NCBI GenBank assembly: GCA_017307505.1
Contig: JAFKEE010000022.1
Span: 62,001 to 126,000 of the forward strand
DNA length: 64,000 nucleotides
Direction of reading: 5' to 3'
Source: Acidobacteriota bacterium
Lineage (GTDB): Bacteria; Acidobacteriota; Terriglobia; Bryobacterales; Bryobacteraceae
Each line of letters starts with the position of its first letter. Position 1 is the first letter of the stretch. This document shows positions 1 through 64,000 of the stretch, piece by piece. The notes below the pieces were generated by a model. That model was not told the DNA's origin. It did not search any database and saw only the letters and a list, made by a program, of their open reading frames with translations. The position numbers were made by a program, and so were the translations under genes.

Positions 1-1757
1 TCGCTGGCCGTCTCCACAATGCCTGTGCCGAAGTGATACTGCCAGACGCGATTCACAATCGACCGCCACGTCAGCATGTTTTCTTTCGCCGTGATCCACT
101 GCGCCAGCGCCGCGCGGCGGCTGCCTTCGTCGTTGGGATCCGCCAGGTCGAACCTCGCCTTGAGCCCGGACACACAACTGAGCGCGGCCGCGAAGGCCGG
201 CTTCCCGGGAGCGCGCACGTTCCCTCGTCCCAGCACCGTCACCGGACGCGGCTGCAACGCCGGCCGGAACGTGCCCGCCCGCTGGAAGTAGCTGGTTGGA
301 GCGTACACCAGCCGCGGCTTCGGCAGCGCCTTCCACTGCTCATCGATGGGCGCGAACTCAGCTTTGATCCGCTCGATCTCCGCGTAAGTTTCCGGCCCCA
401 CAATGGCGTCGACTAATTGCTTGCGCTTCGCCCGGTCCGCCGTGCGGCGCGTCTCCAGTTCTTTCTTCTGGGCCGCCTCGGCCGGAGTCTTGGGTTCGCC
501 CATATGCGTGATGAGCAGGCTGGCGTCCTGGATGGAGCTGTCCAGTGTCTCAATCGCAGGACTGGTGGCGAACTCGACCTTGTCCAGCAGCGGATCCAGC
601 CTGCGTTGAATCGCCTGCTTCTGCTGTAACAGCGCCTGCCGCTTCCGGAACAGGGCCGGATCATCGTCGAACGGGCGGTCGGCGCGATCCACACCCGCGA
701 AGACGGCCTGCAGATTGTAGTAATCCTGCTGCGGGATGGGATCGAACTTGTGATCGTGGCAGCGCGCGCAATGCGCGGTCATCGATGTAAAGGTGGAGAT
801 CGTAGTCGCCACCATATCGTCGCGATCGAGCACCCGCGTCAGGTCCTTGTCCACGGTGCCTTCCCGCAGTTCCTGATGTCCGACGAAATCCCAGGGTCCA
901 GCCGCCAGAAAGCCCGTCGCCACCAACGCCTGCGGATCCGCGGGAAACAACGCATCGCCCGCGATCTGCTCCTGAACAAACCGCGCATACGGCTTGTCTT
1001 CGTTGAACGCGCGAATCACCCAGTCCCGGTAGGGCCATGCATTCAGCCGGGGCTTGTCTTTGTCATAGCCATGCGACTCGCCATAGTGCATGACGTCGAA
1101 CCAATGGCGGGCCCAGCGCTCCCCGTACCGAGGGGACGCCAACAACCGGTCCACCACCTTGGCGTAAGCATCCGGGGATTCGTCCTTCACGAACGCCGTG
1201 ACCTCCGCTGGCGTTGGCGGCAACCCAATCAGATCCTGATAGACGCGCCGGATCAGTGTGCGGCGGCCCGCCGGCTTCGACGGCGCCAGCGCGTTCGCCC
1301 GCAGCTTCTCGAGGATGAACGCATCGATCGGAGTCTGAACCCAGGGATCCTTCAATCCCGGAGACTGCACGGCCTGCAGCGGCTTCAACGACCACCAGAC
1401 CTGCGTCGTAGCGGCTCCTGAGGAATCGTCTTTGGCCCCTTCCTCGATCCAGCGGCGGATGGTTGCCACCTCAGCGGCGCTGAGCGGAGCCCCGGCCTTC
1501 GGCATCCGCGGCTTCTCGCCGCTGATCACCTGAAGCAGGAGGCTGGCGTCCGCCTGCGCCGGTTTCACTGCCGGACCCGAAACCCCGCCTTGCAGCAGAG
1601 ATGCCACCGAGGCAGCGGAGAACTTCCCACTGGCATTGCGCGCGTTGTGGCACATCTGGCAGCGTTCGGCCAGGATCGGTTGGACGTTGCGCTGGTAGCT
1701 CACCGGGTCGGCGGCATGGACGGAGAGTACCCAGAGAACAAGGAAAGCAGCCCGCAT
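1..1757 (-). CDS. PSCyt1/PSCyt2 (DUF1549)/PSD1 (DUF1553) protein, 3' end outside window
   Basis: Open from ATG at 1757 to the left edge with no stop, so about 585 N-terminal residues are present and the C-terminus is missing. A short signal peptide (MRAAFLVLWVLSVHAAD) is followed by a c-type haem motif CQMCH near residue 34, typical of the planctomycete cytochrome C domain (PSCyt1). A DUF1549-type region follows, with the characteristic CARCHDHKFDP motif near residue 330. The last part, beginning around AALAQWITAKEN, is the start of a PSD1/DUF1553 domain. Such proteins are secreted or periplasmic and are very abundant in Planctomycetes and Acidobacteria, often beside sulfatases or sugar genes; their biochemical role is not established. 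Divergent from the sugar permease at 1841. Confidence 0.9.
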   Translation of the reverse strand, partial: MRAAFLVLWVLSVHAADPVSYQRNVQPILAERCQMCHNARNASGKFSAASVASLLQGGVSGPAVKPAQADASLLLQVISGEKPRMPKAGAPLSAAEVATIRRWIEEGAKDDSSGAATTQVWWSLKPLQAVQSPGLKDPWVQTPIDAFILEKLRANALAPSKPAGRRTLIRRVYQDLIGLPPTPAEVTAFVKDESPDAYAKVVDRLLASPRYGERWARHWFDVMHYGESHGYDKDKPRLNAWPYRDWVIRAFNEDKPYARFVQEQIAGDALFPADPQALVATGFLAAGPWDFVGHQELREGTVDKDLTRVLDRDDMVATTISTFTSMTAHCARCHDHKFDPIPQQDYYNLQAVFAGVDRADRPFDDDPALFRKRQALLQQKQAIQRRLDPLLDKVEFATSPAIETLDSSIQDASLLITHMGEPKTPAEAAQKKELETRRTADRAKRKQLVDAIVGPETYAEIERIKAEFAPIDEQWKALPKPRLVYAPTSYFQRAGTFRPALQPRPVTVLGRGNVRAPGKPAFAAALSCVSGLKARFDLADPNDEGSRRAALAQWITAKENMLTWRSIVNRVWQYHFGTGIVETAS

Positions 1758-1840
1758 TGGTGAACAGCATATCAACCGGTGCCGTCAAGATGGGGCGCGC
1801 AAAGGAGGGTCCGATCGTTGATAGACTCTTTCCAATCGCC

Positions 1841-3262
1841 ATGAGCAATACCAAGAAGAGTATCTTCGTCACCGCCGACGGCCAGAATCTGATGTTCACG
1901 TTTATCCTGATCAGCTCCCTGTTTTTGCTGTGGGGCTTCTGCAACGGGATGATCGACGTGATGGACAAGCACTTCCAGGAGGAACTGGGTCTGTCCAAGT
2001 CGCAATCGGCGTGGGTGCAGTTCGCGCACTATCTTGGTTACTTCCTCATGTCCATTCCGGCCGGCTGGCTGGCTACGAAACTCGGCTATAAGGGCGGCAT
2101 CGTCATGGGTCTGTTGATCGTAGCGCTGGGCGGCTTCTGGTTCATTCCCGCCACGCACATCAACTCCATGGTTCACGAAGGACGTGTCTCCGCCAACATG
2201 GCATTTGTGGCTTTTTTAACCGGTGTTTGCGTTATCGCTACCGGCCTCACCTTCCTGGAGACCATTGCCAACCCGTACACAACCGTACTCGGCGACCAGC
2301 GCTTTGCCGCCACCCGCATCAATCTCGCCCAGTCCTGCAATGGCGTCGGCTGGATCTTCGGACCTATCGTCGGCAGCATGTTCTTTTACGGCAAGGACGC
2401 CACCGGACGCAGCACCGGCAGCGAAACCCTCTACATCCCGTACATGTACATCGCTATCTTCGTGATCGTCCTCGCCATCATCTTCTACTTCTCGAACATC
2501 CCCGACATCAAGGGTGAAGACGACTACCATCTCGACGACAACGCCGCCCCCGTCTCCCACTCCATCTGGTCGCATCCCCACTTCGTCCTGGCCGTAGTCG
2601 CCCAATTTCTTTACGTCGCCGCCCAGGCCGGCATCTTCAGCTTCTTCATCAACTACATGACCTCCGAACTGCCCGCCATCCCCGCGTCCTGGCCTGACAA
2701 TCTGGCCGGCATCGGCGCCAGCGCGGGTTTCCTTCGCGATTGGCTCTCCGGCTGGTTCGAACCCAACAAGGCGGGCGTCCTCACTATGAGCAACAAAGGC
2801 GCGTCGAACCTCGCCTCGCTCGGGTCCATCTGCTTCCTGATCGGCCGCTTCAGCGGAGCCGGCATTCTTCGTAAGTATTCGGCGCACAAGGTATTAGGCC
2901 TCTACGGAGCCATGAACGTCCTGGCCACCTTCCTGGTTTTCCTCAAGCTGGGCTGGCTCTCGGTCCTCTGCGTCTTCCTCAGCTACTTCTTCATGTCGAT
3001 CATGTTTCCCACGATCTTCGCCCTGGGCATTTTCGGACTTGGCGCCCGTGCCAAGAAAGCCTCTGCTTTCATTGTGATGGCCATCATGGGCGGGGCCCTG
3101 TTGCCGAAGCTGATGGGCTGGGTGGCGGATGAGTTCGACATGTCGCGCGGCTTCATCGTGCCGGCGGTCTGCTTCGCTTTCGTCGCCTTCTATGGTTACA
3201 GCTGGCCGAAGTTCAGCAAGGCGGACTCCCTGAACGGGGCGATCCCGACAGCCGGGCATTAG
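1841..3262 (+). CDS. FucP-type sugar MFS transporter
   Basis: A 473-residue membrane protein with about twelve hydrophobic segments, starting MSNTKKSIFV and entering the first helix at FTFILISSLFLLWGFCNGM, which is typical of the L-fucose:H+ symporter / glucose-galactose transporter branch of the major facilitator superfamily. It probably imports a hexose or deoxyhexose across the inner membrane; the substrate cannot be read from sequence. It is slightly longer than E. coli FucP (438). The ATG at 1841 is chosen because the homologous region begins there, although the strongest purine-rich sequence (AAAGGAGGG, 1801-1809) lies rather far upstream. Only 83 bases separate it from the divergent PSCyt/PSD1 gene, so the two may share a control region. 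Confidence 0.88.
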   Translation: MSNTKKSIFVTADGQNLMFTFILISSLFLLWGFCNGMIDVMDKHFQEELGLSKSQSAWVQFAHYLGYFLMSIPAGWLATKLGYKGGIVMGLLIVALGGFWFIPATHINSMVHEGRVSANMAFVAFLTGVCVIATGLTFLETIANPYTTVLGDQRFAATRINLAQSCNGVGWIFGPIVGSMFFYGKDATGRSTGSETLYIPYMYIAIFVIVLAIIFYFSNIPDIKGEDDYHLDDNAAPVSHSIWSHPHFVLAVVAQFLYVAAQAGIFSFFINYMTSELPAIPASWPDNLAGIGASAGFLRDWLSGWFEPNKAGVLTMSNKGASNLASLGSICFLIGRFSGAGILRKYSAHKVLGLYGAMNVLATFLVFLKLGWLSVLCVFLSYFFMSIMFPTIFALGIFGLGARAKKASAFIVMAIMGGALLPKLMGWVADEFDMSRGFIVPAVCFAFVAFYGYSWPKFSKADSLNGAIPTAGH

Positions 3263-3385
3263 GGCGGATCCTGGCCCCCGATCAAGGCCATGCCCGGCTA
3301 GGCACTCCCGGGCTCATCTGGTATCCTGTCCCTTTGGGCCGTAGTGCGCCCGCATGCAGTCAGTTAAAGAGCCAGAGGTAGAGCA

Positions 3386-4123
3386 ATGTCCGGACACTCA
3401 AAGTGGGCGACGATTAAGCACAAGAAGGCCTCGTTGGATGCCAAGCGCGGCAAGATGTTCACGCGGTTGATCAAGGAAATCGTGATCGCGGCGCGCAGCG
3501 GCGGGGATCCTGACAGCAACGCCCGTCTCCGCACGGCTGTGGTGGCGGCCAAAGCCGTATCCATGCCCGCCGACAACATCAAGCGCGCCATCATGCGCGG
3601 CACCGGCGAACTGGAAGGCGGCCAGATCGACGAAATCATGTTCGAGGGCTACGGACCCGGTGGCGCCGCCATCATGGTCTCCACGGCCACCGACAACCGC
3701 AACCGCACCGTCAGCGAGATGCGCCACATGTTCTCCAAGCAGGGCGGGAACATGGGCGAAGTCGGCTCAGTGGCCTGGATGTTTGACCGCAAGAGCCAGA
3801 TTGTCATCGAGAAAGACAAGGCGACGGAAGACCAGTTGATGGAGTTTGCGCTGGAAGCCGGCGCCGACGACGTCAAGGACGAAGGCGACACCTGGGAGAT
3901 CCTCTCCGCGCCCGAATCGCACCACACGGTGCTCGAAGCGCTGGGCAAGGCAGGCATCCCCACCATCGCCGCCGAAATCGCCATGATCCCGAAGAATCTG
4001 GTGGAAGTCGATGCCAAGCATGCCAACGCCATGATGAAGATCATGGACCTGCTGGAAGAGCACGACGACGTCCAGAACGTTTACACCAACGCTGACTTCG
4101 GCGACGAAGAAGCGGAAGAATAG
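3386..4123 (+). CDS. yebC: YebC/PmpR family regulatory or translation-associated protein
   Basis: The 245-residue product begins MSGHSKWATIKHKK, the invariant start of the YebC/TACO1 family, and keeps the family length. Members have been described as DNA-binding transcriptional regulators and, for some, as factors that relieve ribosome stalling; which applies here cannot be decided. An AGAGG ribosome-binding sequence lies about eight bases before the ATG. It sits directly upstream of ruvC (40 bases apart), a linkage common in many bacteria. Confidence 0.95.
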   Translation: MSGHSKWATIKHKKASLDAKRGKMFTRLIKEIVIAARSGGDPDSNARLRTAVVAAKAVSMPADNIKRAIMRGTGELEGGQIDEIMFEGYGPGGAAIMVSTATDNRNRTVSEMRHMFSKQGGNMGEVGSVAWMFDRKSQIVIEKDKATEDQLMEFALEAGADDVKDEGDTWEILSAPESHHTVLEALGKAGIPTIAAEIAMIPKNLVEVDAKHANAMMKIMDLLEEHDDVQNVYTNADFGDEEAEE

Positions 4124-4163
4124 CGAAGGGTAAGCAACGAAACCACGGCCAATTGAGGGGCGC

Positions 4164-4649
4164 GTGCGCATCCTGGGCATCGACTGCGGCAGCCAATTTA
4201 CCGGTTACGGCGTCATCGATACAGACGGCACGCGCCATCGCCTCGTCGAGGCGGGCGTCATCCGCACCAGCGCTAAAGATCCCTTCTGCGCCCGTCTTCT
4301 GACAATCGGTGCCCGACTGCGCGAGATCGCCGCGGAATTTTCTCCCGATGAAGCGGCTGTGGAGGATACCTTCACTTCCGTCAATGTCCGCAGTGCCCTC
4401 AAGCTGACCCACGTCCGCGGCGTCGCCCTGTTCGTCCTGGCCGAGGCCGGGCTCGAAGTGGCTGAGTACCCTCCGGCCCAGGTGAAAATGGCCGTGGCGA
4501 GCAATGGCCGGGCCGAAAAGGAACAGGTCCAGTGGATGGTGCGCGTGCTGTTGGGGCTCGCGGAACCTATCGCCTCGCTGGACGCGTCTGACGCATTAGC
4601 GGTCGCCCTCTGCCATGCCATGCGGCGGCCTGTGAAAGTCGCCCTATGA
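4164..4649 (+). CDS. ruvC: Holliday junction endodeoxyribonuclease RuvC
   Basis: 161 residues starting with GTG at 4164 behind GAGGGG. The RNase H-fold acidic residues are all visible: D7 in LGIDCG, E67 in AAVEDTF, and D140/D143 in LDASDALA, matching E. coli D7/E66/D138/D141. The enzyme resolves four-way recombination intermediates with RuvAB; ruvA and ruvB are not in this window. The stop overlaps the next ATG by four bases (ATGA), indicating translational coupling with the downstream secreted protein. Confidence 0.96.
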
Positions 4650-5293
4650 AACTTCTGCTCCTACTCTGCTTCAGCCTCGTAGCGCTCGCGCAGGATGTCC
4701 CGCAGCTCTTCTACTCCAAGAAATTCCCAGGCAGCAAACCGGAGTACCAGGAGATCCGGCTCGACCAATCCGGTAGGGCCGAGTACCGCGAAGGGCCCGA
4801 CGAAGACAATCCCATCATCCTGAAGCTCAAGCAGGCCGATGTCGACGAGATCTTCGCCATCAGCGACAAACTGGGCCACTTCGACCATGAGGTGGAATCC
4901 GGGCTGAAGGTGGCGCGCATGGGCGACAAGCTGCTCCGCTGGAAGAAGGGCTCCGAGACGCACGAGGTGAAGTTCAACTATTCGGCCGACACCGACGTCC
5001 AGGCCATCTACGACTGGTTTGAACGCATGTGCGAATCGGCCCAGCTCTTCATCGACCTGGAGCGCGCCGCACGCTACGACAAACTTGGAGTGAATCAGGC
5101 CATTCTCAAGCTGGAAGCCGCCTGGGACCGCAAGCGCGTCGTCGGCAGCGATGTCTATCTGCCGCTGCTCGACCGCATTACCAAAAACGAAAGCTATCTC
5201 AACATGGCGCGCGAGCGGGCGGAGCGCCTGGCCGCCGCTTTCCGCAACCCACCGCCCCCGCCCAAGCCGGGCGGGGAAGCGAAGTCTCAATGA
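4646..5293 (+). CDS. Secreted protein of unknown function
   Basis: 215 residues with a clear signal peptide ([16 protein letters not shown]). The mature part is acidic and mixed alpha/beta, with no recognised domain; residues 30-130 carry the pattern of a small beta-rich domain and the tail is a short proline-rich linker. Both ends overlap neighbours by ATGA (ruvC upstream, the thioredoxin-like protein downstream), so it is co-translated with them and may work with the thioredoxin-like protein outside the cytoplasm. No function is assigned. Confidence 0.8.
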
Positions 5294-6636
5294 AAACACT
5301 CTTCCTGATCGTCCTCTCCTCCGTCTTCCTGTTCGGGCAGTCGAAGCCCCCCGCGTCCAAAGCCCCGGCCTCCAAAAAGGCCGACAAAGCCGAGTCCGCC
5401 CAGCAGCCCGAAGCGAAGGAAAAGCCGGCGGACGATCCTGCCGCGCAGGAGAATCAGGAGTTGGAGCGTTCGCTGGGCGAATCCGGCGGCAGTGCCGTGG
5501 AGTACACCCGCGCCCTGGAACGGCACCTGAAGAAATACCCCAATTCCCCGCGCCGCCAGGAGATCGTCCGCGTGCTCGCCCAGGCGGCGGTGGAAAATCG
5601 CGATAAGGCGCGGTTGGTGCTCTACGGTGTACCGGCCATCGAGAGCGGCGCCCGCGGCGGCGCCCTGCTGGATAATGTCGCCCGCGCGTTGCTGGACAGC
5701 GATACCAAGGAGAGCGCCGAGCGCGCATTGAAGTATTCGCGCATGCTCGTCGACATGGTCAGCGACCAGCGCAAGTCGCAACTCGATTCCAAGGAACCCG
5801 GCGCCGGCCGCGGGCGCCGCCTCGACGAGACGGAGTACGCGCTCACCCGGGCCCGGACCTTCGAGGCGCGGGCACTCAGCAATCTGACCAGCTTCGACGA
5901 GGCCCTGGAGGCCGCGCAGCAGGGCTGGGCCATCTGCCCGACGACAGAAAACGCCTATGAGCGCGCCCGCCTGCTGGAAAAGGCGGGCAAGGCGAAAGAA
6001 GCACTGGAAGCGCTGACCGAGGCCCTGGCCTTGAACGACGAACGCACATCGCCCACCGATGCCGCCAAGGAAGGGCTTCGCCTGGCCGGTCTTTCCAAAA
6101 AGGCCTTCGGCGATGAAAACGGCTTTGGCGCTGTGATGCTCGCCTCCTACCAGCGCGTAGGCCAGGCGGCCGCAGCGCGCCAGGCGCGTCTGAAACAGTT
6201 CGACCCGAACTTCGGAGCCAAGGCCCCCTCCGAATTCACCCTCGGCGGCGTCTCAGGCGAGCCCGTCTCCATGACCAGCCTCAAGGGCAAGGTCGTGATC
6301 CTCGACTTCTGGGCCACCTGGTGCGGTCCGTGCCGCGCACAGCATCCGCTCTACGAACAGGCCAAGCTGCGCTTTAAGGACAATCCCGATGTGGTTTTCC
6401 TGAATGTCTCCACCGATGAGGACCGCGCCGCCGTCAAGCCCTTTCTGGAAGCCCAGAAGTGGAAGGGACAGTTCCTGTACGAGGATGGGCTGGCCGTGCT
6501 GCTGCGCATCAATTCCATCCCCACTACGGTCATTCTCGACCGCCAGGGCACCGTGGTCAGCCGCATGAACGGCTACATCGCAGATCGCTTTGTCGACATG
6601 CTGAGCGATCGCATTCGCGACGCCCTCGAAAACTGA
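5290..6636 (+). CDS. TPR protein with C-terminal TlpA/ResA-like thioredoxin domain
   Basis: 448 residues. Signal peptide [17 protein letters not shown], then a low-complexity Lys/Ala/Pro linker, alpha-helical TPR-like repeats from about residue 60 to 300, and a thioredoxin fold from about 315. The redox motif WCGPC is at residues 344-348 and the cis-proline segment (SIPTTVILD) follows about 70 residues later. The family reduces or oxidises disulfides of exported proteins such as apocytochromes c; the TPR part probably holds a partner. The ATG at 5290 overlaps the preceding stop (ATGA) and yields the signal peptide, so longer upstream starts are rejected. Confidence 0.88.
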   Translation: MKTLFLIVLSSVFLFGQSKPPASKAPASKKADKAESAQQPEAKEKPADDPAAQENQELERSLGESGGSAVEYTRALERHLKKYPNSPRRQEIVRVLAQAAVENRDKARLVLYGVPAIESGARGGALLDNVARALLDSDTKESAERALKYSRMLVDMVSDQRKSQLDSKEPGAGRGRRLDETEYALTRARTFEARALSNLTSFDEALEAAQQGWAICPTTENAYERARLLEKAGKAKEALEALTEALALNDERTSPTDAAKEGLRLAGLSKKAFGDENGFGAVMLASYQRVGQAAAARQARLKQFDPNFGAKAPSEFTLGGVSGEPVSMTSLKGKVVILDFWATWCGPCRAQHPLYEQAKLRFKDNPDVVFLNVSTDEDRAAVKPFLEAQKWKGQFLYEDGLAVLLRINSIPTTVILDRQGTVVSRMNGYIADRFVDMLSDRIRDALEN

Positions 6637-6650
6637 TCTGGAGAATCGAT

Positions 6651-7820
6651 ATGCCCTTCCGCCGAGTCGCTTGGATTGTTCTGGATAGTGTTGGCATTGG
6701 CGCCATGCCCGACTGGCAATCCTTCGGCGACGACATGGCCGGCGACACGCTGGGCCACTGCGCCAGCCTGCGGCCGCTGCGGCTCCCCAATCTCTGCTCG
6801 CTGGGCCTGGCCAACATCCGCCCGTTCGACCATCTCACCGCCGCCCCCTCGCCGCGCGGCTCCTTCGGCCGCTGCACGCTGGCCTCTCCCGGCAAAGACA
6901 CGACCACCGGCCACTGGGAAATGGTGGGCATTCACCTGGCAAAGCCGTTTCCTCTCTATCCCAACGGTTTCCCGGCCGATCTGATGGCCGAGTTTGAGCG
7001 CCGCATCGGCCGCGGCACGCTGGGCAACTACGCCGCCTCCGGCACCGAGATCATCAAGCAGCTTGGAGATGAGCATGTCGCCACGGGCAAGCCTATCGTT
7101 TACACCTCGGCCGACAGCGTCTTCCAGATCGCGGCGCATGAGGGCGTCATCCGGATTGCCGAACAGTACCGGATCTGCGAAATCGCCAGAGCCCTGCTGA
7201 CCGGCCCGCACGAAGTAGGGCGCGTGATTGCCAGGCCGTTTGAAGGCACGTCGCCGAACTTCACCAGAACCACCAACCGCCACGACTACGCCGTACCGCC
7301 GCCCGAAGGGATGTTGCTCGATCAACTGTCCGCGCAAGGCGTGCCGGTGGTGAGTGTCGGCAAGATCGCGGACATCTTCCTGGGGCGAGGCGTGACGAAG
7401 TCGCTCAAGACGAAGACGAACGCGGACGGCATGGCGAAGACATTGGAAGCGCTGGCTTCCATCGACCGCGGCCTGGTCTTCGTGAACCTGGTCGATTTCG
7501 ATATGTTGTTCGGGCACCGCAACGATCCGGAAGGCTATTCGAAAGCGCTGGAAGCGGTGGACGCCTGGCTGCCGCAGTTGGAAGCAGCGCTCGGCCCGGA
7601 CGACCTGTTGGTGCTGACCGCGGATCATGGCTGCGACCCAACGACGCCATCCACAGATCACAGCCGCGAATACGTGCCGTTGATCGCCTACGGTCCAAAA
7701 GCCCAGGCCGGAGTCGACCTGGGCACAAGAGGCTCGCTGGCCGACATCGGCCAGACCGTAGCCGAGAACTTCGGAACGAGCATCAAAACCGGAACCGGCT
7801 TCCTCGACGCGCTCGGCTAA
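6651..7820 (+). CDS. deoB: Phosphopentomutase
   Basis: 389 residues of the alkaline-phosphatase-like superfamily. Metal-binding and catalytic motifs are visible: DSVGIGAMPD at the N-terminus, the phospho-accepting threonine in KDTTTGHWE, and the C-terminal DHGCDPTTPSTDHSRE cluster. The enzyme interconverts ribose-1-phosphate or deoxyribose-1-phosphate and the 5-phosphates in nucleoside salvage. Start ATG at 6651, ten bases after GGAG. It ends in a four-base convergent overlap with the methyltransferase gene on the other strand. Confidence 0.95.
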   Translation: MPFRRVAWIVLDSVGIGAMPDWQSFGDDMAGDTLGHCASLRPLRLPNLCSLGLANIRPFDHLTAAPSPRGSFGRCTLASPGKDTTTGHWEMVGIHLAKPFPLYPNGFPADLMAEFERRIGRGTLGNYAASGTEIIKQLGDEHVATGKPIVYTSADSVFQIAAHEGVIRIAEQYRICEIARALLTGPHEVGRVIARPFEGTSPNFTRTTNRHDYAVPPPEGMLLDQLSAQGVPVVSVGKIADIFLGRGVTKSLKTKTNADGMAKTLEALASIDRGLVFVNLVDFDMLFGHRNDPEGYSKALEAVDAWLPQLEAALGPDDLLVLTADHGCDPTTPSTDHSREYVPLIAYGPKAQAGVDLGTRGSLADIGQTVAENFGTSIKTGTGFLDALG

Positions 7821-8557
7821 CCGGCTCGTTCCGCTAGTAGCAACAGGCTCTGCCCCAGAGGTAGCGAACGGCCGCGGGCCAGCCAGCCGCGCTCCAGCCG
7901 CAGTCCGCCCAGCAGCGCGCGATTCAACCAATCTGGCGGAGCGCCCACCCCGCTCCGCGGCGCGCTGTCGAACAGTGGTTCCCACACGCGAAACTTAAAC
8001 GCCGCCAGCGGCAGCGCCAGCGAGTTCAGATACGTGCACCGCAGCGGGCGCCAGCCCGTCCGTTCCGCCAAGACCAGCAGCCGCCCGCGAGTAAATCTCT
8101 GTTTTTCATTGATGAACATGGAATGCCGGCTGCGCAGCCAGTCCAACGCCGCGACTCGTACCACCAGCAGGCCGCCAGGCCGCGTCACCCGCGCAAACTC
8201 AGCCATCGCGCGCTCTTCGGCGCCGGCCGCCAGGTGGATCAGCACGTCCATCGACAGTACAACGTCGCAACAGCCCGCGGCCAGCGGCAGGCGAGTGATA
8301 TCCCCCTGCAACGCCGGCACGGCCCGCCGGGTCAGCCAAGGGAGTGCTGCCGGATTCTCATCCACCGCCGTCACCCGCCATCGATAGCGGGCGGCCACCT
8401 GTTCCGCCAGCGCACCTGTTCCGCAGCCGGCGTCCAGCACCCGCTGCCCCTTGCGCGCATAGGCATCCAATTGCTGGAAGAGGATCTCGCGCATCCCGCG
8501 GTACCACCACAGGTACTCCTCCGCGGCCGCGATGTTTGGGAACTCTGCCGGATTCAT
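7817..8557 (-). CDS. Class I SAM-dependent methyltransferase
   Basis: 246 residues. SAM-binding motif I is VLDAGCGTGAL, followed by VTAVDENP (acidic loop) and CDVVLSMDVLIHL (motif II/III), the layout of small-molecule class I methyltransferases (Methyltransf_11/25 type). Start is ATG at 8557, overlapping the stop of the upstream epimerase gene as ATGA, which is preferred over earlier in-frame starts. It is the last gene of a five-gene leftward run with sugar-modifying enzymes, so methylation of a sugar or of a glycolipid intermediate is the likely role (inference). Confidence 0.87.
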   Translation of the reverse strand: MNPAEFPNIAAAEEYLWWYRGMREILFQQLDAYARKGQRVLDAGCGTGALAEQVAARYRWRVTAVDENPAALPWLTRRAVPALQGDITRLPLAAGCCDVVLSMDVLIHLAAGAEERAMAEFARVTRPGGLLVVRVAALDWLRSRHSMFINEKQRFTRGRLLVLAERTGWRPLRCTYLNSLALPLAAFKFRVWEPLFDSAPRSGVGAPPDWLNRALLGGLRLERGWLARGRSLPLGQSLLLLAERAG

Positions 8558-9573
8558 CCGGCCTCCACCGCCGGACATGCCTCGGGCAGGTAAGCATCCC
8601 AGTTGTTGCGATAGAAGGCCAGTGTCCGCTCCACACCCTCGGCGAAGCTGGTGCGCGGCTGCCAGCCCAGAAGCCGTCGGGCCCGAGACCAATCCGCCAC
8701 ATAGCTGCCGATATCCACCGCTTTGTCCCGCGCAGGAAATTCCAATGGATAGACCCGTGAGCCCGTCTGCGCCGCCTCCGCTATTGTGGCCGCGATCCGC
8801 TCCAGGCTGAGCGCCTCGGCACCGCCGAGATTGAACGACCGCATTGCTAGCGCAGGCGCCGCCCCCGCGGCCAGGAACGCGTCCACCGCATCGTCAACGT
8901 AGATCGGATCCCGCAACTGGTCTCCGGGCTGGTACACAGCCAGATCCTCGCCCATCAGCGCACGCCGTAGGAAGACACCCAGAAAGCCCTGTCCGGGCAC
9001 GTCCAACGCCATGCGCGGACCGTAGACGTTACTCAATCGCAACACCACGGCGTCCAATTGCCCCAGGCGCGAATAGAGCATGTGGTACATCGTCGCGGCA
9101 TACTTGTGGATTCCGTTGAAGTCCACTGGGTCGATGGGATGATCCTCGTCCACGGGCAACGCCCTCGGTACACCGTACACTTGGCGCGTCCCGGCATAGA
9201 CCACGCGGACGCCCGGCCGGAGCCGCGCCAACTGGCTCAGAAACTGCAACTGCGAAACGGTATTCAGCTGCCCGTCCCGTAGCGGGTCCGTCATGCTGCG
9301 CCCGTGGCTGATTTCCCCGGCCAGGTTGAAGACGATGTCCGCGCCCGCCACCGCCGCCTCGCCCTCTCGGAGGTCCGCATGCACCACCCGGCAATGCTGC
9401 TCGATGCCTGACAAGTTCCCCAGTTTGCCACCACAACCTGGTATTAACCCATCCAGCACGGTAATCTCAGCGCCGGCTCTCACCAGCGCATGCGCCAGGT
9501 TGCTGCCCAGAAAACCCAATCCACCCGTCACCGTGACCCGGAGTCCGCGATAGGCGTCTTGCCATGAGTTCAC
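8554..9573 (-). CDS. NAD-dependent sugar epimerase/dehydratase (extended SDR) with atypical active site
   Basis: 339 residues with the Rossmann motif TGGLGFLG (16-23), D41 for NAD ribose binding, VFNLAGEISH and VYAGTRQVYG, as in nucleotide-sugar epimerases and dehydratases. The catalytic YxxxK of the family reads NGIHK here: K157 is kept but the tyrosine position (153) is asparagine, so catalysis must differ or use another residue; Y158 and Y164 are nearby. T129 occupies the Ser/Thr position. It overlaps the aminotransferase upstream and the methyltransferase downstream by ATGA. Probable role: modification of a nucleotide-linked sugar in the cluster. Confidence 0.88.
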   Translation of the reverse strand: MNSWQDAYRGLRVTVTGGLGFLGSNLAHALVRAGAEITVLDGLIPGCGGKLGNLSGIEQHCRVVHADLREGEAAVAGADIVFNLAGEISHGRSMTDPLRDGQLNTVSQLQFLSQLARLRPGVRVVYAGTRQVYGVPRALPVDEDHPIDPVDFNGIHKYAATMYHMLYSRLGQLDAVVLRLSNVYGPRMALDVPGQGFLGVFLRRALMGEDLAVYQPGDQLRDPIYVDDAVDAFLAAGAAPALAMRSFNLGGAEALSLERIAATIAEAAQTGSRVYPLEFPARDKAVDIGSYVADWSRARRLLGWQPRTSFAEGVERTLAFYRNNWDAYLPEACPAVEAG

Positions 9574-10679
9574 TCGTAAAACCTCCGGATGCAGGCCGCC
9601 ACGCGTTCTGCGTCGCTGAGCCGGATGTGGACTCCGATGGGCAGGGACAGGATCTCCTTGCAGGCCCGCTCGGCTACCGGCAGCGGTGCCGGCACCCGTG
9701 CGTCGCGGAACGCGGGATGGCGATGCAATGGAACGGGATAGTGGATGCCGGTCTGAATGCCGGCTGCCAGAAGGTGAGCGCGCAGCTTTTCTCTGTTCTT
9801 GGCGCGGATCACGTAGAGATGATGGACGGACTCATCCGTACGAGCCAGTAGCCGTACACCGGAGCAGCCTGACAACGCTTCGTCATAGCGTGCCGCCACT
9901 TCTGCACGATGCTGGTTCGCCCGGGCCAGCCCTGGCAGGAGCGCTCTCAGATAGCACGCGTGCATCTCGTCCAGGCGTTCGTTGATTGCACGCACCGCAG
10001 CCACTTGCCCGCCGCGGCGCCCACCATCCCGCCGCAGCCTGATGCTCCCATCCACTTTGGCAGACCCTGTGGCCACCGCCCCGCCGTCGCCCAGGCAGCC
10101 CAGGTTCTTCGTTGGGTAGAAGCTGTAACAGACGAATGGCGAATAGTCGGTCAGCGGGTGATCCAGATGCCGTGCCCCGTGAGCCTGGCAGGCATCCTGG
10201 ATCAGTGCCGCCTTGCGCTCGCGCGCCAGTCGGGCCAGTTTCTTTAACTGGCAGGGTCGACCGTAGAGGTGGACCGCGATGATCGCGGCAGTCGCCGGAC
10301 CGCAGGCGGTCTCCGCTGTGTCGGCCGTCAACAGCAGCGAATCCTCGTCAACATCGGCTATCGTCAGCCTGCCCCCGGCGGCCAGCGCCGCCTGGGCGGT
10401 GAACAACGAGGTCAGCGCCGGTACCACTACCTCGCCCGCCCGCTCGTGCAGTGCGGTTCGCAGCGCCAGTTGCAGCGCGCCCGTGCCGCTACCAACTCCC
10501 ACCGAACTCCGCGCACCCGTCGCCTCTGCGAACTCCGCCTCAAACCGCGCCACCTGTGGACCCAGAATGTACTGTCCTGCGGCCTGCATCTCACTCAAGC
10601 GCGCGCGAATCGCCGGTCCGGCAGCGCGCAGCGCCGGACGCAGGTCCACCATGGGCAGAGTTGGAAACTGCTCTGGCAT
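9570..10679 (-). CDS. DegT/DnrJ/EryC1/StrS family PLP-dependent aminotransferase
   Basis: 369 residues. PLP lysine K191 in SFYPTKNLGCLGDGG, the pyridine-nitrogen aspartate D162 in IQDACQAHG, and the phosphate-binding GSGTGALQLAL segment are all present, as is the C-terminal GIHYPVPLHRHPAF signature. The family transaminates keto sugars on nucleotide carriers to give amino sugars for O-antigens, exopolysaccharide or antibiotics. The upstream GT2 gene ends 11 bases before it and the epimerase follows with an ATGA overlap, suggesting one pathway making and attaching an amino sugar. Confidence 0.93.
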   Translation of the reverse strand: MPEQFPTLPMVDLRPALRAAGPAIRARLSEMQAAGQYILGPQVARFEAEFAEATGARSSVGVGSGTGALQLALRTALHERAGEVVVPALTSLFTAQAALAAGGRLTIADVDEDSLLLTADTAETACGPATAAIIAVHLYGRPCQLKKLARLARERKAALIQDACQAHGARHLDHPLTDYSPFVCYSFYPTKNLGCLGDGGAVATGSAKVDGSIRLRRDGGRRGGQVAAVRAINERLDEMHACYLRALLPGLARANQHRAEVAARYDEALSGCSGVRLLARTDESVHHLYVIRAKNREKLRAHLLAAGIQTGIHYPVPLHRHPAFRDARVPAPLPVAERACKEILSLPIGVHIRLSDAERVAACIRRFYE

Positions 10680-10690
10680 GTCGCTCGCGC

Positions 10691-11461
10691 CTACTCCCCT
10701 TCCACCGTGCGCGACGACTTCGAGACGGCCGGCCAGACCACCTTCCAGCGGCTGGCATACAGCCGCACCAGTTCCTGGAACGTAGTCACCAGCGGCCGGA
10801 TGCGGAAGAACTGTGAACTGCCGTGCAGCCGCGGGTAATGGCTGACCGGCACCAGCACCGTGTCCAGCCCGGAGGTCTCGGCCAGCATAGCGATCTCGAT
10901 ACAGATGGTGCCGCCGTCGGCCCGCAGCCGATCCGGGGTTACCAATTGGCGACGCAGCAGCCGGAAATCGCAGTCGATATCCCGCAGGCGGATGCCGAAA
11001 AGACCGCGCACAAAGGCGTTGTAAAGCTTGCCGATCCAGATCCGGTGCGCCGGGTCCTGCCGCGTCCGCTTGTAGCCGTTCACCAGGCCAACCCCATCTA
11101 CGGCGTGGGGCAGCAGGTCCCGCAGTTCCCGGGCATCATACTGGCCGTCACCGTCCGTATAAAAGATCCAGGGGTGGCGGGCGGCCGCAAAACCGCTGCG
11201 CAGCGCCGCGCCGTAGCCGCGGTTCACAGCGTGAGTCACCACCCGGAGCCGGCCGTTGAGAGACCGTTCCAAGGGCGCCAGCGCGGCCAGCGTCCCGTCG
11301 CGGCTACCGTCGTTCACGACGATGATCTCGAACTCGCTGGTGAGCGGAGCCAGGGTATCGTAAACGGCCTGGACCAAGGCCGCGATCGATGGCTCGTCGT
11401 TGTAGGCGGGAAAAAAGACCGAGAGGCCCTCAGACAACGGGGCGGACATGTGCAGAGTCAT
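10691..11461 (-). CDS. Family 2 glycosyltransferase (dolichyl/polyprenyl-phosphate sugar synthase type)
   Basis: 256 residues. GT-A motifs: FFPAYNDE near residue 18, VVNDGSRDGT, and YTDGDGQYD carrying the metal-binding acidic residues. The architecture resembles DPM1-like enzymes that move a sugar from a nucleotide to polyprenyl phosphate on the cytoplasmic face. No C-terminal membrane segment is seen. The ATG at 11461 overlaps the stop of the upstream membrane protein (ATGA); a second in-frame ATG lies four codons on. Pairing with a GT-C-like membrane protein fits a lipid-linked sugar donor being used outside the membrane. Confidence 0.9.
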   Translation of the reverse strand: MTLHMSAPLSEGLSVFFPAYNDEPSIAALVQAVYDTLAPLTSEFEIIVVNDGSRDGTLAALAPLERSLNGRLRVVTHAVNRGYGAALRSGFAAARHPWIFYTDGDGQYDARELRDLLPHAVDGVGLVNGYKRTRQDPAHRIWIGKLYNAFVRGLFGIRLRDIDCDFRLLRRQLVTPDRLRADGGTICIEIAMLAETSGLDTVLVPVSHYPRLHGSSQFFRIRPLVTTFQELVRLYASRWKVVWPAVSKSSRTVEGE

Positions 11462-12777
11462 GGTCGATAGGAATCCGAGTACAGAAAACTGTGGGCCGGC
11501 GCTGTGGTCGCCGGCTGGACGGTCTCCGGCGGCCGCCCAAGCGCAATCGCCGCGGCGTGCTGGTAAACCCAGATCGGGAAGGGCCCCTGCTGGATCTCGA
11601 TCGGTTCGTTGCGCTGCCGGGCTACGCGCAGAAACCGCTCCGTTGCTTCCGCCCGGCGCTTGTACTGTGGCAGCTTCCTTGCCCATAGGTTCAACCCGTT
11701 GCCGGCGGCGAACAGCGCGCAAAGAGCTATCGCGGCGACTTTGGGCCGCGGGATCGGCATGCGGGCCAGGGACTGCAAGCCCAATCCCAGCACCAGCGCC
11801 AGGCCCACGGCGGCCAGATAGGTATGGCGGCTGGGGACGCGCGGCTGATAAGTGAGAAAAGTGTACGGAGCCAGGGCGGCGACTATCCAGCCCAGCGCCG
11901 CCGCGGCCTGCCGCCGGACCGCCGGCGCTGGCCCGAACCAGATCAATGGCAGGGCCACCAGCCCCGCCGGCCACAGCAGCCGCAGCAGGCTCGCCGGTAG
12001 CGTGATCCAGAATGCCGCATGTGGCGAAAACGTGCCGTCGTTCAGGTGCTGGTGGCTCGCAGAGGCGTCGAAGATCGCCCACGCGTAATAGAACGTGAAG
12101 GCGGCCAGCAGCCCTAGCGGCGCCAGGCGGAGCGCCTCACGCGGGCCGCGAACCCACCATAGGAAGCCCAGTAGCGGCAGCACCACCACGCCCGACTCCT
12201 TCGAATAGAGCGCTACTAGATATGACAGCGTCGCGGCGGCGCCCCACCAGCCGCCGCGATCCAGCCATCGGAGCCAGCACAGCGCGGCACAAGCTCCAGC
12301 GGCAAAAACAAGCAGTTCGTGCTGGGAGGCGATCCAGACAATCGCTTCCTGGTGGCCGGAGTAGACGGCAAAGCACAGCGCCGTGGCCGCCGCCGTGGCG
12401 GGCTGCAAGCGCAGGTCCATTGCCAGGCGGAAAAGCAGCATTGTATTGAGCGCATGCAGGGCCAGCCCGGCCAGCAGGCTGGGTGCCTGTGACAGACCGA
12501 AGGCCGCGTCCAGCAGCCGCGTGAGTAGCAGCGAAGTCGTCCGGCTGCGGTAGAGTACGTCCTGCACCAGCGAGGGTAGCCCGGCTGCCGAGATGTAACG
12601 GCGTGCAAAGAACCACTGCGTGTAGTCATCCGAGATCAACGGCAGCCCCACAAAAGGAAGAAATGGCAGAATGGCCGCGCAGGCCAACACAGCCCACAGC
12701 GCGGGCTGGCCTTCCCCAAAGAGGGCGAGCGGTGGTGCAGAATTGGATGTTGGGAGCGGCTGCAAGCACGCCAGCAT
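11458..12777 (-). CDS. Multi-spanning membrane protein, GT-C glycosyltransferase-like
   Basis: 439 residues with about ten hydrophobic segments. After the first helix the loop LPLISDDYTQWFFARRY carries an acidic pair where GT-C enzymes (GT39/GT83-like) keep their catalytic aspartate; a short hydrophilic C-terminal domain follows the last helix. This suggests use of a polyprenyl-phosphate sugar made by the downstream GT2. The ATG at 12777 is chosen because the following residues run into the first membrane helix; no strong ribosome-binding sequence is visible and upstream in-frame residues are not hydrophobic. It is the first gene of the leftward glycan cluster. Confidence 0.75.
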   Translation of the reverse strand: MLACLQPLPTSNSAPPLALFGEGQPALWAVLACAAILPFLPFVGLPLISDDYTQWFFARRYISAAGLPSLVQDVLYRSRTTSLLLTRLLDAAFGLSQAPSLLAGLALHALNTMLLFRLAMDLRLQPATAAATALCFAVYSGHQEAIVWIASQHELLVFAAGACAALCWLRWLDRGGWWGAAATLSYLVALYSKESGVVVLPLLGFLWWVRGPREALRLAPLGLLAAFTFYYAWAIFDASASHQHLNDGTFSPHAAFWITLPASLLRLLWPAGLVALPLIWFGPAPAVRRQAAAALGWIVAALAPYTFLTYQPRVPSRHTYLAAVGLALVLGLGLQSLARMPIPRPKVAAIALCALFAAGNGLNLWARKLPQYKRRAEATERFLRVARQRNEPIEIQQGPFPIWVYQHAAAIALGRPPETVQPATTAPAHSFLYSDSYRP

Positions 12778-12898
12778 ATCGAATGATGGTCTGGTGTGCC
12801 GTGTCTCTTTGAGTGTGTCGCTTTGAGTCTTTTGGTCAGTTCTGCTCAACTTTCGGTCATTTTTCGCAACGTCAAAACTGGATGGGGGTTTCTCTTCG

Positions 12899-14320
12899 AT
12901 GGCCCAGGCAATATCGGGGCATCCACCGGATTCCGGCGGCTGGTTCAGCCGCATACTTCAACTGGACAGCTGGGTCGTCCAGGGTCTGACCATCCCGCTC
13001 ACTATTCTCGTGGCTGTCGTCGATTGGCGTACCGGGCCGCGGATGGCTCTGGGGGCGGCCTACCTCTTTCCGGTCATGCTGTTGTCGATTGGAGCTTCAC
13101 GCTGGCAGATCCTGCTGCTCAGCCTTGTCTGCGCCGCGGCTCGCGGCATTTTCTCCTTTTGGTATTCGCCAGTCGATTTCGTGCTGCGTAACCTGTTGGC
13201 GTTCGCCGCCTACGCCGCGTCCGGGCTCCTCATCTCCGAGATTCTGAAGCACCACAGCGAAACCCGGGGCCACCTGCAGGCGCTGCGCGAACAGAATCAG
13301 TTGCGCCAGGAATTGGAGGAGCACCTGCGAGAGCTGGCGGAAAGCAGTCCGGCGGCGATTTTCACCGCTGATGAGGCGGGCCGTGTTCTAACCGCCAACG
13401 AGGAGGCCCGGCATCTGTTCGGCCTGCCGGAGGGGCGCGGATTGCGGGGCGAAATCGTGTCGCAGTACCTGCCTGTGCTGGAGGGCGCCTTGCGTTTGGA
13501 TCCCAGCGAAGGCGTCTTCCGCACGGCCACGCAATGCCAGGGCCGCCGGTTGGGCGGTGAGCCCTTCCTCGCCCAGATATGGTTCTCGCTCTATCAAAGC
13601 GCAGGAGGCCGTCGACTGGCTGCGATCGCCGTCGACACTTCCGACGACATGCGCGAGCGGGAGGATCAGAACCTCCGCCTGCTCGCCAATCAGAACCGAA
13701 TCATTGCCGGGGCTGTTTCGCACGAGGTGCGGAATATGTGCGGAGCGATCGCCTTGGGGTTCGCGAATCTGAAGCAGTCCGGCGCCCTCCGGCCATCGCG
13801 GGAGGCTTCGGCCCTGAGCGACCTCGTGGATGGCCTCATGCGAATCGCCATGACGGAACTGGCGGTGAGGGCCGAAGCCCCTCGCACGCCGCTAGATGTC
13901 ACGGGCCTCTTCGGGCAGTTGAGGGTCCTGCTGGAGCCGGCCTGGGTCGATGCCGGCGGCACTCTGGAATTTCACCTCGAGCCCGGACTGCCTCGGGCGC
14001 TGGCTGATGCCGCCGGCCTCCTCCAGGTGTTCCTCAACCTCTCCAACAACAGCCTGCGGGCGGTGGAGTCCTGCGACGCAAGGCGTCTTAGCATTTCGGC
14101 GCAACGCTGCGGACCCGAGATTCATGTCCGCGTCGCCGATTCCGGCCCGGGCGTGCCCGACGGCACCCACTTGTTTGAACCCTTCCAGCCGCACGCTGCC
14201 GGCGCGGGCCTTGGGCTGTATGTCTCGCGCGCAATGCTTCGCAATTACGGCGGCGATTTAAAGCACGAGCCGTCGGAGTCCGGCTGCGTTTTTTGTGTGA
14301 AACTTCCGGCGTCTTCCTGA
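12899..14320 (+). CDS. PAS-domain sensor histidine kinase with N-terminal membrane region
   Basis: 473 residues. Three or four membrane helices (about 25-115) form an MASE-like sensor, followed by a coiled-coil (120-145), a PAS domain (about 145-260), the H-box AGAVSHEVRN with H275, and an ATPase domain with N-box FLNLSNNSLRAV, G1 box VADSGPGVPDG and GAGLGLYVSR. It should autophosphorylate H275 and pass phosphate to the NarL-type regulator encoded 37 bases downstream. The signal is unknown. Two CTTTGAGT direct repeats (12807-12814, 12821-12828) lie in the 121-base gap to the divergent glycan cluster. Confidence 0.92.
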   Translation: MAQAISGHPPDSGGWFSRILQLDSWVVQGLTIPLTILVAVVDWRTGPRMALGAAYLFPVMLLSIGASRWQILLLSLVCAAARGIFSFWYSPVDFVLRNLLAFAAYAASGLLISEILKHHSETRGHLQALREQNQLRQELEEHLRELAESSPAAIFTADEAGRVLTANEEARHLFGLPEGRGLRGEIVSQYLPVLEGALRLDPSEGVFRTATQCQGRRLGGEPFLAQIWFSLYQSAGGRRLAAIAVDTSDDMREREDQNLRLLANQNRIIAGAVSHEVRNMCGAIALGFANLKQSGALRPSREASALSDLVDGLMRIAMTELAVRAEAPRTPLDVTGLFGQLRVLLEPAWVDAGGTLEFHLEPGLPRALADAAGLLQVFLNLSNNSLRAVESCDARRLSISAQRCGPEIHVRVADSGPGVPDGTHLFEPFQPHAAGAGLGLYVSRAMLRNYGGDLKHEPSESGCVFCVKLPASS

Positions 14321-14357
14321 CGCCTATTGAGACAGAGTCCTCCTTTCCGATTCCGGT

Positions 14358-15017
14358 ATGCAAGCCAGCCCAAAGTCCGTGGCGCCCATTCGGCTCTACC
14401 TGATTGACGACCATGCGCTCTTCCGCGAAGGTCTGGTCGCCCTGTTGTCGCAACAGCCGGATTTCCAGGTGGCGGGTACGGCTGATAGTGTGGCTCACGG
14501 TCTGGAGGCCGTCCTGGCGGCGAAACCGGACCTGGTGTTGCTGGACGTCGACCTCGGCTCGGAACGCGCCATCGATTTTCTCTATGCCGCGCGGCAGGCC
14601 GGCGTTACAGCCCGCGTCCTTGTAGTGACCGCCGGAATCAGCGACGCGGAAGCGGTGGCGCTGATTCGCGAAGGGGTCGCCGGTATCTTTCACAAGCACT
14701 CGGCGCCACAGGAGCTATGTGCCGTAGTCCGCAAAGTGGCGGATGGGGACGTCTGCCTGGAGCCGCGCTACTTGAAGGGCTTGTTTCAGAGCGTCGACCG
14801 GAACAGTACGAAGACCACGCCGACCCTCTCTGATCGCGAACTGGTGGTTGTCCGCTTTCTCCTGCGCGGCCTTGCCAACAAGGAGATCGGTGACCGCATC
14901 GGGCTCAGTGAAAGTTCCGTGAAATCGGTGCTGCGCGGCCTCTTTGACAAACTCGGTGTGCGCACCCGAAGCCAGCTTGTGAAGATCGCATTAGAGCAAT
15001 ATTCCGCGCTGCTTTAG
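14358..15017 (+). CDS. NarL/FixJ family response regulator
   Basis: 219 residues. Receiver domain with acidic pocket in LIDDHALFREG and phosphoacceptor D63 in VLLDVDLG, followed by a LuxR-type helix-turn-helix (TLSDRELVVVRFLLRGLANKEIG ... SSVKSVLRGLFDKLGVRTRSQ split over residues 155-210). It is the probable output of the adjacent PAS kinase. LSESSVKSVL replaces the usual TVK-type recognition helix residues only slightly, so DNA binding is expected. Confidence 0.93.
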   Translation: MQASPKSVAPIRLYLIDDHALFREGLVALLSQQPDFQVAGTADSVAHGLEAVLAAKPDLVLLDVDLGSERAIDFLYAARQAGVTARVLVVTAGISDAEAVALIREGVAGIFHKHSAPQELCAVVRKVADGDVCLEPRYLKGLFQSVDRNSTKTTPTLSDRELVVVRFLLRGLANKEIGDRIGLSESSVKSVLRGLFDKLGVRTRSQLVKIALEQYSALL

Positions 15018-15050
15018 CTTGACGTTCTTAATAATTCCCGGCGCACGACC

Positions 15051-16454
15051 TCACAACGCCTTGTGCACCCGGATCCCGGCCTTGTGATCCGGCGCCAGCC
15101 GTAGCTCCAGGATTCCACCCGAATCTGTCTGCATCTCGAACATCTCTTCGCCGTCGATCTCCACGTCGTAGCGCGCCGATGGCTCCAGCCCCACCAGGAA
15201 CGCCACCTGCCCCACCGGTTTCGAGCCTTCCTCCGGCGGCGGCAGCCAACCCGTCTCCATCTTCATCCCCGCCGATGCAAAAAATACCTTCACCGGACCA
15301 AGCGTGACCGGGCCCGGCTTGGCGTCCAGCCGCACCGTCGCCCGCTGACCCTTGGTGAACACCTGCGCCTGTCCATTCCAGTAGCCGAACCACGTCGCAT
15401 CTTCATCCCAACTGCTGCGCGTCAGCAACTGCCCGCGCGCGTGGAAGAGATCCGGCATGTACGTGAAGCTCAGTCCGGGTTGGTAAGGGTTGGCCCACAG
15501 CAGTTCATACGGGATGCCGAAGTCGCCGCGCATCAGGAACCGGTCCTGCAGAATCCAGCCCTGCAGGAACTGGTGCGGCTGCGCGTTGCCGTCATAGGCG
15601 ACCAGCGCCATCTCCGCCGCCCGCGAATAGGCCGCTTCCTGCAGGTTGGGATCACCCTTCCCGATGTACGCCGGAATCCGGTACTCGTTCTCGGCCGCCG
15701 GCCAGGGTTGCGGATAGTAGGAGAGCAATTGCATCGGAGCCAGCTCTTCAAACCATTTCCCCGCGCCTTCCCGGATATCGGTGCGTGTGTTATCGCGGAT
15801 ACTGTGCAGAATCTCCAGCATCGCGTACAGCTCTTCCCGCTTGGGGAAAGGGTTCTGGCCTGCCTGCAATTGCGGCATGATCTTGCTCTTCCACCAGGTC
15901 TCGGCGGTGTACTTGATGAGGTCCTGAGCCGGCTGGGATTCGAGATCCGCCACGGCCAGTGCCGCGAACAGGTGCGAACGAATGGAGAGCGTATCCGTCG
16001 GCCGGTCCTTGAGAACCGCGGTCAGCTTCCGGGCCACCATCGACGTGCGCGATTCTTCCATCGAAGTCTGGCACCAGTCATACACCAGCGCCATCTGGCG
16101 CAGGTCGCGCGGGTCGTTGACGTTGGCCGTTTTCAGGCTCCATTCGCCGGCCTCGCGGCACGGTTCAATTTTCGCGGTAATGGTGCCCCACAAGGCCAGC
16201 GCGAAGCCCGGTTCCGACATCCGCGCTTTGCCGCGCATCAGGCTCTCGAACTGTTGCCAGCGGAGAGATTCGCGTTCTCTTTCGCGCTTCAACAGACGGA
16301 GCCGGCGCTGGTTCAGCAACAGCCTCGGCGATTCGGTATAGACCTGATAGTCGACGTCCTGGGCGAGGCCCGCGGCGGGTATCATCGCCAGGGCAAATAG
16401 AGCGGCCAGAACCGGTTTTGTCCAGGTCCGGGACACCTTGGAAACCTGTGTCAC
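15051..16454 (-). CDS. Secreted protein, possible alpha/alpha-toroid plus beta domain
   Basis: About 467 residues from a GTG at 16454; other starts (ATG at 16613 or internal GTG) are possible, but this one places a signal peptide (KPVLAALFALAMIPAAGLAQ) at the N-terminus. The middle is strongly alpha-helical with Trp/Tyr-rich repeats; the C-terminal third is beta-rich. The RSSWDEDATWFGYWNG segment loosely resembles heparinase II/III-type polysaccharide lyases, but the catalytic residues were not identified, so no enzymatic function is claimed. It converges on the response regulator gene, 33 bases away. Confidence 0.7.
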   Translation of the reverse strand: MTQVSKVSRTWTKPVLAALFALAMIPAAGLAQDVDYQVYTESPRLLLNQRRLRLLKRERERESLRWQQFESLMRGKARMSEPGFALALWGTITAKIEPCREAGEWSLKTANVNDPRDLRQMALVYDWCQTSMEESRTSMVARKLTAVLKDRPTDTLSIRSHLFAALAVADLESQPAQDLIKYTAETWWKSKIMPQLQAGQNPFPKREELYAMLEILHSIRDNTRTDIREGAGKWFEELAPMQLLSYYPQPWPAAENEYRIPAYIGKGDPNLQEAAYSRAAEMALVAYDGNAQPHQFLQGWILQDRFLMRGDFGIPYELLWANPYQPGLSFTYMPDLFHARGQLLTRSSWDEDATWFGYWNGQAQVFTKGQRATVRLDAKPGPVTLGPVKVFFASAGMKMETGWLPPPEEGSKPVGQVAFLVGLEPSARYDVEIDGEEMFEMQTDSGGILELRLAPDHKAGIRVHKAL

Positions 16455-16936
16455 AGTGCCACACCTCGTGGGGCGAGCAACCTCGCCGAAGGGTCTAAAT
16501 CCGGCCACGGAGATTGATAACAAAGGGCTTTTTTCTCCAGCATTCCTGGCCACCAGTTTGCTACACTCAACAGTGAATTGATGAACTCTCTTTGAACCTG
16601 CCCTCTGCTGCAACAGGCTGACGGGGAGAGCGAACCGGAGTTAGAAACGTCGTGCTTGCGGGAGCCGGTGTTAAAGTTCTCTTCCATTCGTTCGACCGTT
16701 TGCAAGTTGCAACAGAGGGTCCTTTTTTTGCAGGATGCAACTCCCCGAAAGGCGGCAGGTTTCATCGGCGTAGAACTCCCTCTAGTTCATCCAACGATTT
16801 CATCTCCCCATGGGGTAACGGGTATCGGTAGCGCCAGGATTCGCATGGTGAAGGGTAGTCGAACGCGGCTTCTTCTCCAATGTGAAAGGGAACACAAGTT
16901 AGGCGGATCTCAGTCTACCGTCGCCGTACCTCAAGC

Positions 16937-16950
16937 CCAGCCCGGGCTGG
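16937..16950. repeat. 14-bp perfect palindrome
   Basis: CCAGCCCGGGCTGG reads the same on both strands. It is the first of three inverted-repeat structures packed into about 130 bases. Confidence 0.6.
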
Positions 16951-17004
16951 CCGTATTGGATTGACTCAATCCGAGTGACTCCTCCCTGAGTCGATCCAAT
17001 GCGG
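16951..17004. repeat. Inverted repeat, 18-base arms with two mismatches
   Basis: Arm 16951-16968 (CCGTATTGGATTGACTCA) pairs with 16987-17004 (TGAGTCGATCCAATGCGG) with two mismatches (one G-T capable), leaving an 18-base loop. No T-run follows on either strand, so it is not an obvious terminator. Confidence 0.65.
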
Positions 17005-17006
17005 CT

Positions 17007-17067
17007 GATTCTCAGTCCAGCCTGATCGCGGCGGCACGATCGCCGCGACAGGGTGGATGTGAGAATC
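17007..17067. repeat. Long three-step hairpin
   Basis: Three stacked helices: GATTCTCA/TGAGAATC (17007-17014 with 17060-17067), TCCA-CCTG with CAGG-TGGA in the middle with one mismatch, and TCGCGGCG/CGCCGCGA (17026-17033 with 17041-17048) around a 7-base loop. The helices are separated by small bulges, as in a structured RNA. No U-tract follows, so it may be a small RNA or leader element rather than a terminator. Confidence 0.65.
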
Positions 17068-17117
17068 CACTCATTCAGACAACCCGGCCCACTCACCTCC
17101 AGCCAGCAACAACCCCG

Positions 17118-17411
17118 TCAGTAGCAAATAGTGCCGCTGCGAGGCTCTTCTTCCTCATTCGGCAAATAAACCGCCTTGCACTTTTCGCAGCGGTACAACT
17201 CCGCCTCCGCGCCGAACTTCTCCTTCAACTCTTCCCCATAGAAATACCAGCGCTTCAGATGGCCCGCGCAGAGCTTGCCCTTTTCGTCCTTCAAACCGCA
17301 CGAACGAATACGCGGCGCGCGCTTCATCAACTTCGTTCCGTCGCTGAGCAGGCCAAGTTCCTGGGCCTGGGGAATGGGCCGGGTCGCCTCGGCGTACTTG
17401 GGATTTGCCAT
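17118..17411 (-). CDS. Small zinc-ribbon-like protein of unknown function
   Basis: 97 residues with four well-placed cysteines: one pair as C-x8-C (SCGLKDEKGKLC) and one as CEKC near residue 75, followed by an acidic tail. The spacing suggests a zinc ribbon. No enzymatic domain is recognised. It stands alone, divergent from the dnaE2-type polymerase gene across 172 bases. Codon use and the clean start (ATG at 17411) support it as a real gene. Confidence 0.75.
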   Translation of the reverse strand: MANPKYAEATRPIPQAQELGLLSDGTKLMKRAPRIRSCGLKDEKGKLCAGHLKRWYFYGEELKEKFGAEAELYRCEKCKAVYLPNEEEEPRSGTICY

Positions 17412-17552
17412 AAAGACCTCGAAGTCGTAATTATGTCACAGCCCGGACATCGTGGTCGTTTTCCGCCCTTCGCCTGGCCTGCCCAAACGGCGGTGGTATG
17501 CCCTAGGAGTAGTCTGGTATTCGATTTTTGTTCGCCTGCCGTGAAGGAGAGG

Positions 17553-17571
17553 TATACTGTAAATGTTTACA
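17553..17571 (+). promoter_or_regulatory. Probable -10 box and overlapping palindromic operator of the polymerase gene
   Basis: A good -10 hexamer TATACT (17553-17558) is followed at once by the palindrome TGTAAA-TG-TTTACA (17558-17571). The palindrome would cover the transcription start, a position typical of repressor operators. The predicted leader to the ATG at 17584 is only about 20 bases and lacks a strong ribosome-binding sequence. No good -35 at 17-base spacing is visible. The regulator is unknown; the site does not match the classical LexA boxes I can recall. Confidence 0.5.
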
Positions 17572-17583
17572 CTACTCTAGGCC

Positions 17584-20500
17584 ATGTCATACGCTGCTCT
17601 GCACTGCCATAGCTTCTACTCGATGCTCGATTCGACGCTGCCGCCCGAGCTGATTGCGGAAGCGGCGCACGCATCCAGGATGAGCGCCGTGGCGATCACA
17701 GACCGCGATACGGTCGCCGGCGCCGTCCTGTTCTATAAGAAGGCGCGGGCGTTGGGGCTGCACGCGGTGATCGGCAGCGAAGTGACCTTGCCTGACAAGT
17801 CCGCATTGGTACTGCTGGTGGAGAATCAGCGGGGCTATTCGAACCTGTGCCAGTTGCTGACGGCCGGCGTGAACCAGGAGACATTAGGCCAGTTTCAGGA
17901 GGGGCTCATCTGCCTGGCCGGTCCGCGCAGTGCGCCCGCCCAGGCGTTGCGAGGAAACCGGCCGGCGGAGCCGTCGCTGCGGCAACTGCTTGCTATCTAT
18001 GGCCGAAACCTAGCCCTGGAGATCTCACCCCACAACGAGGACGACCTGCGCATCGCGCGCCTGTTCTCTGACCTGTCCCGCAAACACCGCATCGCCCTGA
18101 CGACCTCGGTGGATGTGCATTACGCGAATCCGGACGAACGGCTGCGCTACGACATCCTGCAGAGCATGCGCACGCTGACGCTGCTGAATCAGCGGCATCC
18201 GGAGAAACTGCCGCCGGGCCGCCATCACTGGCATACCGAAGAGGACATCGCCCGGTATTTCGGAGCCCTGCCGCAAGCGATGGAAAACACAGTCCGTATT
18301 GCTGATCGCTGCCGCTTCGACTTCGAACTGGGCGACATCCGCTTCCCTAAATTCCCGTGCGACCAACCGGTGGCGCTGCTGCGGTCAAAGCTGGAGCAGG
18401 GACTGCTGCGGCGCTACGGCGCCGAGCCGGAGGCCAAGGTCCATGAACGGCTGCAGCGCGAGATGGCCATCATTGAAGAGGTTGGCTATGCCGAGTATTT
18501 TCTTGTCTTTGCCGACATCGTCGAATGGTGTGCGACGCGGAACATCGCCACCCTGGCGCGCGGCAGCGCGGCTGGTAGTCTCGTCTGTTACCTGCTGGGC
18601 ATCTCGAATGTCTGCCCGTTCCGCTTCGGCCTCTGCTTTGAACGGTTCCTGAACCGCGAGCGGATGCAGTTCGCCAAGCTGGCCGACATCGACCTGGACT
18701 TGCCTTGGGATCGCCGGGATGAAGTGATCCAGTATGTCTTCGAGCGATATGGGCGAGAGCACGTTGCCATGATCGGGGCGGTCCATACATTTCAGGGCCG
18801 CTCCGCCGTGGCCGATATCGCCAAAGTTTACGGTATTCCGGAGCGCGAAGTGCGCCGTTTTACCGCGCATCTGCCCTGGCACAGCGGCGACACAGCCGAG
18901 GCTGCCCGGCAGACACCCGAGTGCCGCGACCTGCCTCTGGACCAGGAACCGTACAAAACCGTACTGGCCATGGCGGGCAGCTTCGATGGCATCCCCCGCC
19001 ACTTCGCGATGCATCCGTGCGGCCTGGTAATCAGCGGCGACCGCATCACCGACCGCATCCCCCTGTTCGAATCGGCCAAGGGGCTGATGACCACGCACTA
19101 TGCCATGGATGATGTTGAGGAATTAGGGCTCTTGAAACTGGACCTGCTGGGGCAGGCCGGGCTGACCGTGCTGCACGACACGCTCGTGAATCTGGAGGAG
19201 AACGGTCAGCCCAAGCCGGATCTGGAGCGGCTCGACTGGACGGACGGCGAAACCTGGGAGGCCATTGCCACGGGTAAAGCCCGTGGTGTCTTTCATATAG
19301 AGTCGCCGGCAATGACGAACCTGCTGGTGATGACTGATTGCCGCGACATCGACTGCCTGACGGCGGTGGAATCGATCATCCGCCCAGGAGCCGCAAACGA
19401 GGGCAAGAAAAGGGCTTATGCCCGCCGGCATCAGGGCCTGGAGCCGGTGACTTTTGCCCATCCGTCGCTGGAGCCGCTGCTGCAGGACACCTACGGACTG
19501 ATGGCGTTCGAGGAACATATCCTGTTGGTGGCAAATGGCTTTGCCGGCATGCCGTGGGGCCGGGCCGATCTGCTGCGCCGCGCCCTGGTGAAGAACAAGG
19601 ATCGCGAGCGCATCGAGTCGCTGGGCCGCGAATTCCGGGAGGCAGCCCAGGCGCTGGGCCGCACGGCCGAGGAGACGGAGCGGGTCTGGGAGCTGCTGCA
19701 CGACTTCGCCGGCTACATGTTCAACAAAGCCCATTCGGCGGCGTATGCGGTGGAGGCGTTCACCGGCGCATGGTTGAAGACGCGGTATCCGGTGGAGTTT
19801 CTGGCGGCGGTTCTGTCGTCGCGGCGCGGCTTCTATTCTCCGCTGCTGTATGTGATGGAAGCGCTACGCAATGGAGCGAAGTTCCTGCTGCCCGACCTGC
19901 ATTTCTCCGACCCGCGCCGGTTTCTGGTGAAGGACAACACGATCCGGCTGCCCCTGGACCAGGTACGGGGGCTGACCGCGGCAGCGCTGGACAGGATGAT
20001 CGAGCGGCGGCCGTTCGAGGATATTGGCGACTTTTTCCGGGCGGTGAAGCCGAACCGGGCTGAGTGGCTGTCGTTGCTGAAGGCCGGCGCCCTGGACGTG
20101 TTTCAAGAGCCGCGGGGCCGTATTTTCTGGCGGTTACAGCGCCTGGAGGCAGCGTCCCAGGTGGAGCGGAAGCCGATGCTCGAGCCGGACCTGCCGGAGT
20201 CGTTCGACGCCACGCCGGAGTCGCGGGCGCGCTGGGAGCACGAAACGCTGGGGTTTCCGGTGAGCATCCATCCGCTGGACTACTTCGCGCCGGGATTGAA
20301 CTGGGACCGGTTCCAGTCGGCGTCTGAGCTGGCGGCGCACCAGCATAGTCTTTATGGGAAAGCGGTCCGGGCGGCCGGCCTGGTGGTGGCGGACCGGCAC
20401 CATCCCACGGAGAACGGCACCATGAAGTTTCTGACGCTGGCGGACTGGACGGGTTTTGTGGAGGTTTCGCTGTTTGCCCAGGTGTACCGCAATTATGGTC

Positions 20501-20658
20501 ATTTGACGGTGCAACCGGTGGTGGCGGTGGAGGCCACCATGGACCCGTTCGACAACCGTAAAGGCTTTGCGCTCAATGGCCAACGGGTATTGAGACCGGA
20601 GACGGTGCAGACCCGGATTGTAGCCGGTGTACCGGGCCGCCGGCCGGACGGTTCCTAG
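17584..20658 (+). CDS. dnaE2: Error-prone DNA polymerase III alpha subunit, DnaE2 type
   Basis: 1024 residues, the usual length of DnaE2 rather than replicative DnaE1 (about 1150 or more). N-terminal PHP domain starts ALHCHSFYSMLD; the polymerase active site has D368 and D370 in ADIDLDLPWD and D520 in LLKLDLLG; the finger and tandem HhH regions follow, and a C-terminal OB fold (LTLADWTGFVEVSLF) is present. The replicative tau-binding tail is missing. DnaE2 performs damage-induced translesion synthesis, usually with ImuA and ImuB, neither of which is in this window. A palindromic operator overlaps its promoter, fitting damage-type control. It converges with pheA. Confidence 0.92.
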   Translation: MSYAALHCHSFYSMLDSTLPPELIAEAAHASRMSAVAITDRDTVAGAVLFYKKARALGLHAVIGSEVTLPDKSALVLLVENQRGYSNLCQLLTAGVNQETLGQFQEGLICLAGPRSAPAQALRGNRPAEPSLRQLLAIYGRNLALEISPHNEDDLRIARLFSDLSRKHRIALTTSVDVHYANPDERLRYDILQSMRTLTLLNQRHPEKLPPGRHHWHTEEDIARYFGALPQAMENTVRIADRCRFDFELGDIRFPKFPCDQPVALLRSKLEQGLLRRYGAEPEAKVHERLQREMAIIEEVGYAEYFLVFADIVEWCATRNIATLARGSAAGSLVCYLLGISNVCPFRFGLCFERFLNRERMQFAKLADIDLDLPWDRRDEVIQYVFERYGREHVAMIGAVHTFQGRSAVADIAKVYGIPEREVRRFTAHLPWHSGDTAEAARQTPECRDLPLDQEPYKTVLAMAGSFDGIPRHFAMHPCGLVISGDRITDRIPLFESAKGLMTTHYAMDDVEELGLLKLDLLGQAGLTVLHDTLVNLEENGQPKPDLERLDWTDGETWEAIATGKARGVFHIESPAMTNLLVMTDCRDIDCLTAVESIIRPGAANEGKKRAYARRHQGLEPVTFAHPSLEPLLQDTYGLMAFEEHILLVANGFAGMPWGRADLLRRALVKNKDRERIESLGREFREAAQALGRTAEETERVWELLHDFAGYMFNKAHSAAYAVEAFTGAWLKTRYPVEFLAAVLSSRRGFYSPLLYVMEALRNGAKFLLPDLHFSDPRRFLVKDNTIRLPLDQVRGLTAAALDRMIERRPFEDIGDFFRAVKPNRAEWLSLLKAGALDVFQEPRGRIFWRLQRLEAASQVERKPMLEPDLPESFDATPESRARWEHETLGFPVSIHPLDYFAPGLNWDRFQSASELAAHQHSLYGKAVRAAGLVVADRHHPTENGTMKFLTLADWTGFVEVSLFAQVYRNYGHLTVQPVVAVEATMDPFDNRKGFALNGQRVLRPETVQTRIVAGVPGRRPDGS

Positions 20659-20660
20659 CC

Positions 20661-20682
20661 CTAAACAACAGATGTCGTTTTG
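20661..20682. repeat. Near-palindromic repeat, copy A
   Basis: CTAAACAACA then GA then TGTCGTTTTG: arms AAACAACA and TGTCGTTT are complementary except for one position. It lies just after the polymerase stop codon. An almost identical copy is at 20704. It may be a protein-binding site or part of a bidirectional 3' structure. Confidence 0.55.
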
Positions 20683-20703
20683 AGCTGGTGGCGGGCCGGT
20701 ACA

Positions 20704-20725
20704 CTAAACAACAGTTGTCGTTTAG
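20704..20725. repeat. Near-palindromic repeat, copy B
   Basis: CTAAACAACA-GT-TGTCGTTTAG, ten-base arms with one mismatch, 43 bases from copy A and overlapping the pheA stop codon (20722-20724). The centre ACAACAGTTGT is a perfect odd palindrome. No T-run follows, so termination is not the obvious explanation. Confidence 0.55.
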
Positions 20726-21573
20726 GCGCGATAGCAGCCCAGAACGCGCAGCAGATCGGCCAATTCCTGCAAATGACCGAGGGCCTTTTTGACGCGTTCT
20801 TCCTCGATGCTGCCGAGGAAATCGACATAGAAAAGGTATTCCCAGGGTTTGCCGCGCAGGGGACGCGATTCGATCTTGGTCAGGGACAGATCGCGGAGGG
20901 CGAAGGCGCTCAAGGCTTTGAAGAGGGACCCGGGCTGGTTTCTGGTGGAAAAGACAAGCGAGGTTTTCCAGCCCTTTTTGCCGGGTTCATCGAGCTGCAA
21001 TTCGGGCTGGTCGGAGCGGCGCAGGAGGAAAAAGCGGGTAAAGTTCTGGCGGTCGTCCTCAATGGACCGTTTGAGAATGCGGGCGCCGTAGATGGAGGCC
21101 GAGACGGCGGAGGCGATGGCGGCGGCATCCTTGAGCCCGTCTTCCATGACCATCTTGACGCTGCCGGCGGTGTCGTAGAACGGCACGCGCTCCATCTGCG
21201 GATTGGCAGCCAGGAAATGGAGGCACTGGTTCAGGGCGACCGGGTGGGAGAAGGTGCGCCGGATATCCTTGAAGCGCACACCAGGCGCAGCGATCAGGTT
21301 ATGGACAATGCGGACACTGGTCTCGGCGACAATCCTGTGATCAAAGTGCAAAAGGTGGTCGTAATTCTCATGGACGGAGCCATGGAGAGTATTCTCAATG
21401 GGAATCACGGCGGCATCCACTTTGCCATCTCGTAGAGACTGAAAGACTTCCTCGAAACGCTGGCACGGCCGAACCTGGACCTCTGGGCCGAGCAGACGCA
21501 TGGCGGCCTCCTGGCTGAAAGCGCCGAGTTCACCCTGGAACGCGGCCTGAATCGGTTTGGGTTTAGGAGGCAT
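20722..21573 (-). CDS. pheA: Prephenate dehydratase
   Basis: 283 residues, the monofunctional (non-chorismate-mutase) form. The N-terminal catalytic domain begins IQAAFQGELGAFSQEAA and contains the TRF motif (NFTRFFLL) near residue 180; the C-terminal ACT domain has NQPGSLFKALSAF and the phenylalanine-binding ESRP motif. It converts prephenate to phenylpyruvate in phenylalanine synthesis and is expected to be feedback-inhibited by phenylalanine. Transcribed leftward, convergent with the polymerase. Confidence 0.95.
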   Translation of the reverse strand: MPPKPKPIQAAFQGELGAFSQEAAMRLLGPEVQVRPCQRFEEVFQSLRDGKVDAAVIPIENTLHGSVHENYDHLLHFDHRIVAETSVRIVHNLIAAPGVRFKDIRRTFSHPVALNQCLHFLAANPQMERVPFYDTAGSVKMVMEDGLKDAAAIASAVSASIYGARILKRSIEDDRQNFTRFFLLRRSDQPELQLDEPGKKGWKTSLVFSTRNQPGSLFKALSAFALRDLSLTKIESRPLRGKPWEYLFYVDFLGSIEEERVKKALGHLQELADLLRVLGCYRA

Positions 21574-21646
21574 AGGAGTCAGGGATGAGAGAATGGGGAC
21601 GGCAGGGGCATCTGGCGCTGATGAAAATCATTGATGCGGCTTGCAA

Positions 21647-21666
21647 CTGTTCTGAATTCAGAACAG
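21647..21666. promoter_or_regulatory. Perfect 20-bp palindrome upstream of the HTH gene
   Basis: CTGTTCTGAATTCAGAACAG is identical to its reverse complement. It sits between the divergent pheA start (21573) and the HTH protein start (21798). A second inverted repeat, TGTTACTG/CAGTAACA, follows within about 90 bases. The position suggests an operator, possibly for autoregulation by the HTH protein; this is inferred. Confidence 0.5.
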
Positions 21667-21797
21667 AATCGAATAGGACATCTGCACACCAAGCCGATCC
21701 CCTTTCAGTATGTTACTGCAAGAGAAGTAGTTGGCTTTGTCTACAGTAACATTCCCGAGCGAGCTGAAGAGAGTCCCAAGGCGCCCCCGATCATAAC

Positions 21798-22595
21798 ATG
21801 GATGACCCAGGTCAAAAGCTAAAGCGTGCTCGGGAGCGGCTGGGGCTGCGCTACCGGGACGTCGAAGAGTTCAGCCAGCAGATCGCCGACCGCCGCAAGA
21901 ACAGCGAGTTTGGTATCCTGCTGAGCCGGCTGTCCGACATTGAGAATCGCGGCGTAGTGCCGAGTATTTTCAAACTCTACTCCCTATGTGCGATTTACCG
22001 TCTGGATTTGGCGGAAGTCGTTCGTTGGTATGGGGTAGAGGTCAGCCAGCTGGCGGCGGACGCGGCGTCGCTGACGCCGGAGAAGTCGCACCTGATCGGG
22101 CTGGGGCGGGAGAAATTCGGATCGATCCAGTCTGGTGACATCCAGGTGCCGTTGTCGCTGGATCCCGGGCTCGACCTGACGAAGACAACATTCCTGACCC
22201 GGTTCATCCAGAGTTGGGGGGTGCTGCCCCTGATGCTGGTGGCGGGTCTGGATCTGAAGAGCCACCGGTACGCCTATGTGGGGACAGACGACTGGTTCAT
22301 GTACCCGTTGCTGCTGCCAGGCAGCCTGCTGCTGCTGGATGAAGGCCGCAAGAGGATCGCGGCGGGCCCGTGGGCAAGCATGGTCGACCGGCCCATCTAC
22401 TTCCTGGAACACCGGGACGGCTGGATGTGCGGATGGTGCAGCCTGGTGGACGATTCGCTGATTGTGCAGCCGCATCCGGCGTCGGGCTGCGCGCCCGTCG
22501 TATTTCAGTATTCGTCCGAGGTGGATGTAATCGGGCAGGTTACCGGGGTCGCGAATCGGATGGACGGCGGCCCCCCGAGGCGTACTCGTTCTTGA
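21798..22595 (+). CDS. XRE-type helix-turn-helix protein with unknown C-terminal domain
   Basis: 265 residues. Residues 5-75 form an HTH resembling the XRE class (KLKRARERLGLRYRDVEE ... SRLSDIENRG). The rest (about 100-255) is a beta-rich domain with PLLLPGSLLLLDEGRKRI, reminiscent in shape of S24/LexA-like sensor domains, but the Ser/Lys protease residues are not evident. It probably regulates nearby genes; targets unknown. The 3' end overlaps the convergent gene at 22540 by 56 bases. A clear ATG at 21798 has no strong ribosome-binding sequence. Confidence 0.75.
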   Translation: MDDPGQKLKRARERLGLRYRDVEEFSQQIADRRKNSEFGILLSRLSDIENRGVVPSIFKLYSLCAIYRLDLAEVVRWYGVEVSQLAADAASLTPEKSHLIGLGREKFGSIQSGDIQVPLSLDPGLDLTKTTFLTRFIQSWGVLPLMLVAGLDLKSHRYAYVGTDDWFMYPLLLPGSLLLLDEGRKRIAAGPWASMVDRPIYFLEHRDGWMCGWCSLVDDSLIVQPHPASGCAPVVFQYSSEVDVIGQVTGVANRMDGGPPRRTRS

Positions 22596-23046
22596 GTGTC
22601 TCGAGCAGAATCTCGAGGTCCTCGAGAAACAGACGCTTTTCCGGTTCCGAGGCCGCAACGGGCGATAAATTGCGGTAGGGGGCGAGCCGGGACCAGCTTT
22701 CGACGAGGGTGCGGCGATCCGTGGGCAGGCTGCACAGGTAGAGGTCCAGATCGGCCTTCTGCTGTTCCAGGTTCAGTTTCAACCATTCGCGAAAACTAGC
22801 CAGGTGGCTTTCGCGCATTGCCTGATCGGCCTGGTCCGCTCCGAATAGCGTGCTGAGCCCGTGGTGCTCATAGCGGCCGCTGTCGGAATTGCGGAGCGTC
22901 GACAAGTAGACCAGCCGGCCGTAGATGGCCGGTATCTGCGACAGAGTCCTGCGCCACAGATCTTCGGCTGGCCGCTGTCCTGTTTCCATCCTGGGTTCGC
23001 TGGTCAAGCCTCTACTCTTGAACTCCATCTTATTCAGAATCCGCAT
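22540..23046 (-). CDS. Conserved-looking hypothetical protein
   Basis: About 168 residues if it starts at ATG 23046; later ATG codons at 23028 and 22986-region are alternatives. Predominantly alpha-helical and charged, with a leucine-rich stretch (FREWLKLNLEQQKADLDLYLCSL) and a C-terminal LFLEDLEILLETLKNEY helix. No domain is recognised. Its 3' end overlaps the convergent HTH gene by 56 bases, so the two may influence each other's expression. Confidence 0.6.
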   Translation of the reverse strand: MRILNKMEFKSRGLTSEPRMETGQRPAEDLWRRTLSQIPAIYGRLVYLSTLRNSDSGRYEHHGLSTLFGADQADQAMRESHLASFREWLKLNLEQQKADLDLYLCSLPTDRRTLVESWSRLAPYRNLSPVAASEPEKRLFLEDLEILLETLKNEYASGGRRPSDSRPR

Positions 23047-23219
23047 CCTGTCGTCAATGGATTTTTCGCACGGGATGAGGACTGGTTGTGATGCTGGCTG
23101 CAGTCCTGCTGAAGGGGCGTCTGTTCCGATTTCCGAAAATGTAAACCAAAAGATCAGGATAGAGCGGAAGGCTGGGTACTCTTTGTTCGGAAACACATTT
23201 CCGACCAAAGGAACCTCAT

Positions 23220-23381
23220 ATGAAACGTCTTCTCCTCTTCCTCGCCGTCCTCGCCCTGCCGACCATTGGAGCCGCGAACGCGGATCTCAAACAGGATCCA
23301 CTGCCGAGCTGCTATCCGTTCTGCCCGTCCGAAGCGGCGCCGGCTCCGGCCGCCTCTTCCGTGGTGGCGAACGCACTGTAG
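23220..23381 (+). CDS. Short secreted peptide with CxxxC motif (possibly the intact 5' part of a broken gene)
   Basis: A 53-codon frame with a strong ribosome-binding sequence (AAAGGA, 23207-23212) eight bases before the ATG. The product is a signal peptide (MKRLLLFLAVLALPTIGAA) and a mature segment of about 34 residues with CYPFC and an Ala/Pro/Ser tail, ending at TAG 23379-23381. The same frame continues openly after the TAG for 77 codons, so this may be a truncated gene rather than a true peptide gene. No function is claimed. Confidence 0.5.
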   Translation: MKRLLLFLAVLALPTIGAANADLKQDPLPSCYPFCPSEAAPAPAASSVVANAL

Positions 23382-23703
23382 GACGCAGGCAGCGAACCCG
23401 TATTCGCTGCGCTGTTGGCTTCCATGCCCGCTCCCGAGACGAATTCGTATTGTTCCGCGGCGGCGGACCCGCACCGAAACTGCTGGTCCGCCGCAGTCCT
23501 CTCCCGTGGCGCGGCCGGCGCTGGCGGCCACGGCAGTATCGAGCCAGGCCGGGTCTGCCGGCCGGCGTTCGAAGGCCCTGGCCGAGTTGGGGGCGGAAAC
23601 TTCGTTCGAGGCTGATTGTGGCCCGCTCCGTCTGGAGGAAAATCGGCCATTTGATATCCTGGACCTGGTCGGTGGCAGGTTTGGAGTAAGCATCAAATGG
23701 TAA
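23382..23703 (+). pseudogene. Probable decayed continuation of the secreted-protein gene
   Basis: After the TAG at 23379 the same frame encodes protein-like sequence (DAGSEPVFAALLASMPAPET, CSAAADPHRNCW) until about 23480. From there the +1 frame becomes protein-like (KALAELGAETSFEADCG, RPFDILDLVGGRFGVSIKW) and ends at TAA 23701-23703, overlapping the next gene's ATG as ATGGTAA. One nonsense codon and one frameshift would restore a single reading frame of about 160 residues running straight into the membrane-protein gene. A sequencing error is the alternative. Confidence 0.4.
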
Positions 23704-24482
23704 AAATCCTTCCAGCTGAGGTCATCTTCTGGTACGCGAGCCTGCTACTGAAGGTCATCCTCCTTTGGAGGCTGTTCTCGCAGCGGTTGGCCGTCCGGTA
23801 CAAGGCCCTGGTCGTCTTCCTGATTCTGGCTACGGCACGAACGCTGGTGCTGCTGCCATTGAATGTGAATACTCCAACCTACGCCCTTACTTATTTTCTG
23901 ACGCAGCCAGTCCTGCTGCTGCTGCAGGTGTGGGTGGTGCTGGAGATCTACGGCCAGGTCTTCGAGAGCTACCAGGGCATTTCGTTCCTGGGCCGCGGCT
24001 TTGTGGTGGGCACCTTCGCCGTCGGGATTCTGGCCTCGCTGTGGCTTCACCTCACCGAGTTCAACGTGAATGGCGGCCCTCAGGTGTTTGTCCGGGTTTA
24101 CCTGACTGGCGAGAGCACGTTTTACACCATTCTGCTCGTGTTTTTGCTGACGCTGGGTGTCTTCCTGCTGTGGTTCCCCGTCCCCATGAAGAAGAACCTG
24201 GTGCACTATCTGCTCGTCTTTTCTGTCTTCTTTGCAGCGGCTTCCCTGGGCATCTACATGGGAAACCGCAATCCCACTTCGCTGGCCGCCCGGCTGGGCA
24301 GCGCCCTGCGAATGGGTATCGACACGGCATGCCTACTTGCCTGGGTAGTCCTGTTCCGGGTGGGATGGGAGGAAAAATCGAGCGGGGTCTCTTTTTCGGT
24401 TACCGGGGCGCATCAAGCTAAGGTATTGCACCAGTTGGAGTCGATGAATGACGCGATACTTCGCGCCAGAAAGACATCCTGA
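23697..24482 (+). CDS. Seven-helix membrane protein of unknown function
   Basis: 261 residues with about seven hydrophobic helices (first at FWYASLLLKVILLWRLF) and a short cytoplasmic C-terminal tail with a helix (VLHQLESMNDAILRARK). GGAG lies ten bases before the ATG. It resembles unassigned acidobacterial multi-pass proteins in general layout, but I recognise no family. It may be translationally coupled to the decayed gene upstream (ATGGTAA) and is followed by another small unassigned gene. Confidence 0.75.
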   Translation: MVKILPAEVIFWYASLLLKVILLWRLFSQRLAVRYKALVVFLILATARTLVLLPLNVNTPTYALTYFLTQPVLLLLQVWVVLEIYGQVFESYQGISFLGRGFVVGTFAVGILASLWLHLTEFNVNGGPQVFVRVYLTGESTFYTILLVFLLTLGVFLLWFPVPMKKNLVHYLLVFSVFFAAASLGIYMGNRNPTSLAARLGSALRMGIDTACLLAWVVLFRVGWEEKSSGVSFSVTGAHQAKVLHQLESMNDAILRARKTS

Positions 24483-24576
24483 TTATCAGAATATTCGTTA
24501 AATTCCGTTCGTGATCATTGCCGCCGAGCCGGAACTGGAGTACGATGGTGCCAATTGAATTGGAGACGGAGAGGAT

Positions 24577-25101
24577 ATGTCACCTGTAGCGATGGCGGTT
24601 GTGAGCTCTGCCGCGTTCCTGCTCATCCTGGGCCTGATCTTCCGGCGGATTTCGATCGCGAGCAAGAGCAACTCCGTCAGTGAGCAGTGGTGGCAGGAGT
24701 TTACGCCCGAGCGTTATGCGGCGATGGGGCGGCTGCTGTCTAAGGACGATCTGGTCTTCCTTCGCAGCCTGCCGGGGTTTAAACCAGGCATGGACCGCCG
24801 GTTACGAGCCCGCCGCATTGCCATCTTCTCCGCCTATCTTCAAGAAATGCGCCGGGATTTCTCCCAACTCCATTCCGTGGGCCAAGCTTTGCTGATCTCC
24901 GGCCAATTCTCGCCCGGCCTGCAGAACGACCTGTTCCGGATGAGACTCCAATTTCTGCGGTCCTGGTGGATGGTCCGCGCCGAACTGGTGCTTTACCGTG
25001 CCGGCATTGGCGAAGTGGAGACCGCGGGCCTGGTGGAAGCCTTTCGCGGCACGGCACAGTTGTTCATGCCGCAGCCCGCCCTGGCCCCCTCCGCTGCCTG
25101 A
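24577..25101 (+). CDS. Membrane-anchored hypothetical protein
   Basis: 174 residues: an N-terminal membrane helix (AVVSSAAFLLILGLIF) followed by an alpha-helical cytoplasmic or periplasmic domain rich in Arg and Leu (FLRSLPGFKPGMDRRLRARR). A good ribosome-binding sequence (GGAGAGG) precedes the ATG. No domain is recognised. It follows the seven-helix protein by 94 bases on the same strand and may be part of the same transcription unit. Confidence 0.72.
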   Translation: MSPVAMAVVSSAAFLLILGLIFRRISIASKSNSVSEQWWQEFTPERYAAMGRLLSKDDLVFLRSLPGFKPGMDRRLRARRIAIFSAYLQEMRRDFSQLHSVGQALLISGQFSPGLQNDLFRMRLQFLRSWWMVRAELVLYRAGIGEVETAGLVEAFRGTAQLFMPQPALAPSAA

Positions 25102-25304
25102 CCGGTCCAGGCTGCCACATCGCATTCGACTAATTTTCTCCGCTCAAACGGATGAAAGCTGGCTGTAGGCCTGCGGTTGTTTATTCCCTTTTTGGAAGAA
25201 ACTCCAAGCGTCCGCCGCCACGTTTTTACTCCTGCAGAATGAAGCTGTTCCGCTTGGATTCGAGTTCCACCAGCGACCTTCGGAGCCTGTGACGGGCCGC
25301 TGCC

Positions 25305-26057
25305 TCACAGCAGCTTGAGGATCGCTTTTGCTTCCTTTAGACCCTCAAACTGCTTCTCGTCCTGGTGGAATTCGCGCGAGTGAACACAGCGCCGGGAGCC
25401 CTTATGCTCCACGGGATGTTTCAGGTGGAGCATCTCGTGATACAGGACATACTCCACGGCTAAGCTCGGGATATTCTCCTGGTCGAGGATGCGGCTAATG
25501 ATGATTGCGTTGTGTACGGAATCGAAATGACCCAGCAGCCAGCGGGAGGGTTTTCGGCTCCAACCCAGTTGAGGTTTTTGCATCAAGCCGCCAAAGTATT
25601 TCAGGTTTATCGCGTCGAAAAGCGGCTCCAGATCATGGTGATCGCCCTGGGGGCCCGAGACGTACTTACGGCCTCTGAGCTGCCTGACCACCTGGTGGGT
25701 GCGGCGGACATCGCGGCGATTCATGTAGCGGCGATAGTGCAGCAGCCAGTGTTGAGGGACCTGCCGCCGGAAGAGTTTCGAGATCAGGATCCAGGCGAGG
25801 GCCTCGCGCACTGTGGTGGGGGCACCCGCGATCAGCTCACTGAGGCGCACCTCGAGCTCATCCCCCTTGAGGTGGATTTTGCCCATCGTATTGACGTACG
25901 GCCGGACGAGGCAAACCACTGCACCGACGGACTTTCCGCGTGCGATGTCGGTGTAGACGCGGGCAAAGATCTGCTCGGTTGACTCGGTAGGATAATCGCC
26001 CAGGACTTGCATCCCTCTTCTGAATAGCATATCAATGGAGTTTTGCGTCTGATTCAC
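25305..26057 (-). CDS. SprT-like zinc metalloprotein
   Basis: 250 residues from a GTG at 26057 (an ATG at 26030 is the alternative). The zinc-binding motif HEMLHLKH (HExxH plus downstream His) is at about residues 209-216, and the C-terminal HSREFHQDEKQFEGL is typical of SprT/YgjP-like domains. Such proteins are predicted metallopeptidases or zinc-binding chaperones; eukaryotic relatives (Spartan) act at DNA-protein crosslinks. The first 80 residues are helical and unassigned. Divergent from fabH across 88 bases. Confidence 0.82.
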   Translation of the reverse strand: MNQTQNSIDMLFRRGMQVLGDYPTESTEQIFARVYTDIARGKSVGAVVCLVRPYVNTMGKIHLKGDELEVRLSELIAGAPTTVREALAWILISKLFRRQVPQHWLLHYRRYMNRRDVRRTHQVVRQLRGRKYVSGPQGDHHDLEPLFDAINLKYFGGLMQKPQLGWSRKPSRWLLGHFDSVHNAIIISRILDQENIPSLAVEYVLYHEMLHLKHPVEHKGSRRCVHSREFHQDEKQFEGLKEAKAILKLL

Positions 26058-26145
26058 ACAACTTTATCCGGAACCGGTCGCCACGTCGCCGGCCGCGGAG
26101 CATCAGCTCTGCCAGCCCGGCGGCATTGCACGGACGGGAGGCATT

Positions 26146-27135
26146 TTGCGGAACGTTAAGATCAGTGCGGTTGGCGCGTGGGTGCCGCCGCGCGTACTCA
26201 CCAATGCAGACCTGGAGAAGATGGTCGATACCACGAACGAGTGGATTCTGGAGCGAACCGGAATTCGGGAGCGGCATATCGCTGACCCTGAGATCGCCAC
26301 TTCGGACATGGCGCTGAACGCGGCCCGGATTGCGCTGGCAGAGCGCGGGACGACCGCGGAGGATGTGGATGCGATCATCCTGTGCACGGTAACGCCAGAC
26401 CACATGTTCCCGTCCACGGCCTGTATTGTGCAGCACAAGCTCGGCGCGAAGCATGCGTGGGGTTTCGATCTGGTGGCCGCGTGTTCCAGCTTTGTTTACG
26501 GCTTGACCACCGCCGCCCACCTGGTAGGAAGTGGATCGCACAAGAAGGTACTGGTGATCGGCTCGGACACAATGAGCCGGATCATCGACTACAAAGACCG
26601 CTCGACCTGTGTGCTGTTCGGGGACGGCTCCGGTGCGTTCCTGATTGAGCCCGGGGAAGAGGGCGGCCCTGGCTTCATCGGATTCCGGAATGAACTGGAC
26701 GGGTCGGGCGGGGAAGCGCTGAGGATGCCGGCTGGCGGCTCCAGAATGCCCCCTACGCACGAGACCATCGACCAGAGGCTCCACTTCGTCCACCAGGAAG
26801 GCCAAGCCGTCTTCAAGTTCGCTGTGCGCCGCATGGGCGAGATCAGTTCCGAATTGCTGGCTGCCCACAACCTGAAGCCGACGGATGTGAAGCTGATGAT
26901 TCCGCACCAGGCGAACCGCCGGATCATCCTGGCTTGCGCCGACCGCCTTGGCATTCCGCACGACAAAGTGCTGATCAACATTGAGCGTTACGGCAACACG
27001 ACTTCCGGGACAATCCCGATCGCCACGCGGGAAGCGATGGACACAGGCCGACTGCAGAAGGGCGATCTGGTCCTGTTCGCGGCCGTAGGTGCGGGCTTCA
27101 CGGTTGGCGCCAATCTGTGGCGCTGGGCAATCTAA
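26146..27135 (+). CDS. fabH: Beta-ketoacyl-ACP synthase III
   Basis: 329 residues. The thiolase-fold catalytic triad is C113 (AACSS), H254 (IPHQANRR) and N284 (YGNTTSG), exactly the KAS III pattern. It condenses acetyl-CoA or a branched starter with malonyl-ACP to start fatty acid synthesis. The start is TTG at 26146 with GGGAGG six bases upstream; no ATG fits the family N-terminus better. No other fab gene is adjacent. Confidence 0.95.
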   Translation: MRNVKISAVGAWVPPRVLTNADLEKMVDTTNEWILERTGIRERHIADPEIATSDMALNAARIALAERGTTAEDVDAIILCTVTPDHMFPSTACIVQHKLGAKHAWGFDLVAACSSFVYGLTTAAHLVGSGSHKKVLVIGSDTMSRIIDYKDRSTCVLFGDGSGAFLIEPGEEGGPGFIGFRNELDGSGGEALRMPAGGSRMPPTHETIDQRLHFVHQEGQAVFKFAVRRMGEISSELLAAHNLKPTDVKLMIPHQANRRIILACADRLGIPHDKVLINIERYGNTTSGTIPIATREAMDTGRLQKGDLVLFAAVGAGFTVGANLWRWAI

Positions 27136-27163
27136 CCCAAAGGGTATAGCTTACAACCCGGCA

Positions 27164-27197
27164 CCCCTCCTGATATGCTGAGAGCAGTCAGGAGGGG
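27164..27197 (+). promoter_or_regulatory. Hairpin that buries the ribosome-binding site of the inositol oxygenase gene
   Basis: CCCCTCCTGA (27164-27173) is the exact reverse complement of TCAGGAGGGG (27188-27197), and TGCT/AGCA inside the loop can extend the structure. The 3' arm holds the very strong ribosome-binding sequence AGGAGGGG, five bases before the ATG at 27203. Folding would hide it. There is no T-run, so termination is unlikely; translational control is inferred. Confidence 0.65.
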
Positions 27198-27202
27198 ATG
27201 CC

Positions 27203-28009
27203 ATGTCGACACTCGCCGCGCGTTACCAGGAAGGCCGCAAGACAGAGGAATATCGTCAGTACGACGATGCCACTCCGCCTGTGGTGCGTGAGTTCTACCG
27301 CCTCAATCACACCAACCAGACGGTCGCCTTCAACCAGCAGATGCGCCGTAAGTGGTTGAATCTCGACCACGCAGAGATGAGCGTGTGGGATCTGATGGTG
27401 GAACTGAACAAGCTGGTGGACGACTCCGATCCCGACACCGACCTCTCCCAGATTGAGCACAACCTGCAGACGGCCGAGGCGATCCGTGCGGACGGGCATC
27501 CGCGCTGGTTCCAACTCACCGGGCTGATCCATGACCTGGGCAAGGTGCTGTGGTTGTGGGGCGAGCCGCAGTGGGCCGTGGTGGGCGACACCTTCCCGGT
27601 GGGCTGCGCCTGGTCAAACAAGATCGTCTTCCCGGAGTACTTTGAAGCGAATCCCGATGCGGCGGTGCCGGAGTACCAGACGCGGCTGGGCGTCTATTCC
27701 GAGAACTGCGGGCTCGATCAGGTGAACCTCTCTTTCGGCCACGACGAGTATCTTTACCACGTGGTGAAGAATTACCTGCCGGAAGAGGCTCTGTACATGA
27801 TCCGCTACCACTCGTGCTACCCGATCCACCGGGAGCGGGAGTACGAATACCTCATGAATGAGCATGACAAAGCCATGTTCGACTGGGTGCGGAGGTTCAA
27901 CCCATACGACCTCTACTCCAAGGGCAACACCAAGCCTGACGCAGAGAAGCTGACCCCCTACTACCAGGAACTGATCGCAGAATATTTCCCGGCGAAGATC
28001 CGGTGGTAA
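27203..28009 (+). CDS. Inositol oxygenase (MIOX family)
   Basis: 268 residues of the HD-domain di-iron MIOX family, with metal-binding HNLQTAEAIR, LTGLIHDLGK and FGHDEYLYHV, and the RYHSCYPIHRE segment. The enzyme cleaves myo-inositol with O2 to D-glucuronate, typical of eukaryotes and found in a limited set of bacteria. It is close to the eukaryotic length (about 285) and full-length in the conserved core. No other inositol or glucuronate genes are adjacent. Its ribosome-binding site lies inside a perfect 10-bp hairpin. Confidence 0.9.
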   Translation: MSTLAARYQEGRKTEEYRQYDDATPPVVREFYRLNHTNQTVAFNQQMRRKWLNLDHAEMSVWDLMVELNKLVDDSDPDTDLSQIEHNLQTAEAIRADGHPRWFQLTGLIHDLGKVLWLWGEPQWAVVGDTFPVGCAWSNKIVFPEYFEANPDAAVPEYQTRLGVYSENCGLDQVNLSFGHDEYLYHVVKNYLPEEALYMIRYHSCYPIHREREYEYLMNEHDKAMFDWVRRFNPYDLYSKGNTKPDAEKLTPYYQELIAEYFPAKIRW

Positions 28010-28018
28010 GAATATCTC

Positions 28019-28057
28019 TTGATTTAGTTTCTTTCATGGAATAGAAATATTCTATTC
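28019..28057 (+). promoter_or_regulatory. Putative promoter and inverted repeat of the TonB-dependent receptor gene
   Basis: TTGATT (28019-28024), 17-base spacer, TAGAAA (28042-28047) is a weak sigma-70-like promoter in an AT-rich pocket. The inverted repeat GAATAG/CTATTC (28039-28044 with 28052-28057) overlaps the -10 box and could be an operator. The leader to the ATG at 28145 would be about 90 bases. Confidence 0.4.
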
Positions 28058-28144
28058 ACGGCTGGTCAACGCTCCGTTGCTATCCTCGCCGCTGAGTCGT
28101 TCGCCTGAGGGGTGGACGAACGTAACCAAGGGAGTAAAAGCAAC

Positions 28145-31100
28145 ATGGGAATTCGCAACCACTGGCTGCGCGCGCTTGTCGTGTGCTCAGTGTTGTCCGC
28201 TGCGGCCATCGCGCAGTCGACTTTCGGCGTCATCCTCGGAACGGTCACGGACGTTTCGGGCGCGGCCGTCGCCGGGGCCGTCATCCGCATCACCAATACC
28301 GACGAAAATACAGTCCGCGAGCTGACGACGAACGAAAGCGGAGCGTTCGAAGCCGTGAATTCGAAGCCGGGCCATTACAAATTGCAGGCTTCGGCGAAGG
28401 GTTTTCAAGTAACTACCGCATCCGACCTCGTTTTGACGTCCCGCCAGACGCTGCGCGTCGATATGGCGTTGAAGGTGGGTGACGTGAGCGAGGTGGTGAA
28501 CGTGGAAGGCTCGACCGGCGTGATCACGACCGACACGCAGATGGTCGCCACCGCAATCAATTCAGAGAAACTGGCGACACTGCCGGGCAATGTGCGGGCG
28601 GCGGACAGCACAAGCCCCTACAACCTGATCGCGCTGCTGCCGGGCGTGCAGTCGGACAACGGCGGCAACTTCACGATCCAGGGCAACCTGCCCTCGCAGA
28701 CGCAGTACTCGGTGGATGGCATTTCGACGACGCAGGTGACGGGCAACGGGCCGTCCCGGAAGAGCTTCACATCGATGGAAATGATCGCCGAGATCAAAGT
28801 GCAGGGCGTGGGCAATACGGCGGAGTACGGCCAGTCCGGCGACGTCACCACGATCTCGAAGAGCGGCACGAACGACTTCCACGGCGCTGCCTTCTGGTAC
28901 CACCAGAATCGGGCGTTGGATGCGAATCGTTACGGCGCGTTGACCAAGCCGCAGAAGGTCGCGAACGATGTCGGCGGCAGCGGCGGCGGTCCGGTGACGA
29001 TCCCGCACCTATACAGCGGCAAGAACAAGACCTTCTTCTTTGCTGACTTCGAGCGCTTCACGTTCCCGCGCGGCGCGACGATTCAGAATCGCGTGCCGAC
29101 CGAGGCCGTACGCAATGGCGACTTCCGGAATGAAGACGTGACCGTGTACGACCCGACGACGGGACAGCCCTTCGTCAACAATGTGATCCCCTCCAACCGC
29201 ATCAGCGATGTGACGAAAAAGCTGCTGTCGCTGTACCCGCTGCCGAACGCGGGTGACCTGACGAAAATCCACGATGCCAACTTCATCGCCAACCGGGACA
29301 ACAGTTACAACTCGAACCAGTACGACATCCGGGTGGACCACTACCTGACGTCGAAGCAGTCCATGTACGCCCGCTGGACCTGGCTCAAGACGACGACCAA
29401 CTCACCGAAGCCGATTGCTCTGCCTTCCGGCACGGCGAATGAGAACAGCAAGATGTTTGTGGTCTCCCACAATTACACGCTGAAACCGAACCTGTTGAAC
29501 GAGTTCCGGTTCGGCTTCTCGCTCTTCGACAACACGAATGGGATGCCTTTCGACGGGCCGGGGTTCACCAACTCGCTGGGCTTGAAGGGACTGGGGCCGA
29601 ACTTCCCATACAATGGCCTGCCGGACATCGACATCAGCGGCCAGATGCAGTCGCTGGATGTGGATCGGGTCGACAGCTTCGGGAAGTCGCACACGTATCA
29701 GTACACGGACAACCTGACCTGGATCAAGGGGCGTCACACGATGAAGTTCGGTGGCGACATCCGCCATATGCGCGCCGGTTCCGCGCTGGGCTTTATTGGC
29801 GGCGACAACTATGGCAACTTTTCGTTCGACGGCACCTTCTCACAGAGCGCCATCGGCGACTTTCTGCTGGGGCTGCCGGTGGGCACGGCGTACGCGATTG
29901 TGAAGAACGACAACGACGGGCTCACGAACCACTATGCGGTGTACGCGCAGGACAGCTTCCGGGTGAGCCAGAAGCTGACGCTGGAGTTCGGGCTGCGCTA
30001 TGAGTATCACCCTTCGTACAAAGACTCGGGCGGGAACATCGGCAACTTCGATCCCAGCATTCCGAAGTCGGGGCGGGTGGTCTATCCGACCGGGACGGAA
30101 TCGAACCTGGCTCCGGGGTACCTGGCCTCCTTCAATGCGTGCCCGGCATTCAACAGCACAACAGGTCCGTCGGCGAACGGGGCTCCGTGCACGCCGGTGT
30201 TTTCCGCGTCGGCGGCCGGCATTCCTGAAGGGTTGCGGTTCGTGCCCAAGCTGCGGTTCCTGCCGCGCTTCGGCTTCGCCTACCGGCCGTTTACGAACGG
30301 CAAGACGGTAATCCGCGGCGGCGGCGGCCTGTACAACGTGGTCGTACTGGGCAGCGTGTTCTATTCGTTGACCGGGACGCTGCAGTCGGATGCGCGGCAG
30401 TTCCTGAATCCGGACCTGCAGGGCAAGCCGACGTTTGCCTGGCCGAACATCAATGCGGGCGGCACCGGCATTGTCAGCGACTCGTTCGGCAATGCGTATT
30501 TCGGTACGGCGAACTCGATCGACTTCAAGGATCCGAAATCGTATCAGTGGAACTTCTCGGTGGACCGCGAGATCGCACGGTCGACCGGGCTGCGTGTGTC
30601 GTATATCGGCCAGCGGACGTTGTCGCTGGTATGGGCTCCGGACCTGAACCAGTCGTATTACTCGACGCAGTTCTACGCGGCGCAGCCCTTGAGCCGTCGG
30701 CCGTTCCCGAACTGGGGCGTGGTGAATACGCGCGCGACCGGTGCGAGCGCGATTTACCATGCGGGCCAGGTGGAGTTGAACCATCACCTGAGCAGCACGC
30801 TGCAGCTGAATTCCACGTACACGTTTGCCAGCAACCTGGCGGATAACCAGGGGCCGAACGCCTCCGGTTTTGCCGGAGAGACGGGCGGCGGACGCAGCAT
30901 GGATACGTACAACCGGGCATCGGAGTATGGTCCGGTCTACGCGACACGGCGGCACCGCTGGATCACGACCGCTGTGTATGAGCTGCCATTCGGCCGCGGG
31001 CGGACGTATGGCTCGCACATGAACAGAGCGGTGGATTCGGTGATCGGCGGCTGGCGGCTGAGTTCGAGCTTCCTGGCACAGAGCGGACCTTACATGACAC

Positions 31101-31576
31101 CGACGTTCAGCGGTGGAGATCCCTCGGGTACGGGGTCCGGCCGCATCGGCCGGCCGCAGCATCCGGACCGGGTGGGCGACGGCAACCTGTCGAATCCGAC
31201 TCGTGACAAATGGGCCGACATCGGGGCGTTTGCGTGTCCCGGATCGCCGAACTGGCAGGCGACCAAGCCGTGCCGGACCGGCATCAGCCCCACGTCGGAT
31301 CCGGCGCCGATCGGCCGGTATGGGAATGCAGGCATGGGTATTATCCATGGACCCAACACGATCAATCTGTCGGCCGGCCTGGCCAAGACGTTGAACCTGA
31401 CCGAGCGGTTCAAGCTGAAGGTGGAAGGCTCCTTTACCAACGTGCTGAATCACACCAATCTTGCCGATCCGAATCTGTCGATCGACAGCAGCAGTTTCGG
31501 CCGGATCACGGCCGCGCGGGCTTCCGAATTTGGCGGCAGCCGCACGGGCCAGGTGAGCGCGAGAATCGAGTTCTAG
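28145..31576 (+). CDS. TonB-dependent outer-membrane receptor with carboxypeptidase-regulatory-like domain
   Basis: 1143 residues. Signal peptide (LRALVVCSVLSAAAIAQ), an Ig-like CarboxypepD_reg domain (about 25-105, FGVILGTVTDVSGAAVAGA), a plug domain (about 115-240, with NLIALLPGVQSD) and a large beta-barrel ending in ARIEF with the expected terminal aromatic residue. These acidobacterial OmpA-related/TonB-dependent proteins are thought to take up oligosaccharides or other large nutrients; no substrate can be named. ATG 28145 is chosen because it begins the signal peptide; a GTG 33 bases earlier gives only charged residues. Confidence 0.92.
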   Translation: MGIRNHWLRALVVCSVLSAAAIAQSTFGVILGTVTDVSGAAVAGAVIRITNTDENTVRELTTNESGAFEAVNSKPGHYKLQASAKGFQVTTASDLVLTSRQTLRVDMALKVGDVSEVVNVEGSTGVITTDTQMVATAINSEKLATLPGNVRAADSTSPYNLIALLPGVQSDNGGNFTIQGNLPSQTQYSVDGISTTQVTGNGPSRKSFTSMEMIAEIKVQGVGNTAEYGQSGDVTTISKSGTNDFHGAAFWYHQNRALDANRYGALTKPQKVANDVGGSGGGPVTIPHLYSGKNKTFFFADFERFTFPRGATIQNRVPTEAVRNGDFRNEDVTVYDPTTGQPFVNNVIPSNRISDVTKKLLSLYPLPNAGDLTKIHDANFIANRDNSYNSNQYDIRVDHYLTSKQSMYARWTWLKTTTNSPKPIALPSGTANENSKMFVVSHNYTLKPNLLNEFRFGFSLFDNTNGMPFDGPGFTNSLGLKGLGPNFPYNGLPDIDISGQMQSLDVDRVDSFGKSHTYQYTDNLTWIKGRHTMKFGGDIRHMRAGSALGFIGGDNYGNFSFDGTFSQSAIGDFLLGLPVGTAYAIVKNDNDGLTNHYAVYAQDSFRVSQKLTLEFGLRYEYHPSYKDSGGNIGNFDPSIPKSGRVVYPTGTESNLAPGYLASFNACPAFNSTTGPSANGAPCTPVFSASAAGIPEGLRFVPKLRFLPRFGFAYRPFTNGKTVIRGGGGLYNVVVLGSVFYSLTGTLQSDARQFLNPDLQGKPTFAWPNINAGGTGIVSDSFGNAYFGTANSIDFKDPKSYQWNFSVDREIARSTGLRVSYIGQRTLSLVWAPDLNQSYYSTQFYAAQPLSRRPFPNWGVVNTRATGASAIYHAGQVELNHHLSSTLQLNSTYTFASNLADNQGPNASGFAGETGGGRSMDTYNRASEYGPVYATRRHRWITTAVYELPFGRGRTYGSHMNRAVDSVIGGWRLSSSFLAQSGPYMTPTFSGGDPSGTGSGRIGRPQHPDRVGDGNLSNPTRDKWADIGAFACPGSPNWQATKPCRTGISPTSDPAPIGRYGNAGMGIIHGPNTINLSAGLAKTLNLTERFKLKVEGSFTNVLNHTNLADPNLSIDSSSFGRITAARASEFGGSRTGQVSARIEF

Positions 31577-31599
31577 CCGCAGTTGTCTGTTTGAGGATG

Positions 31600-31631
31600 A
31601 AAGGGGGCCGGTGAATTGCCGGCCCCTTTTT
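31600..31631. terminator. Bidirectional rho-independent terminator
   Basis: GGGGCCGG and CCGGCCCC pair around TGAATTG and are flanked by AAA on the left and TTTTT on the right, so the structure can stop the rightward receptor transcript and, with the A-run read as U on the other strand, the leftward exbD transcript. Confidence 0.85.
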
Positions 31632-31636
31632 GCGCG

Positions 31637-32053
31637 TTAATGAGCCGGATTGAGGCGGGCCGTGAGGAGTCCAACGTGGTCGATGGAGGCGCCCTTGGCG
31701 ATGTCTACAACCTGGGCGACGTACTGGAACTCGGTGTCGGCGCCGGCCTGGACGAAGACGACGCGTTCGGCGCGGGTCTTGAAGATGTCGAGGAGGCGTG
31801 GCCCTAGATCCGGGAGGCGGATGGGTTCGGTGTTGATGCGGAGGTCTGAGTCTCCGGCCAGTTGGATGACGATGGCCCGGTCGGGTGTATCGCCGGCGGG
31901 CGGATCGGTGGTGGCTTGCGGCAGGGCGGCGGAGAGGCCCAGCGTGCGGGCGGGGGTGATGACCATGAAGATAATCAGGAGCACGAGCAGGATGTCGATG
32001 AGGGGCGTGACATTCAGTTCAGCTCCGCGGGCACTGCTGTTGGTGAAGGCCAT
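31637..32053 (-). CDS. exbD: ExbD/TolR family biopolymer transport protein
   Basis: 138 residues with one N-terminal membrane helix (LNVTPLIDILLVLLIIFMVI) carrying the essential aspartate of the family, then a periplasmic domain. It partners with ExbB/TolQ to harness proton motive force for TonB or Tol function. No exbB or tonB is adjacent; it converges on a TonB-dependent receptor gene. Confidence 0.93.
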   Translation of the reverse strand: MAFTNSSARGAELNVTPLIDILLVLLIIFMVITPARTLGLSAALPQATTDPPAGDTPDRAIVIQLAGDSDLRINTEPIRLPDLGPRLLDIFKTRAERVVFVQAGADTEFQYVAQVVDIAKGASIDHVGLLTARLNPAH

Positions 32054-32194
32054 GATGCCTGGGTAGACACCAGGCGCGGGCGGATTTGTTCCTGACTCAG
32101 TTGCGGGCTGCGCGCGGCGCCAAGCTATCGGATACTAGAGATGAGGGCTTCGCGCCCCCACCTCGTTCCTGACCACAACCAAGACAACACCACT

Positions 32195-32683
32195 ATGAGC
32201 AGCACTCCACTTGTATCCGTGATTATGGGCAGTAAGTCCGACTGGGAAACGATGAAGCACGCCTGCGATACGCTGGCGCAGTTTGGGATCGCACATGATA
32301 AGCGAGTCTGTTCGGCGCACCGGACTCCGGATGCGGCGACCGAGTTTGCCCGCACCGCGAAAGAGCGCGGGGTGAAGATCATCATTGCGGCAGCGGGCGG
32401 AGCGGCCCACCTGGCCGGCGTCCTGGCGGCGCATACTCCGCTGCCGGTGCTGGGCGTTCCCATGAAGGGCTGGGCGCTGGACGGCCTGGATTCGCTGCTT
32501 TCCACCGTACAGATGCCGGGCGGGATTCCGGTGGCGACGTTCGCCATCGGGAAGGCCGGGGCGATCAATGCGGCGTTGTTTGCCGTGGCGATGCTGGGTC
32601 TCAGCGATGCCGGCCTGGCGAAGAAGTTGGATGAGTTCCGGGCTTCGCAGACGGAGAAGATTCTGGCGGAGACGCTGGGGTAG
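32195..32683 (+). CDS. purE: N5-carboxyaminoimidazole ribonucleotide mutase
   Basis: 162 residues, class I PurE length. The motifs [17 protein letters not shown] and [10 protein letters not shown] place the nucleotide- and CO2-handling residues. It converts N5-CAIR to CAIR in purine synthesis. The ATG at 32195 is chosen over an upstream start because it begins the conserved fold ([16 protein letters not shown]). purK is not adjacent. Confidence 0.95.
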
Positions 32684-32884
32684 GAGAGCTGTCAGCGATC
32701 AGCGATCAGCTGTCGGCTTGTGTGGCTGGGGCTGATCGCTGGGGGGGGCTCGTGGAGTTCGTTGAGGCTGAGGCGGAAGAAGCTTTCAGCTGTCAGCGGT
32801 CAGCATTCAGCTTGTGCCACCAGGGCGCCTCGCTGAAGTCTGTGTTTTTCCTGGACTCCGTGCAGATATCCCGTATGCTGTCTG
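32684..32884. other. Gene-free region with degenerate heptamer copies
   Basis: Between purE and the heptamer array. Degenerate relatives of the AGCTGAT unit are visible at about 32690-32720 and 32783-32817 (forms such as AGCTGTC, AGCGATC, AGCATTC). Nothing else is recognised. Confidence 0.6.
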
Positions 32885-32988
32885 AGCTGATAGCTGATAG
32901 CTGATAGCTGATAGCTGATAGCTGATAGCTGATAGCTGATAGCTGATAGCTGATAGCTGATAGCTGATAGCTGATAGCTGATAGCTGA
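32885..32988. repeat. AGCTGAT heptamer tandem array, about 14.9 copies
   Basis: Fourteen exact AGCTGAT units plus a partial fifteenth run without interruption from 32885 to 32988, immediately beyond the 3' end of the PiT gene. Degenerate copies flank it on the left. The perfect units point to recent slipped-strand expansion. Confidence 0.97.
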
Positions 32989-32998
32989 CCGCTGCCAG

Positions 32999-34045
32999 CT
33001 ACTGCTTTCCCGACACCATGTGGATGATGGCGAACGCCAGGCCGCCTACGGCGGCGGAGAGCGGGAGGGTGAGGATCCAGGCCCAGAGGATGTTCTTGGC
33101 CAGGCCCCAACGGACTGCCTTCATACGCTGAATGGAGCCGACTCCGGCGATGGCTCCGGTGATGACGTGTGTCGTGGAGACCGGGATCTTCAGGTAAGTC
33201 GGGAAGAGAATCGCGATGGCTCCGGCGGTTTCCGCGCAGAAGCCGCCGCGCGGTTTCAGGCGGGTGAGCTTGCCGCCCATCGTGTGGACAATGCGCCAGC
33301 CGCCGCTCATGGTGCCCAGGGCGATGGCCGAGAAGGCCGCCAGGACCACCCACCACTGCACGTGGAACGTCTTGATGTAGCCCGCGGTGAGCAGCACGCC
33401 GGTGATGATGCCGATGGTCTTCTGCGCGTCGTTGGAGCCGTGCGAATAGCTGAACAGGCCGGAAGAGACGAGCTGCAGGCGGCGGAACCAGCGGTCCATT
33501 TTCTTGGGCGAGGAGTGCCGGAACATCCAATAGATGGCGACCATCAGGGCATAGCCGAGGACGAGGCCGAGAAGTGGAGCCACGACGATGAAAGTCGTGG
33601 TGGTGATCCAGCCGGAGACCACGATGGCCTCCATGACGTGGCTGAAACCCTGGGTGAGGCCGACCTTCATCATGGCTGCGCCAGCGTAGCCGCCGATGAG
33701 GGCGTGTGAAGAGCTGGACGGGATGCCGTAGTACCAGGTGAAGAGATTCCAGAAGATGGCGCCAATGAGGCCGGCGAGCAGGACGTACTCGGAAACGAGT
33801 TCGATCTTGACCATGCCCTGGCCGACGGTTTTGGCGACGCCGGCTTCGTCCCAGAAGAGGAGCGGGATGGCGGCCGTGAAATTGAAAAAGGCCGCCCAAA
33901 GGACGGCCTGGAATGGAGTTAAAACGCGGGTGGCCACGACGGTGGCCACGGAGTTGGCGGCATCGTGGAAGCCGTTGATGTAGTCGAACACCAAAGCGAC
34001 GACAACGATCAGCGTCACCAGAATCAGAGTTGAGTCGATCGCCAC
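32999..34045 (-). CDS. pit: PiT family inorganic phosphate transporter
   Basis: 348 residues from GTG at 34045. Ten or so membrane helices and both internally duplicated signatures are present: FDYINGFHDAANSVATVV near the N-terminus and YSHGSNDAQKTIGI in the second half. It imports metal-phosphate with protons across the inner membrane. The DUF47 partner gene lies seven bases upstream, the usual arrangement. The heptamer array begins directly after its stop codon. Confidence 0.95.
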   Translation of the reverse strand: MAIDSTLILVTLIVVVALVFDYINGFHDAANSVATVVATRVLTPFQAVLWAAFFNFTAAIPLLFWDEAGVAKTVGQGMVKIELVSEYVLLAGLIGAIFWNLFTWYYGIPSSSSHALIGGYAGAAMMKVGLTQGFSHVMEAIVVSGWITTTTFIVVAPLLGLVLGYALMVAIYWMFRHSSPKKMDRWFRRLQLVSSGLFSYSHGSNDAQKTIGIITGVLLTAGYIKTFHVQWWVVLAAFSAIALGTMSGGWRIVHTMGGKLTRLKPRGGFCAETAGAIAILFPTYLKIPVSTTHVITGAIAGVGSIQRMKAVRWGLAKNILWAWILTLPLSAAVGGLAFAIIHMVSGKQ

Positions 34046-34052
34046 CGTGATG

Positions 34053-34667
34053 CTACCCGTTCTTGACGATGACGTTCTGCAGGGCGTCGGCGACGTCTTC
34101 GCAGTAGTCGGTGGTCATTTCGAGGAACTCGTAGATCTCTTTCTGCTTGATGAGGGAGAAGGGGTCTTTCTCCTTGTCGAACAGGTCGGCGATGGCGGCG
34201 CGCACGATGTGGTCCGCGGTATCCTCCAGCCTGTTGATCTCAATGCAGTGATCGAGGAGCGGCTTTTCGGCGTTGAGCGCTTCGAAGGCCTTTTCGAGCA
34301 TGAGTGCGCAACCCTCGATGACGCGGCAGACCTCGATCATAGGCTGCGGGATGGGATCGATTTTGTAGGCCACCAGGCGGTGAACCGAGTCTTCGATACC
34401 GTCCAGTACGTCGTCCATGTGCGAGCCCAGCGAATGGATGTCTTCGGGGTCCAGGGGCGTGATGAACGTCTGGTTCAGACGGGTGAAGATCTCGTGGATG
34501 ATTTCATCGCCCTTCTGTTCCAGGCGAGCAATGGCAACCTCGGCTTCGCGCAGCGCGCTGGGGCCTTTTTCCGCGGCCTGGCGCAGCACCTGGGAAGCCT
34601 GTGCGATGAGCCGTGCCTGTTCAACAAAGTAGTGGAAGAATTTTTCTTCGCGAGGAAGAAGCCTCAT
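34053..34667 (-). CDS. DUF47/PhoU-like phosphate transport regulator
   Basis: 204 residues, all helical, with the PhoU-like repeated acidic/His motifs (LEQKGDEIIHEIF and LEDTADHIVRAAI). These cytoplasmic proteins accompany PiT transporters and are thought to regulate their activity. Seven bases upstream of pit on the same strand, so a two-gene operon is clear. Confidence 0.93.
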   Translation of the reverse strand: MRLLPREEKFFHYFVEQARLIAQASQVLRQAAEKGPSALREAEVAIARLEQKGDEIIHEIFTRLNQTFITPLDPEDIHSLGSHMDDVLDGIEDSVHRLVAYKIDPIPQPMIEVCRVIEGCALMLEKAFEALNAEKPLLDHCIEINRLEDTADHIVRAAIADLFDKEKDPFSLIKQKEIYEFLEMTTDYCEDVADALQNVIVKNG

Positions 34668-34784
34668 ACAGCCTCAATGCAAACTCATCCGTCCTGGGAG
34701 AGTCGGCCGGAAGACCTATCTACAGTTCGGGGCGGAAACAAGATTATCTCAGAGGGAGCGGGGGCCGGGTCAACTTATGCAGGG

Positions 34785-35588
34785 TTACGATTTGGTGAAT
34801 ACTTCGTCCTGCAGCACCGGGAGGAGGCTGGATTCGGCCTCATCGGTGGCGTTGTCCAGGTCCAGGTAACGGAGGTCTAACAGACGGCTGGGATTGATGT
34901 TTCCCATAGCGGAAAGAAGAGTGTGCTTTAAGTGCGGATAGTCTTTCTCCAGGTCCGCAAAGATATCACGAATCGAGCGCCGGACGGTGCCTGTTTTGAG
35001 CGAGCAGCCGCACGGAATCACAGGGGCTCCGGATTCGCCGGCGAAGGCGCGGGTGAGGTCCTCGGTGACGTAGAGGAGCGGGCGGATGAGGCGGAAGTCC
35101 TTTTTGCTGGAGTAAGTTACCGGGGGCAGGGCGCTGATGCGGCCGGTGAACATCGCATTGCGCAGGAACGACTCGCAGAAATCGTCGGCGGTGTGGCCGA
35201 AGGCGATGACATTGGCGCCGAGTTCGCGGCCGATCTGGTAGACAGCGCGGCGGCGAAAGCGGCTGCAGACGTCGCAGCCGTGTTCCGGCTGTTCCGTGAG
35301 AAGGCGGAGCGACGGGCCGTCGACGCGCAGGGTCCAGTCCACGCCGCGGCTGGAGAGGTATTCGCGGAACGGCTCGATGGGCTTCAGGAACTTGCCCTGG
35401 TCGATGGTGAAGGCGCAGACGGAAAAGTTGATGGGGGCGCGGTCGCGCAGCAGCAGCAGGGCTTCGAGCAGCGTGAGCGAGTCCTTACCACCGGAAAAAC
35501 CCACGGCGACGCGATCGCCTTCCCGGATCATTTTGAACCGGGTAACGGCTTCGCCCACCTTTCGGAGGATGACTTTCTGGAGTTCCAA
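34785..35588 (-). CDS. TtcA-like tRNA 2-thiocytidine / adenine nucleotide alpha-hydrolase protein
   Basis: About 267 residues. PP-loop SGGKDSL binds and activates with ATP; the paired-cysteine motif CDVC and FGHTADDFCESFLRN are those of the TtcA/TtuA family that thiolates tRNA cytidine or uridine. PCGC near the C-terminus could complete an iron-sulfur site. The start is uncertain: TTG at 35588 (preceded by AGGGA) gives the family N-terminus, while a much longer extension into the divergent gene is unlikely. rsmB begins 17 bases away on the other strand. Confidence 0.85.
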   Translation of the reverse strand: MELQKVILRKVGEAVTRFKMIREGDRVAVGFSGGKDSLTLLEALLLLRDRAPINFSVCAFTIDQGKFLKPIEPFREYLSSRGVDWTLRVDGPSLRLLTEQPEHGCDVCSRFRRRAVYQIGRELGANVIAFGHTADDFCESFLRNAMFTGRISALPPVTYSSKKDFRLIRPLLYVTEDLTRAFAGESGAPVIPCGCSLKTGTVRRSIRDIFADLEKDYPHLKHTLLSAMGNINPSRLLDLRYLDLDNATDEAESSLLPVLQDEVFTKS

Positions 35589-35604
35589 ATCCCTATTATA
35601 AAGT

Positions 35605-36720
35605 GTGACCCCTGCGCGCCGTATTGCTTTCGAGATTCTTGGCGCGGTGGACAAAGGGGGATTTGCCGCCGATCTGTTGGATGAGCGCCTAGCGCGCCTG
35701 GACGCCCGCGACGCGGGGCTGGTCACTCAGATTGTTTTTGGCGTCCTCCGCCGCCGCGCCCAACTGGACCACCTGATCACCCAGGCTGCCTCGCGGCCGG
35801 TGTCGAAAATGGACGCTTCCGTTGTGCGGGCCCTCCGGATGGGGGCCTTTCAATTGCGCTTTCTCTCGAAGATTCCGCCGCATGCGGCGGTAGGCGAAAG
35901 CGTGGATCTGGTGAAGATGGCGGGGAAACAGTCGGCCGCGGGCTTCGCCAATGCCGTGCTGCGGAAGTTGCCCGAGATTCCCGCGGAGTGGCCGTCGGAC
36001 GAGATCCGGTACTCCCTGCCGGGGTGGCTTTGGGCTCGCTGGCGGAAGAACCTGGGCGGGGCGGCGGCAGCCCTGGCGGCCGGGGCAGCGCTCGCCGAGC
36101 CGGAGACCTGGCTGAGGACGGCGGGTGGGGATACGGTAGCCGCAGCCGGCCTGGAGGGCCCGGCGCCGGAGGGTGCGCGGGTGATGGACATTGGGTCGCA
36201 GTCGATTGTCCCGCTGCTGCAACTCCAGGCAGGTCAGCGATTTCTGGATCTTTGTGCGGCGCCGGGGAACAAGACGCTACAGGCTCTGGAGACGCCAGTG
36301 AGGGCCGTGGCGTGCGATGCGAGCGCGGCCCGGCTGAGGGCGTTTATGGCGCCATGCCCACGGGTTCAACTGGATGCGGAGAAGGCGCTGCCGTTCGGGC
36401 GGGTGTTCGACCGGATCCTGGTGGATGCTCCGTGTTCCGGTACGGGAACGCTGGCGCGGAATCCGGAGATCCGCTGGCGGCTGGCTCCGGAGGAGATCCC
36501 GCGCCAGGCGGAGCGGCAGGTGCGAATCCTGCGCAATGCCTTGGCCTGTCTGCGGCCGGGCGGGCGGCTGGTCTACTCCACCTGTTCACTGGAACCGGAA
36601 GAAAATAAAGAAGTGGTTAACCGGGTGGCGGCGGCGCGCGTCCAACGCGTGGTGCAGAGACTGCCTGGACGGGATCCGGGGGACGGATTCTTCGCCGCGG
36701 TCCTGGTACAGCCGGAATAG
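35605..36720 (+). CDS. rsmB: 16S rRNA m5C967 methyltransferase
   Basis: 371 residues from GTG at 35605, somewhat shorter than the usual about 430. N-terminal NusB-like RNA-binding domain (ARRIAFEILGAVDKGGFA), then the SAM fold: FLDLCAAPGNKT, VACDAS, VDAPCSGTGTL with one catalytic Cys and YSTCSLEPEEN with the other. It methylates 16S rRNA cytosine. It is the first gene of a rightward run including rpe. Confidence 0.92.
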   Translation: MTPARRIAFEILGAVDKGGFAADLLDERLARLDARDAGLVTQIVFGVLRRRAQLDHLITQAASRPVSKMDASVVRALRMGAFQLRFLSKIPPHAAVGESVDLVKMAGKQSAAGFANAVLRKLPEIPAEWPSDEIRYSLPGWLWARWRKNLGGAAAALAAGAALAEPETWLRTAGGDTVAAAGLEGPAPEGARVMDIGSQSIVPLLQLQAGQRFLDLCAAPGNKTLQALETPVRAVACDASAARLRAFMAPCPRVQLDAEKALPFGRVFDRILVDAPCSGTGTLARNPEIRWRLAPEEIPRQAERQVRILRNALACLRPGGRLVYSTCSLEPEENKEVVNRVAAARVQRVVQRLPGRDPGDGFFAAVLVQPE

Positions 36721-36782
36721 GAATGACGACTTCCGGCGCGCGCGGCTGTCACGCGAAAGGTTAAGATGGAGGGATCCTCCCG

Positions 36783-37457
36783 ATGATCGAAATCCTGCCG
36801 TCTCTTCTGGCCGCGGACTTCGCTCGCCTTGGCGAACAGATCGCCCAGGTGACTGAAGCGGGGGTGAATTTTCTTCACTTCGACGTGATGGATGGGCACT
36901 TTGTCCCCAACATCTCGTTTGGGCTGCCCGTGCTGCAGTCGTTGCGGAAGAGCACGAAGCTGGCCATTGATGTGCATCTGATGATTGAAGACGCAGACAC
37001 TTACGCGCCGCTGTTCGTGGCCGCCGGTGCAGATTGCGTCTCGGTGCACCAGGAAGCGTGCCCGCATCTGGACAGAACGGTCCGGCAGATTCAAAGCGAG
37101 GGTGCGCGCGCCGGCGTAGTGCTGAATCCGGCGACGCCCCTGGTAACGCTGGAGCATGTGCTGCCGCTAGTGGATTATGTTTTGCTGATGAGCGTGAATC
37201 CCGGCTTTGGGGGGCAATCGTTTATCCCCTACGTTCTGGAGAAGGTTCGCGCGTTGCGCGAGCAACGGGAACGGCTGGGATTGAGTTTTTCCATTGAGAT
37301 CGACGGAGGTGTCTCAGTGGACAATGTAGGCAGGGTCGCCGAAGCAGGAGTGGACTGGGTTGTTGCCGGTTCCAGTGTTTTTGGCGCTCCGAATCCGGCT
37401 CATGCCGTCACTGCCATGCGGCAGGCGGCTATGGATGCCGTGGCCCGCAGGGTGTAA
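36783..37457 (+). CDS. rpe: Ribulose-phosphate 3-epimerase
   Basis: 224 residues, a TIM barrel with the family motifs FDVMDGHFVPN, VDVHLM-type metal ligand region (IDVHLMIED), and SVNPGFGGQSF. It interconverts ribulose-5-phosphate and xylulose-5-phosphate in the pentose phosphate pathway. It lies 62 bases after rsmB, a linkage (rsmB-rpe) seen in many bacteria. Confidence 0.96.
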   Translation: MIEILPSLLAADFARLGEQIAQVTEAGVNFLHFDVMDGHFVPNISFGLPVLQSLRKSTKLAIDVHLMIEDADTYAPLFVAAGADCVSVHQEACPHLDRTVRQIQSEGARAGVVLNPATPLVTLEHVLPLVDYVLLMSVNPGFGGQSFIPYVLEKVRALREQRERLGLSFSIEIDGGVSVDNVGRVAEAGVDWVVAGSSVFGAPNPAHAVTAMRQAAMDAVARRV

Positions 37458-37494
37458 CTCCCTCCGGAACCCCGCAAATAAGGTGATGCGACTG

Positions 37495-38772
37495 ATGATC
37501 TTCTCCAGGAACCGCTCGGCGCAATGGATCGCCGCCGTACTCGTCTGCCTGTTTGCCCTGTTCGGCGCAGGCTGCCGTGGGAAGAAGTACGAGAATCCGA
37601 TCACGAAGGATACCGAGCAACCCGATAAGGTTTTGTTCGACAAGGCCGTGAAGGACATTGAGCGGGGCCGCTATGAAGTGGCCCGCCTGACGCTGAACAC
37701 GCTGATGAATACCTATGACACCAGCGAATTTCTGGCGAAGTCCAAGCTGGCAATTGCCGATTCGTGGATGAGGGAAGGCGGCACGCACGCGTTTGCGCAG
37801 GCGGAAGCCGAGTACAAGGACTTCATCCTGTTTTACCCGACCCTGGAAGAGTCGGCCGAAGCCCAGATGAAGGTCTGCGATATCCACTACAAACAGATGG
37901 AGAAGCCGGACCGTGACCCGACGCACGTGATGCGTGCCGAGGAAGAGTGCCGGACGCTGCTGACGAACTTCCCGAATTCGCGCTATGCGCCGGAAGCGGC
38001 CCAGCGGCTGCGCGACATTCAGGAAGTGTCGAGCGAAGGCGAGTTCCGGGTGGGCGCGTTCTACCACCACAAGGGTTCCTACCCGGCCGCGGCAAACCGT
38101 CTGCAGACGGTGACGGACCACTACCCGCTCTACAGCGGGTCGGACCAGGCACTGTGGCTTTCCGGGGACAGCTACAGCCACATGGGACCGCGGTTCAAGC
38201 AAAAGAGTGTTGCGTCGTACCAGAAGATTGTCCGTGACTATCCGCTGAGTCCGCTGGTGGACCAGGCGAAGGACAAGCTGAAGGAGATGGAAGCGGAGAT
38301 TCCCGAACCGGATCCGGTGGCTTATGCGCGGATGAAGTACGAGCTGGAAAACCAGACCAAGAAGGGCATGATGGGCAAGGCGTGGGCTCCTTTCTCCAAG
38401 GATCCTGACGTGACGACGGCCGCCAAGTCGGGCCAGCCGACGATGACGACCTTGCGGCCCTCGATTCCGGCCAGCGTGCCGGTGCCTGCAGGTGCGCAGG
38501 GGGGTAGCAGCGACGTAACCATCAGCACCAATCCGACGGGCGGCACTTCGCAACTGGATACGCAGCCTGATGCCCGTGCGAACCAGCCGGCAGCCGGTCA
38601 GACTCCGACCACACCGGCAGCCGCTGCTCCGGCCGCGAATCCGAACGAGGCGATTCCGACGAACCACCAGATGCCGGCCCAGAAGAAGGGCAAGCAGAAG
38701 AAGGCGCCGAAGCAGGATAAGAAGAAAGCCGAAGCCGCGGCGGCTCCGGCGGCTACTGAGGAAAAGAAGTAA
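37495..38772 (+). CDS. bamD: BamD-like outer-membrane assembly lipoprotein with long low-complexity tail
   Basis: About 425 residues. Lipobox LFGAGC gives a lipidated cysteine after a short signal peptide; five TPR-like repeats follow (about 40-260), as in BamD/YfiO. A Pro/Ala/Thr/Lys-rich tail of about 150 residues makes it much longer than typical BamD (about 245). BamD joins BamA in outer-membrane protein insertion. ATG 37495 is favoured by its spacing from AAGG; ATG 37486 is also possible. Confidence 0.82.
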   Translation: MIFSRNRSAQWIAAVLVCLFALFGAGCRGKKYENPITKDTEQPDKVLFDKAVKDIERGRYEVARLTLNTLMNTYDTSEFLAKSKLAIADSWMREGGTHAFAQAEAEYKDFILFYPTLEESAEAQMKVCDIHYKQMEKPDRDPTHVMRAEEECRTLLTNFPNSRYAPEAAQRLRDIQEVSSEGEFRVGAFYHHKGSYPAAANRLQTVTDHYPLYSGSDQALWLSGDSYSHMGPRFKQKSVASYQKIVRDYPLSPLVDQAKDKLKEMEAEIPEPDPVAYARMKYELENQTKKGMMGKAWAPFSKDPDVTTAAKSGQPTMTTLRPSIPASVPVPAGAQGGSSDVTISTNPTGGTSQLDTQPDARANQPAAGQTPTTPAAAAPAANPNEAIPTNHQMPAQKKGKQKKAPKQDKKKAEAAAAPAATEEKK

Positions 38773-38778
38773 GCTCCT

Positions 38779-39354
38779 TTGTCATCACCAGTTCGCGTTC
38801 TTCTTGCTGACGACAGCCCGCATGCCCAACGCATGGGGGAGCGCATTCTCCGTGAGGAGGGCTATGAGGTCGTAACCATCACCGAGGGGGATACGGTACT
38901 CGTCCGTCTTGAGGATGTGGATCCGGATCTCGTGCTGGCGGACGTATTCCTGCCGCAAAAGTCAGGTTACGAGATCTGCCGGTACATCAAGAGCAGCGAA
39001 AAGCACCGGCATGCGGGTGTGGTCCTGATTGCCGGTCTATTGGAGCCGGTGGATGAGGAAGAGGCCCGGCGGGCCGGATGTGACGCTGTACTGAAAAAGC
39101 CGTTCGAGGCGTCGGTGGTGTTGGAGACGATCAAGCCACTGATCGACAAGGCGCGGTTCGCGCGGGGGCTGTTCAGTGACACCGTGCCGCCACCTCCACC
39201 GCCAGAGGAGCCGGTGACCGTGGTGGTGGTGCCACCGCGGCCGGAACTGGATCCCGAAGCGATTCGCGCCGCTGTTACAATTGCATTGGACCGTAGTCTC
39301 CCGGCGATCGTGGAAGAAATCACTGGAAAAATCCTGATCGCTCTGGGACACTAG
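38779..39354 (+). CDS. Receiver-domain protein with proline-rich linker and C-terminal helix
   Basis: 191 residues from TTG at 38779. An intact receiver (LLADDSPHAQR; phosphoacceptor D55 in VLADVFLP; KKP lysine) is followed by a PPPPPPEEP linker and a C-terminal helical segment (PEAIRAAVTIALDRSLPAIVEEIT) that may dimerise or bind a partner. There is no DNA-binding domain. It follows the BamD-like gene by six bases. Confidence 0.85.
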   Translation: MSSPVRVLLADDSPHAQRMGERILREEGYEVVTITEGDTVLVRLEDVDPDLVLADVFLPQKSGYEICRYIKSSEKHRHAGVVLIAGLLEPVDEEEARRAGCDAVLKKPFEASVVLETIKPLIDKARFARGLFSDTVPPPPPPEEPVTVVVVPPRPELDPEAIRAAVTIALDRSLPAIVEEITGKILIALGH

Positions 39355-39374
39355 GCCAGCGAATCCAAAGCCCT

Positions 39375-39875
39375 ATGCCCGACAATTCCTTTGACATCGT
39401 CTCCAAGGTGGAGATTCCAGAGGTCGTCAACGCCATTCAGCAAGCGACCAAGGAAGTGATCCAGCGCTACGACCTGAAAGATTCCAAGAGCACGATCGAC
39501 CTGAATGAAAAAGAACTCACGATCACTCTGACATCCTCCGGCGAGTTCCAGATCAAGGCAGTGCTGGAGATTCTCCAGTCGAAGCTGGTGAAGCGCCAGG
39601 TGCCTCTGAGGGCCTTTAGTTACGGCAACATCCAGCCCGCGGCGGGCTCTCGCGTGCGGCAGGAGATCACCATGCAGCAGGGGATTGCCTCAGAGAAGGC
39701 CAAAGAGATCGTGAAGGTGATCAAGGACTCGAAGAAGAAGGCCCAGGCCGCCATCCAGGGCGACCTGGTACGCGTGTCCGCCAAGGACCGGGATACCCTG
39801 CAGGAGATTATCGCGCTGTTGAAGTCAAAGGACTTCGGCATCGACATGCAGTTCACGAACTACCGTTCGAACTGA
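39375..39875 (+). CDS. yajQ: YajQ family nucleotide-binding protein
   Basis: 166 residues, full length for the family, starting MPDNSFDIVSKVEIPEVVNA. Family members bind nucleotides, and some are cyclic di-GMP effectors; YajQ also appears to bind RNA. Which applies here is unknown. Twenty bases after the receiver gene. Confidence 0.95.
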   Translation: MPDNSFDIVSKVEIPEVVNAIQQATKEVIQRYDLKDSKSTIDLNEKELTITLTSSGEFQIKAVLEILQSKLVKRQVPLRAFSYGNIQPAAGSRVRQEITMQQGIASEKAKEIVKVIKDSKKKAQAAIQGDLVRVSAKDRDTLQEIIALLKSKDFGIDMQFTNYRSN

Positions 39876-39885
39876 CCTCCTTCTC

Positions 39886-40509
39886 ATGCGGCGCATTGAA
39901 ACGCTGTTCATCGACGGCCCGGCGGGCCGCCTGGAAGCGATTCTGGAAGAGCCGGAGTCCGCTGCGCCGACCGAGGCAGCACTGGTCTGCCACCCGCATC
40001 CGCTGGGCGGCGGCACCATGCACAACAAAGTGGTTCACCGGCTGGCCCGAGGTTTGCGCCAGATTGGCGCTGTGACGCTACGCTTCAACTTCCGGGGGGT
40101 GAACCTCAGCGAGGGTACTCACGACAACGGGGTGGGCGAGGTAGAGGATGCGCGGGCCGTTCTGGCCGTGCTGAGGGCACGCTATCCACAATTGCCGCTC
40201 ACGGTGAGCGGGTTCAGCTTCGGGTCGCGGGTGGCCGTACAGGTTTGTCCAGCAGCTCGGAGGGTGATTCTGGTGGGATTCCCCACCGTGTACCGGCAGT
40301 TTGAGATCCTGGAACGCTGTCCGGTGGAGCGGATCTTCATTCAGTCTACAAATGACGAATTTGGACCCCGACATGAATTGCAGGCGGTCTTTGACCGGCT
40401 TTGGGGCGCCAAGTCGATGCACTGGGTCGAAGCGCAGGACCACTTCTTTGCCGGCGCGCTGACTGAGTTTGAACGAACCGTTGTGGAACTTGGCCCGCTG
40501 GTTACCTGA
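39886..40509 (+). CDS. Alpha/beta hydrolase (dienelactone hydrolase-like)
   Basis: 207 residues. The nucleophile elbow GFSFGS near residue 108, an oxyanion-region HPHPLGGGTMHNKV motif and a final His in AQDHFFAG complete an alpha/beta-hydrolase pattern. It resembles the small family that includes CocE-like and YcjY-type esterases; substrate unknown. Its 3' end overlaps the convergent degenerate-receiver gene by eight bases. Confidence 0.85.
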   Translation: MRRIETLFIDGPAGRLEAILEEPESAAPTEAALVCHPHPLGGGTMHNKVVHRLARGLRQIGAVTLRFNFRGVNLSEGTHDNGVGEVEDARAVLAVLRARYPQLPLTVSGFSFGSRVAVQVCPAARRVILVGFPTVYRQFEILERCPVERIFIQSTNDEFGPRHELQAVFDRLWGAKSMHWVEAQDHFFAGALTEFERTVVELGPLVT

Positions 40510-40888
40510 CCGTGCGGGCGGCGCGGCGGGAAGCGCGGGTGCTGATGAGCATAGCGATCTTGCCGAGCAGTTCCGGCAGGTCTTCCGGTTCGATAAGAAC
40601 GTCGGTTTCCTGGTTGGGCTTGCTTTCCGAGCCGGCATGCCATGCGGTGACCAGGGCGGTGGCAGGACGGTAGTCCTTCATGCGGGCATGAGCCAGCACT
40701 TTCAATCCCGCTTCCGGGGATTCCATCGCCAACTCGGAGAGAACCAACTGATACTCAGCCTGGTCCAGGAGTCCGACCGCTTCGGCCGCTGAAGCCGCGG
40801 AATCCACCCGATAACCGCCAGCTTCCAGGACCGTCTGGAGGGTCAGTCGCGAGGTTGGGTTATCATCGGCAAGCAAGACTCTTGCCAT
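40502..40888 (-). CDS. Degenerate receiver-domain protein (phosphoacceptor Asp replaced by Glu)
   Basis: 128 residues from ATG 40888. The fold and the first acidic pair (LLADDN) are kept, but at the phosphoacceptor position the sequence reads VLSELAME with E52 in place of Asp, and the conserved Lys of the last strand is E100 (LIEPED). T81 is kept. It therefore probably cannot be phosphorylated normally and may mimic the active state or act as a scaffold. Confidence 0.85.
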   Translation of the reverse strand: MARVLLADDNPTSRLTLQTVLEAGGYRVDSAASAAEAVGLLDQAEYQLVLSELAMESPEAGLKVLAHARMKDYRPATALVTAWHAGSESKPNQETDVLIEPEDLPELLGKIAMLISTRASRRAARTVR

Positions 40889-41058
40889 GCGGAGGTTTCG
40901 CCCCCGCCGTTTCTTCGACAATGTATCTGAATACCGGATCACGAGGTCTGCTCACAGGTCCGAAATGAATCCTGTTCCGCGATCAGTGTAACCCGAAACA
41001 GGCCAGTTTCGACCCCTCAATTTAATGACTGCTAACTTCAAGGAATGAACGGAGAGTG

Positions 41059-42372
41059 TCATTCGCCGAACACGCGACCGAAAATCGCGTCGACGCTGCG
41101 GAGCTGGCGGTCGACCGAGAAACAGTGGCTAATCTGTTCGGGCGAAAGGTACTTGCGGATTTCCGGATGGTTCTCGATGACCGACCGGAAGTCACCTTCT
41201 TCATGCCAGGCGCGCATGGCCTCGGATTGCACGATTTTATATGCCTGCTCGCGCAGCATGCCGGCCGCGGCGAGGTCGAGAAGGACCTGTCCGGAGAAGA
41301 CTAAGCCCTTTGTGGACTCCAGGTTGCGCTTCATGCGTTCGGGATAGACGCGCATTCCGCCGATGAGCCAGATGGTCTTCGACAGAAGATAGTCGGTGAG
41401 GACGCAGGAGTCGGGCAGGATGACGCGCTCGACGCTGGAGTGGGAAATGTCCCGCTCATGCCAGAGGGCGATGTCTTCGAAAGCGGCCTGGACGTTCGAG
41501 CGGACGACCCGGGCGAGACCGCAGATCTGTTCGCTCACGATAGGGTTCCGCTTGTGCGGCATGGCGCTGGAGCCCTTCTGAGCACCTTCGGCGAACGGTT
41601 CCTCAGCCTCACGGACTTCGGTGCGCTGGAGGTGGCGAACTTCCAGGGCGCATTTTTCACACAGAGCGCAGACAAGGGCCAGGGCAGAAACGAATGCGGC
41701 GTGACGGTCCCGGGCGATCACCTGGCTGGCGATGGGCGCTACCTTGAGGCCGAGCTTGTCGCAGATAGCTGCCTCGGTCTCGGGTTCCATGTGGGCAAGG
41801 GTACCGACGGCGCCGGAAAGTTTGCCGTACCGGAGGTCTTCTGCCGCTTCCTGGAGGCGGCGTTTCGCCCGCACGGCCTCGTCGTACCAGTTGGCCAGCT
41901 TCAGGCCGAAGGTGATGGGTTCGGCATGGACGCCGTGGGTGCGGCCGATGGCGATGGCGTGTTTGAACTCAAAGGCGCGGGTTTTGAGGACGTCGATGAG
42001 GTTGTCGACCCGTTTGAGGATCAGTTCCGCTGACTCCTTGAGCTGAAGCGCCTGAGCGGTATCGACCACGTCATTGGAAGTAAGGCCGTAATGGAACCAG
42101 CGGGAAGCGTCGCTGTGGCCGGCGGAGGCCATCGACTCCGCTACGCATGTAGTGAAGGCGATGACGTCATGGCGGATCTCGGCTTCGATTTCAAGGATGC
42201 GGTCGACGGAGATGGAGGCGTACTCACGCAGGAACCTGGCGGACTCGACCGGGATGTGGCCGCGTTCCGCCTGAACGTCGCAGTTGGCGAGTTCGACGGC
42301 GAGCCATTTTGCGTATTTGTTCTCGTCGCTCCAGATTCGGCCCATCTCGGGGCGGGTATAACGCTGGATCAT
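41059..42372 (-). CDS. purB: Adenylosuccinate lyase
   Basis: 437 residues of the fumarase/ASL superfamily. The signature SSAMPHKRNP is present, with the catalytic loop preceding it and HYGLTSNDVVDTAQ around residue 90. It acts twice in purine synthesis (SAICAR to AICAR, adenylosuccinate to AMP). Start ATG 42372 begins MIQRYTRPEMG, the family N-terminus; longer upstream frames are rejected. Confidence 0.96.
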   Translation of the reverse strand: MIQRYTRPEMGRIWSDENKYAKWLAVELANCDVQAERGHIPVESARFLREYASISVDRILEIEAEIRHDVIAFTTCVAESMASAGHSDASRWFHYGLTSNDVVDTAQALQLKESAELILKRVDNLIDVLKTRAFEFKHAIAIGRTHGVHAEPITFGLKLANWYDEAVRAKRRLQEAAEDLRYGKLSGAVGTLAHMEPETEAAICDKLGLKVAPIASQVIARDRHAAFVSALALVCALCEKCALEVRHLQRTEVREAEEPFAEGAQKGSSAMPHKRNPIVSEQICGLARVVRSNVQAAFEDIALWHERDISHSSVERVILPDSCVLTDYLLSKTIWLIGGMRVYPERMKRNLESTKGLVFSGQVLLDLAAAGMLREQAYKIVQSEAMRAWHEEGDFRSVIENHPEIRKYLSPEQISHCFSVDRQLRSVDAIFGRVFGE

Positions 42373-42380
42373 GCTTGCTC

Positions 42381-43217
42381 CTACAATTGAAAAATATCGC
42401 TGAGCTTGCGCGGTTCGGCCACCACCAGACGGGGCGAAAGGCCGCGGGTTTCGAGCGCCTGTTTGGCGCTGAGCTCGGTTTCCCAAATCGTGTTGTTGTG
42501 CTCGCTCAGGTGGCCGAGGATGAGAGTCTGCACCTCGGATGGCAGATCGTTGGCGATGTACTCGCAGGCGGCATCATTGGAAAGATGGCCTTTGCGGGAC
42601 AGGATGCGCTGTTTGACGTGCCAGGGGTATGGGCCGAGCTTGAGCAGTTCCGGATGATGGTTCGACTCTAAAAGTAGAAAATGCGACCGCTGCAGGTGGA
42701 CCTTCACGCTGTCGGGCATGTAGCCGAGATCGGTGGCGATGGAAATCTTGATGCCCTGCGCTTTGACCGTATAGCCGACGGGGTCGACCGCGTCATGAGG
42801 GATGGTGAAGGACGAGATGGAAAGGTCGCCGATTTCAATACCGGAGCCGGCCTGGAAGGTCTGGACGACGGGCTGGGCGTTGCCCCAGTCGATGGTGGGG
42901 GCGGTGAGGTGGGTGAGAAAGACCGGGATCCGGCGGCCCATATTGGCCAGGGCGCGAATCATCACCGGAAGACCAAGAATGTGATCGGAGTGCTCGTGGG
43001 TAATGAAGATCGCGTCGAGCCGGGCGGGATCTTCCCCGATGGAAGCCAGACGGGCGAAAGTTTCCTTACGGTTGAGCCCCGCGTCAATCAGGATGCGCGT
43101 TTTGTCGGTCCCGATGAAGGTGGAATTGCCCGCACTGGATGATGCGAGCACACAAGCCTTGACGATGCGGAGCCTCCCTGCCTTTTTATCGTAAAGGAAG
43201 CCGGGCGCGGGCGCCAT
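42381..43217 (-). CDS. YycJ-like MBL-fold metallo-hydrolase
   Basis: About 278 residues if begun at ATG 43217. Metal-binding ITHEHSDHILG (HxHxDH), AGL and GHLSEHNN place it among metallo-beta-lactamase fold exo-hydrolases of the YycJ/WalJ type. The conserved N-terminus VKACVLASSSAGNST begins about 17 residues later, just after a perfect GGGAGG (43173-43178) where the codon at the expected start is ATC (43166-43164). The first residues therefore are uncertain: ATG 43217, ATC 43166 or GTG 43151 are options. It lies 8 bases upstream of purB on the same strand. Confidence 0.85.
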   Translation of the reverse strand: MAPAPGFLYDKKAGRLRIVKACVLASSSAGNSTFIGTDKTRILIDAGLNRKETFARLASIGEDPARLDAIFITHEHSDHILGLPVMIRALANMGRRIPVFLTHLTAPTIDWGNAQPVVQTFQAGSGIEIGDLSISSFTIPHDAVDPVGYTVKAQGIKISIATDLGYMPDSVKVHLQRSHFLLLESNHHPELLKLGPYPWHVKQRILSRKGHLSNDAACEYIANDLPSEVQTLILGHLSEHNNTIWETELSAKQALETRGLSPRLVVAEPRKLSDIFQL

Positions 43218-43231
43218 CCCGAAGGGGTGGT

Positions 43232-44515
43232 TTACAGCGCCTTGATGGCGACCACGGTCATGTCGTCGGCCTGCTCGGCGTTGCCGGTAAAGGCGTCGGC
43301 GGCGGCAACGGCTGTCTCGACGATTTTGGCTGCGGGGCAGTGGCCAGCCGAGCGGAGGACCTTCTCGAGGTCGGATTCTTCCCAGATCTCCTCGGCGGAG
43401 TTGGTGGCCTCGCTGATGCCGTCGGAGAAGCAGAAGAGGACGTCGCCCGGCTGGAGCTGGATCTCCTCCTGCTGATAGCGGGAGAAGCCGAGGAGGCCGA
43501 CGGGGCAGCCCCCGGCCTCCAGGCGTTCGACCTTGCCGGTAGCTGCGCGGAGCAGCATGGGCGGGCATCCGCCGGCATTGACGAAGGCCATGCGGCGGGT
43601 CCTGGCGTCCAGAATGGCGCAGAACAGGGTGGAGTACTTGTCCGAGGTGGAGAACGAGTAGACGGCCTTATTGAAGTCGTTCACAAGCTCAGCGAGCGAT
43701 CCGGGCGGATGCAGCATCTGGGAGCGCATGGCGGCCTGGATGCTGGCCATGAGGACAGCGGCGGCGATACCTTTGCCGGAGACGTCGCCCAGCGTAAAGA
43801 AGAGCCGGTCTCCGGGTAAGGCGATGAAGTCATAGTAATCGCCGCCGACGAATTTGGCGGGGCGGCAATAGGCGTCGAATTCGAGGCCGGGCAGGGAGGG
43901 GAGATTCTGGGGCAGCAGGCGTTGCTGGACGCTGCGGGCGATCTCGAGTTCCTTGAGGAGCAGGCGGGCCTTTTCGGCCTCCTGGCGCAGTTGCTGGCCT
44001 TCCAGGGCCGAGGCGGAGTAGCTGGCGGCGAGGGAGAGGAGATCGACATCGGAGGTGTCGAAACCGCCGGGTTTGTTCAGCGCCTGGAGTGCGCCCATCA
44101 CCCGGCTGTCGGAGCCGCGGAGGGGCAGCACCAGGACCGAGCGGGTGACGTAGCCGCTCTTCTCGTCGACGCGACCGAGGAAGCGGGGATCGGAAGATGT
44201 GTCGTTGACGACGATGGGTTCGTTGGCCGCGATACAGGCGCCGACAAGGCCATGACCGAGGGGGATGCGGATCTCGGAGGTACCGTGCGCGACCTTGGTC
44301 CAGATCTCCTGGGCGGAGGAGTCGACCAGCCAGATGCTGCAGCGATCCGCGCCGGCCAGGTCGCGCGCCATGTTTGCGTTGAGTTCCAGCAGAGCGTTTG
44401 TATCGGGTGCGCCACCGATCTGGGCCGCGTATTCAAAGATCACGCGGGAGATCCTATCGGCCTGGGTCATCTGGTAGAGTGTACCGCTACTTGCTTGTTT
44501 GATGCGTCTGTCCAT
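43232..44515 (-). CDS. GAF-domain PP2C (SpoIIE/RsbU-type) phosphatase
   Basis: 427 residues. A GAF domain (about 40-180) precedes a linker helix and a PPM/PP2C phosphatase domain (about 210-427) with VGGDYYDF, GDVSGKGIAAAVLMA, FSDGISEA and ADDMTVVAIK, all metal-binding motifs intact. Such proteins dephosphorylate anti-sigma-factor antagonists in response to a small ligand or redox signal. No anti-sigma or antagonist gene is adjacent. ATG 44515 is used; ATG 44470 is a possible shorter start. Confidence 0.93.
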   Translation of the reverse strand: MDRRIKQASSGTLYQMTQADRISRVIFEYAAQIGGAPDTNALLELNANMARDLAGADRCSIWLVDSSAQEIWTKVAHGTSEIRIPLGHGLVGACIAANEPIVVNDTSSDPRFLGRVDEKSGYVTRSVLVLPLRGSDSRVMGALQALNKPGGFDTSDVDLLSLAASYSASALEGQQLRQEAEKARLLLKELEIARSVQQRLLPQNLPSLPGLEFDAYCRPAKFVGGDYYDFIALPGDRLFFTLGDVSGKGIAAAVLMASIQAAMRSQMLHPPGSLAELVNDFNKAVYSFSTSDKYSTLFCAILDARTRRMAFVNAGGCPPMLLRAATGKVERLEAGGCPVGLLGFSRYQQEEIQLQPGDVLFCFSDGISEATNSAEEIWEESDLEKVLRSAGHCPAAKIVETAVAAADAFTGNAEQADDMTVVAIKAL

Positions 44516-44562
44516 GCAATATTGGTCGAAGCCTTGGGAGCGCCAGCCGCTGGGAAAATGCC

Positions 44563-45327
44563 ATGAAAGTCCGCCTGATCGGTTCCTCGCCTGACGCGCC
44601 TCGCGACAGGCATTACGCGAGCTCGTACCTGATTAACGATCGAGTGGCGATCGATGCGGGTACCTTGGGATTTTCCGGGACTCCGGAGGAGCAGGCGGAG
44701 GTGCGGCATGTCTTTCTGACGCACTCGCACATGGACCATATCTCCAGCCTGCCTGTGTTTCTGGAAAACGCCTACGATCCGGAAGTTCCGGCCGTGACGG
44801 TGCATGCATTGCCTGAGACGATGGATACGCTGCAGAAACACATCTTCAATGGTGAAATCTGGCCGGACTTTATCCACCTGATGCCACCCGGCAGGCCGTT
44901 TTTCCTGCCGAGCCGGGTTGTGCTCGAGCAGGCGATCGAGGTGGAGGGACTGAAGATCGTTCCGGTGGCGATGAATCACATTGTCCCCACGGCCGGTTAT
45001 CTGGTGACCGATGGGCGGTCGACTGTCGGCTTCGGGGCGGATTCCGGGCCTACCGAGCGGATGTGGGCTCTGATGAAAGAGATGCCGGCCCCGCGCTCGG
45101 TTTTCCTGGAATGCACGTTTCCGGACGCACTGACGGGGCTGGCCGGCGTCAGCGCCCACCTGACGCCAGAGAGCTTCGGGCTGGAAGTGGCCAAGATGCC
45201 ACCGGAGACAAATATTCTGGCTGTCCATTTGAAACACAGGTTCCGGGACCGGGTGGCGGAGGAGTTGAACGCCCTGGGTCTGCCGAATCTGCGGATCACC
45301 GGCGGCGAAGCAACTTACGAGCTGTAG
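44563..45327 (+). CDS. MBL-fold hydrolase, cyclic-nucleotide phosphodiesterase class II-like
   Basis: 254 residues. HSHMDHISSLP gives the metal-binding HxHxDH motif, and the later LECTFPD and LAVHLKHRF residues complete the site. The overall pattern resembles class II 3',5'-cyclic nucleotide phosphodiesterases. If so, it hydrolyses cAMP/cGMP; this is inferred from the family. Divergent from the GAF-PP2C phosphatase. Confidence 0.82.
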   Translation: MKVRLIGSSPDAPRDRHYASSYLINDRVAIDAGTLGFSGTPEEQAEVRHVFLTHSHMDHISSLPVFLENAYDPEVPAVTVHALPETMDTLQKHIFNGEIWPDFIHLMPPGRPFFLPSRVVLEQAIEVEGLKIVPVAMNHIVPTAGYLVTDGRSTVGFGADSGPTERMWALMKEMPAPRSVFLECTFPDALTGLAGVSAHLTPESFGLEVAKMPPETNILAVHLKHRFRDRVAEELNALGLPNLRITGGEATYEL

Positions 45328-45328
45328 G

Positions 45329-47020
45329 TCAGCGTCCGGCGCGGAGCTTGCCTTTCACGCCGGAGAGAGCCTCTTCCACGGCCGGTGTTCGGCGCACCTG
45401 CAGGGCGCGCTCCAGGTAGCCGGCGGCCACGGTGTAATCCTGGAACTCCGATTCGACAAACCCCATCGCCAGAAGTGCCTCAAAGTGGCGTGGATCAAGA
45501 GCCAGAGCCTCCTGCAGCAGGGCGCGGGCCTGATCCAGGTGGGCGTCCAGAGCTTCCAGCCGGCCCAGGGCGGTGAGCGCCTCCGCGTTCCGGGATTGAC
45601 CCAGGGCGCGAGTGAAACAGAGCCTGGCCTGTGGACGATTCCCATTCAGCAGAAACTGGCGGCCGATGGAGAGGAGTGCCGCAGAGGGGCCCAGGTTCGC
45701 GTTGTGTGAGATGAGGACGCGAGTGTCGGTGCGCTCGGATCGCGGTGTGGGGAGCATGAGGTCGATGGACTCGCTGCCTGAGCGGGCCTGGAGCGTAAGC
45801 GGGCCAGCAGGGAGCTGTCCCGGGAGAGTGTAAGCGGCAAAGCCCGTCGCGTCTGTTTCCGTGGAAGCGACGGAGAGCACCTCGACGCGGCGGATGATGC
45901 GCCACTGGACGCGGCCTGGCTTCGCGAACTGGAGCAGGGCCAGGCGTGGGGCCGAGGAGGGCAGTAGACGGAGTGCGCCGAACTGGAACGGGACGGATCC
46001 GGATGATTTTTCCGTGGATCCGAGCAGAATGCTGCTAGCGGGCGCAGGATTCGAGACCTGGAGAGGGTAGGGTGTCTTTACGCCGTCGGTATCGACGATG
46101 AGCGTGTAATCGCCGGGCAGCAGGAAGAGGCGATGGACATAGGCGACGGGGGTCGAAGTTTCGAAGTGGAGCTGGGTCTGCCACTCGTCGAGAGGAACAC
46201 CGGAAACCTGGACAGAGAGGCCTATGCGGGCTCGGACGGAGGCTGTGACCTGGATGTCGATGACCGGGAGGTGTTCGGGGGTCCAGGTCTGGAAGGTTTC
46301 GAGGGCGGGCGGCTCCGAGAGAATCAGACGGGATTGGATGCGCTCCTTCGGGTCCCGGCGCAGCGCCCAGGCGGGGGCGGTGGCCATGTTCACGATGTCG
46401 CTGCTGCCCGAGTCGGTGATGCCACGGGCTACGGAGGAGGCTGCGTCGACGACTTCGGCTTCCGCTGGTGGGAGGTTCAGCGAGTTGGGGACGTCGGCCG
46501 AGCGGATGATGTCGTTGACTGGGAAGAGTCCGCGCGTGCCGCTGTTCGGGATGAGAAGGGTTCGCAGGCTGTTGAGCTGGGGTGAGTAGAGTTGGAGGGG
46601 TCCTGCGCCTTCCCTGCGGTAGAAGAGAAAGCGCGCCTGGGTTCCGAGGCCGAGGCGGGGCACGCTGTTGTAGTACCAGATCTCGCACGGGACGAAGACG
46701 CGGCTGGAGGGCAGCCGGCTGATGGAGGTGGGGGCGCCCAGGCTCAGGTAGACACGGCCCTGGTCCGTGTTCGCACCGGAGCCCGGTTTGGCACCGCCGA
46801 ACTGCGCGTCGGCCCATTCGATCCTCTGGAGGTACTCTTCCTCGCTCACCGCTTTGCCGTCCCAGAAGCCGTGCCGGAAGGCCTGGCGGGCGGAGTCGTC
46901 TTGAAGTTCCGCATAGAGCTTTCGTTCGGCGGCGTTCATGATTGGTTCCACGCGCTGCAGCCAGGGGTCGGCTGCTAAGGCAAGCGCCGCGGTGAGAAGG
47001 AGAGTGCTGAGGAGTCGCAT
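45329..47020 (-). CDS. GWxTD-domain protein with C-terminal TPR
   Basis: 563 residues with a signal peptide (LLLTAALALAAD). The N-terminal 200 residues follow the GWxTD layout (FRHGFWDGKAVSEEEYLQRI ... QGRVYLSLGAPTSI), although the eponymous GWxTD itself reads GANTD. A central beta domain is followed by C-terminal TPR repeats (ALGRLEALDAHLDQARALL). The family's role is unknown; it is common in Acidobacteria and Bacteroidota near outer-membrane systems. Its start lies six bases after the upstream receptor gene. Confidence 0.85.
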   Translation of the reverse strand: MRLLSTLLLTAALALAADPWLQRVEPIMNAAERKLYAELQDDSARQAFRHGFWDGKAVSEEEYLQRIEWADAQFGGAKPGSGANTDQGRVYLSLGAPTSISRLPSSRVFVPCEIWYYNSVPRLGLGTQARFLFYRREGAGPLQLYSPQLNSLRTLLIPNSGTRGLFPVNDIIRSADVPNSLNLPPAEAEVVDAASSVARGITDSGSSDIVNMATAPAWALRRDPKERIQSRLILSEPPALETFQTWTPEHLPVIDIQVTASVRARIGLSVQVSGVPLDEWQTQLHFETSTPVAYVHRLFLLPGDYTLIVDTDGVKTPYPLQVSNPAPASSILLGSTEKSSGSVPFQFGALRLLPSSAPRLALLQFAKPGRVQWRIIRRVEVLSVASTETDATGFAAYTLPGQLPAGPLTLQARSGSESIDLMLPTPRSERTDTRVLISHNANLGPSAALLSIGRQFLLNGNRPQARLCFTRALGQSRNAEALTALGRLEALDAHLDQARALLQEALALDPRHFEALLAMGFVESEFQDYTVAAGYLERALQVRRTPAVEEALSGVKGKLRAGR

Positions 47021-47026
47021 GGGTAC

Positions 47027-49852
47027 TCAGTAGTCGAAGCGCACGGCGAACTGCAGCATGCGGGCTGCGTAGGCCAGGTTGGAGTTGTAGGCCGGACGCC
47101 CGAAGGTCGCAAGGCCAATGTTGGATTGGTAAGTGCCGTAGTTCTGGGCGTTGATGACGTTGAAGACTTCGAAGATGCCCGTAGCGCGCCAGCGTTCCTT
47201 GATGGCGACCGTCTTAGTGAGGCGCCAGTCGATGCGGTTGATGGGCTGTCCGCGGAAGGAGTTGCGCTTCACATTGGTGTAGCCGGGGGCGTGGGAGGGA
47301 TAGAGGTAGGACGGGTCGATGAAGGTCGCAGCGCCGGTGAGGAAAGTGCGGTTGGAGGTGCCGGCGTAGTTGAAGGGGTTTCCGGGTCCGATGGAGGCGA
47401 AGGCGGCTCCGGAGCCGTAGTGGTAGAACATGCTGCTCTGGAAGCCCCAGGGCAGTTGGACGCTGCCGTCGAAGTTCAGGGTGTGGCGCTGGTCGTCGAC
47501 GGAAGGGCCCCATTCGTCGGCCAGATCGAACTGATTGTTGGGGTAGCCGAAGGGTCCGGAGGAGGAGTCTTTCAGTTTGGAGACGGTGTAGGCAGCGCCG
47601 GCGGAGAACCGTTTGGCGAAGCGGCGGGTGACCTGGAACTGACCGCCGTAGTAGATGGCTCCGGAGGCGTTGGGCGTAGTGAATTCCAGGATCTGGCCGA
47701 ACCGGGTGTCGGGGCGGCCGCTGACCGACGGGTTGGTGCCGAAGCCGGTGACGGGGTTGAAGCCGATGTTGCGGTCCTGGCGGATCCACTCGCGATAGAC
47801 GCGCCAGTAGACGAAGTCGCCGGAGACGGTCCAGGACTGGCCGAGCTGGCGTTCGGCGCCGATGGAGGCCTGCGCGGAGTAAGGCGTGACAGCGTTGGTA
47901 TTCAACAACTGGACGTTTTGGGCGGGTACGGGCACTTTGCCTGAGAGGAAGTCGTCGCCGCTGACGCCGTTGAAGGGATCACGGAGATTGATGGATGTGG
48001 TGGAGGTACGGCTGGCTCCGACCTGGAGCGAGGATTCGCCGTTGAAGATCGACTGGTTGATGACCTGGTTGGCCTGGATGTCGGCGAAGTAAAGACCGCC
48101 TCCGCCGCGAATGACGGTCCTGCGGTCGCCCATCAAGTCGTAGGCGAAGCCGACGCGGGGCGAGAAGTTCAGATTCTGCCCGCCGCGGGGCGGGACGACG
48201 TTGCTCTTGAGGGTGGGGGTGCTCCAGATGCCGATGTCGTTGTCGTAGCGCAGGCCGAGGTTGACCGTGAGGCGTTTGTTAATCTTCCAGTCGTCCTGGA
48301 TCCAGCCGGCGACGACGTTGCGCGGGATGTCGATGTTGAAGTTGCCGAAGCCTTGCGTGTAATTGGAGGCCAGCGGTGAGAGCGCATCGATGTTCCACGT
48401 GGTGGGATCGTTCCAGACTGGAAAGATCGAGGGCAGGTTTGCAGGCGTCGAAGTGAAGGGATTGACGGTGCCGCGGGCGTTCTGCGGGAACAGGCCGGTG
48501 TGGTTATTGGAGAGATACTCACCGCCGAGTTTGACGCTGTGGGCGCCCTTCAGCCAGTAGAGATCGTCGCGCACCTGGTTGGTGAACTGGTTGAACTCCT
48601 GGGGATAGTTGTAGGGGCCGCCGACGGTGATGCCGCCGGGCAGGCGGTACTCCTGGCTGAGCACGTAGGGGTTGTTCTTCCACTGAAAGTAATTGAAGCC
48701 GTAGCGGACATCGTTGGTGGTGGTGGGACTGATCACCCACGTCCAATCGAGCATGGTGGTTTCGCCATCGCGGGTCTGCCGGGCTGCCTGGGAAGGATGA
48801 CTGGTGCCGGAGACGTTGCCGAAGGGATTGCGCCACTGGGAGCCGTTATAGCGGCCGCTGAGGCGATGTTTCTCGTTGATCACCCAGTCGACGCGGCCAA
48901 TCCACGTCTTGGTCTGAAAGTCATTGGCGAAGCTGAAGCTCTGCCCGCCGAAACCCTGGGGCGTGACGAGCACTGTGGAGGGTTGGGATTCGCCCTCGTA
49001 GGCTCCAAAGAAGAAGAGCTTGTCGCGGAGGATGCGGCCGCCGCCGGTGACGCCGTACTGCTTGTTGGAGAAAGGGAGAACACGCTGGCCGATGGGATCG
49101 GCGGCGTTGAATTTGTCACTGCGGAAGTAGCCGTAGGCGGAGCCGTGGAACTCATTGCTGCCGGACTTCGTCTGCGCATTCACCTGGATCTGGGCGGAAC
49201 GGCCCATGGTGGCGTCGAAGCGGTTTGTGATGACCTGGAACTGCGACATCGTTTCGCGGCTGAACTGCGGCTGTCCGAAGCCGGCGCCCGCGGCATTCTG
49301 TGTCACCTGCTGGCCGTCGACGTTGATCTGGAAGCGTCCGCCGCTCACCGTGCCCAGGGGCGTGTTGGAGACCGCGTTGACGGTGACTCCGGGGACGAGC
49401 AGAGAGAGTTCCATCCAGTTGCGGCCATTCAGGGGCGTGTCTTCCATGCGACTGGTGTCGACGTTGCCGCCAACCTGAGAGGACGAGACGTCGATGGTGA
49501 CGGCGTCCGACAGAACGTCGACGGTGCTGGATTGCGCGGCTGGTTTGAGCTGGAACTCCGCGACCAGGCTCTGGCCGACCAGCAGGTTGATGGTGCGCTC
49601 GGCTGGCGTGAAGCCGGCTGCCTCGACGCGGACTTTGTACTGCGCCGCCTGGAGGGCGGGGAAGACGTACTGTCCTTCGTTGCCGGTCAAGGTGGTGGAG
49701 GCGGCGCCGCCACCGGCCGGAAGCAGACGGACGATTGCGTTTGGGACCACGGCTCCTGTCGAATCCGTGACGGACCCCTGAATGCCGGTTTGCTGTGCCC
49801 ACAGTCCCGGCAGTACGAATAGAGACACTACGAGTGTCCAGACACACTTCAT
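47027..49852 (-). CDS. TonB-dependent outer-membrane receptor with carboxypeptidase-regulatory-like domain
   Basis: 941 residues: signal peptide (VWTLVVSLFVLPGLWAQ), CarboxypepD_reg domain (about 22-105, GIQGSVTDSTGAVVPNA), plug (about 115-225) and a beta-barrel that ends LQFAVRFDY with a terminal aromatic residue. It is shorter than the other receptor in this window. Placed between an M20 peptidase upstream and the GWxTD/TPR protein downstream, all leftward; peptide-derived nutrients are a plausible but unproved substrate. Confidence 0.92.
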   Translation of the reverse strand: MKCVWTLVVSLFVLPGLWAQQTGIQGSVTDSTGAVVPNAIVRLLPAGGGAASTTLTGNEGQYVFPALQAAQYKVRVEAAGFTPAERTINLLVGQSLVAEFQLKPAAQSSTVDVLSDAVTIDVSSSQVGGNVDTSRMEDTPLNGRNWMELSLLVPGVTVNAVSNTPLGTVSGGRFQINVDGQQVTQNAAGAGFGQPQFSRETMSQFQVITNRFDATMGRSAQIQVNAQTKSGSNEFHGSAYGYFRSDKFNAADPIGQRVLPFSNKQYGVTGGGRILRDKLFFFGAYEGESQPSTVLVTPQGFGGQSFSFANDFQTKTWIGRVDWVINEKHRLSGRYNGSQWRNPFGNVSGTSHPSQAARQTRDGETTMLDWTWVISPTTTNDVRYGFNYFQWKNNPYVLSQEYRLPGGITVGGPYNYPQEFNQFTNQVRDDLYWLKGAHSVKLGGEYLSNNHTGLFPQNARGTVNPFTSTPANLPSIFPVWNDPTTWNIDALSPLASNYTQGFGNFNIDIPRNVVAGWIQDDWKINKRLTVNLGLRYDNDIGIWSTPTLKSNVVPPRGGQNLNFSPRVGFAYDLMGDRRTVIRGGGGLYFADIQANQVINQSIFNGESSLQVGASRTSTTSINLRDPFNGVSGDDFLSGKVPVPAQNVQLLNTNAVTPYSAQASIGAERQLGQSWTVSGDFVYWRVYREWIRQDRNIGFNPVTGFGTNPSVSGRPDTRFGQILEFTTPNASGAIYYGGQFQVTRRFAKRFSAGAAYTVSKLKDSSSGPFGYPNNQFDLADEWGPSVDDQRHTLNFDGSVQLPWGFQSSMFYHYGSGAAFASIGPGNPFNYAGTSNRTFLTGAATFIDPSYLYPSHAPGYTNVKRNSFRGQPINRIDWRLTKTVAIKERWRATGIFEVFNVINAQNYGTYQSNIGLATFGRPAYNSNLAYAARMLQFAVRFDY

Positions 49853-49888
49853 GCTTGTACTCCCCTCTGTCTCAACTATCCAGAGCGA

Positions 49889-51328
49889 CTACTTTTTGGC
49901 GGCGGCGACATCCAGCAGGGTGTCGGTGATCAAAGCAACGCCCGTCTGCAGCGAGGAGATGGGCACACGTTCATCGTTGCCGTGCATGCGGCTGAGGTCG
50001 GCGGCATCGATCGGGTAGGGGTAGATGCCGTACACGGGAATGTTGCGGGAGCGCCAGGCGAAGGCATCGGTGCCGGCCTGGAAGAGGTAAGGCGTGACGA
50101 CGGCTCCGGGATAGGTTTTCTTCGAACTGGCGACCAGGGCGCGATAGAGATCAGTTTCCTTGGAGGACTCGGGCATGTTGCGGAGCCGCTCATAGTCCTT
50201 CAACTGCTCGGGCGTGAGTGGAGTGCGGCCGATGCCGGGTTGGGCGACGGTGATTTCGACGCGGGGGTCGTTGATCACTTTGGTCATTTCGTCGATGAGT
50301 TCCTGGTTGGAAGTGCCGGGAATGGTGCGGAAGTTCAGCGTCACTTCGGCCGAGCCGGGAATGACATTGCCGCGGAAGCCGGCGTTCATCAGGACAGGCG
50401 CGATGGTGTCGCGCATGATGGCGTGCAGCAGGGTATTCTCGCTGATTGCCTTGTCGGCGGCCGCGACCAGTTGGGGGTCCTTGCCTTCGGAGAGATTGCG
50501 GAAGTGGGACTTCATGGGCTCTGCGCTGACTTGTGAGAGCGCCATGAAGAACTCGCGGGTGGAACTGGTGAGCTTGGGTTTCGTGTCGTATTCGGAGACT
50601 TTCGCGAGTGCGCGGGCGAGGGTATAGATGGCGTTGTCCGGACGCGGCATGGAGGAGTGCGTGGAGGTACCGCGGGCGGTGAGCTTCAGACTGACACCGG
50701 ATTTGTCGGCGGTGGAGATGCTGACGTAGAGGACCTTGCCTTTGTCGTCTTTGATGATCCAGCCGCCTTCGTTCAGGGCGAATTCGCAATTCATCTTGTC
50801 CCAGGCTTTTGTGGCGAGGTAGCGGGTGTTGTACTGGCCGCCTTCTTCGTCGGCTTCGGAGAGGAAGATGATGTCACGGTCGAGGGGGATTTTGCGGCGC
50901 GCGATGTCGATGGCGGCTTGGGCGAAGACGGCGAGGCCGCCTTTGAAGTCGATAGCGCCGCGGCCCCAAACGGCTCCGTCCTTCACGACTCCGGCGAAGG
51001 GATCGACGGTCCATTTCTCACGTTCGACACCCACCACGTCAGCGTGGGCAGCGATCAGGACTGGTTTGCGGCTGCCGTTGCCACGCAATCTCGCGATGAA
51101 GTGGCTCTTGCCGGGTTGAGGGGTGGGGATGATGTCGATCTCAAAGCCGTAGGGCTTGAACTTCGAGGCCAGGAGCTGTGCCAGCTTGTCCTCATTGCCG
51201 GGCGGATTGCTGGTGTCGACTCGAATGATGTCGACGAGGAGTTGGGCAACTTCAGGCAGTGGTGCAGCCGTATCGGCGGCGAAGGCGCAGGTTGTGAAGA
51301 GAGGCAGAAGAAGCGAGCGCAGGCGCAT
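49889..51328 (-). CDS. Secreted M20-family metallopeptidase
   Basis: 479 residues with a signal peptide (LRSLLLPLFTTCAFAAD). Metal and catalytic motifs of the M20 family are visible: AAHADVVGV (His/Asp ligands), GRGAIDFKGGLA, LSEADEEGG with the catalytic Glu pair, and a dimerisation domain in the middle. It likely removes residues from peptides outside the cytoplasm. It is the first gene of a three-gene leftward operon with the TonB receptor and the GWxTD protein, behind a good promoter. Confidence 0.93.
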   Translation of the reverse strand: MRLRSLLLPLFTTCAFAADTAAPLPEVAQLLVDIIRVDTSNPPGNEDKLAQLLASKFKPYGFEIDIIPTPQPGKSHFIARLRGNGSRKPVLIAAHADVVGVEREKWTVDPFAGVVKDGAVWGRGAIDFKGGLAVFAQAAIDIARRKIPLDRDIIFLSEADEEGGQYNTRYLATKAWDKMNCEFALNEGGWIIKDDKGKVLYVSISTADKSGVSLKLTARGTSTHSSMPRPDNAIYTLARALAKVSEYDTKPKLTSSTREFFMALSQVSAEPMKSHFRNLSEGKDPQLVAAADKAISENTLLHAIMRDTIAPVLMNAGFRGNVIPGSAEVTLNFRTIPGTSNQELIDEMTKVINDPRVEITVAQPGIGRTPLTPEQLKDYERLRNMPESSKETDLYRALVASSKKTYPGAVVTPYLFQAGTDAFAWRSRNIPVYGIYPYPIDAADLSRMHGNDERVPISSLQTGVALITDTLLDVAAAKK

Positions 51329-51448
51329 GATGACCCCTATGCATGTTGAACTGCTTGTGCGACGTGCCGCACGCCTCAGCCTTGAGGGGTCTCGCCGTTG
51401 AGCAAACTCAGCGCAGAGTGAGTGCCAGTCCCAGAACGACTTTGAATT

Positions 51449-51477
51449 ACTTTACGGACAGGTAAACGAATTGTCAA
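51449..51477 (-). promoter_or_regulatory. Sigma-70-type promoter for the peptidase/receptor/GWxTD operon
   Basis: On the leftward strand, TTGACA (51477-51472), a 17-base spacer, and TAAAGT (51454-51449). The -35 is a perfect consensus. The leader to the peptidase ATG at 51328 is about 115 bases. Confidence 0.6.
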
Positions 51478-51531
51478 CGAAATTGCGCCAGGGGCAGGGC
51501 TGCGGGCCGCATTGCCTACAATGGAGCAAGC

Positions 51532-53310
51532 GTGACTCCACTGTCTGAATATCAACGCCGGCTGGACGAATACCAGGCGGCAGTGCAGCGTCATTCGGCT
51601 CTGGCGAGCGGGATTGGCAATGCTCGTTTAGTTGTTGCTCTGGCGGGCGTCTTCCTGTTCTGGCTGGTGTTCGTGCACCGGGGCGCTTCGCCGTGGTGGC
51701 TGCCGTTGCCGATCGTCGTGTTTGTTGTGCTGATGATCCGGCATGATGCGGCGCTGCGGGCGCAGAAGATGGCGCAGCGTGCCGTGAAGCTCTATCAGGA
51801 TGGCTTGGCCCGGTTGGATGGCTCGTGGCCCGGGCGGGGTGTGACCGGGACGGAGTTTGAGCCGGCGGATCATCCCTATGCGGCGTCGCTGGACCTGTTC
51901 GGGCGGGGTTCGTTGTTTGAGCTGCTTTGCACGGCCCGTACGCGGGGCGGGGAAGAGACATTGGCGCAATGGCTGTTGCATGGGACCTCAAAGGTCGAGG
52001 TCGAGGCCCGGCAGGGAGCGGTGAAGGATCTGGAGCCTCGACTGGAACTGCGGGAGCAGTTGGCGCTGCTGGGTGAGGATGTGCGCGCCGCCGTACATCC
52101 GGATACGCTGCTGCGCTGGGGGACGGCTCCGCCTGTGGGGTTGACCGCGGGGCATCGCGTGGCCGCCTTGCTGTTACCGGCGTGCACGCTTGCTTCGTTC
52201 GCAGTGATGGGTGCGACCGGCTTCCGCATCCCCTTTCTGCTGGCATTGATCGCGCAGATCACCTTCTCGTTTCTGATGCGGCCAAAAGTATTCGCAGTGT
52301 TGAACGGGCTGGAAGAACCTTCGCGGGAATTGGGCCTGATTGCGTCACTGCTGGCCCGCCTGGAACGGGAGGATTTTGCTTCGGCGAAGTTGTTGGAACT
52401 GAGGGGCAGCCTGGAGGAGGGCGGAGTTACGCCATCGAAACAGGTGGCGGGCCTGGCCCGGTTGGTAGGACTGTTGGACCTGCGGCGCAACCAGCTATTC
52501 GCGCCAATTGGGCTGATGCTGATGTGGGGATTGAACTGCTCCTGGGCGATCGAGCGGTGGCGGCGCGTGCACGGTCCTTCGATTCCGCAGTGGCTGCGCA
52601 CCTTGGGTGAAATGGAAGCGCTGCTGGCTCTGGCCGGCTATGCCTGGGAGCATCCAGAGGATCGTTTTCCGGAGGTCGTGGAAGGCAAGCCGGTTCTCGA
52701 AGGAGAGGATCTCGCGCATCCGTTGTTGCCTCCGGGGCGTGTGGTGGCGAACAGCATCCGGTTGGACGCGGCGCAGCCTTTGATCGTGATCAGCGGCTCG
52801 AACATGTCCGGAAAAAGCACGATGCTGCGGACGGTGGGCGTAAGCGTGGTGATGGCTTTGGCGGGGGTTCCGGTGCGGGCGAAGCGGCTGGTGTTGTCGC
52901 CTGTCAGGGTGGGGGCATCGATCCGAGTAGTGGATTCGCTGCAGGAGGGCAACTCGCGGTTCTTCGCCGAGATCGTGTTGTTGCGGCGTATCGTGGAGTT
53001 GACGAAGCAGGGTCCGCCGCTGTTGTTCCTGCTGGACGAGGTTCTGAGCGGCACGAACTCACACGACCGGCGAATCGGCGCGGCAGGGGTGATTCAGGGG
53101 CTGGTGAAGCGCGGAGCGATCGGGCTGGTAACGACGCACGACCTGGCGTTGACGCACATTGCGGAGCTGGTGCAGCCGCCGGGCGTCAATATGCACTTTG
53201 AAGACCGGATGGAAGACGGACAGATGAAGTTCGACTATACGATCCGGCCGGGTGTTGTTGCCAAGAGCAATGCGCTTGAACTGATGCGATCGATCGGGCT
53301 GGAAGTCTGA
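51532..53310 (+). CDS. Membrane-embedded MutS-family ATPase
   Basis: 592 residues from GTG at 51532. Two helix pairs (about residues 30-72 and 205-250) are hydrophobic and look membrane-spanning. The C-terminal ATPase is MutS-like: Walker A GSNMSGKST (422-430), a conserved Q-like/signature region (LQEGNSRFFAEI), Walker B LLFLLDEVLSGTN (D502/E503), and a final STHD-type TTHDLAL. The mismatch-binding domain I of MutS1 is absent. Such short MutS homologues are of unknown role; membrane attachment suggests something other than classical mismatch repair. Confidence 0.88.
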   Translation: MTPLSEYQRRLDEYQAAVQRHSALASGIGNARLVVALAGVFLFWLVFVHRGASPWWLPLPIVVFVVLMIRHDAALRAQKMAQRAVKLYQDGLARLDGSWPGRGVTGTEFEPADHPYAASLDLFGRGSLFELLCTARTRGGEETLAQWLLHGTSKVEVEARQGAVKDLEPRLELREQLALLGEDVRAAVHPDTLLRWGTAPPVGLTAGHRVAALLLPACTLASFAVMGATGFRIPFLLALIAQITFSFLMRPKVFAVLNGLEEPSRELGLIASLLARLEREDFASAKLLELRGSLEEGGVTPSKQVAGLARLVGLLDLRRNQLFAPIGLMLMWGLNCSWAIERWRRVHGPSIPQWLRTLGEMEALLALAGYAWEHPEDRFPEVVEGKPVLEGEDLAHPLLPPGRVVANSIRLDAAQPLIVISGSNMSGKSTMLRTVGVSVVMALAGVPVRAKRLVLSPVRVGASIRVVDSLQEGNSRFFAEIVLLRRIVELTKQGPPLLFLLDEVLSGTNSHDRRIGAAGVIQGLVKRGAIGLVTTHDLALTHIAELVQPPGVNMHFEDRMEDGQMKFDYTIRPGVVAKSNALELMRSIGLEV

Positions 53311-53355
53311 TCGTCAGGATATTGCCGAATTATCTAAGTAAAAAGTCCTGGGGCA

Positions 53356-53381
53356 AATGCGGGCATTTGATTGCCCGCATT
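53356..53381. terminator. Stem-loop between convergent genes, possible terminator
   Basis: AATGCGGGCA and TGCCCGCATT pair perfectly around TTTGAT. It sits between the mutS homologue and the convergent small secreted-protein gene. No long U-run follows immediately on either strand, so terminator strength is uncertain. Confidence 0.55.
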
Positions 53382-53403
53382 AATCCCAGAGTTTGCAGTC
53401 GGA

Positions 53404-53958
53404 CTATTCGGCCGGAGCCGGAATGATGCCGTTCTGCTCGGCCCGGCCGCGTGCCTTGGAGTAATCCGCGGCAGCGTCCAGGCTCTTGTTGAGCGCACTC
53501 GCCTTGGCGTAGACAGCCTTAACGAGCCGGCAGTAATCGACATTCAGGCTGGGGTTGCCTTCGACCTCATTCTGCTTGAGGATCGTGGCGTTGACCTCGG
53601 CGGCCAGCGCGCGGGCCGCGATGCCGGCGCGTGCGATGGTCTGATGTTCCGGTGCTCCGAGGGAGGCGCCGAGTTCTTCGAGGCGGTTGACTGCCGGAGC
53701 GATGGCATTCACCTGTTCACGCAGTTCATTCAGTTGATAAGAATGGGACATGCGGCTCAACTGCAGCGGGGTCCGGTTGAAGGACTCGATGCGGGCGGCC
53801 GTTTCACGAATGCTCATCGTCGCGCCCGCGATATCCTGCATCAGCGCAATGCTTTCTTTCAGCGAGGCCTCTTTGGCGTTCGCACCGGAAAGCAGGGATG
53901 CCGGGGCCAACGCGAGGATGGCCAGCAGAGACACACGAGTAGCGTTTAGTTTGATCAA
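53404..53958 (-). CDS. Small secreted helical protein of unknown function
   Basis: 184 residues with a signal peptide (VSLLAILALAPASLLSGANA) and a mature part that is almost wholly alpha-helical with heptad-like spacing (IALMQDIAGATMSIRETAAR, LNELREQVNAIAPAVNRLEEL), as in periplasmic helical bundles. No family is recognised. A perfect -10 TATAAT lies upstream at 54038-54033. Confidence 0.72.
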   Translation of the reverse strand: MIKLNATRVSLLAILALAPASLLSGANAKEASLKESIALMQDIAGATMSIRETAARIESFNRTPLQLSRMSHSYQLNELREQVNAIAPAVNRLEELGASLGAPEHQTIARAGIAARALAAEVNATILKQNEVEGNPSLNVDYCRLVKAVYAKASALNKSLDAAADYSKARGRAEQNGIIPAPAE

Positions 53959-54032
53959 TTGGTTTCTCCGTTTGGTTTTTTCCCGAACGTGAGGGGGAAA
54001 TAAGGAAGGACTACTTGGCCGACTTACTCACC

Positions 54033-54038
54033 ATTATA
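54033..54038 (-). promoter_or_regulatory. Putative -10 box of the small secreted-protein gene
   Basis: The leftward strand reads TATAAT here, 75 bases before the ATG at 53958. The -35 region is weak at 17-base spacing, so only the -10 is supported. Confidence 0.35.
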
Positions 54039-54065
54039 GACTATCCGGCACTTGTTTGGGTTTCA

Positions 54066-54115
54066 GAAAAAGACAGGGCGGCTCGTCCTGGACCTAAGGA
54101 CGAGCCGCCCTGTCT
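54066..54115 (-). terminator. Strong rho-independent terminator
   Basis: A perfect 19-bp stem (54071-54089 with 54097-54115) around GGACCTA is followed, in the leftward direction, by TTTTTC (54070-54065). It lies 80 bases beyond the stop of the HpaI-type aldolase gene, which it should end. Confidence 0.9.
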
Positions 54116-54195
54116 AACGGTTATATCTATTGCGAAATTCAGTGACTTGTGCTCGATTTTGCCAATTGTGCCGGCAAATGAGCATTGCGCCGGGA

Positions 54196-55041
54196 CTAGA
54201 ACAGAGCCGTGGGCCGGCGGGCCCACAACTTGCCTTCCGTGGCGGCGATCTTCTCGAGATCCTGCACGTAGGCGGCGGATTGTGTGAGCACGTGATGGAG
54301 GTCGTTGCCGATGCTGATGAAGCTGAAGCCTTTGGCCAGGAACTCCGCTACGCGGGTGGTGCCGAAGAGAAACAGGCCCAGAATCACGTTGTTCCTGCGA
54401 GCTTCGCTGATGAGCGTTTCCGTGGCCGCCTGCAGCTCCGGCGAAGTGTACATGTGGGGGAACTCGTACTTCTCATAGAGGCCCATCGACATGCAGAGGT
54501 CGTTCTGTCCCAGGAAGAGGATATCCACGCCCGGGACCGCGGCGATCTCCGCCATGTTGTCGATGCAGGCCGCGGTTTCCACCTGGAGCGCCACAATCAC
54601 ATTCTTGTTGGCATTGCCGGCGTAGCCGAGCAGGCCGGCCTTATTCATGCTGCGTTGGGGGAAGTAGACGGAACGTGTGCCGGCGGTGGGGTAACGGGTG
54701 CAGCTAACGGCCTGGCGTGCTTCTTCCGCAGTATTGATGTAGGGGACGAGGACGCCGTCGGCGCCGAGGTCGAGAGCCTGCTGGATGCCGCCGCGGTCGT
54801 GATAACCGGCCACCCGCACCATCGATTTGGCTCCGCCGCTGGAGATGGCGCACAGCATATTGGAGAGTTTTTCGTGATCCATGGGACCGTGCTGGGTGTC
54901 GACAAGAAGCCAGTCGTAGCCACTGTGAGCGAGTTGTTCGGCGACGGTCGGGCTATGCGAGTTGAGAAACAAACCCATCTTGGGGGCACCAGCCCTCAGT
55001 TGCTCTTTGAATTCCGCCCCGGTGGGCACGTTCGTGGACAT
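54196..55041 (-). CDS. HpcH/HpaI family aldolase (2-keto-3-deoxy-type)
   Basis: 281 residues, TIM-barrel class II pyruvate aldolase. Motifs: VDTQHGPMDHEKL with the catalytic His, GADGVLVPYINTAEEAR, VALQVETAAC and VDILFLGQNDLCMSMG with metal ligands. Cleaves 2-keto-3-deoxy sugar acids or related compounds; the substrate is not decidable. It is the only such catabolic gene here and ends at a perfect terminator. Confidence 0.88.
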   Translation of the reverse strand: MSTNVPTGAEFKEQLRAGAPKMGLFLNSHSPTVAEQLAHSGYDWLLVDTQHGPMDHEKLSNMLCAISSGGAKSMVRVAGYHDRGGIQQALDLGADGVLVPYINTAEEARQAVSCTRYPTAGTRSVYFPQRSMNKAGLLGYAGNANKNVIVALQVETAACIDNMAEIAAVPGVDILFLGQNDLCMSMGLYEKYEFPHMYTSPELQAATETLISEARRNNVILGLFLFGTTRVAEFLAKGFSFISIGNDLHHVLTQSAAYVQDLEKIAATEGKLWARRPTALF

Positions 55042-55198
55042 AGAGATTCCTCCTATAGGGATAAAAGCGTCGTCCGGCCCCAGACTCGATCGGACTCAGC
55101 GCAATATAGCGAGAATCGCGGGTAAGGTCAAAGTCCCGCTTCCTGGCGGAGATTCCTCCACGGGTCTTGCCATGTCCGCTAAACTCTAGAGAAGCCCA

Positions 55199-55444
55199 AT
55201 GAAAGCCCACGTCTACGTCACCATGAAGAAGACCGTTCTTGATCCGCAAGGTCAGACGATCGCCCGCGCGCTCAATGGCATGGGCCACGCGAGCATCGCC
55301 GCTGTGCGCCAAGGGAAGTATTTTGAGATCGAACTCGCTGAGGGGACCAGCCTGGAGGCGGCCAAGGCAGAGCTCGATCAGATTGCCGCCGAGGTACTGT
55401 CGAACCCCGTCATCGAAGAGTACAGGGTGGAGTTGATCGACTAG
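55199..55444 (+). CDS. purS: Phosphoribosylformylglycinamidine synthase subunit PurS
   Basis: 81 residues, the standard PurS length. The MKAHVYVTMKKTVLDPQGQ start and GMGHASIAAVRQGKYFEIEL segment are characteristic. PurS bridges PurL and PurQ in the FGAM synthase complex. Neither purL nor purQ is adjacent; instead glmS follows after 36 bases. Confidence 0.94.
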   Translation: MKAHVYVTMKKTVLDPQGQTIARALNGMGHASIAAVRQGKYFEIELAEGTSLEAAKAELDQIAAEVLSNPVIEEYRVELID

Positions 55445-55480
55445 ACCGCCGCTCCGCGCGGCGAAACTCGGAGAATAGCT

Positions 55481-57334
55481 ATGTGCGGAATCATCGGTTA
55501 CGTCGGTAATAAGAAACCTGTCCCTATCGTCCTGGAGGGATTGCGCCGCCTGGAGTACCGGGGCTACGACTCCGCCGGGCTGGCCGTCATCGACCAGGAC
55601 CTGAATCTGCACCTGCGGCGCGTATCAGGCAAGCTTCATAACCTCGAAGAAGCGGTACGCCTTTCGCCGGTGGATGGCTGGTATGGCATCGGCCACACCC
55701 GCTGGGCCACACACGGACGCCCCACTGAGGAGAATGCGCATCCGCACCGCGACTCCAAGGGCGACATTGTTGTGGTTCACAACGGCATCGTGGAGAACTA
55801 CCTGGCCCTGAAGCAGGAGCTCGAAGCCGAAGGCCATGCGTTCCAGACGGAAACCGACACGGAGATCATTCCTCACCTGGTGGAGAAGTACTTCCAGGGC
55901 AGCCTGGAAGAGGCTGTGCGCCTGGCGGTGGGCCGTCTGCGCGGGGTGTTCGCCATCGCCGCGATTTCGCGACTGGATCCGGGCAAGATTGTCGCCGCCC
56001 GCAACGGCCCTCCCGTGGTGGTGGGGCTGGGCGAAGGCGAGTATTTCGTCGCATCCGACGTGCCCGCCATTCTGAGTCACACGCGCGATGTCTTTTTCCT
56101 GCACGATGGTGACATCGCTGTGTTGACGGCCGACGGAGTGCGCCTGATGGACCTGGATGGCCGGCCGATTAAGCGGCAGGTCTCCCATATCCTGTGGGAC
56201 CCCATCATGGCGGAAAAGGGCGGCTACAAGCACTTCATGCTCAAGGAAATCTATGAGCAGCCGCGCGCCGTCCGCGACACGATTCTGGGCCGGGTCGGGC
56301 AGGAGAGCGGCCGCGTGTTCCTGGATGAGATGCAGATCCAGCCGAAGGAGTTCGCCGAATTCCAGAACGTGCGGATCGTCGCCTGCGGCACGTCGTGGCA
56401 TGCCGCGCTCGCCGGCAAGTTCATGATTGAGCGCCTGGCGCGAGTGCCGGTGGAGGTAGATTACGGCAGTGAGTTCCGCTACCGGGATCCCATTGTCAAT
56501 CCGAACTCACTCACGGTGTTGATCTCGCAGTCCGGTGAGACCGCCGATACGTTGGCCGCGCAGAGAGAGGCAAAGAGCAAGGGTTCACGGACGCTGTCGA
56601 TCTGCAACGTAATGGGTTCGATGATCTCGCGTGAGGCGGCAGGTACTTTGCTCACCCATGCGGGTCCCGAGATCGGCGTGGCCTCCACCAAGGCGTTCAC
56701 GGCACAGCTGACGGCCTTGTTCATCCTGGCGATGTACCTGGGGCAGGCACGCGGCCGGCAGACGCCGGAACAGTCGGTGGATCTGGCGCAGGAACTGCTT
56801 CGGATTCCGGCGAAACTGGAGCATGTCCTCTCGGCGGAAGCTCACTACGAAGACCTGGTGAAGTGGCTCTTCAAAGCAACCGACTTCCTTTACCTTGGCC
56901 GCGGCATTCACTATCCCATTGCTCTCGAAGGCGCGCTGAAGCTCAAGGAGATTTCGTACATCCACGCGGAAGGGTATCCGGCCGGTGAGATGAAGCACGG
57001 GCCGAACGCGCTGATCGATGAGTCGCTGCCGACGGTTGTGCTGGCAACTGCCGATCCCGAGGACGAGGCGAGCGTTCTGCGATACGAAAAAACCCTCTCG
57101 AACATTCAAGAGGTCAAGGCGCGCGGCGGAAAAGTCGTGGCCGTGGCGACGGAAGGCATGGAGGACGTCACCAAGTCCGCTGACCATGTCATCTGGGTGC
57201 CGCCAACGCGGGAGTTGCTGCTGCCAATTCTGGAAGTCGTCCCGCTGCAGTTGCTGGCATATCACATCGCTGTCCGCCGCGGTTGCGACGTCGATCAGCC
57301 TCGCAACCTGGCGAAGAGCGTGACGGTGGAGTAG
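55481..57334 (+). CDS. glmS: Glutamine-fructose-6-phosphate aminotransferase (isomerising)
   Basis: 617 residues, full length. The N-terminal nucleophile C2 (MCGIIGYVG) begins the glutaminase domain; two SIS domains (about 290-460 and 460-617) bind fructose-6-phosphate. It makes glucosamine-6-phosphate for peptidoglycan and other amino sugars. No glmS ribozyme is apparent in the short upstream region, as expected outside Firmicutes. Confidence 0.97.
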
Positions 57335-57349
57335 ATTCCGAGCCACGAG

Positions 57350-57769
57350 ATGCGGCAGGCTGTCCAGGAGTTCACCATCCGCACTCGAGGCAAGGGACTC
57401 TACGAGTTCACTCCGGAAGTGGAGACCTGGGTCCGCAGTTGTTCGCTGCGGACCGGTCTGCTGACGCTCTTCTGCCGGCATACCTCGGCTTCGCTCATCA
57501 TCCAGGAGAATGCGGATCCGGATGTGCAGACGGATCTGGCCTGCTACTTTGAACGTGCAGTGCCGGAGGACAACCGTCTGTACGTCCACACGATGGAGGG
57601 CGCCGATGATATGCCGGCGCACATCCGCAGCGTCCTCACCGGTGTTCAACTCTCGATCCCATTGATCGGCGGCCGGCTGGCCTTGGGCACCTGGCAGGGT
57701 ATCTATCTGTTCGAGCACCGCACGTCCGCCCACCACCGCAGCGTCGCTGCCCATCTTCTGGGTGAGTGA
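57350..57769 (+). CDS. yjbQ: YjbQ family protein (secondary thiamine-phosphate synthase)
   Basis: 139 residues with HTSASLIIQENADPDVQTDL and EHRTSAHHRSV, the conserved His-rich family motifs. YjbQ-type proteins have a weak thiamine-phosphate synthase activity; their physiological role is uncertain. It lies 15 bases after glmS and overlaps the next gene by eight bases. Confidence 0.94.
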   Translation: MRQAVQEFTIRTRGKGLYEFTPEVETWVRSCSLRTGLLTLFCRHTSASLIIQENADPDVQTDLACYFERAVPEDNRLYVHTMEGADDMPAHIRSVLTGVQLSIPLIGGRLALGTWQGIYLFEHRTSAHHRSVAAHLLGE

Positions 57770-58661
57770 GCGCCGGGAGCAGTATCTGGAGGAGGGTCCT
57801 TTGAAGGCGAAGCAGGGTTTCCGCCGGCTGGACAGCGCGTCGGTGGCGAAGAAGTTCCGGCAGCGCGTACTGAGACAGTACTTTGTGCGCTTCCACATGG
57901 GCCTACTGTTGGTGGCGACGACTTCGAGTGGCGTGCTGGCGAGCAAGCTTCTGCTGATGGCCGGGCTCACGTCCGTCCTGGTTCGCTATCCTCTGGCGGT
58001 CCTGATTGCGTACCTGATCTTCGTGGGCTTGACCCGGCTTTGGGTGGCGTATGTGCTGATCGATGTTCCAGCGAAGAAACAGCCGGGCGGCGGCTGGGGC
58101 TCCGGGCTGGATGTGGGCAACGTGGACATCCCGTACTGGGGCGGCTCTTCCAGTGGAGGTGGTGGCATTGGGGATGGCGGCACTTCGATGTCGTTTGGCG
58201 GTGGCGACTCCGGGGGCGGAGGCGCCTCGGATGTCTGGGGCGTCGCGGACACGGCCGTTTCCCCTGTTAGCTCTGGTGGAGGAGGCGGTCACGGGTTCAG
58301 CTTCCCCAGCCTGGACCTGGACATCGACCTGGATGATGGGATCTGGATCCTTGCTCTGCTGGCGCTGCTCGTCCTGGTGCTGTTCGGGGCAGGCGGGTAT
58401 CTGATCTATGCGGCTCCGCAGATTCTCCCGGATATCGCTTTGAATGCTCTGCTGGCCTCATGTCTGACAGGAGCCGCGAAGAAGGCGGAGGCCAAGGGGT
58501 GGCTCCGGAGTGTGTTTGGAGCGACTTGGATCCCGTTGCTGCTCATCCTGTTGACGACGGTGGGGCTGGCAGTTGCGGTTCACAAGACCTGCCCCAGCGC
58601 TCCGAAGTTGCTCGACGCATTGAGCTGCCCGGACCGGACGGTTTCCCGCGCCGACAACTGA
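57762..58661 (+). CDS. Glycine-rich membrane protein of unknown function
   Basis: 299 residues from GTG at 57762, overlapping yjbQ. Two N-terminal membrane helices (about 45-95), a glycine/serine-rich linker (about 105-185), and two C-terminal helices (about 200-225 and 255-280). A small cytoplasmic or periplasmic N-terminal part begins with charged residues. The Gly-rich linker resembles that of TPM/YgcG-like and other cell-surface proteins, but no domain is recognised. Confidence 0.72.
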   Translation: MSERREQYLEEGPLKAKQGFRRLDSASVAKKFRQRVLRQYFVRFHMGLLLVATTSSGVLASKLLLMAGLTSVLVRYPLAVLIAYLIFVGLTRLWVAYVLIDVPAKKQPGGGWGSGLDVGNVDIPYWGGSSSGGGGIGDGGTSMSFGGGDSGGGGASDVWGVADTAVSPVSSGGGGGHGFSFPSLDLDIDLDDGIWILALLALLVLVLFGAGGYLIYAAPQILPDIALNALLASCLTGAAKKAEAKGWLRSVFGATWIPLLLILLTTVGLAVAVHKTCPSAPKLLDALSCPDRTVSRADN

Positions 58662-58755
58662 CTGAGTGTGCGCAGAATGCGGTGTGGGAGGGGATTCACT
58701 GTCCCTATTGGCTACACCCTAACTGATACAATGCCATTTGCGAGAAGGAGTCACC

Positions 58756-59721
58756 ATGAGCATTTCCAGAAGGTCCTTTTTGACATCCGCCGCGCTTGCG
58801 GCGCTCGCCACGGAAATTGACGCGCAAACCGGAATGCCGATGCGTACTCTGGGCCGCACCGGAGAGAAGGTCAGCTTGCTGGCATTCGGCGCCGGCAGCC
58901 GCTGGCTGGCGTACAAAACCCCTGACAAAGCGCTGCCTGCCCTGGAACGCGCACTGAAAGCCGGCGTGACCTATGTCGACTCGGCTGCCAGCTATGGCGA
59001 CGGCCAGAGCGAGCAGTGGGTGGGCGAGTATCTCAAGTCCCACAAGAAGAACTTCTTCCTCGTCACAAAGATCGGCGGCGACCGGTCTTACGACGGGACG
59101 CTGCGGATTGTCGAGCGTTCCCTCAAGAACCTCGGGGTTAGCCAAGTGGACCTGATGCACATCCATGCACTGGGCAACGAAGACGACCTGGCCAAGATTG
59201 AGGCAGCGAACGGGCAGTTGAAGGCCATGTACAAGGTGCGCGAGCAGAAGATGGCGCGCTTCATCGGCATCACCTGCCATCAGAATCCGCAGGTGCTGAA
59301 GGCCGCGCTGGAGCACAACGACTTCGACTCCACGCAAATGGCATTGAACATCGCCCAGATCGGCAATGCCGCTCCGTCCGATAAGGCAGGCCAGGGCCAG
59401 ACCGGTGCTTCCGGATTCGAATCCGTCGCGATGCCTGTGGCGCTGAAGAAGAAGATGGGCCTCACGGCGATGAAGGTCTTCGCCCAGGAGAAACTGCTGG
59501 GCAAAGCGGCGCCGGAGATGTTGTTGCGCTATGCGATGTCACTCCCCGTAACTGCCACCACGGTGGGCATGCCGGAGCTGGCACACATCGATTTCAATAC
59601 GAACGTCGCGAAGAACTTCAAGCCGCTCAGCTCCGAGGAGATGAACTCCCTGCCGAAGAGCGTTTCCGCCCAGATGAGGGCATCCATCGACCACTTCTTT
59701 GCCGATCATGTGGATTGCTGA
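58756..59721 (+). CDS. Tat-exported aldo/keto reductase
   Basis: 321 residues. A twin-arginine signal (SISRRSFLTSAALAALA) is followed by an AKR (beta/alpha)8 barrel with the catalytic tetrad region YVDSAASYGDG (Asp, Tyr), LVTKIGG (Lys) and LMHIHALG (His). It would reduce a carbonyl with NAD(P)H, or has lost cofactor use outside the cytoplasm, as is suspected for exported acidobacterial AKRs. AAGGAG lies nine bases before the ATG. Confidence 0.9.
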   Translation: MSISRRSFLTSAALAALATEIDAQTGMPMRTLGRTGEKVSLLAFGAGSRWLAYKTPDKALPALERALKAGVTYVDSAASYGDGQSEQWVGEYLKSHKKNFFLVTKIGGDRSYDGTLRIVERSLKNLGVSQVDLMHIHALGNEDDLAKIEAANGQLKAMYKVREQKMARFIGITCHQNPQVLKAALEHNDFDSTQMALNIAQIGNAAPSDKAGQGQTGASGFESVAMPVALKKKMGLTAMKVFAQEKLLGKAAPEMLLRYAMSLPVTATTVGMPELAHIDFNTNVAKNFKPLSSEEMNSLPKSVSAQMRASIDHFFADHVDC

Positions 59722-60589
59722 GGAGACGGTCCGCGAACTGGACCGGCCGGGGTCGAGAGAAGAATTGGCACGGGTGGCCACCAAAGCCGCCCGCGCCGCC
59801 AGCGGCGAGCCGATAGAGATCCTGTGGGATGGAATGTGGATCCGGAAAGCGGAAGGAATCTCTTTCCCTGATCCTGAGTTGTTCCAGACCGCCCAACCCC
59901 GATGGGACCGCTGGTGCCACATGGCGACCAAGTACGTTCGCGACGCGGACGATTACTGGTTCCACGTCTATAAACCCAAAGCGGGTGATGTGATCGTCGA
60001 CATTGGCGCGGGCCGCGGCGAGGATGTCTTCGCCTTTTCCCAGAAGGTGGGCTCAGAGGGCCATGTTTGGGCGATTGAGGCGCACCCCACGAACTACCGG
60101 GTGCTCAACCGCTTTTGCGAACTCAACGGTTTGTCCAACGTGCAGACGCTGAATGTCGCCTGCGTGGATGTGCCGGCTCGCCTGCACATTGAAACGCTGC
60201 CTGTGTGGGAGTCCAACTTTGTGCGCAGCGGCGATGCGACCCCGACGAGTTTCCCGGTGGAAGGCGTGACGTTCGACAGCCTGGCCGCGGAGATGGGTCT
60301 CGAGCACATCGACTTCCTCAAGATGAACATCGAAGGCGCGGAGCGGCAGGCCTTGCCTGGCTGCCGTAGCGCATTGATGCGAACGGCCCACGTCTGTATC
60401 GCCGCCCACGACTTCCGCGCCGGACGCGGCGAAGGCGAAGAGTTCCGCACGCTGGCCTTTGTTCGCGAGTTCCTGACGGAGTGCGGATTCGAACTGATCA
60501 CCCGCGATGAGGATCCGCGCTACTATGTGCCCTACCATGTGCACGGCGTGCGCCGAGCCGGATCAGGCGTCGATGATCTGGGCGCCTAG
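59708..60589 (+). CDS. FkbM family methyltransferase
   Basis: 293 residues. SAM motif I VDIGAGRGEDVFAFS and the FkbM-type MNIEGAERQAL segment are present. Family members O-methylate sugars, lipids or polyketides. The ATG at 59708 overlaps the aldo/keto reductase gene by 14 bases; a TTG nine bases earlier is possible. Its 3' end overlaps the convergent murA by 27 bases. Confidence 0.88.
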   Translation: MWIAEETVRELDRPGSREELARVATKAARAASGEPIEILWDGMWIRKAEGISFPDPELFQTAQPRWDRWCHMATKYVRDADDYWFHVYKPKAGDVIVDIGAGRGEDVFAFSQKVGSEGHVWAIEAHPTNYRVLNRFCELNGLSNVQTLNVACVDVPARLHIETLPVWESNFVRSGDATPTSFPVEGVTFDSLAAEMGLEHIDFLKMNIEGAERQALPGCRSALMRTAHVCIAAHDFRAGRGEGEEFRTLAFVREFLTECGFELITRDEDPRYYVPYHVHGVRRAGSGVDDLGA

Positions 60590-61897
60590 CCGCAGCAGCT
60601 TCCCGACAAGGTCTTCGTAACCGCGCTCAATCAGTCCGGTGTTGAAGAGTGTGGACTGCCCTTCCGCCACCAGGGCCGCAATCACGTAGCTGAACCCGGC
60701 TCGCAGGTCAGGGATGTGAATCTCCGCGCCCCGCAGCGGCGTTGGTCCAACAATCACCGCGCTGTGCTTGTAGTTCCGCTGGCCGAACCGGCAGCGGAGG
60801 CCGCCGAGACACTCACGATACAGCTGGATCTGGGCGCCCATCCGGTTGAGGGCGTCGACGTAGCCAAAGCGCTGCTCGTAGACGGTCTCGTGGACAATAG
60901 AAACGCCTTCGGCCTGTGTGAGGGCAATAACGAAGGGTTGCTGGTAGTCGGTGGTAAAACCGGGGTGTACGTCCGTCTCCAGCGCCGTGGACCGCAGTTT
61001 GGCCCCAGCCCGCCAGAATTCGATCCCCTCGTCGGTGACCCGGAAATCGCCGCCGATCTGCCGGTAGCGGTTCAGGAAGGTCATCATGTCCACCTGGCGC
61101 GCGTGGCGGACGAAGATGCGGCCATTGGTGGCGATGGCTGCTGAAGCCCAGGATGCCGCTTCAAGACGGTCCGGGATCGGGGTGTGGTCGAAGCCCCGCA
61201 AGGCTTTGACGCCCACGATGGTGATGACCCGGTCGACGTCGACGCTGATGATGGCGCCCATCTTCTGGAGCACCATGATCAGGTCCATGATTTCCGGTTC
61301 CATCGCCGCGTTGGAGAGCTCCGTGACACCTTCGGCCCGTACAGCCGCAAGGATCACCTGCTCGGTTGCGCCGACGCTGGGGTATTCCAGGCGGATCTTA
61401 TTGCCGTAGAGGCGCTCACAGGTAAGCAGCGCATTGCCGGATTCGTCATGCAGTTGGGCACCCATGTCCTGCAGGGCCCGGATGTGGAAGTCGACTGGAC
61501 GGGTCCCGATGCGGCAGCCGCCGAGCGAGGGAACCGGAGCCTCGCCGAAGCGGGCCAATAGGGGTCCACAGGTCAGGATTGGGATGCGGCTCTTGCCCGT
61601 AAACTCCTTCAGGACGCTGCGCTCCATGGGGTGGAGGTTCGCGGCGCAGATCTCCAGGACGTCGGGCGACGTGTAGGTGACCTCTCCGCCCAAAGCGGTG
61701 ATCAGGTCGCTGACAATGGCCACGTCCACGATGCGTGAGACATTGCGCAGGGTGCACCGCTCTGAGGTAAGCAGAGCGGCAACCATGATTTTCGGTAATG
61801 CGTTTTTGGCGCCTTTGAGGGCTACCTCACCCGAAAGCGGCCTGCCTCCGCGTAGTATCATTTGGTCCGTTTTCGCTACAGCTGCGATGGCTGACAT
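60563..61897 (-). CDS. murA: UDP-N-acetylglucosamine 1-carboxyvinyltransferase
   Basis: 444 residues, EPSP-synthase fold. K31/N32 in KGAKNALPK and the fosfomycin-target C128 in SLGGCRIGTRP (equivalent to E. coli C115) are present. It adds the enolpyruvyl group in the first committed step of peptidoglycan synthesis. The ATG overlaps the ftsZ stop by one base (TAATG), coupling cell-wall and division genes. Confidence 0.97.
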   Translation of the reverse strand: MSAIAAVAKTDQMILRGGRPLSGEVALKGAKNALPKIMVAALLTSERCTLRNVSRIVDVAIVSDLITALGGEVTYTSPDVLEICAANLHPMERSVLKEFTGKSRIPILTCGPLLARFGEAPVPSLGGCRIGTRPVDFHIRALQDMGAQLHDESGNALLTCERLYGNKIRLEYPSVGATEQVILAAVRAEGVTELSNAAMEPEIMDLIMVLQKMGAIISVDVDRVITIVGVKALRGFDHTPIPDRLEAASWASAAIATNGRIFVRHARQVDMMTFLNRYRQIGGDFRVTDEGIEFWRAGAKLRSTALETDVHPGFTTDYQQPFVIALTQAEGVSIVHETVYEQRFGYVDALNRMGAQIQLYRECLGGLRCRFGQRNYKHSAVIVGPTPLRGAEIHIPDLRAGFSYVIAALVAEGQSTLFNTGLIERGYEDLVGKLLRLGAQIIDA

Positions 61898-63258
61898 TAT
61901 TGGAACAGCTTCCGCTCACGCCTCAGGAACGCGGGCGTGTCCAGATCGTCCAGTGAGAATGCGTCGTCTTCCCCTTGTGGCGCCGGTTTGGGCGGCAGTG
62001 GGGGCGGCAACTCCGATTCCGAGGCCGCAGGCGCGGCCGTGGCCGCCGCCGGTTCCTGCTCCGCTTCCACGTCCAGCGTCACATCCGTATACGTTTCCTG
62101 CTCAGGAACTTCGACAGAGGTGAACATTGGCTCCGTGCCGGGCGGGAACTGCATCGACGGGAACGGCTGCTGCGTGACCGGCATGAGAGTGCTGCTGGGG
62201 ACCGCGGCCGGGTTGAGGACCTTGGGTGAACCGCTGCGGATGGCCGACACATGCGGTGGTTCGACATGCGGCATGTTCTCGCGCTGGAAACCAGTCGCGA
62301 TGACCGTGATCTTCACCTCGTCTTCCAGTGTGTCGTCGGGCACGAGGCCAAAGTTAATCTGAACGTCTTCGTTGCCTGTTGCTTCCCGGATCAGCTTGCA
62401 GGCGTCATGCATCTCATGCAGCGACAGGTTGCCGGAAGACGTGATGTTGAGCAGGATGGCGCGAGCGCCCTTCAGGCCGCCCTCTTCGAGCAGCGGGCAC
62501 TGAATGGCAGCCTTGGCTGCCTCGACGGCCGCATTCGGGCCTTTGGCCGACGCAGTTCCCATCATGGCGAAGCCCATGCCAAGCATGATGGCCCGTACGT
62601 CGGCAAAGTCGCGGTTGATCAGCCCGGGCGTGGTGATGATGTCACTGATGCCCTGGACCCCCTGGCGCAGCACGTCATCGGCCATGCGGAACGCTTCAAA
62701 GAAGCTGGTTCCTGCCGGGACGAGGTCCACGAGCCGGTCGTTCGGAATCGAGATGACGCAATCCACCGTAGCGTGGAGCTCCGCCAGTCCTCGTTCGGCC
62801 TGATTCATGCGCCGCGGACCTTCGAAGCTGAATGGCTTCGTCACGACGGCGATCGTCAAGGCGTTCAGTTCTTTTGCGAGCGCTGCAATGACCGGCGCCG
62901 CACCGGTGCCGGTGCCGCCACCGAGGCCGGCCGCCACAAAGACCATGTCGGCGCCTTCGAGCACCTCAATGATCCTGTCAGTATCTTCGAGCGCAGCCTG
63001 GCGGCCGATTTCGGGATCCGAGCCCGCACCCAGGCCGTGTGTGATGCGAGTGCCCAGCGCTATCTTGTTGAGAATTTTGGATGTCCGCAGCGCCTGCGCG
63101 TCGGTGTTCATGACAAAGAACTCGACACCGCCGACACCCGAGGCCACCATCCGGTTCACGGCATTGGATCCGCCGCCGCCCACGCCGACCACTTTGATGC
63201 GCGTGCCGCCCAGCGTCTCGTCTTGGATTTCAAATTTCAGTGCGTCAAGGTCTGGCAT
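61897..63258 (-). CDS. ftsZ: Cell division GTPase FtsZ
   Basis: 453 residues. GTP-binding GVGGGGSNAVNRM and tubulin signature GGGTGTG (113-119) are intact; an acidic Pro/Ala-rich linker (about 330-430) leads to the conserved C-terminal DLDTPAFLRR peptide that binds FtsA and ZipA-like partners. It forms the division ring. ftsA is immediately upstream. Confidence 0.98.
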   Translation of the reverse strand: MPDLDALKFEIQDETLGGTRIKVVGVGGGGSNAVNRMVASGVGGVEFFVMNTDAQALRTSKILNKIALGTRITHGLGAGSDPEIGRQAALEDTDRIIEVLEGADMVFVAAGLGGGTGTGAAPVIAALAKELNALTIAVVTKPFSFEGPRRMNQAERGLAELHATVDCVISIPNDRLVDLVPAGTSFFEAFRMADDVLRQGVQGISDIITTPGLINRDFADVRAIMLGMGFAMMGTASAKGPNAAVEAAKAAIQCPLLEEGGLKGARAILLNITSSGNLSLHEMHDACKLIREATGNEDVQINFGLVPDDTLEDEVKITVIATGFQRENMPHVEPPHVSAIRSGSPKVLNPAAVPSSTLMPVTQQPFPSMQFPPGTEPMFTSVEVPEQETYTDVTLDVEAEQEPAAATAAPAASESELPPPLPPKPAPQGEDDAFSLDDLDTPAFLRRERKLFQ

Positions 63259-63267
63259 GAGTTCCTT

Positions 63268-64000
63268 TCATTTTCCCGTAAACAGGCTCCAGATGCTCGG
63301 CCCGCCGCCTTTTTTGTCTTTGCGGGTCTGCAAACGGGCGGAGTACATGGCCAATCCGGCCGAAGTCGTCCAGACCGGGCTGGATAGATCTTCGGGCCAG
63401 TCGATGATGCCCCGGGGGAAGCCCAGCCGGGCCGGGCACCCCAGGACCTTCTCGGTTACCTCTACCATCCCTTCCAACTGCGATCCGCCGCCGCACAGGA
63501 CCACCCCTTCACGCAACGGCGTCTCCCGCGCATAACGCACGCGGCAACGTTCCACGATATCGAACAACTGCACGGCGCGCGCTTCCAGAATCTCGATCAG
63601 GTCGCGGCGATTGATCTCCCGCCCAGGGCGGCCCGTCTCGGCGGGCAGCTCTATGACAATATTATCCGCCGTCAGCCCCAGCAGGGCGCAGCCGTGCGCG
63701 AACTTCACGCGCTCCGCTTCATCAAACGACAGGGCCTTCAGCTCGCCCAGGTCGCGCGTGAAGTGGTCGCCGGAAATAGGGATGCCCATCGCATACAGCA
63801 AGGCATCGCCATCATAGTACACGATGTGCGTGGAATGAGCCCCGATGTCCACCAGGGCCACGCCGCCGGCACGATCTTCGGGCAGAATGCTGGCATAGGA
63901 GGCCGCCATGGCCTCGAAGACGGTCTCTTCCACCCGGAGATGCGCCTGGTGCACGGCGCTGATCAGCGCCTGGTGCTCCTGCATCGAGGTGGTGATGAGC
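63268..64000 (-). CDS. ftsA: Cell division protein FtsA, 5' end outside window
   Basis: The 3' 733 bases encode about 244 C-terminal residues of an actin-fold protein (VALVDIGAHSTHIVYY phosphate loop, VVLCGGGSQLEGM, and the C-terminal amphipathic SIWSLFTGK helix that anchors FtsA to the membrane). The frame stays open to the right edge. FtsA tethers FtsZ to the membrane. The ftsZ start lies nine bases after its stop. Confidence 0.93.
   Translation of the reverse strand, partial: LITTSMQEHQALISAVHQAHLRVEETVFEAMAASYASILPEDRAGGVALVDIGAHSTHIVYYDGDALLYAMGIPISGDHFTRDLGELKALSFDEAERVKFAHGCALLGLTADNIVIELPAETGRPGREINRRDLIEILEARAVQLFDIVERCRVRYARETPLREGVVLCGGGSQLEGMVEVTEKVLGCPARLGFPRGIIDWPEDLSSPVWTTSAGLAMYSARLQTRKDKKGGGPSIWSLFTGK

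Follow-up and report, generated by a model that had tools for sequence, protein, structure and literature searches.

A strong hairpin over the start site of a Bryobacteraceae inositol oxygenase gene may block translation of RNA reading through from fabH

The window, by which we mean the whole stretch of 64,000 nucleotides that was analysed, comes from a bacterial genome of 9.4 Mb and 62% GC (G000) in the family Bryobacteraceae. Within it, a fabH-type ketoacyl-ACP synthase III gene is followed co-directionally by a gene for myo-inositol oxygenase (MIOX), the two being separated by a spacer of 67 nt that is mostly one plain stem; the direct neighbours are fabH, a SprT-like gene and an outer-membrane receptor-like gene. 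The identity of the oxygenase, first proposed from the letters alone, is borne out by matches to PF05153 (E 3e-112) and to the inositol oxygenase structures 2ibn (E 1.6e-74) and 2huo (E 2.2e-73). The original prediction also regarded the enzyme as rare in bacteria, which does not hold within this family, where 124 of 237 genomes carry a match. The genus is represented by nine genomes in our collection; MIOX is present in five of them, and in all five fabH lies directly 5' of it. A literature search on MIOX together with Acidobacteria returned no match. The features of the locus are as follows.

26146 to 27135, + strand: fabH-type ketoacyl-ACP synthase III gene (PF08541/PF08545; exact start uncertain), the proposed source of read-through RNA
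27160 to 27163, + strand: outer 5' stem extension GGCA, pairing with TGCC; pair types differ on both sides in G004
27164 to 27173, + strand: 5' arm CCCCTCCTGA, which is complementary to the ribosome-binding site, varies among relatives and precedes the predicted start of the MIOX transcript
27171 to 27179, + strand: extended -10 element TGATATGCT, the predicted MIOX promoter, overlapping the end of the 5' arm and the loop
27174 to 27187, + strand: hairpin loop, with a small inner stem of TGCT (27176-27179) and AGCA (27183-27186)
27186 to 27202, + strand: predicted 17-nt leader of MIOX's own transcript, with a presumed start near 27186, 6 nt past the -10
27188 to 27197, + strand: 3' arm TCAGGAGGGG, exact complement of CCCCTCCTGA, containing the Shine-Dalgarno sequence AGGAGG
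27199 to 27202, + strand: outer 3' stem extension TGCC, adjoining the start codon and pairing with GGCA at 27160-27163
27203 to 28009, + strand: MIOX (myo-inositol oxygenase) gene, ATG at 27203 (PF05153; 2ibn, 2huo)

The two 10-base arms are exact complements, the 3' arm is the ribosome-binding sequence of the gene starting at 27203 and is sequestered in the fold, and the stem can be extended inwards through TGCT and AGCA, all as originally described. A further extension, outwards through GGCA and TGCC, had been missed; it passes one bulged A (27198) and brings the stem up to the ATG. Folding 55 nt around the site yields 19 pairs and -32.9 kcal/mol, and the z-scores are -3.1 for 105 nt and -6.2 for 75 nt; by folding, then, a stable stem covers the MIOX ribosome-binding site in long transcripts. 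The foot of this stem lies 24 nt after the fabH stop codon. A canonical intrinsic terminator was considered and rejected, in agreement with the original reading: the U-tract is absent after the stem, and no terminator-like site with a U-tract occurs in 26900-27400, so none was seen between fabH and MIOX.

How exceptional is such a hairpin in its own genome? The length of the arms is not the argument. Among 727 gene starts in 864 kb of the genome, called with a home-made gene caller, three have a perfect arm of at least 10 bp nearby, as opposed to 0.4 in mononucleotide shuffles, and position controls give two (100 nt upstream), none (+100) and one (+200), so that long arms are not strongly enriched at starts; only one of the three long-armed starts, that of MIOX, has a strong Shine-Dalgarno sequence (SD). 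Nor did the probability of sequestration, calculated for 100 starts, separate the fabH-adjacent ones sharply (above 0.6 in 12 of 30, two sulfatases included, versus 16 of 70 others), which is why we added the cost of opening, compared with that of a shuffled 5' side. Across about 2 Mb from this genome and its relative G006 (the latter excluding its own MIOX), an SD-like hexamer (at least 5 of 6) stands at 402 of 1651 called starts, and MIOX ranks first of the 402 by the cost of opening its SD: 20.7 kcal/mol, where the second needs 12.8 and the median is 3.8. When the 3' side was held fixed and the upstream side shuffled, none of 300 shuffles matched the observed cost. That the genus might have many hairpins of this sort was considered and rejected for these 2 Mb or so, in which MIOX stands alone at the top of the SD-bearing starts.

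The same shuffling was applied to the 23 MIOX starts whose SD reaches 5 of 6 and to two sulfatase starts, discussed below, whose SDs (GGGAA or AGGAA) were entered by hand. The observed cost was reached by 0 of 300 shuffles in G000, 0 in G006, 2 in G005, 18 in G003, 97 in G004 and 11 in G203, which belongs to another genus. On these counts only G000, G006 and G005 clearly have the strong form; the hairpin is likely, and of moderate strength, in G003 and weak in G203, and that of G004, taken alone, stays within chance. Three other fabH-adjacent MIOX starts with an SD have no hairpin beyond chance (L050, 173 of 300; L139, 290; L142, 255).

At the MIOX hairpin G000, G006 and G005 are near-identical; G005 has two changes in the 5' arm, both of the type tolerated as G-U pairs, and its best fold bulges a neighbouring base. 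G003 retains CCCCTCC/GGAGGGG with a loop 3 nt longer (23 nt between the 7-bp cores, versus 20 in G000), and its stem foot lies only 5 nt past the fabH stop. In G004, a bulged version with a different outer stem forms in the 55-nt fold, and another structure wins in the 105-nt fold. When the stems are aligned on the SD, pair types change on both sides (-2, G-C to T-A; -3, A-T to C-G or G-C), as they do in the outer stem (C-G to G-C, and G-C to C-G); these two-sided changes are supportive only, because each row was folded separately, which leans towards pairing. The original prediction is supported in so far as several relatives preserve the pairing although the sequence itself has changed.

Within the hairpin, TGNTANNCT is unchanged in 6 of 6 aligned species, the invariant columns including TG-N-TA-NN-CT, whilst the 5' arm and the spacing drift around it. 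Extended -10 elements can function without a good -35. A promoter scan that demanded 4 of 6 in each hexamer found nothing at the MIOX hairpin. Considering the 5-nt gap between the fabH stop and the stem in G003, a promoter 5' of the whole stem would there have to lie in fabH. In G203, TGGTATGCT precedes MIOX behind fabH and the hairpin is only weak; most simply, this would mean that the -10 came first and that the arm of the hairpin arose around it later. Nor does the hairpin merely come along with promoters of this kind: of the ten SD-bearing starts in about 2 Mb with an extended -10 at 10-30 nt, the nine besides MIOX have opening costs of just 1.9-7.0.

This element is not confined to one locus. 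We collected 102 MIOX loci, from 100 of the 124 MIOX-bearing family genomes (24 were left out) and two from outside the family, and took as the start the most upstream ATG no more than 75 nt from the match, or else another start codon; L043, L148, L149 and L162 have no start by this rule and were excluded from the motif and sequestration counts, leaving 98. The pattern TG.TA...T ends 0-45 nt before the MIOX start in 28 of the 98; 200 rounds of shuffling gave 3.8 on average and at most 11, and the reverse complement of the same upstream regions has 2. Outside the genus the forward count is 23 of 93. Distances to the start are mainly 20-24 nt, which would leave a short leader, and also 5-9 nt, which is leaderless-like. 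Across genes of this genome with 60 nt free upstream, the pattern occurs in 35 of 365, compared with 10.9 in shuffles and 8 on the reverse complement. As an aside, -10-like elements peak 5-9 nt before start codons both in the MIOX upstream regions and at G000 gene starts, which points to leaderless mRNAs; a literature search on acidobacterial leaderless promoter motifs found no match.

Taken together, we posit that the hairpin is a block against read-through with MIOX's own promoter inside it, a reading we hold to be reasonably probable. RNA polymerase would start by way of the extended -10 at 27171-27179, and the MIOX mRNA so made, with its leader of some 17 nt, would leave the ribosome-binding site free. 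Any RNA entering from fabH, on the other hand, would hold both arms and fold into the 19-pair stem, hiding the ribosome-binding site as far as the ATG, and would not be translated into MIOX. Because the likely promoter lies within the hairpin, MIOX's own mRNA would lack the 5' arm, and the hairpin would act only on read-through RNA; and because such RNA would stay untranslated, MIOX would be uncoupled from its neighbour fabH, if blocking is indeed the function that selection has maintained.

The computed costs fit this division of labour in the genomes with the clearest hairpins, in which the short RNA carries no strong block. At 37 C, exposing the SD and start codon in the window takes 21.0 kcal/mol for the long RNA and 4.3 for the predicted short one; the corresponding pairs are 18.6 and 2.9 in G006, 16.9 and 3.8 in G005, and 9.6 and 4.3 in G003. 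The short RNA gains little in G004 (10.0 vs 7.8 kcal/mol) and G203 (9.2 vs 5.1 kcal/mol), which fit the model less well, and the fabH-adjacent MIOX of G160 (L050) gains nothing (6.0 vs 6.0 kcal/mol).

The position behind fabH may matter more than the gene that occupies it. In G007 (L067) and G008 (L069) no MIOX was found, and a sulfatase gene (PF00884 in G007, with a counterpart 83% identical in G008) follows fabH with a start-site hairpin of its own. The arms of these hairpins are unrelated to those of MIOX and TAAGAT lies in the loop; the fold z-scores are -5.3 in G007 and -1.7 in G008, and 0 and 1 of 300 shuffles, respectively, reach the observed cost. Since the -10 match in both lacks the TG, and a start 6 nt later would fall at or inside the SD, the costs of long and short RNA are not comparable for these two genes. 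In G001 (L065), where MIOX has apparently been lost save for a short C-terminal remnant after fabH, no such hairpin is seen by eye, and in G004, where the order is fabH, MIOX, sulfatase, the sulfatase start has by eye no hairpin of its own; G002, whose sequence breaks off inside fabH, was left out of this comparison. Sulfatase-like sequences are in any case abundant in G000-G008, with 29 to 102 matches per genome (one query, fragments included). These observations suggest that it is the position 3' of fabH that calls for the hairpin, and they speak for a read-through block or a function at the 3' end of fabH rather than for sensing specific to MIOX. Perhaps the start-site hairpin is tied to the place behind fabH and not to MIOX at all, the host chromosome having repeatedly built blocks there in the style of phage T4 - a tentative idea that we would sooner doubt than adopt.

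Several other explanations deserve weighing. One assigns the hairpin to fabH: at the 3' end of that mRNA it would protect against exonucleases or support U-less termination, and its overlap with the MIOX ribosome-binding site would be secondary. This would account for a hairpin behind fabH even where a sulfatase is the next gene, and U-less hairpins after stop codons are indeed common in this genome (73 of 179 gaps between co-directional genes and 49 of 111 between convergent ones, at a threshold too lenient to be decisive). We nevertheless think it unlikely: the 3' arm covers SD and start in the cases seen, the hairpin is missing by eye from G001, where fabH is intact and followed by the apparent MIOX remnant, and the fabH-adjacent, SD-bearing MIOX starts of L050, L139 and L142 show none beyond chance. 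Mere complementarity between a G-rich Shine-Dalgarno sequence and a C-rich spacer upstream of the -10 is a thought invited by a GC-rich genome (62%), by the lack of significance of G004 alone and by perfect 10-bp arms being about equally frequent at starts and control positions. Such an accident strikes us as highly improbable considering that MIOX ranks first of 402 by opening cost, and that 300 shuffles matched the observed cost not once in G000, G006 and the G007 sulfatase, once in the G008 sulfatase and twice in G005.

The inverted repeat could alternatively act as DNA, with a dimeric regulator binding CCCCTCCTGA...TCAGGAGGGG across the -10 and repressing MIOX transcription. It does span the predicted promoter, and members of the family may plausibly regulate MIOX through an operator, because a palindrome, TGCACACGTGTGCA, sits just before MIOX in two other genera. 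A possible regulator may lie kilobases upstream, where a 265-aa ORF (21798-22595, + strand) has a weak match to HTH_31 (E 5e-5, below the Pfam cut-off). What makes an operator quite unlikely here is that the arms and their spacing change between species with the pairing kept (a loop of 20 nt in G000 and 23 in G003, bulges in G004), that no fixed half-site and spacing was found across the relatives, G003 and G004 differing, and that both arm changes in G005 are of the G-U-tolerated kind. Moreover, the exact palindrome with 9-bp arms occurs once in the 9.4-Mb genome, the next site with 14-nt spacing having three mismatches, and the direct neighbours are not regulators. The TGCACACGTGTGCA palindrome, which we take to resemble a LacI-type operator, is perfect or near-perfect in genera g44 and g9 at L013, L146, L156, L158, L168-L171, L178, L180 and L181; TAAT, which is -10-like, follows it in 8 of these 11 loci. 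The remaining candidate is the classical one, in which the whole hairpin lies in the 5' UTR of the MIOX mRNA and is switched by temperature, a ligand or translation of fabH, as the original prediction had it. The ribosome-binding site is sequestered in several relatives, and in G003 the fabH stop is so near the stem (5 nt) that a ribosome finishing fabH could come up against it. The predicted promoter within the stem argues against this reading, and we judge it very unlikely. An RNA thermometer was rejected because opening the SD and start codon of the long RNA, at 21.0 kcal/mol at 37 C, still costs 17.2 at 55 C, which leaves the site inaccessible throughout the growth range and makes thermal control unlikely; a riboswitch of any described family was likewise rejected, as a search of 26900-27500 against Rfam gave nothing up to E 1. 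That temperature or a ligand controls MIOX's own mRNA is not supported; dependence on upstream translation fares differently by genome: it is geometrically poor in the window, because fabH stops 24 nt before the stem foot, too far for the footprint that a terminating ribosome is generally known to have, and it is possible across the 5-nt gap of G003. The original prediction can hence be said to have been confirmed in what it observed and partly supported in what it made of it.

To return to the read-through block, its logic is familiar from mobile genetic elements: in the fold-back inhibition of the IS10/Tn10 transposase, transcripts coming in from outside hide the ribosome-binding site, and the element's own transcripts do not. 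The MIOX model has this logic in common with IS10, which is a mobile element. RNA thermometers resemble the MIOX case in having the ribosome-binding site paired in a hairpin; the MIOX stem is unlike them in being far too stable for physiological melting and in having no Rfam match. The closest parallels come from phage T4, in which, according to the passages on gene e and I-TevI in two reports (PMC3014915, PMC2988022), long transcripts from upstream promoters bury the ribosome-binding site in a stable stem, and late promoters at the stem give short RNA without its 5' strand; for gene e, a 100-fold effect is stated there (PMC3014915, PMC2988022). By folding, the MIOX stem likewise covers a ribosome-binding site in long RNA, and the conserved extended -10 inside it is strong sequence evidence for a promoter whose RNA would lack the 5' strand. 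The two T4 cases, as those passages present them, concern phage genes with early and late timing, served by late promoters and experimentally tested, whereas MIOX is a chromosomal metabolic gene with a sigma-70-like extended -10, known here from sequence and folding. In Bacillus subtilis, the portion of PMC5942855 that deals with sigG proposes that a hairpin of 20+ bp keeps read-through RNA of the spoIIG operon from being translated; RNA initiated at sigG's own promoter is described as unable to form it. There the gene encodes a sporulation sigma factor, and its own short leader is described as having a small hairpin at the ribosome-binding site as well; MIOX, by contrast, lies behind fabH. 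By analogy with these passages, MIOX may work as T4 gene e, I-TevI and sigG do.

Read-through blocks with a promoter in the stem are thus already known from T4 and sigG, and it is the setting at MIOX that is unusual. There is also a warning in this locus: when genomic DNA shows a perfect hairpin at a ribosome-binding site, the gene's own mRNA does not necessarily contain it, and the promoter should be located first. If a chromosomal metabolic gene of a Bryobacterales bacterium does use such a block, this would suggest that the design serves ordinary operon insulation; and if the hairpin is truly tied to its position, it may represent a general way to insulate genes without terminators, whatever gene happens to sit behind a lipid-synthesis gene.
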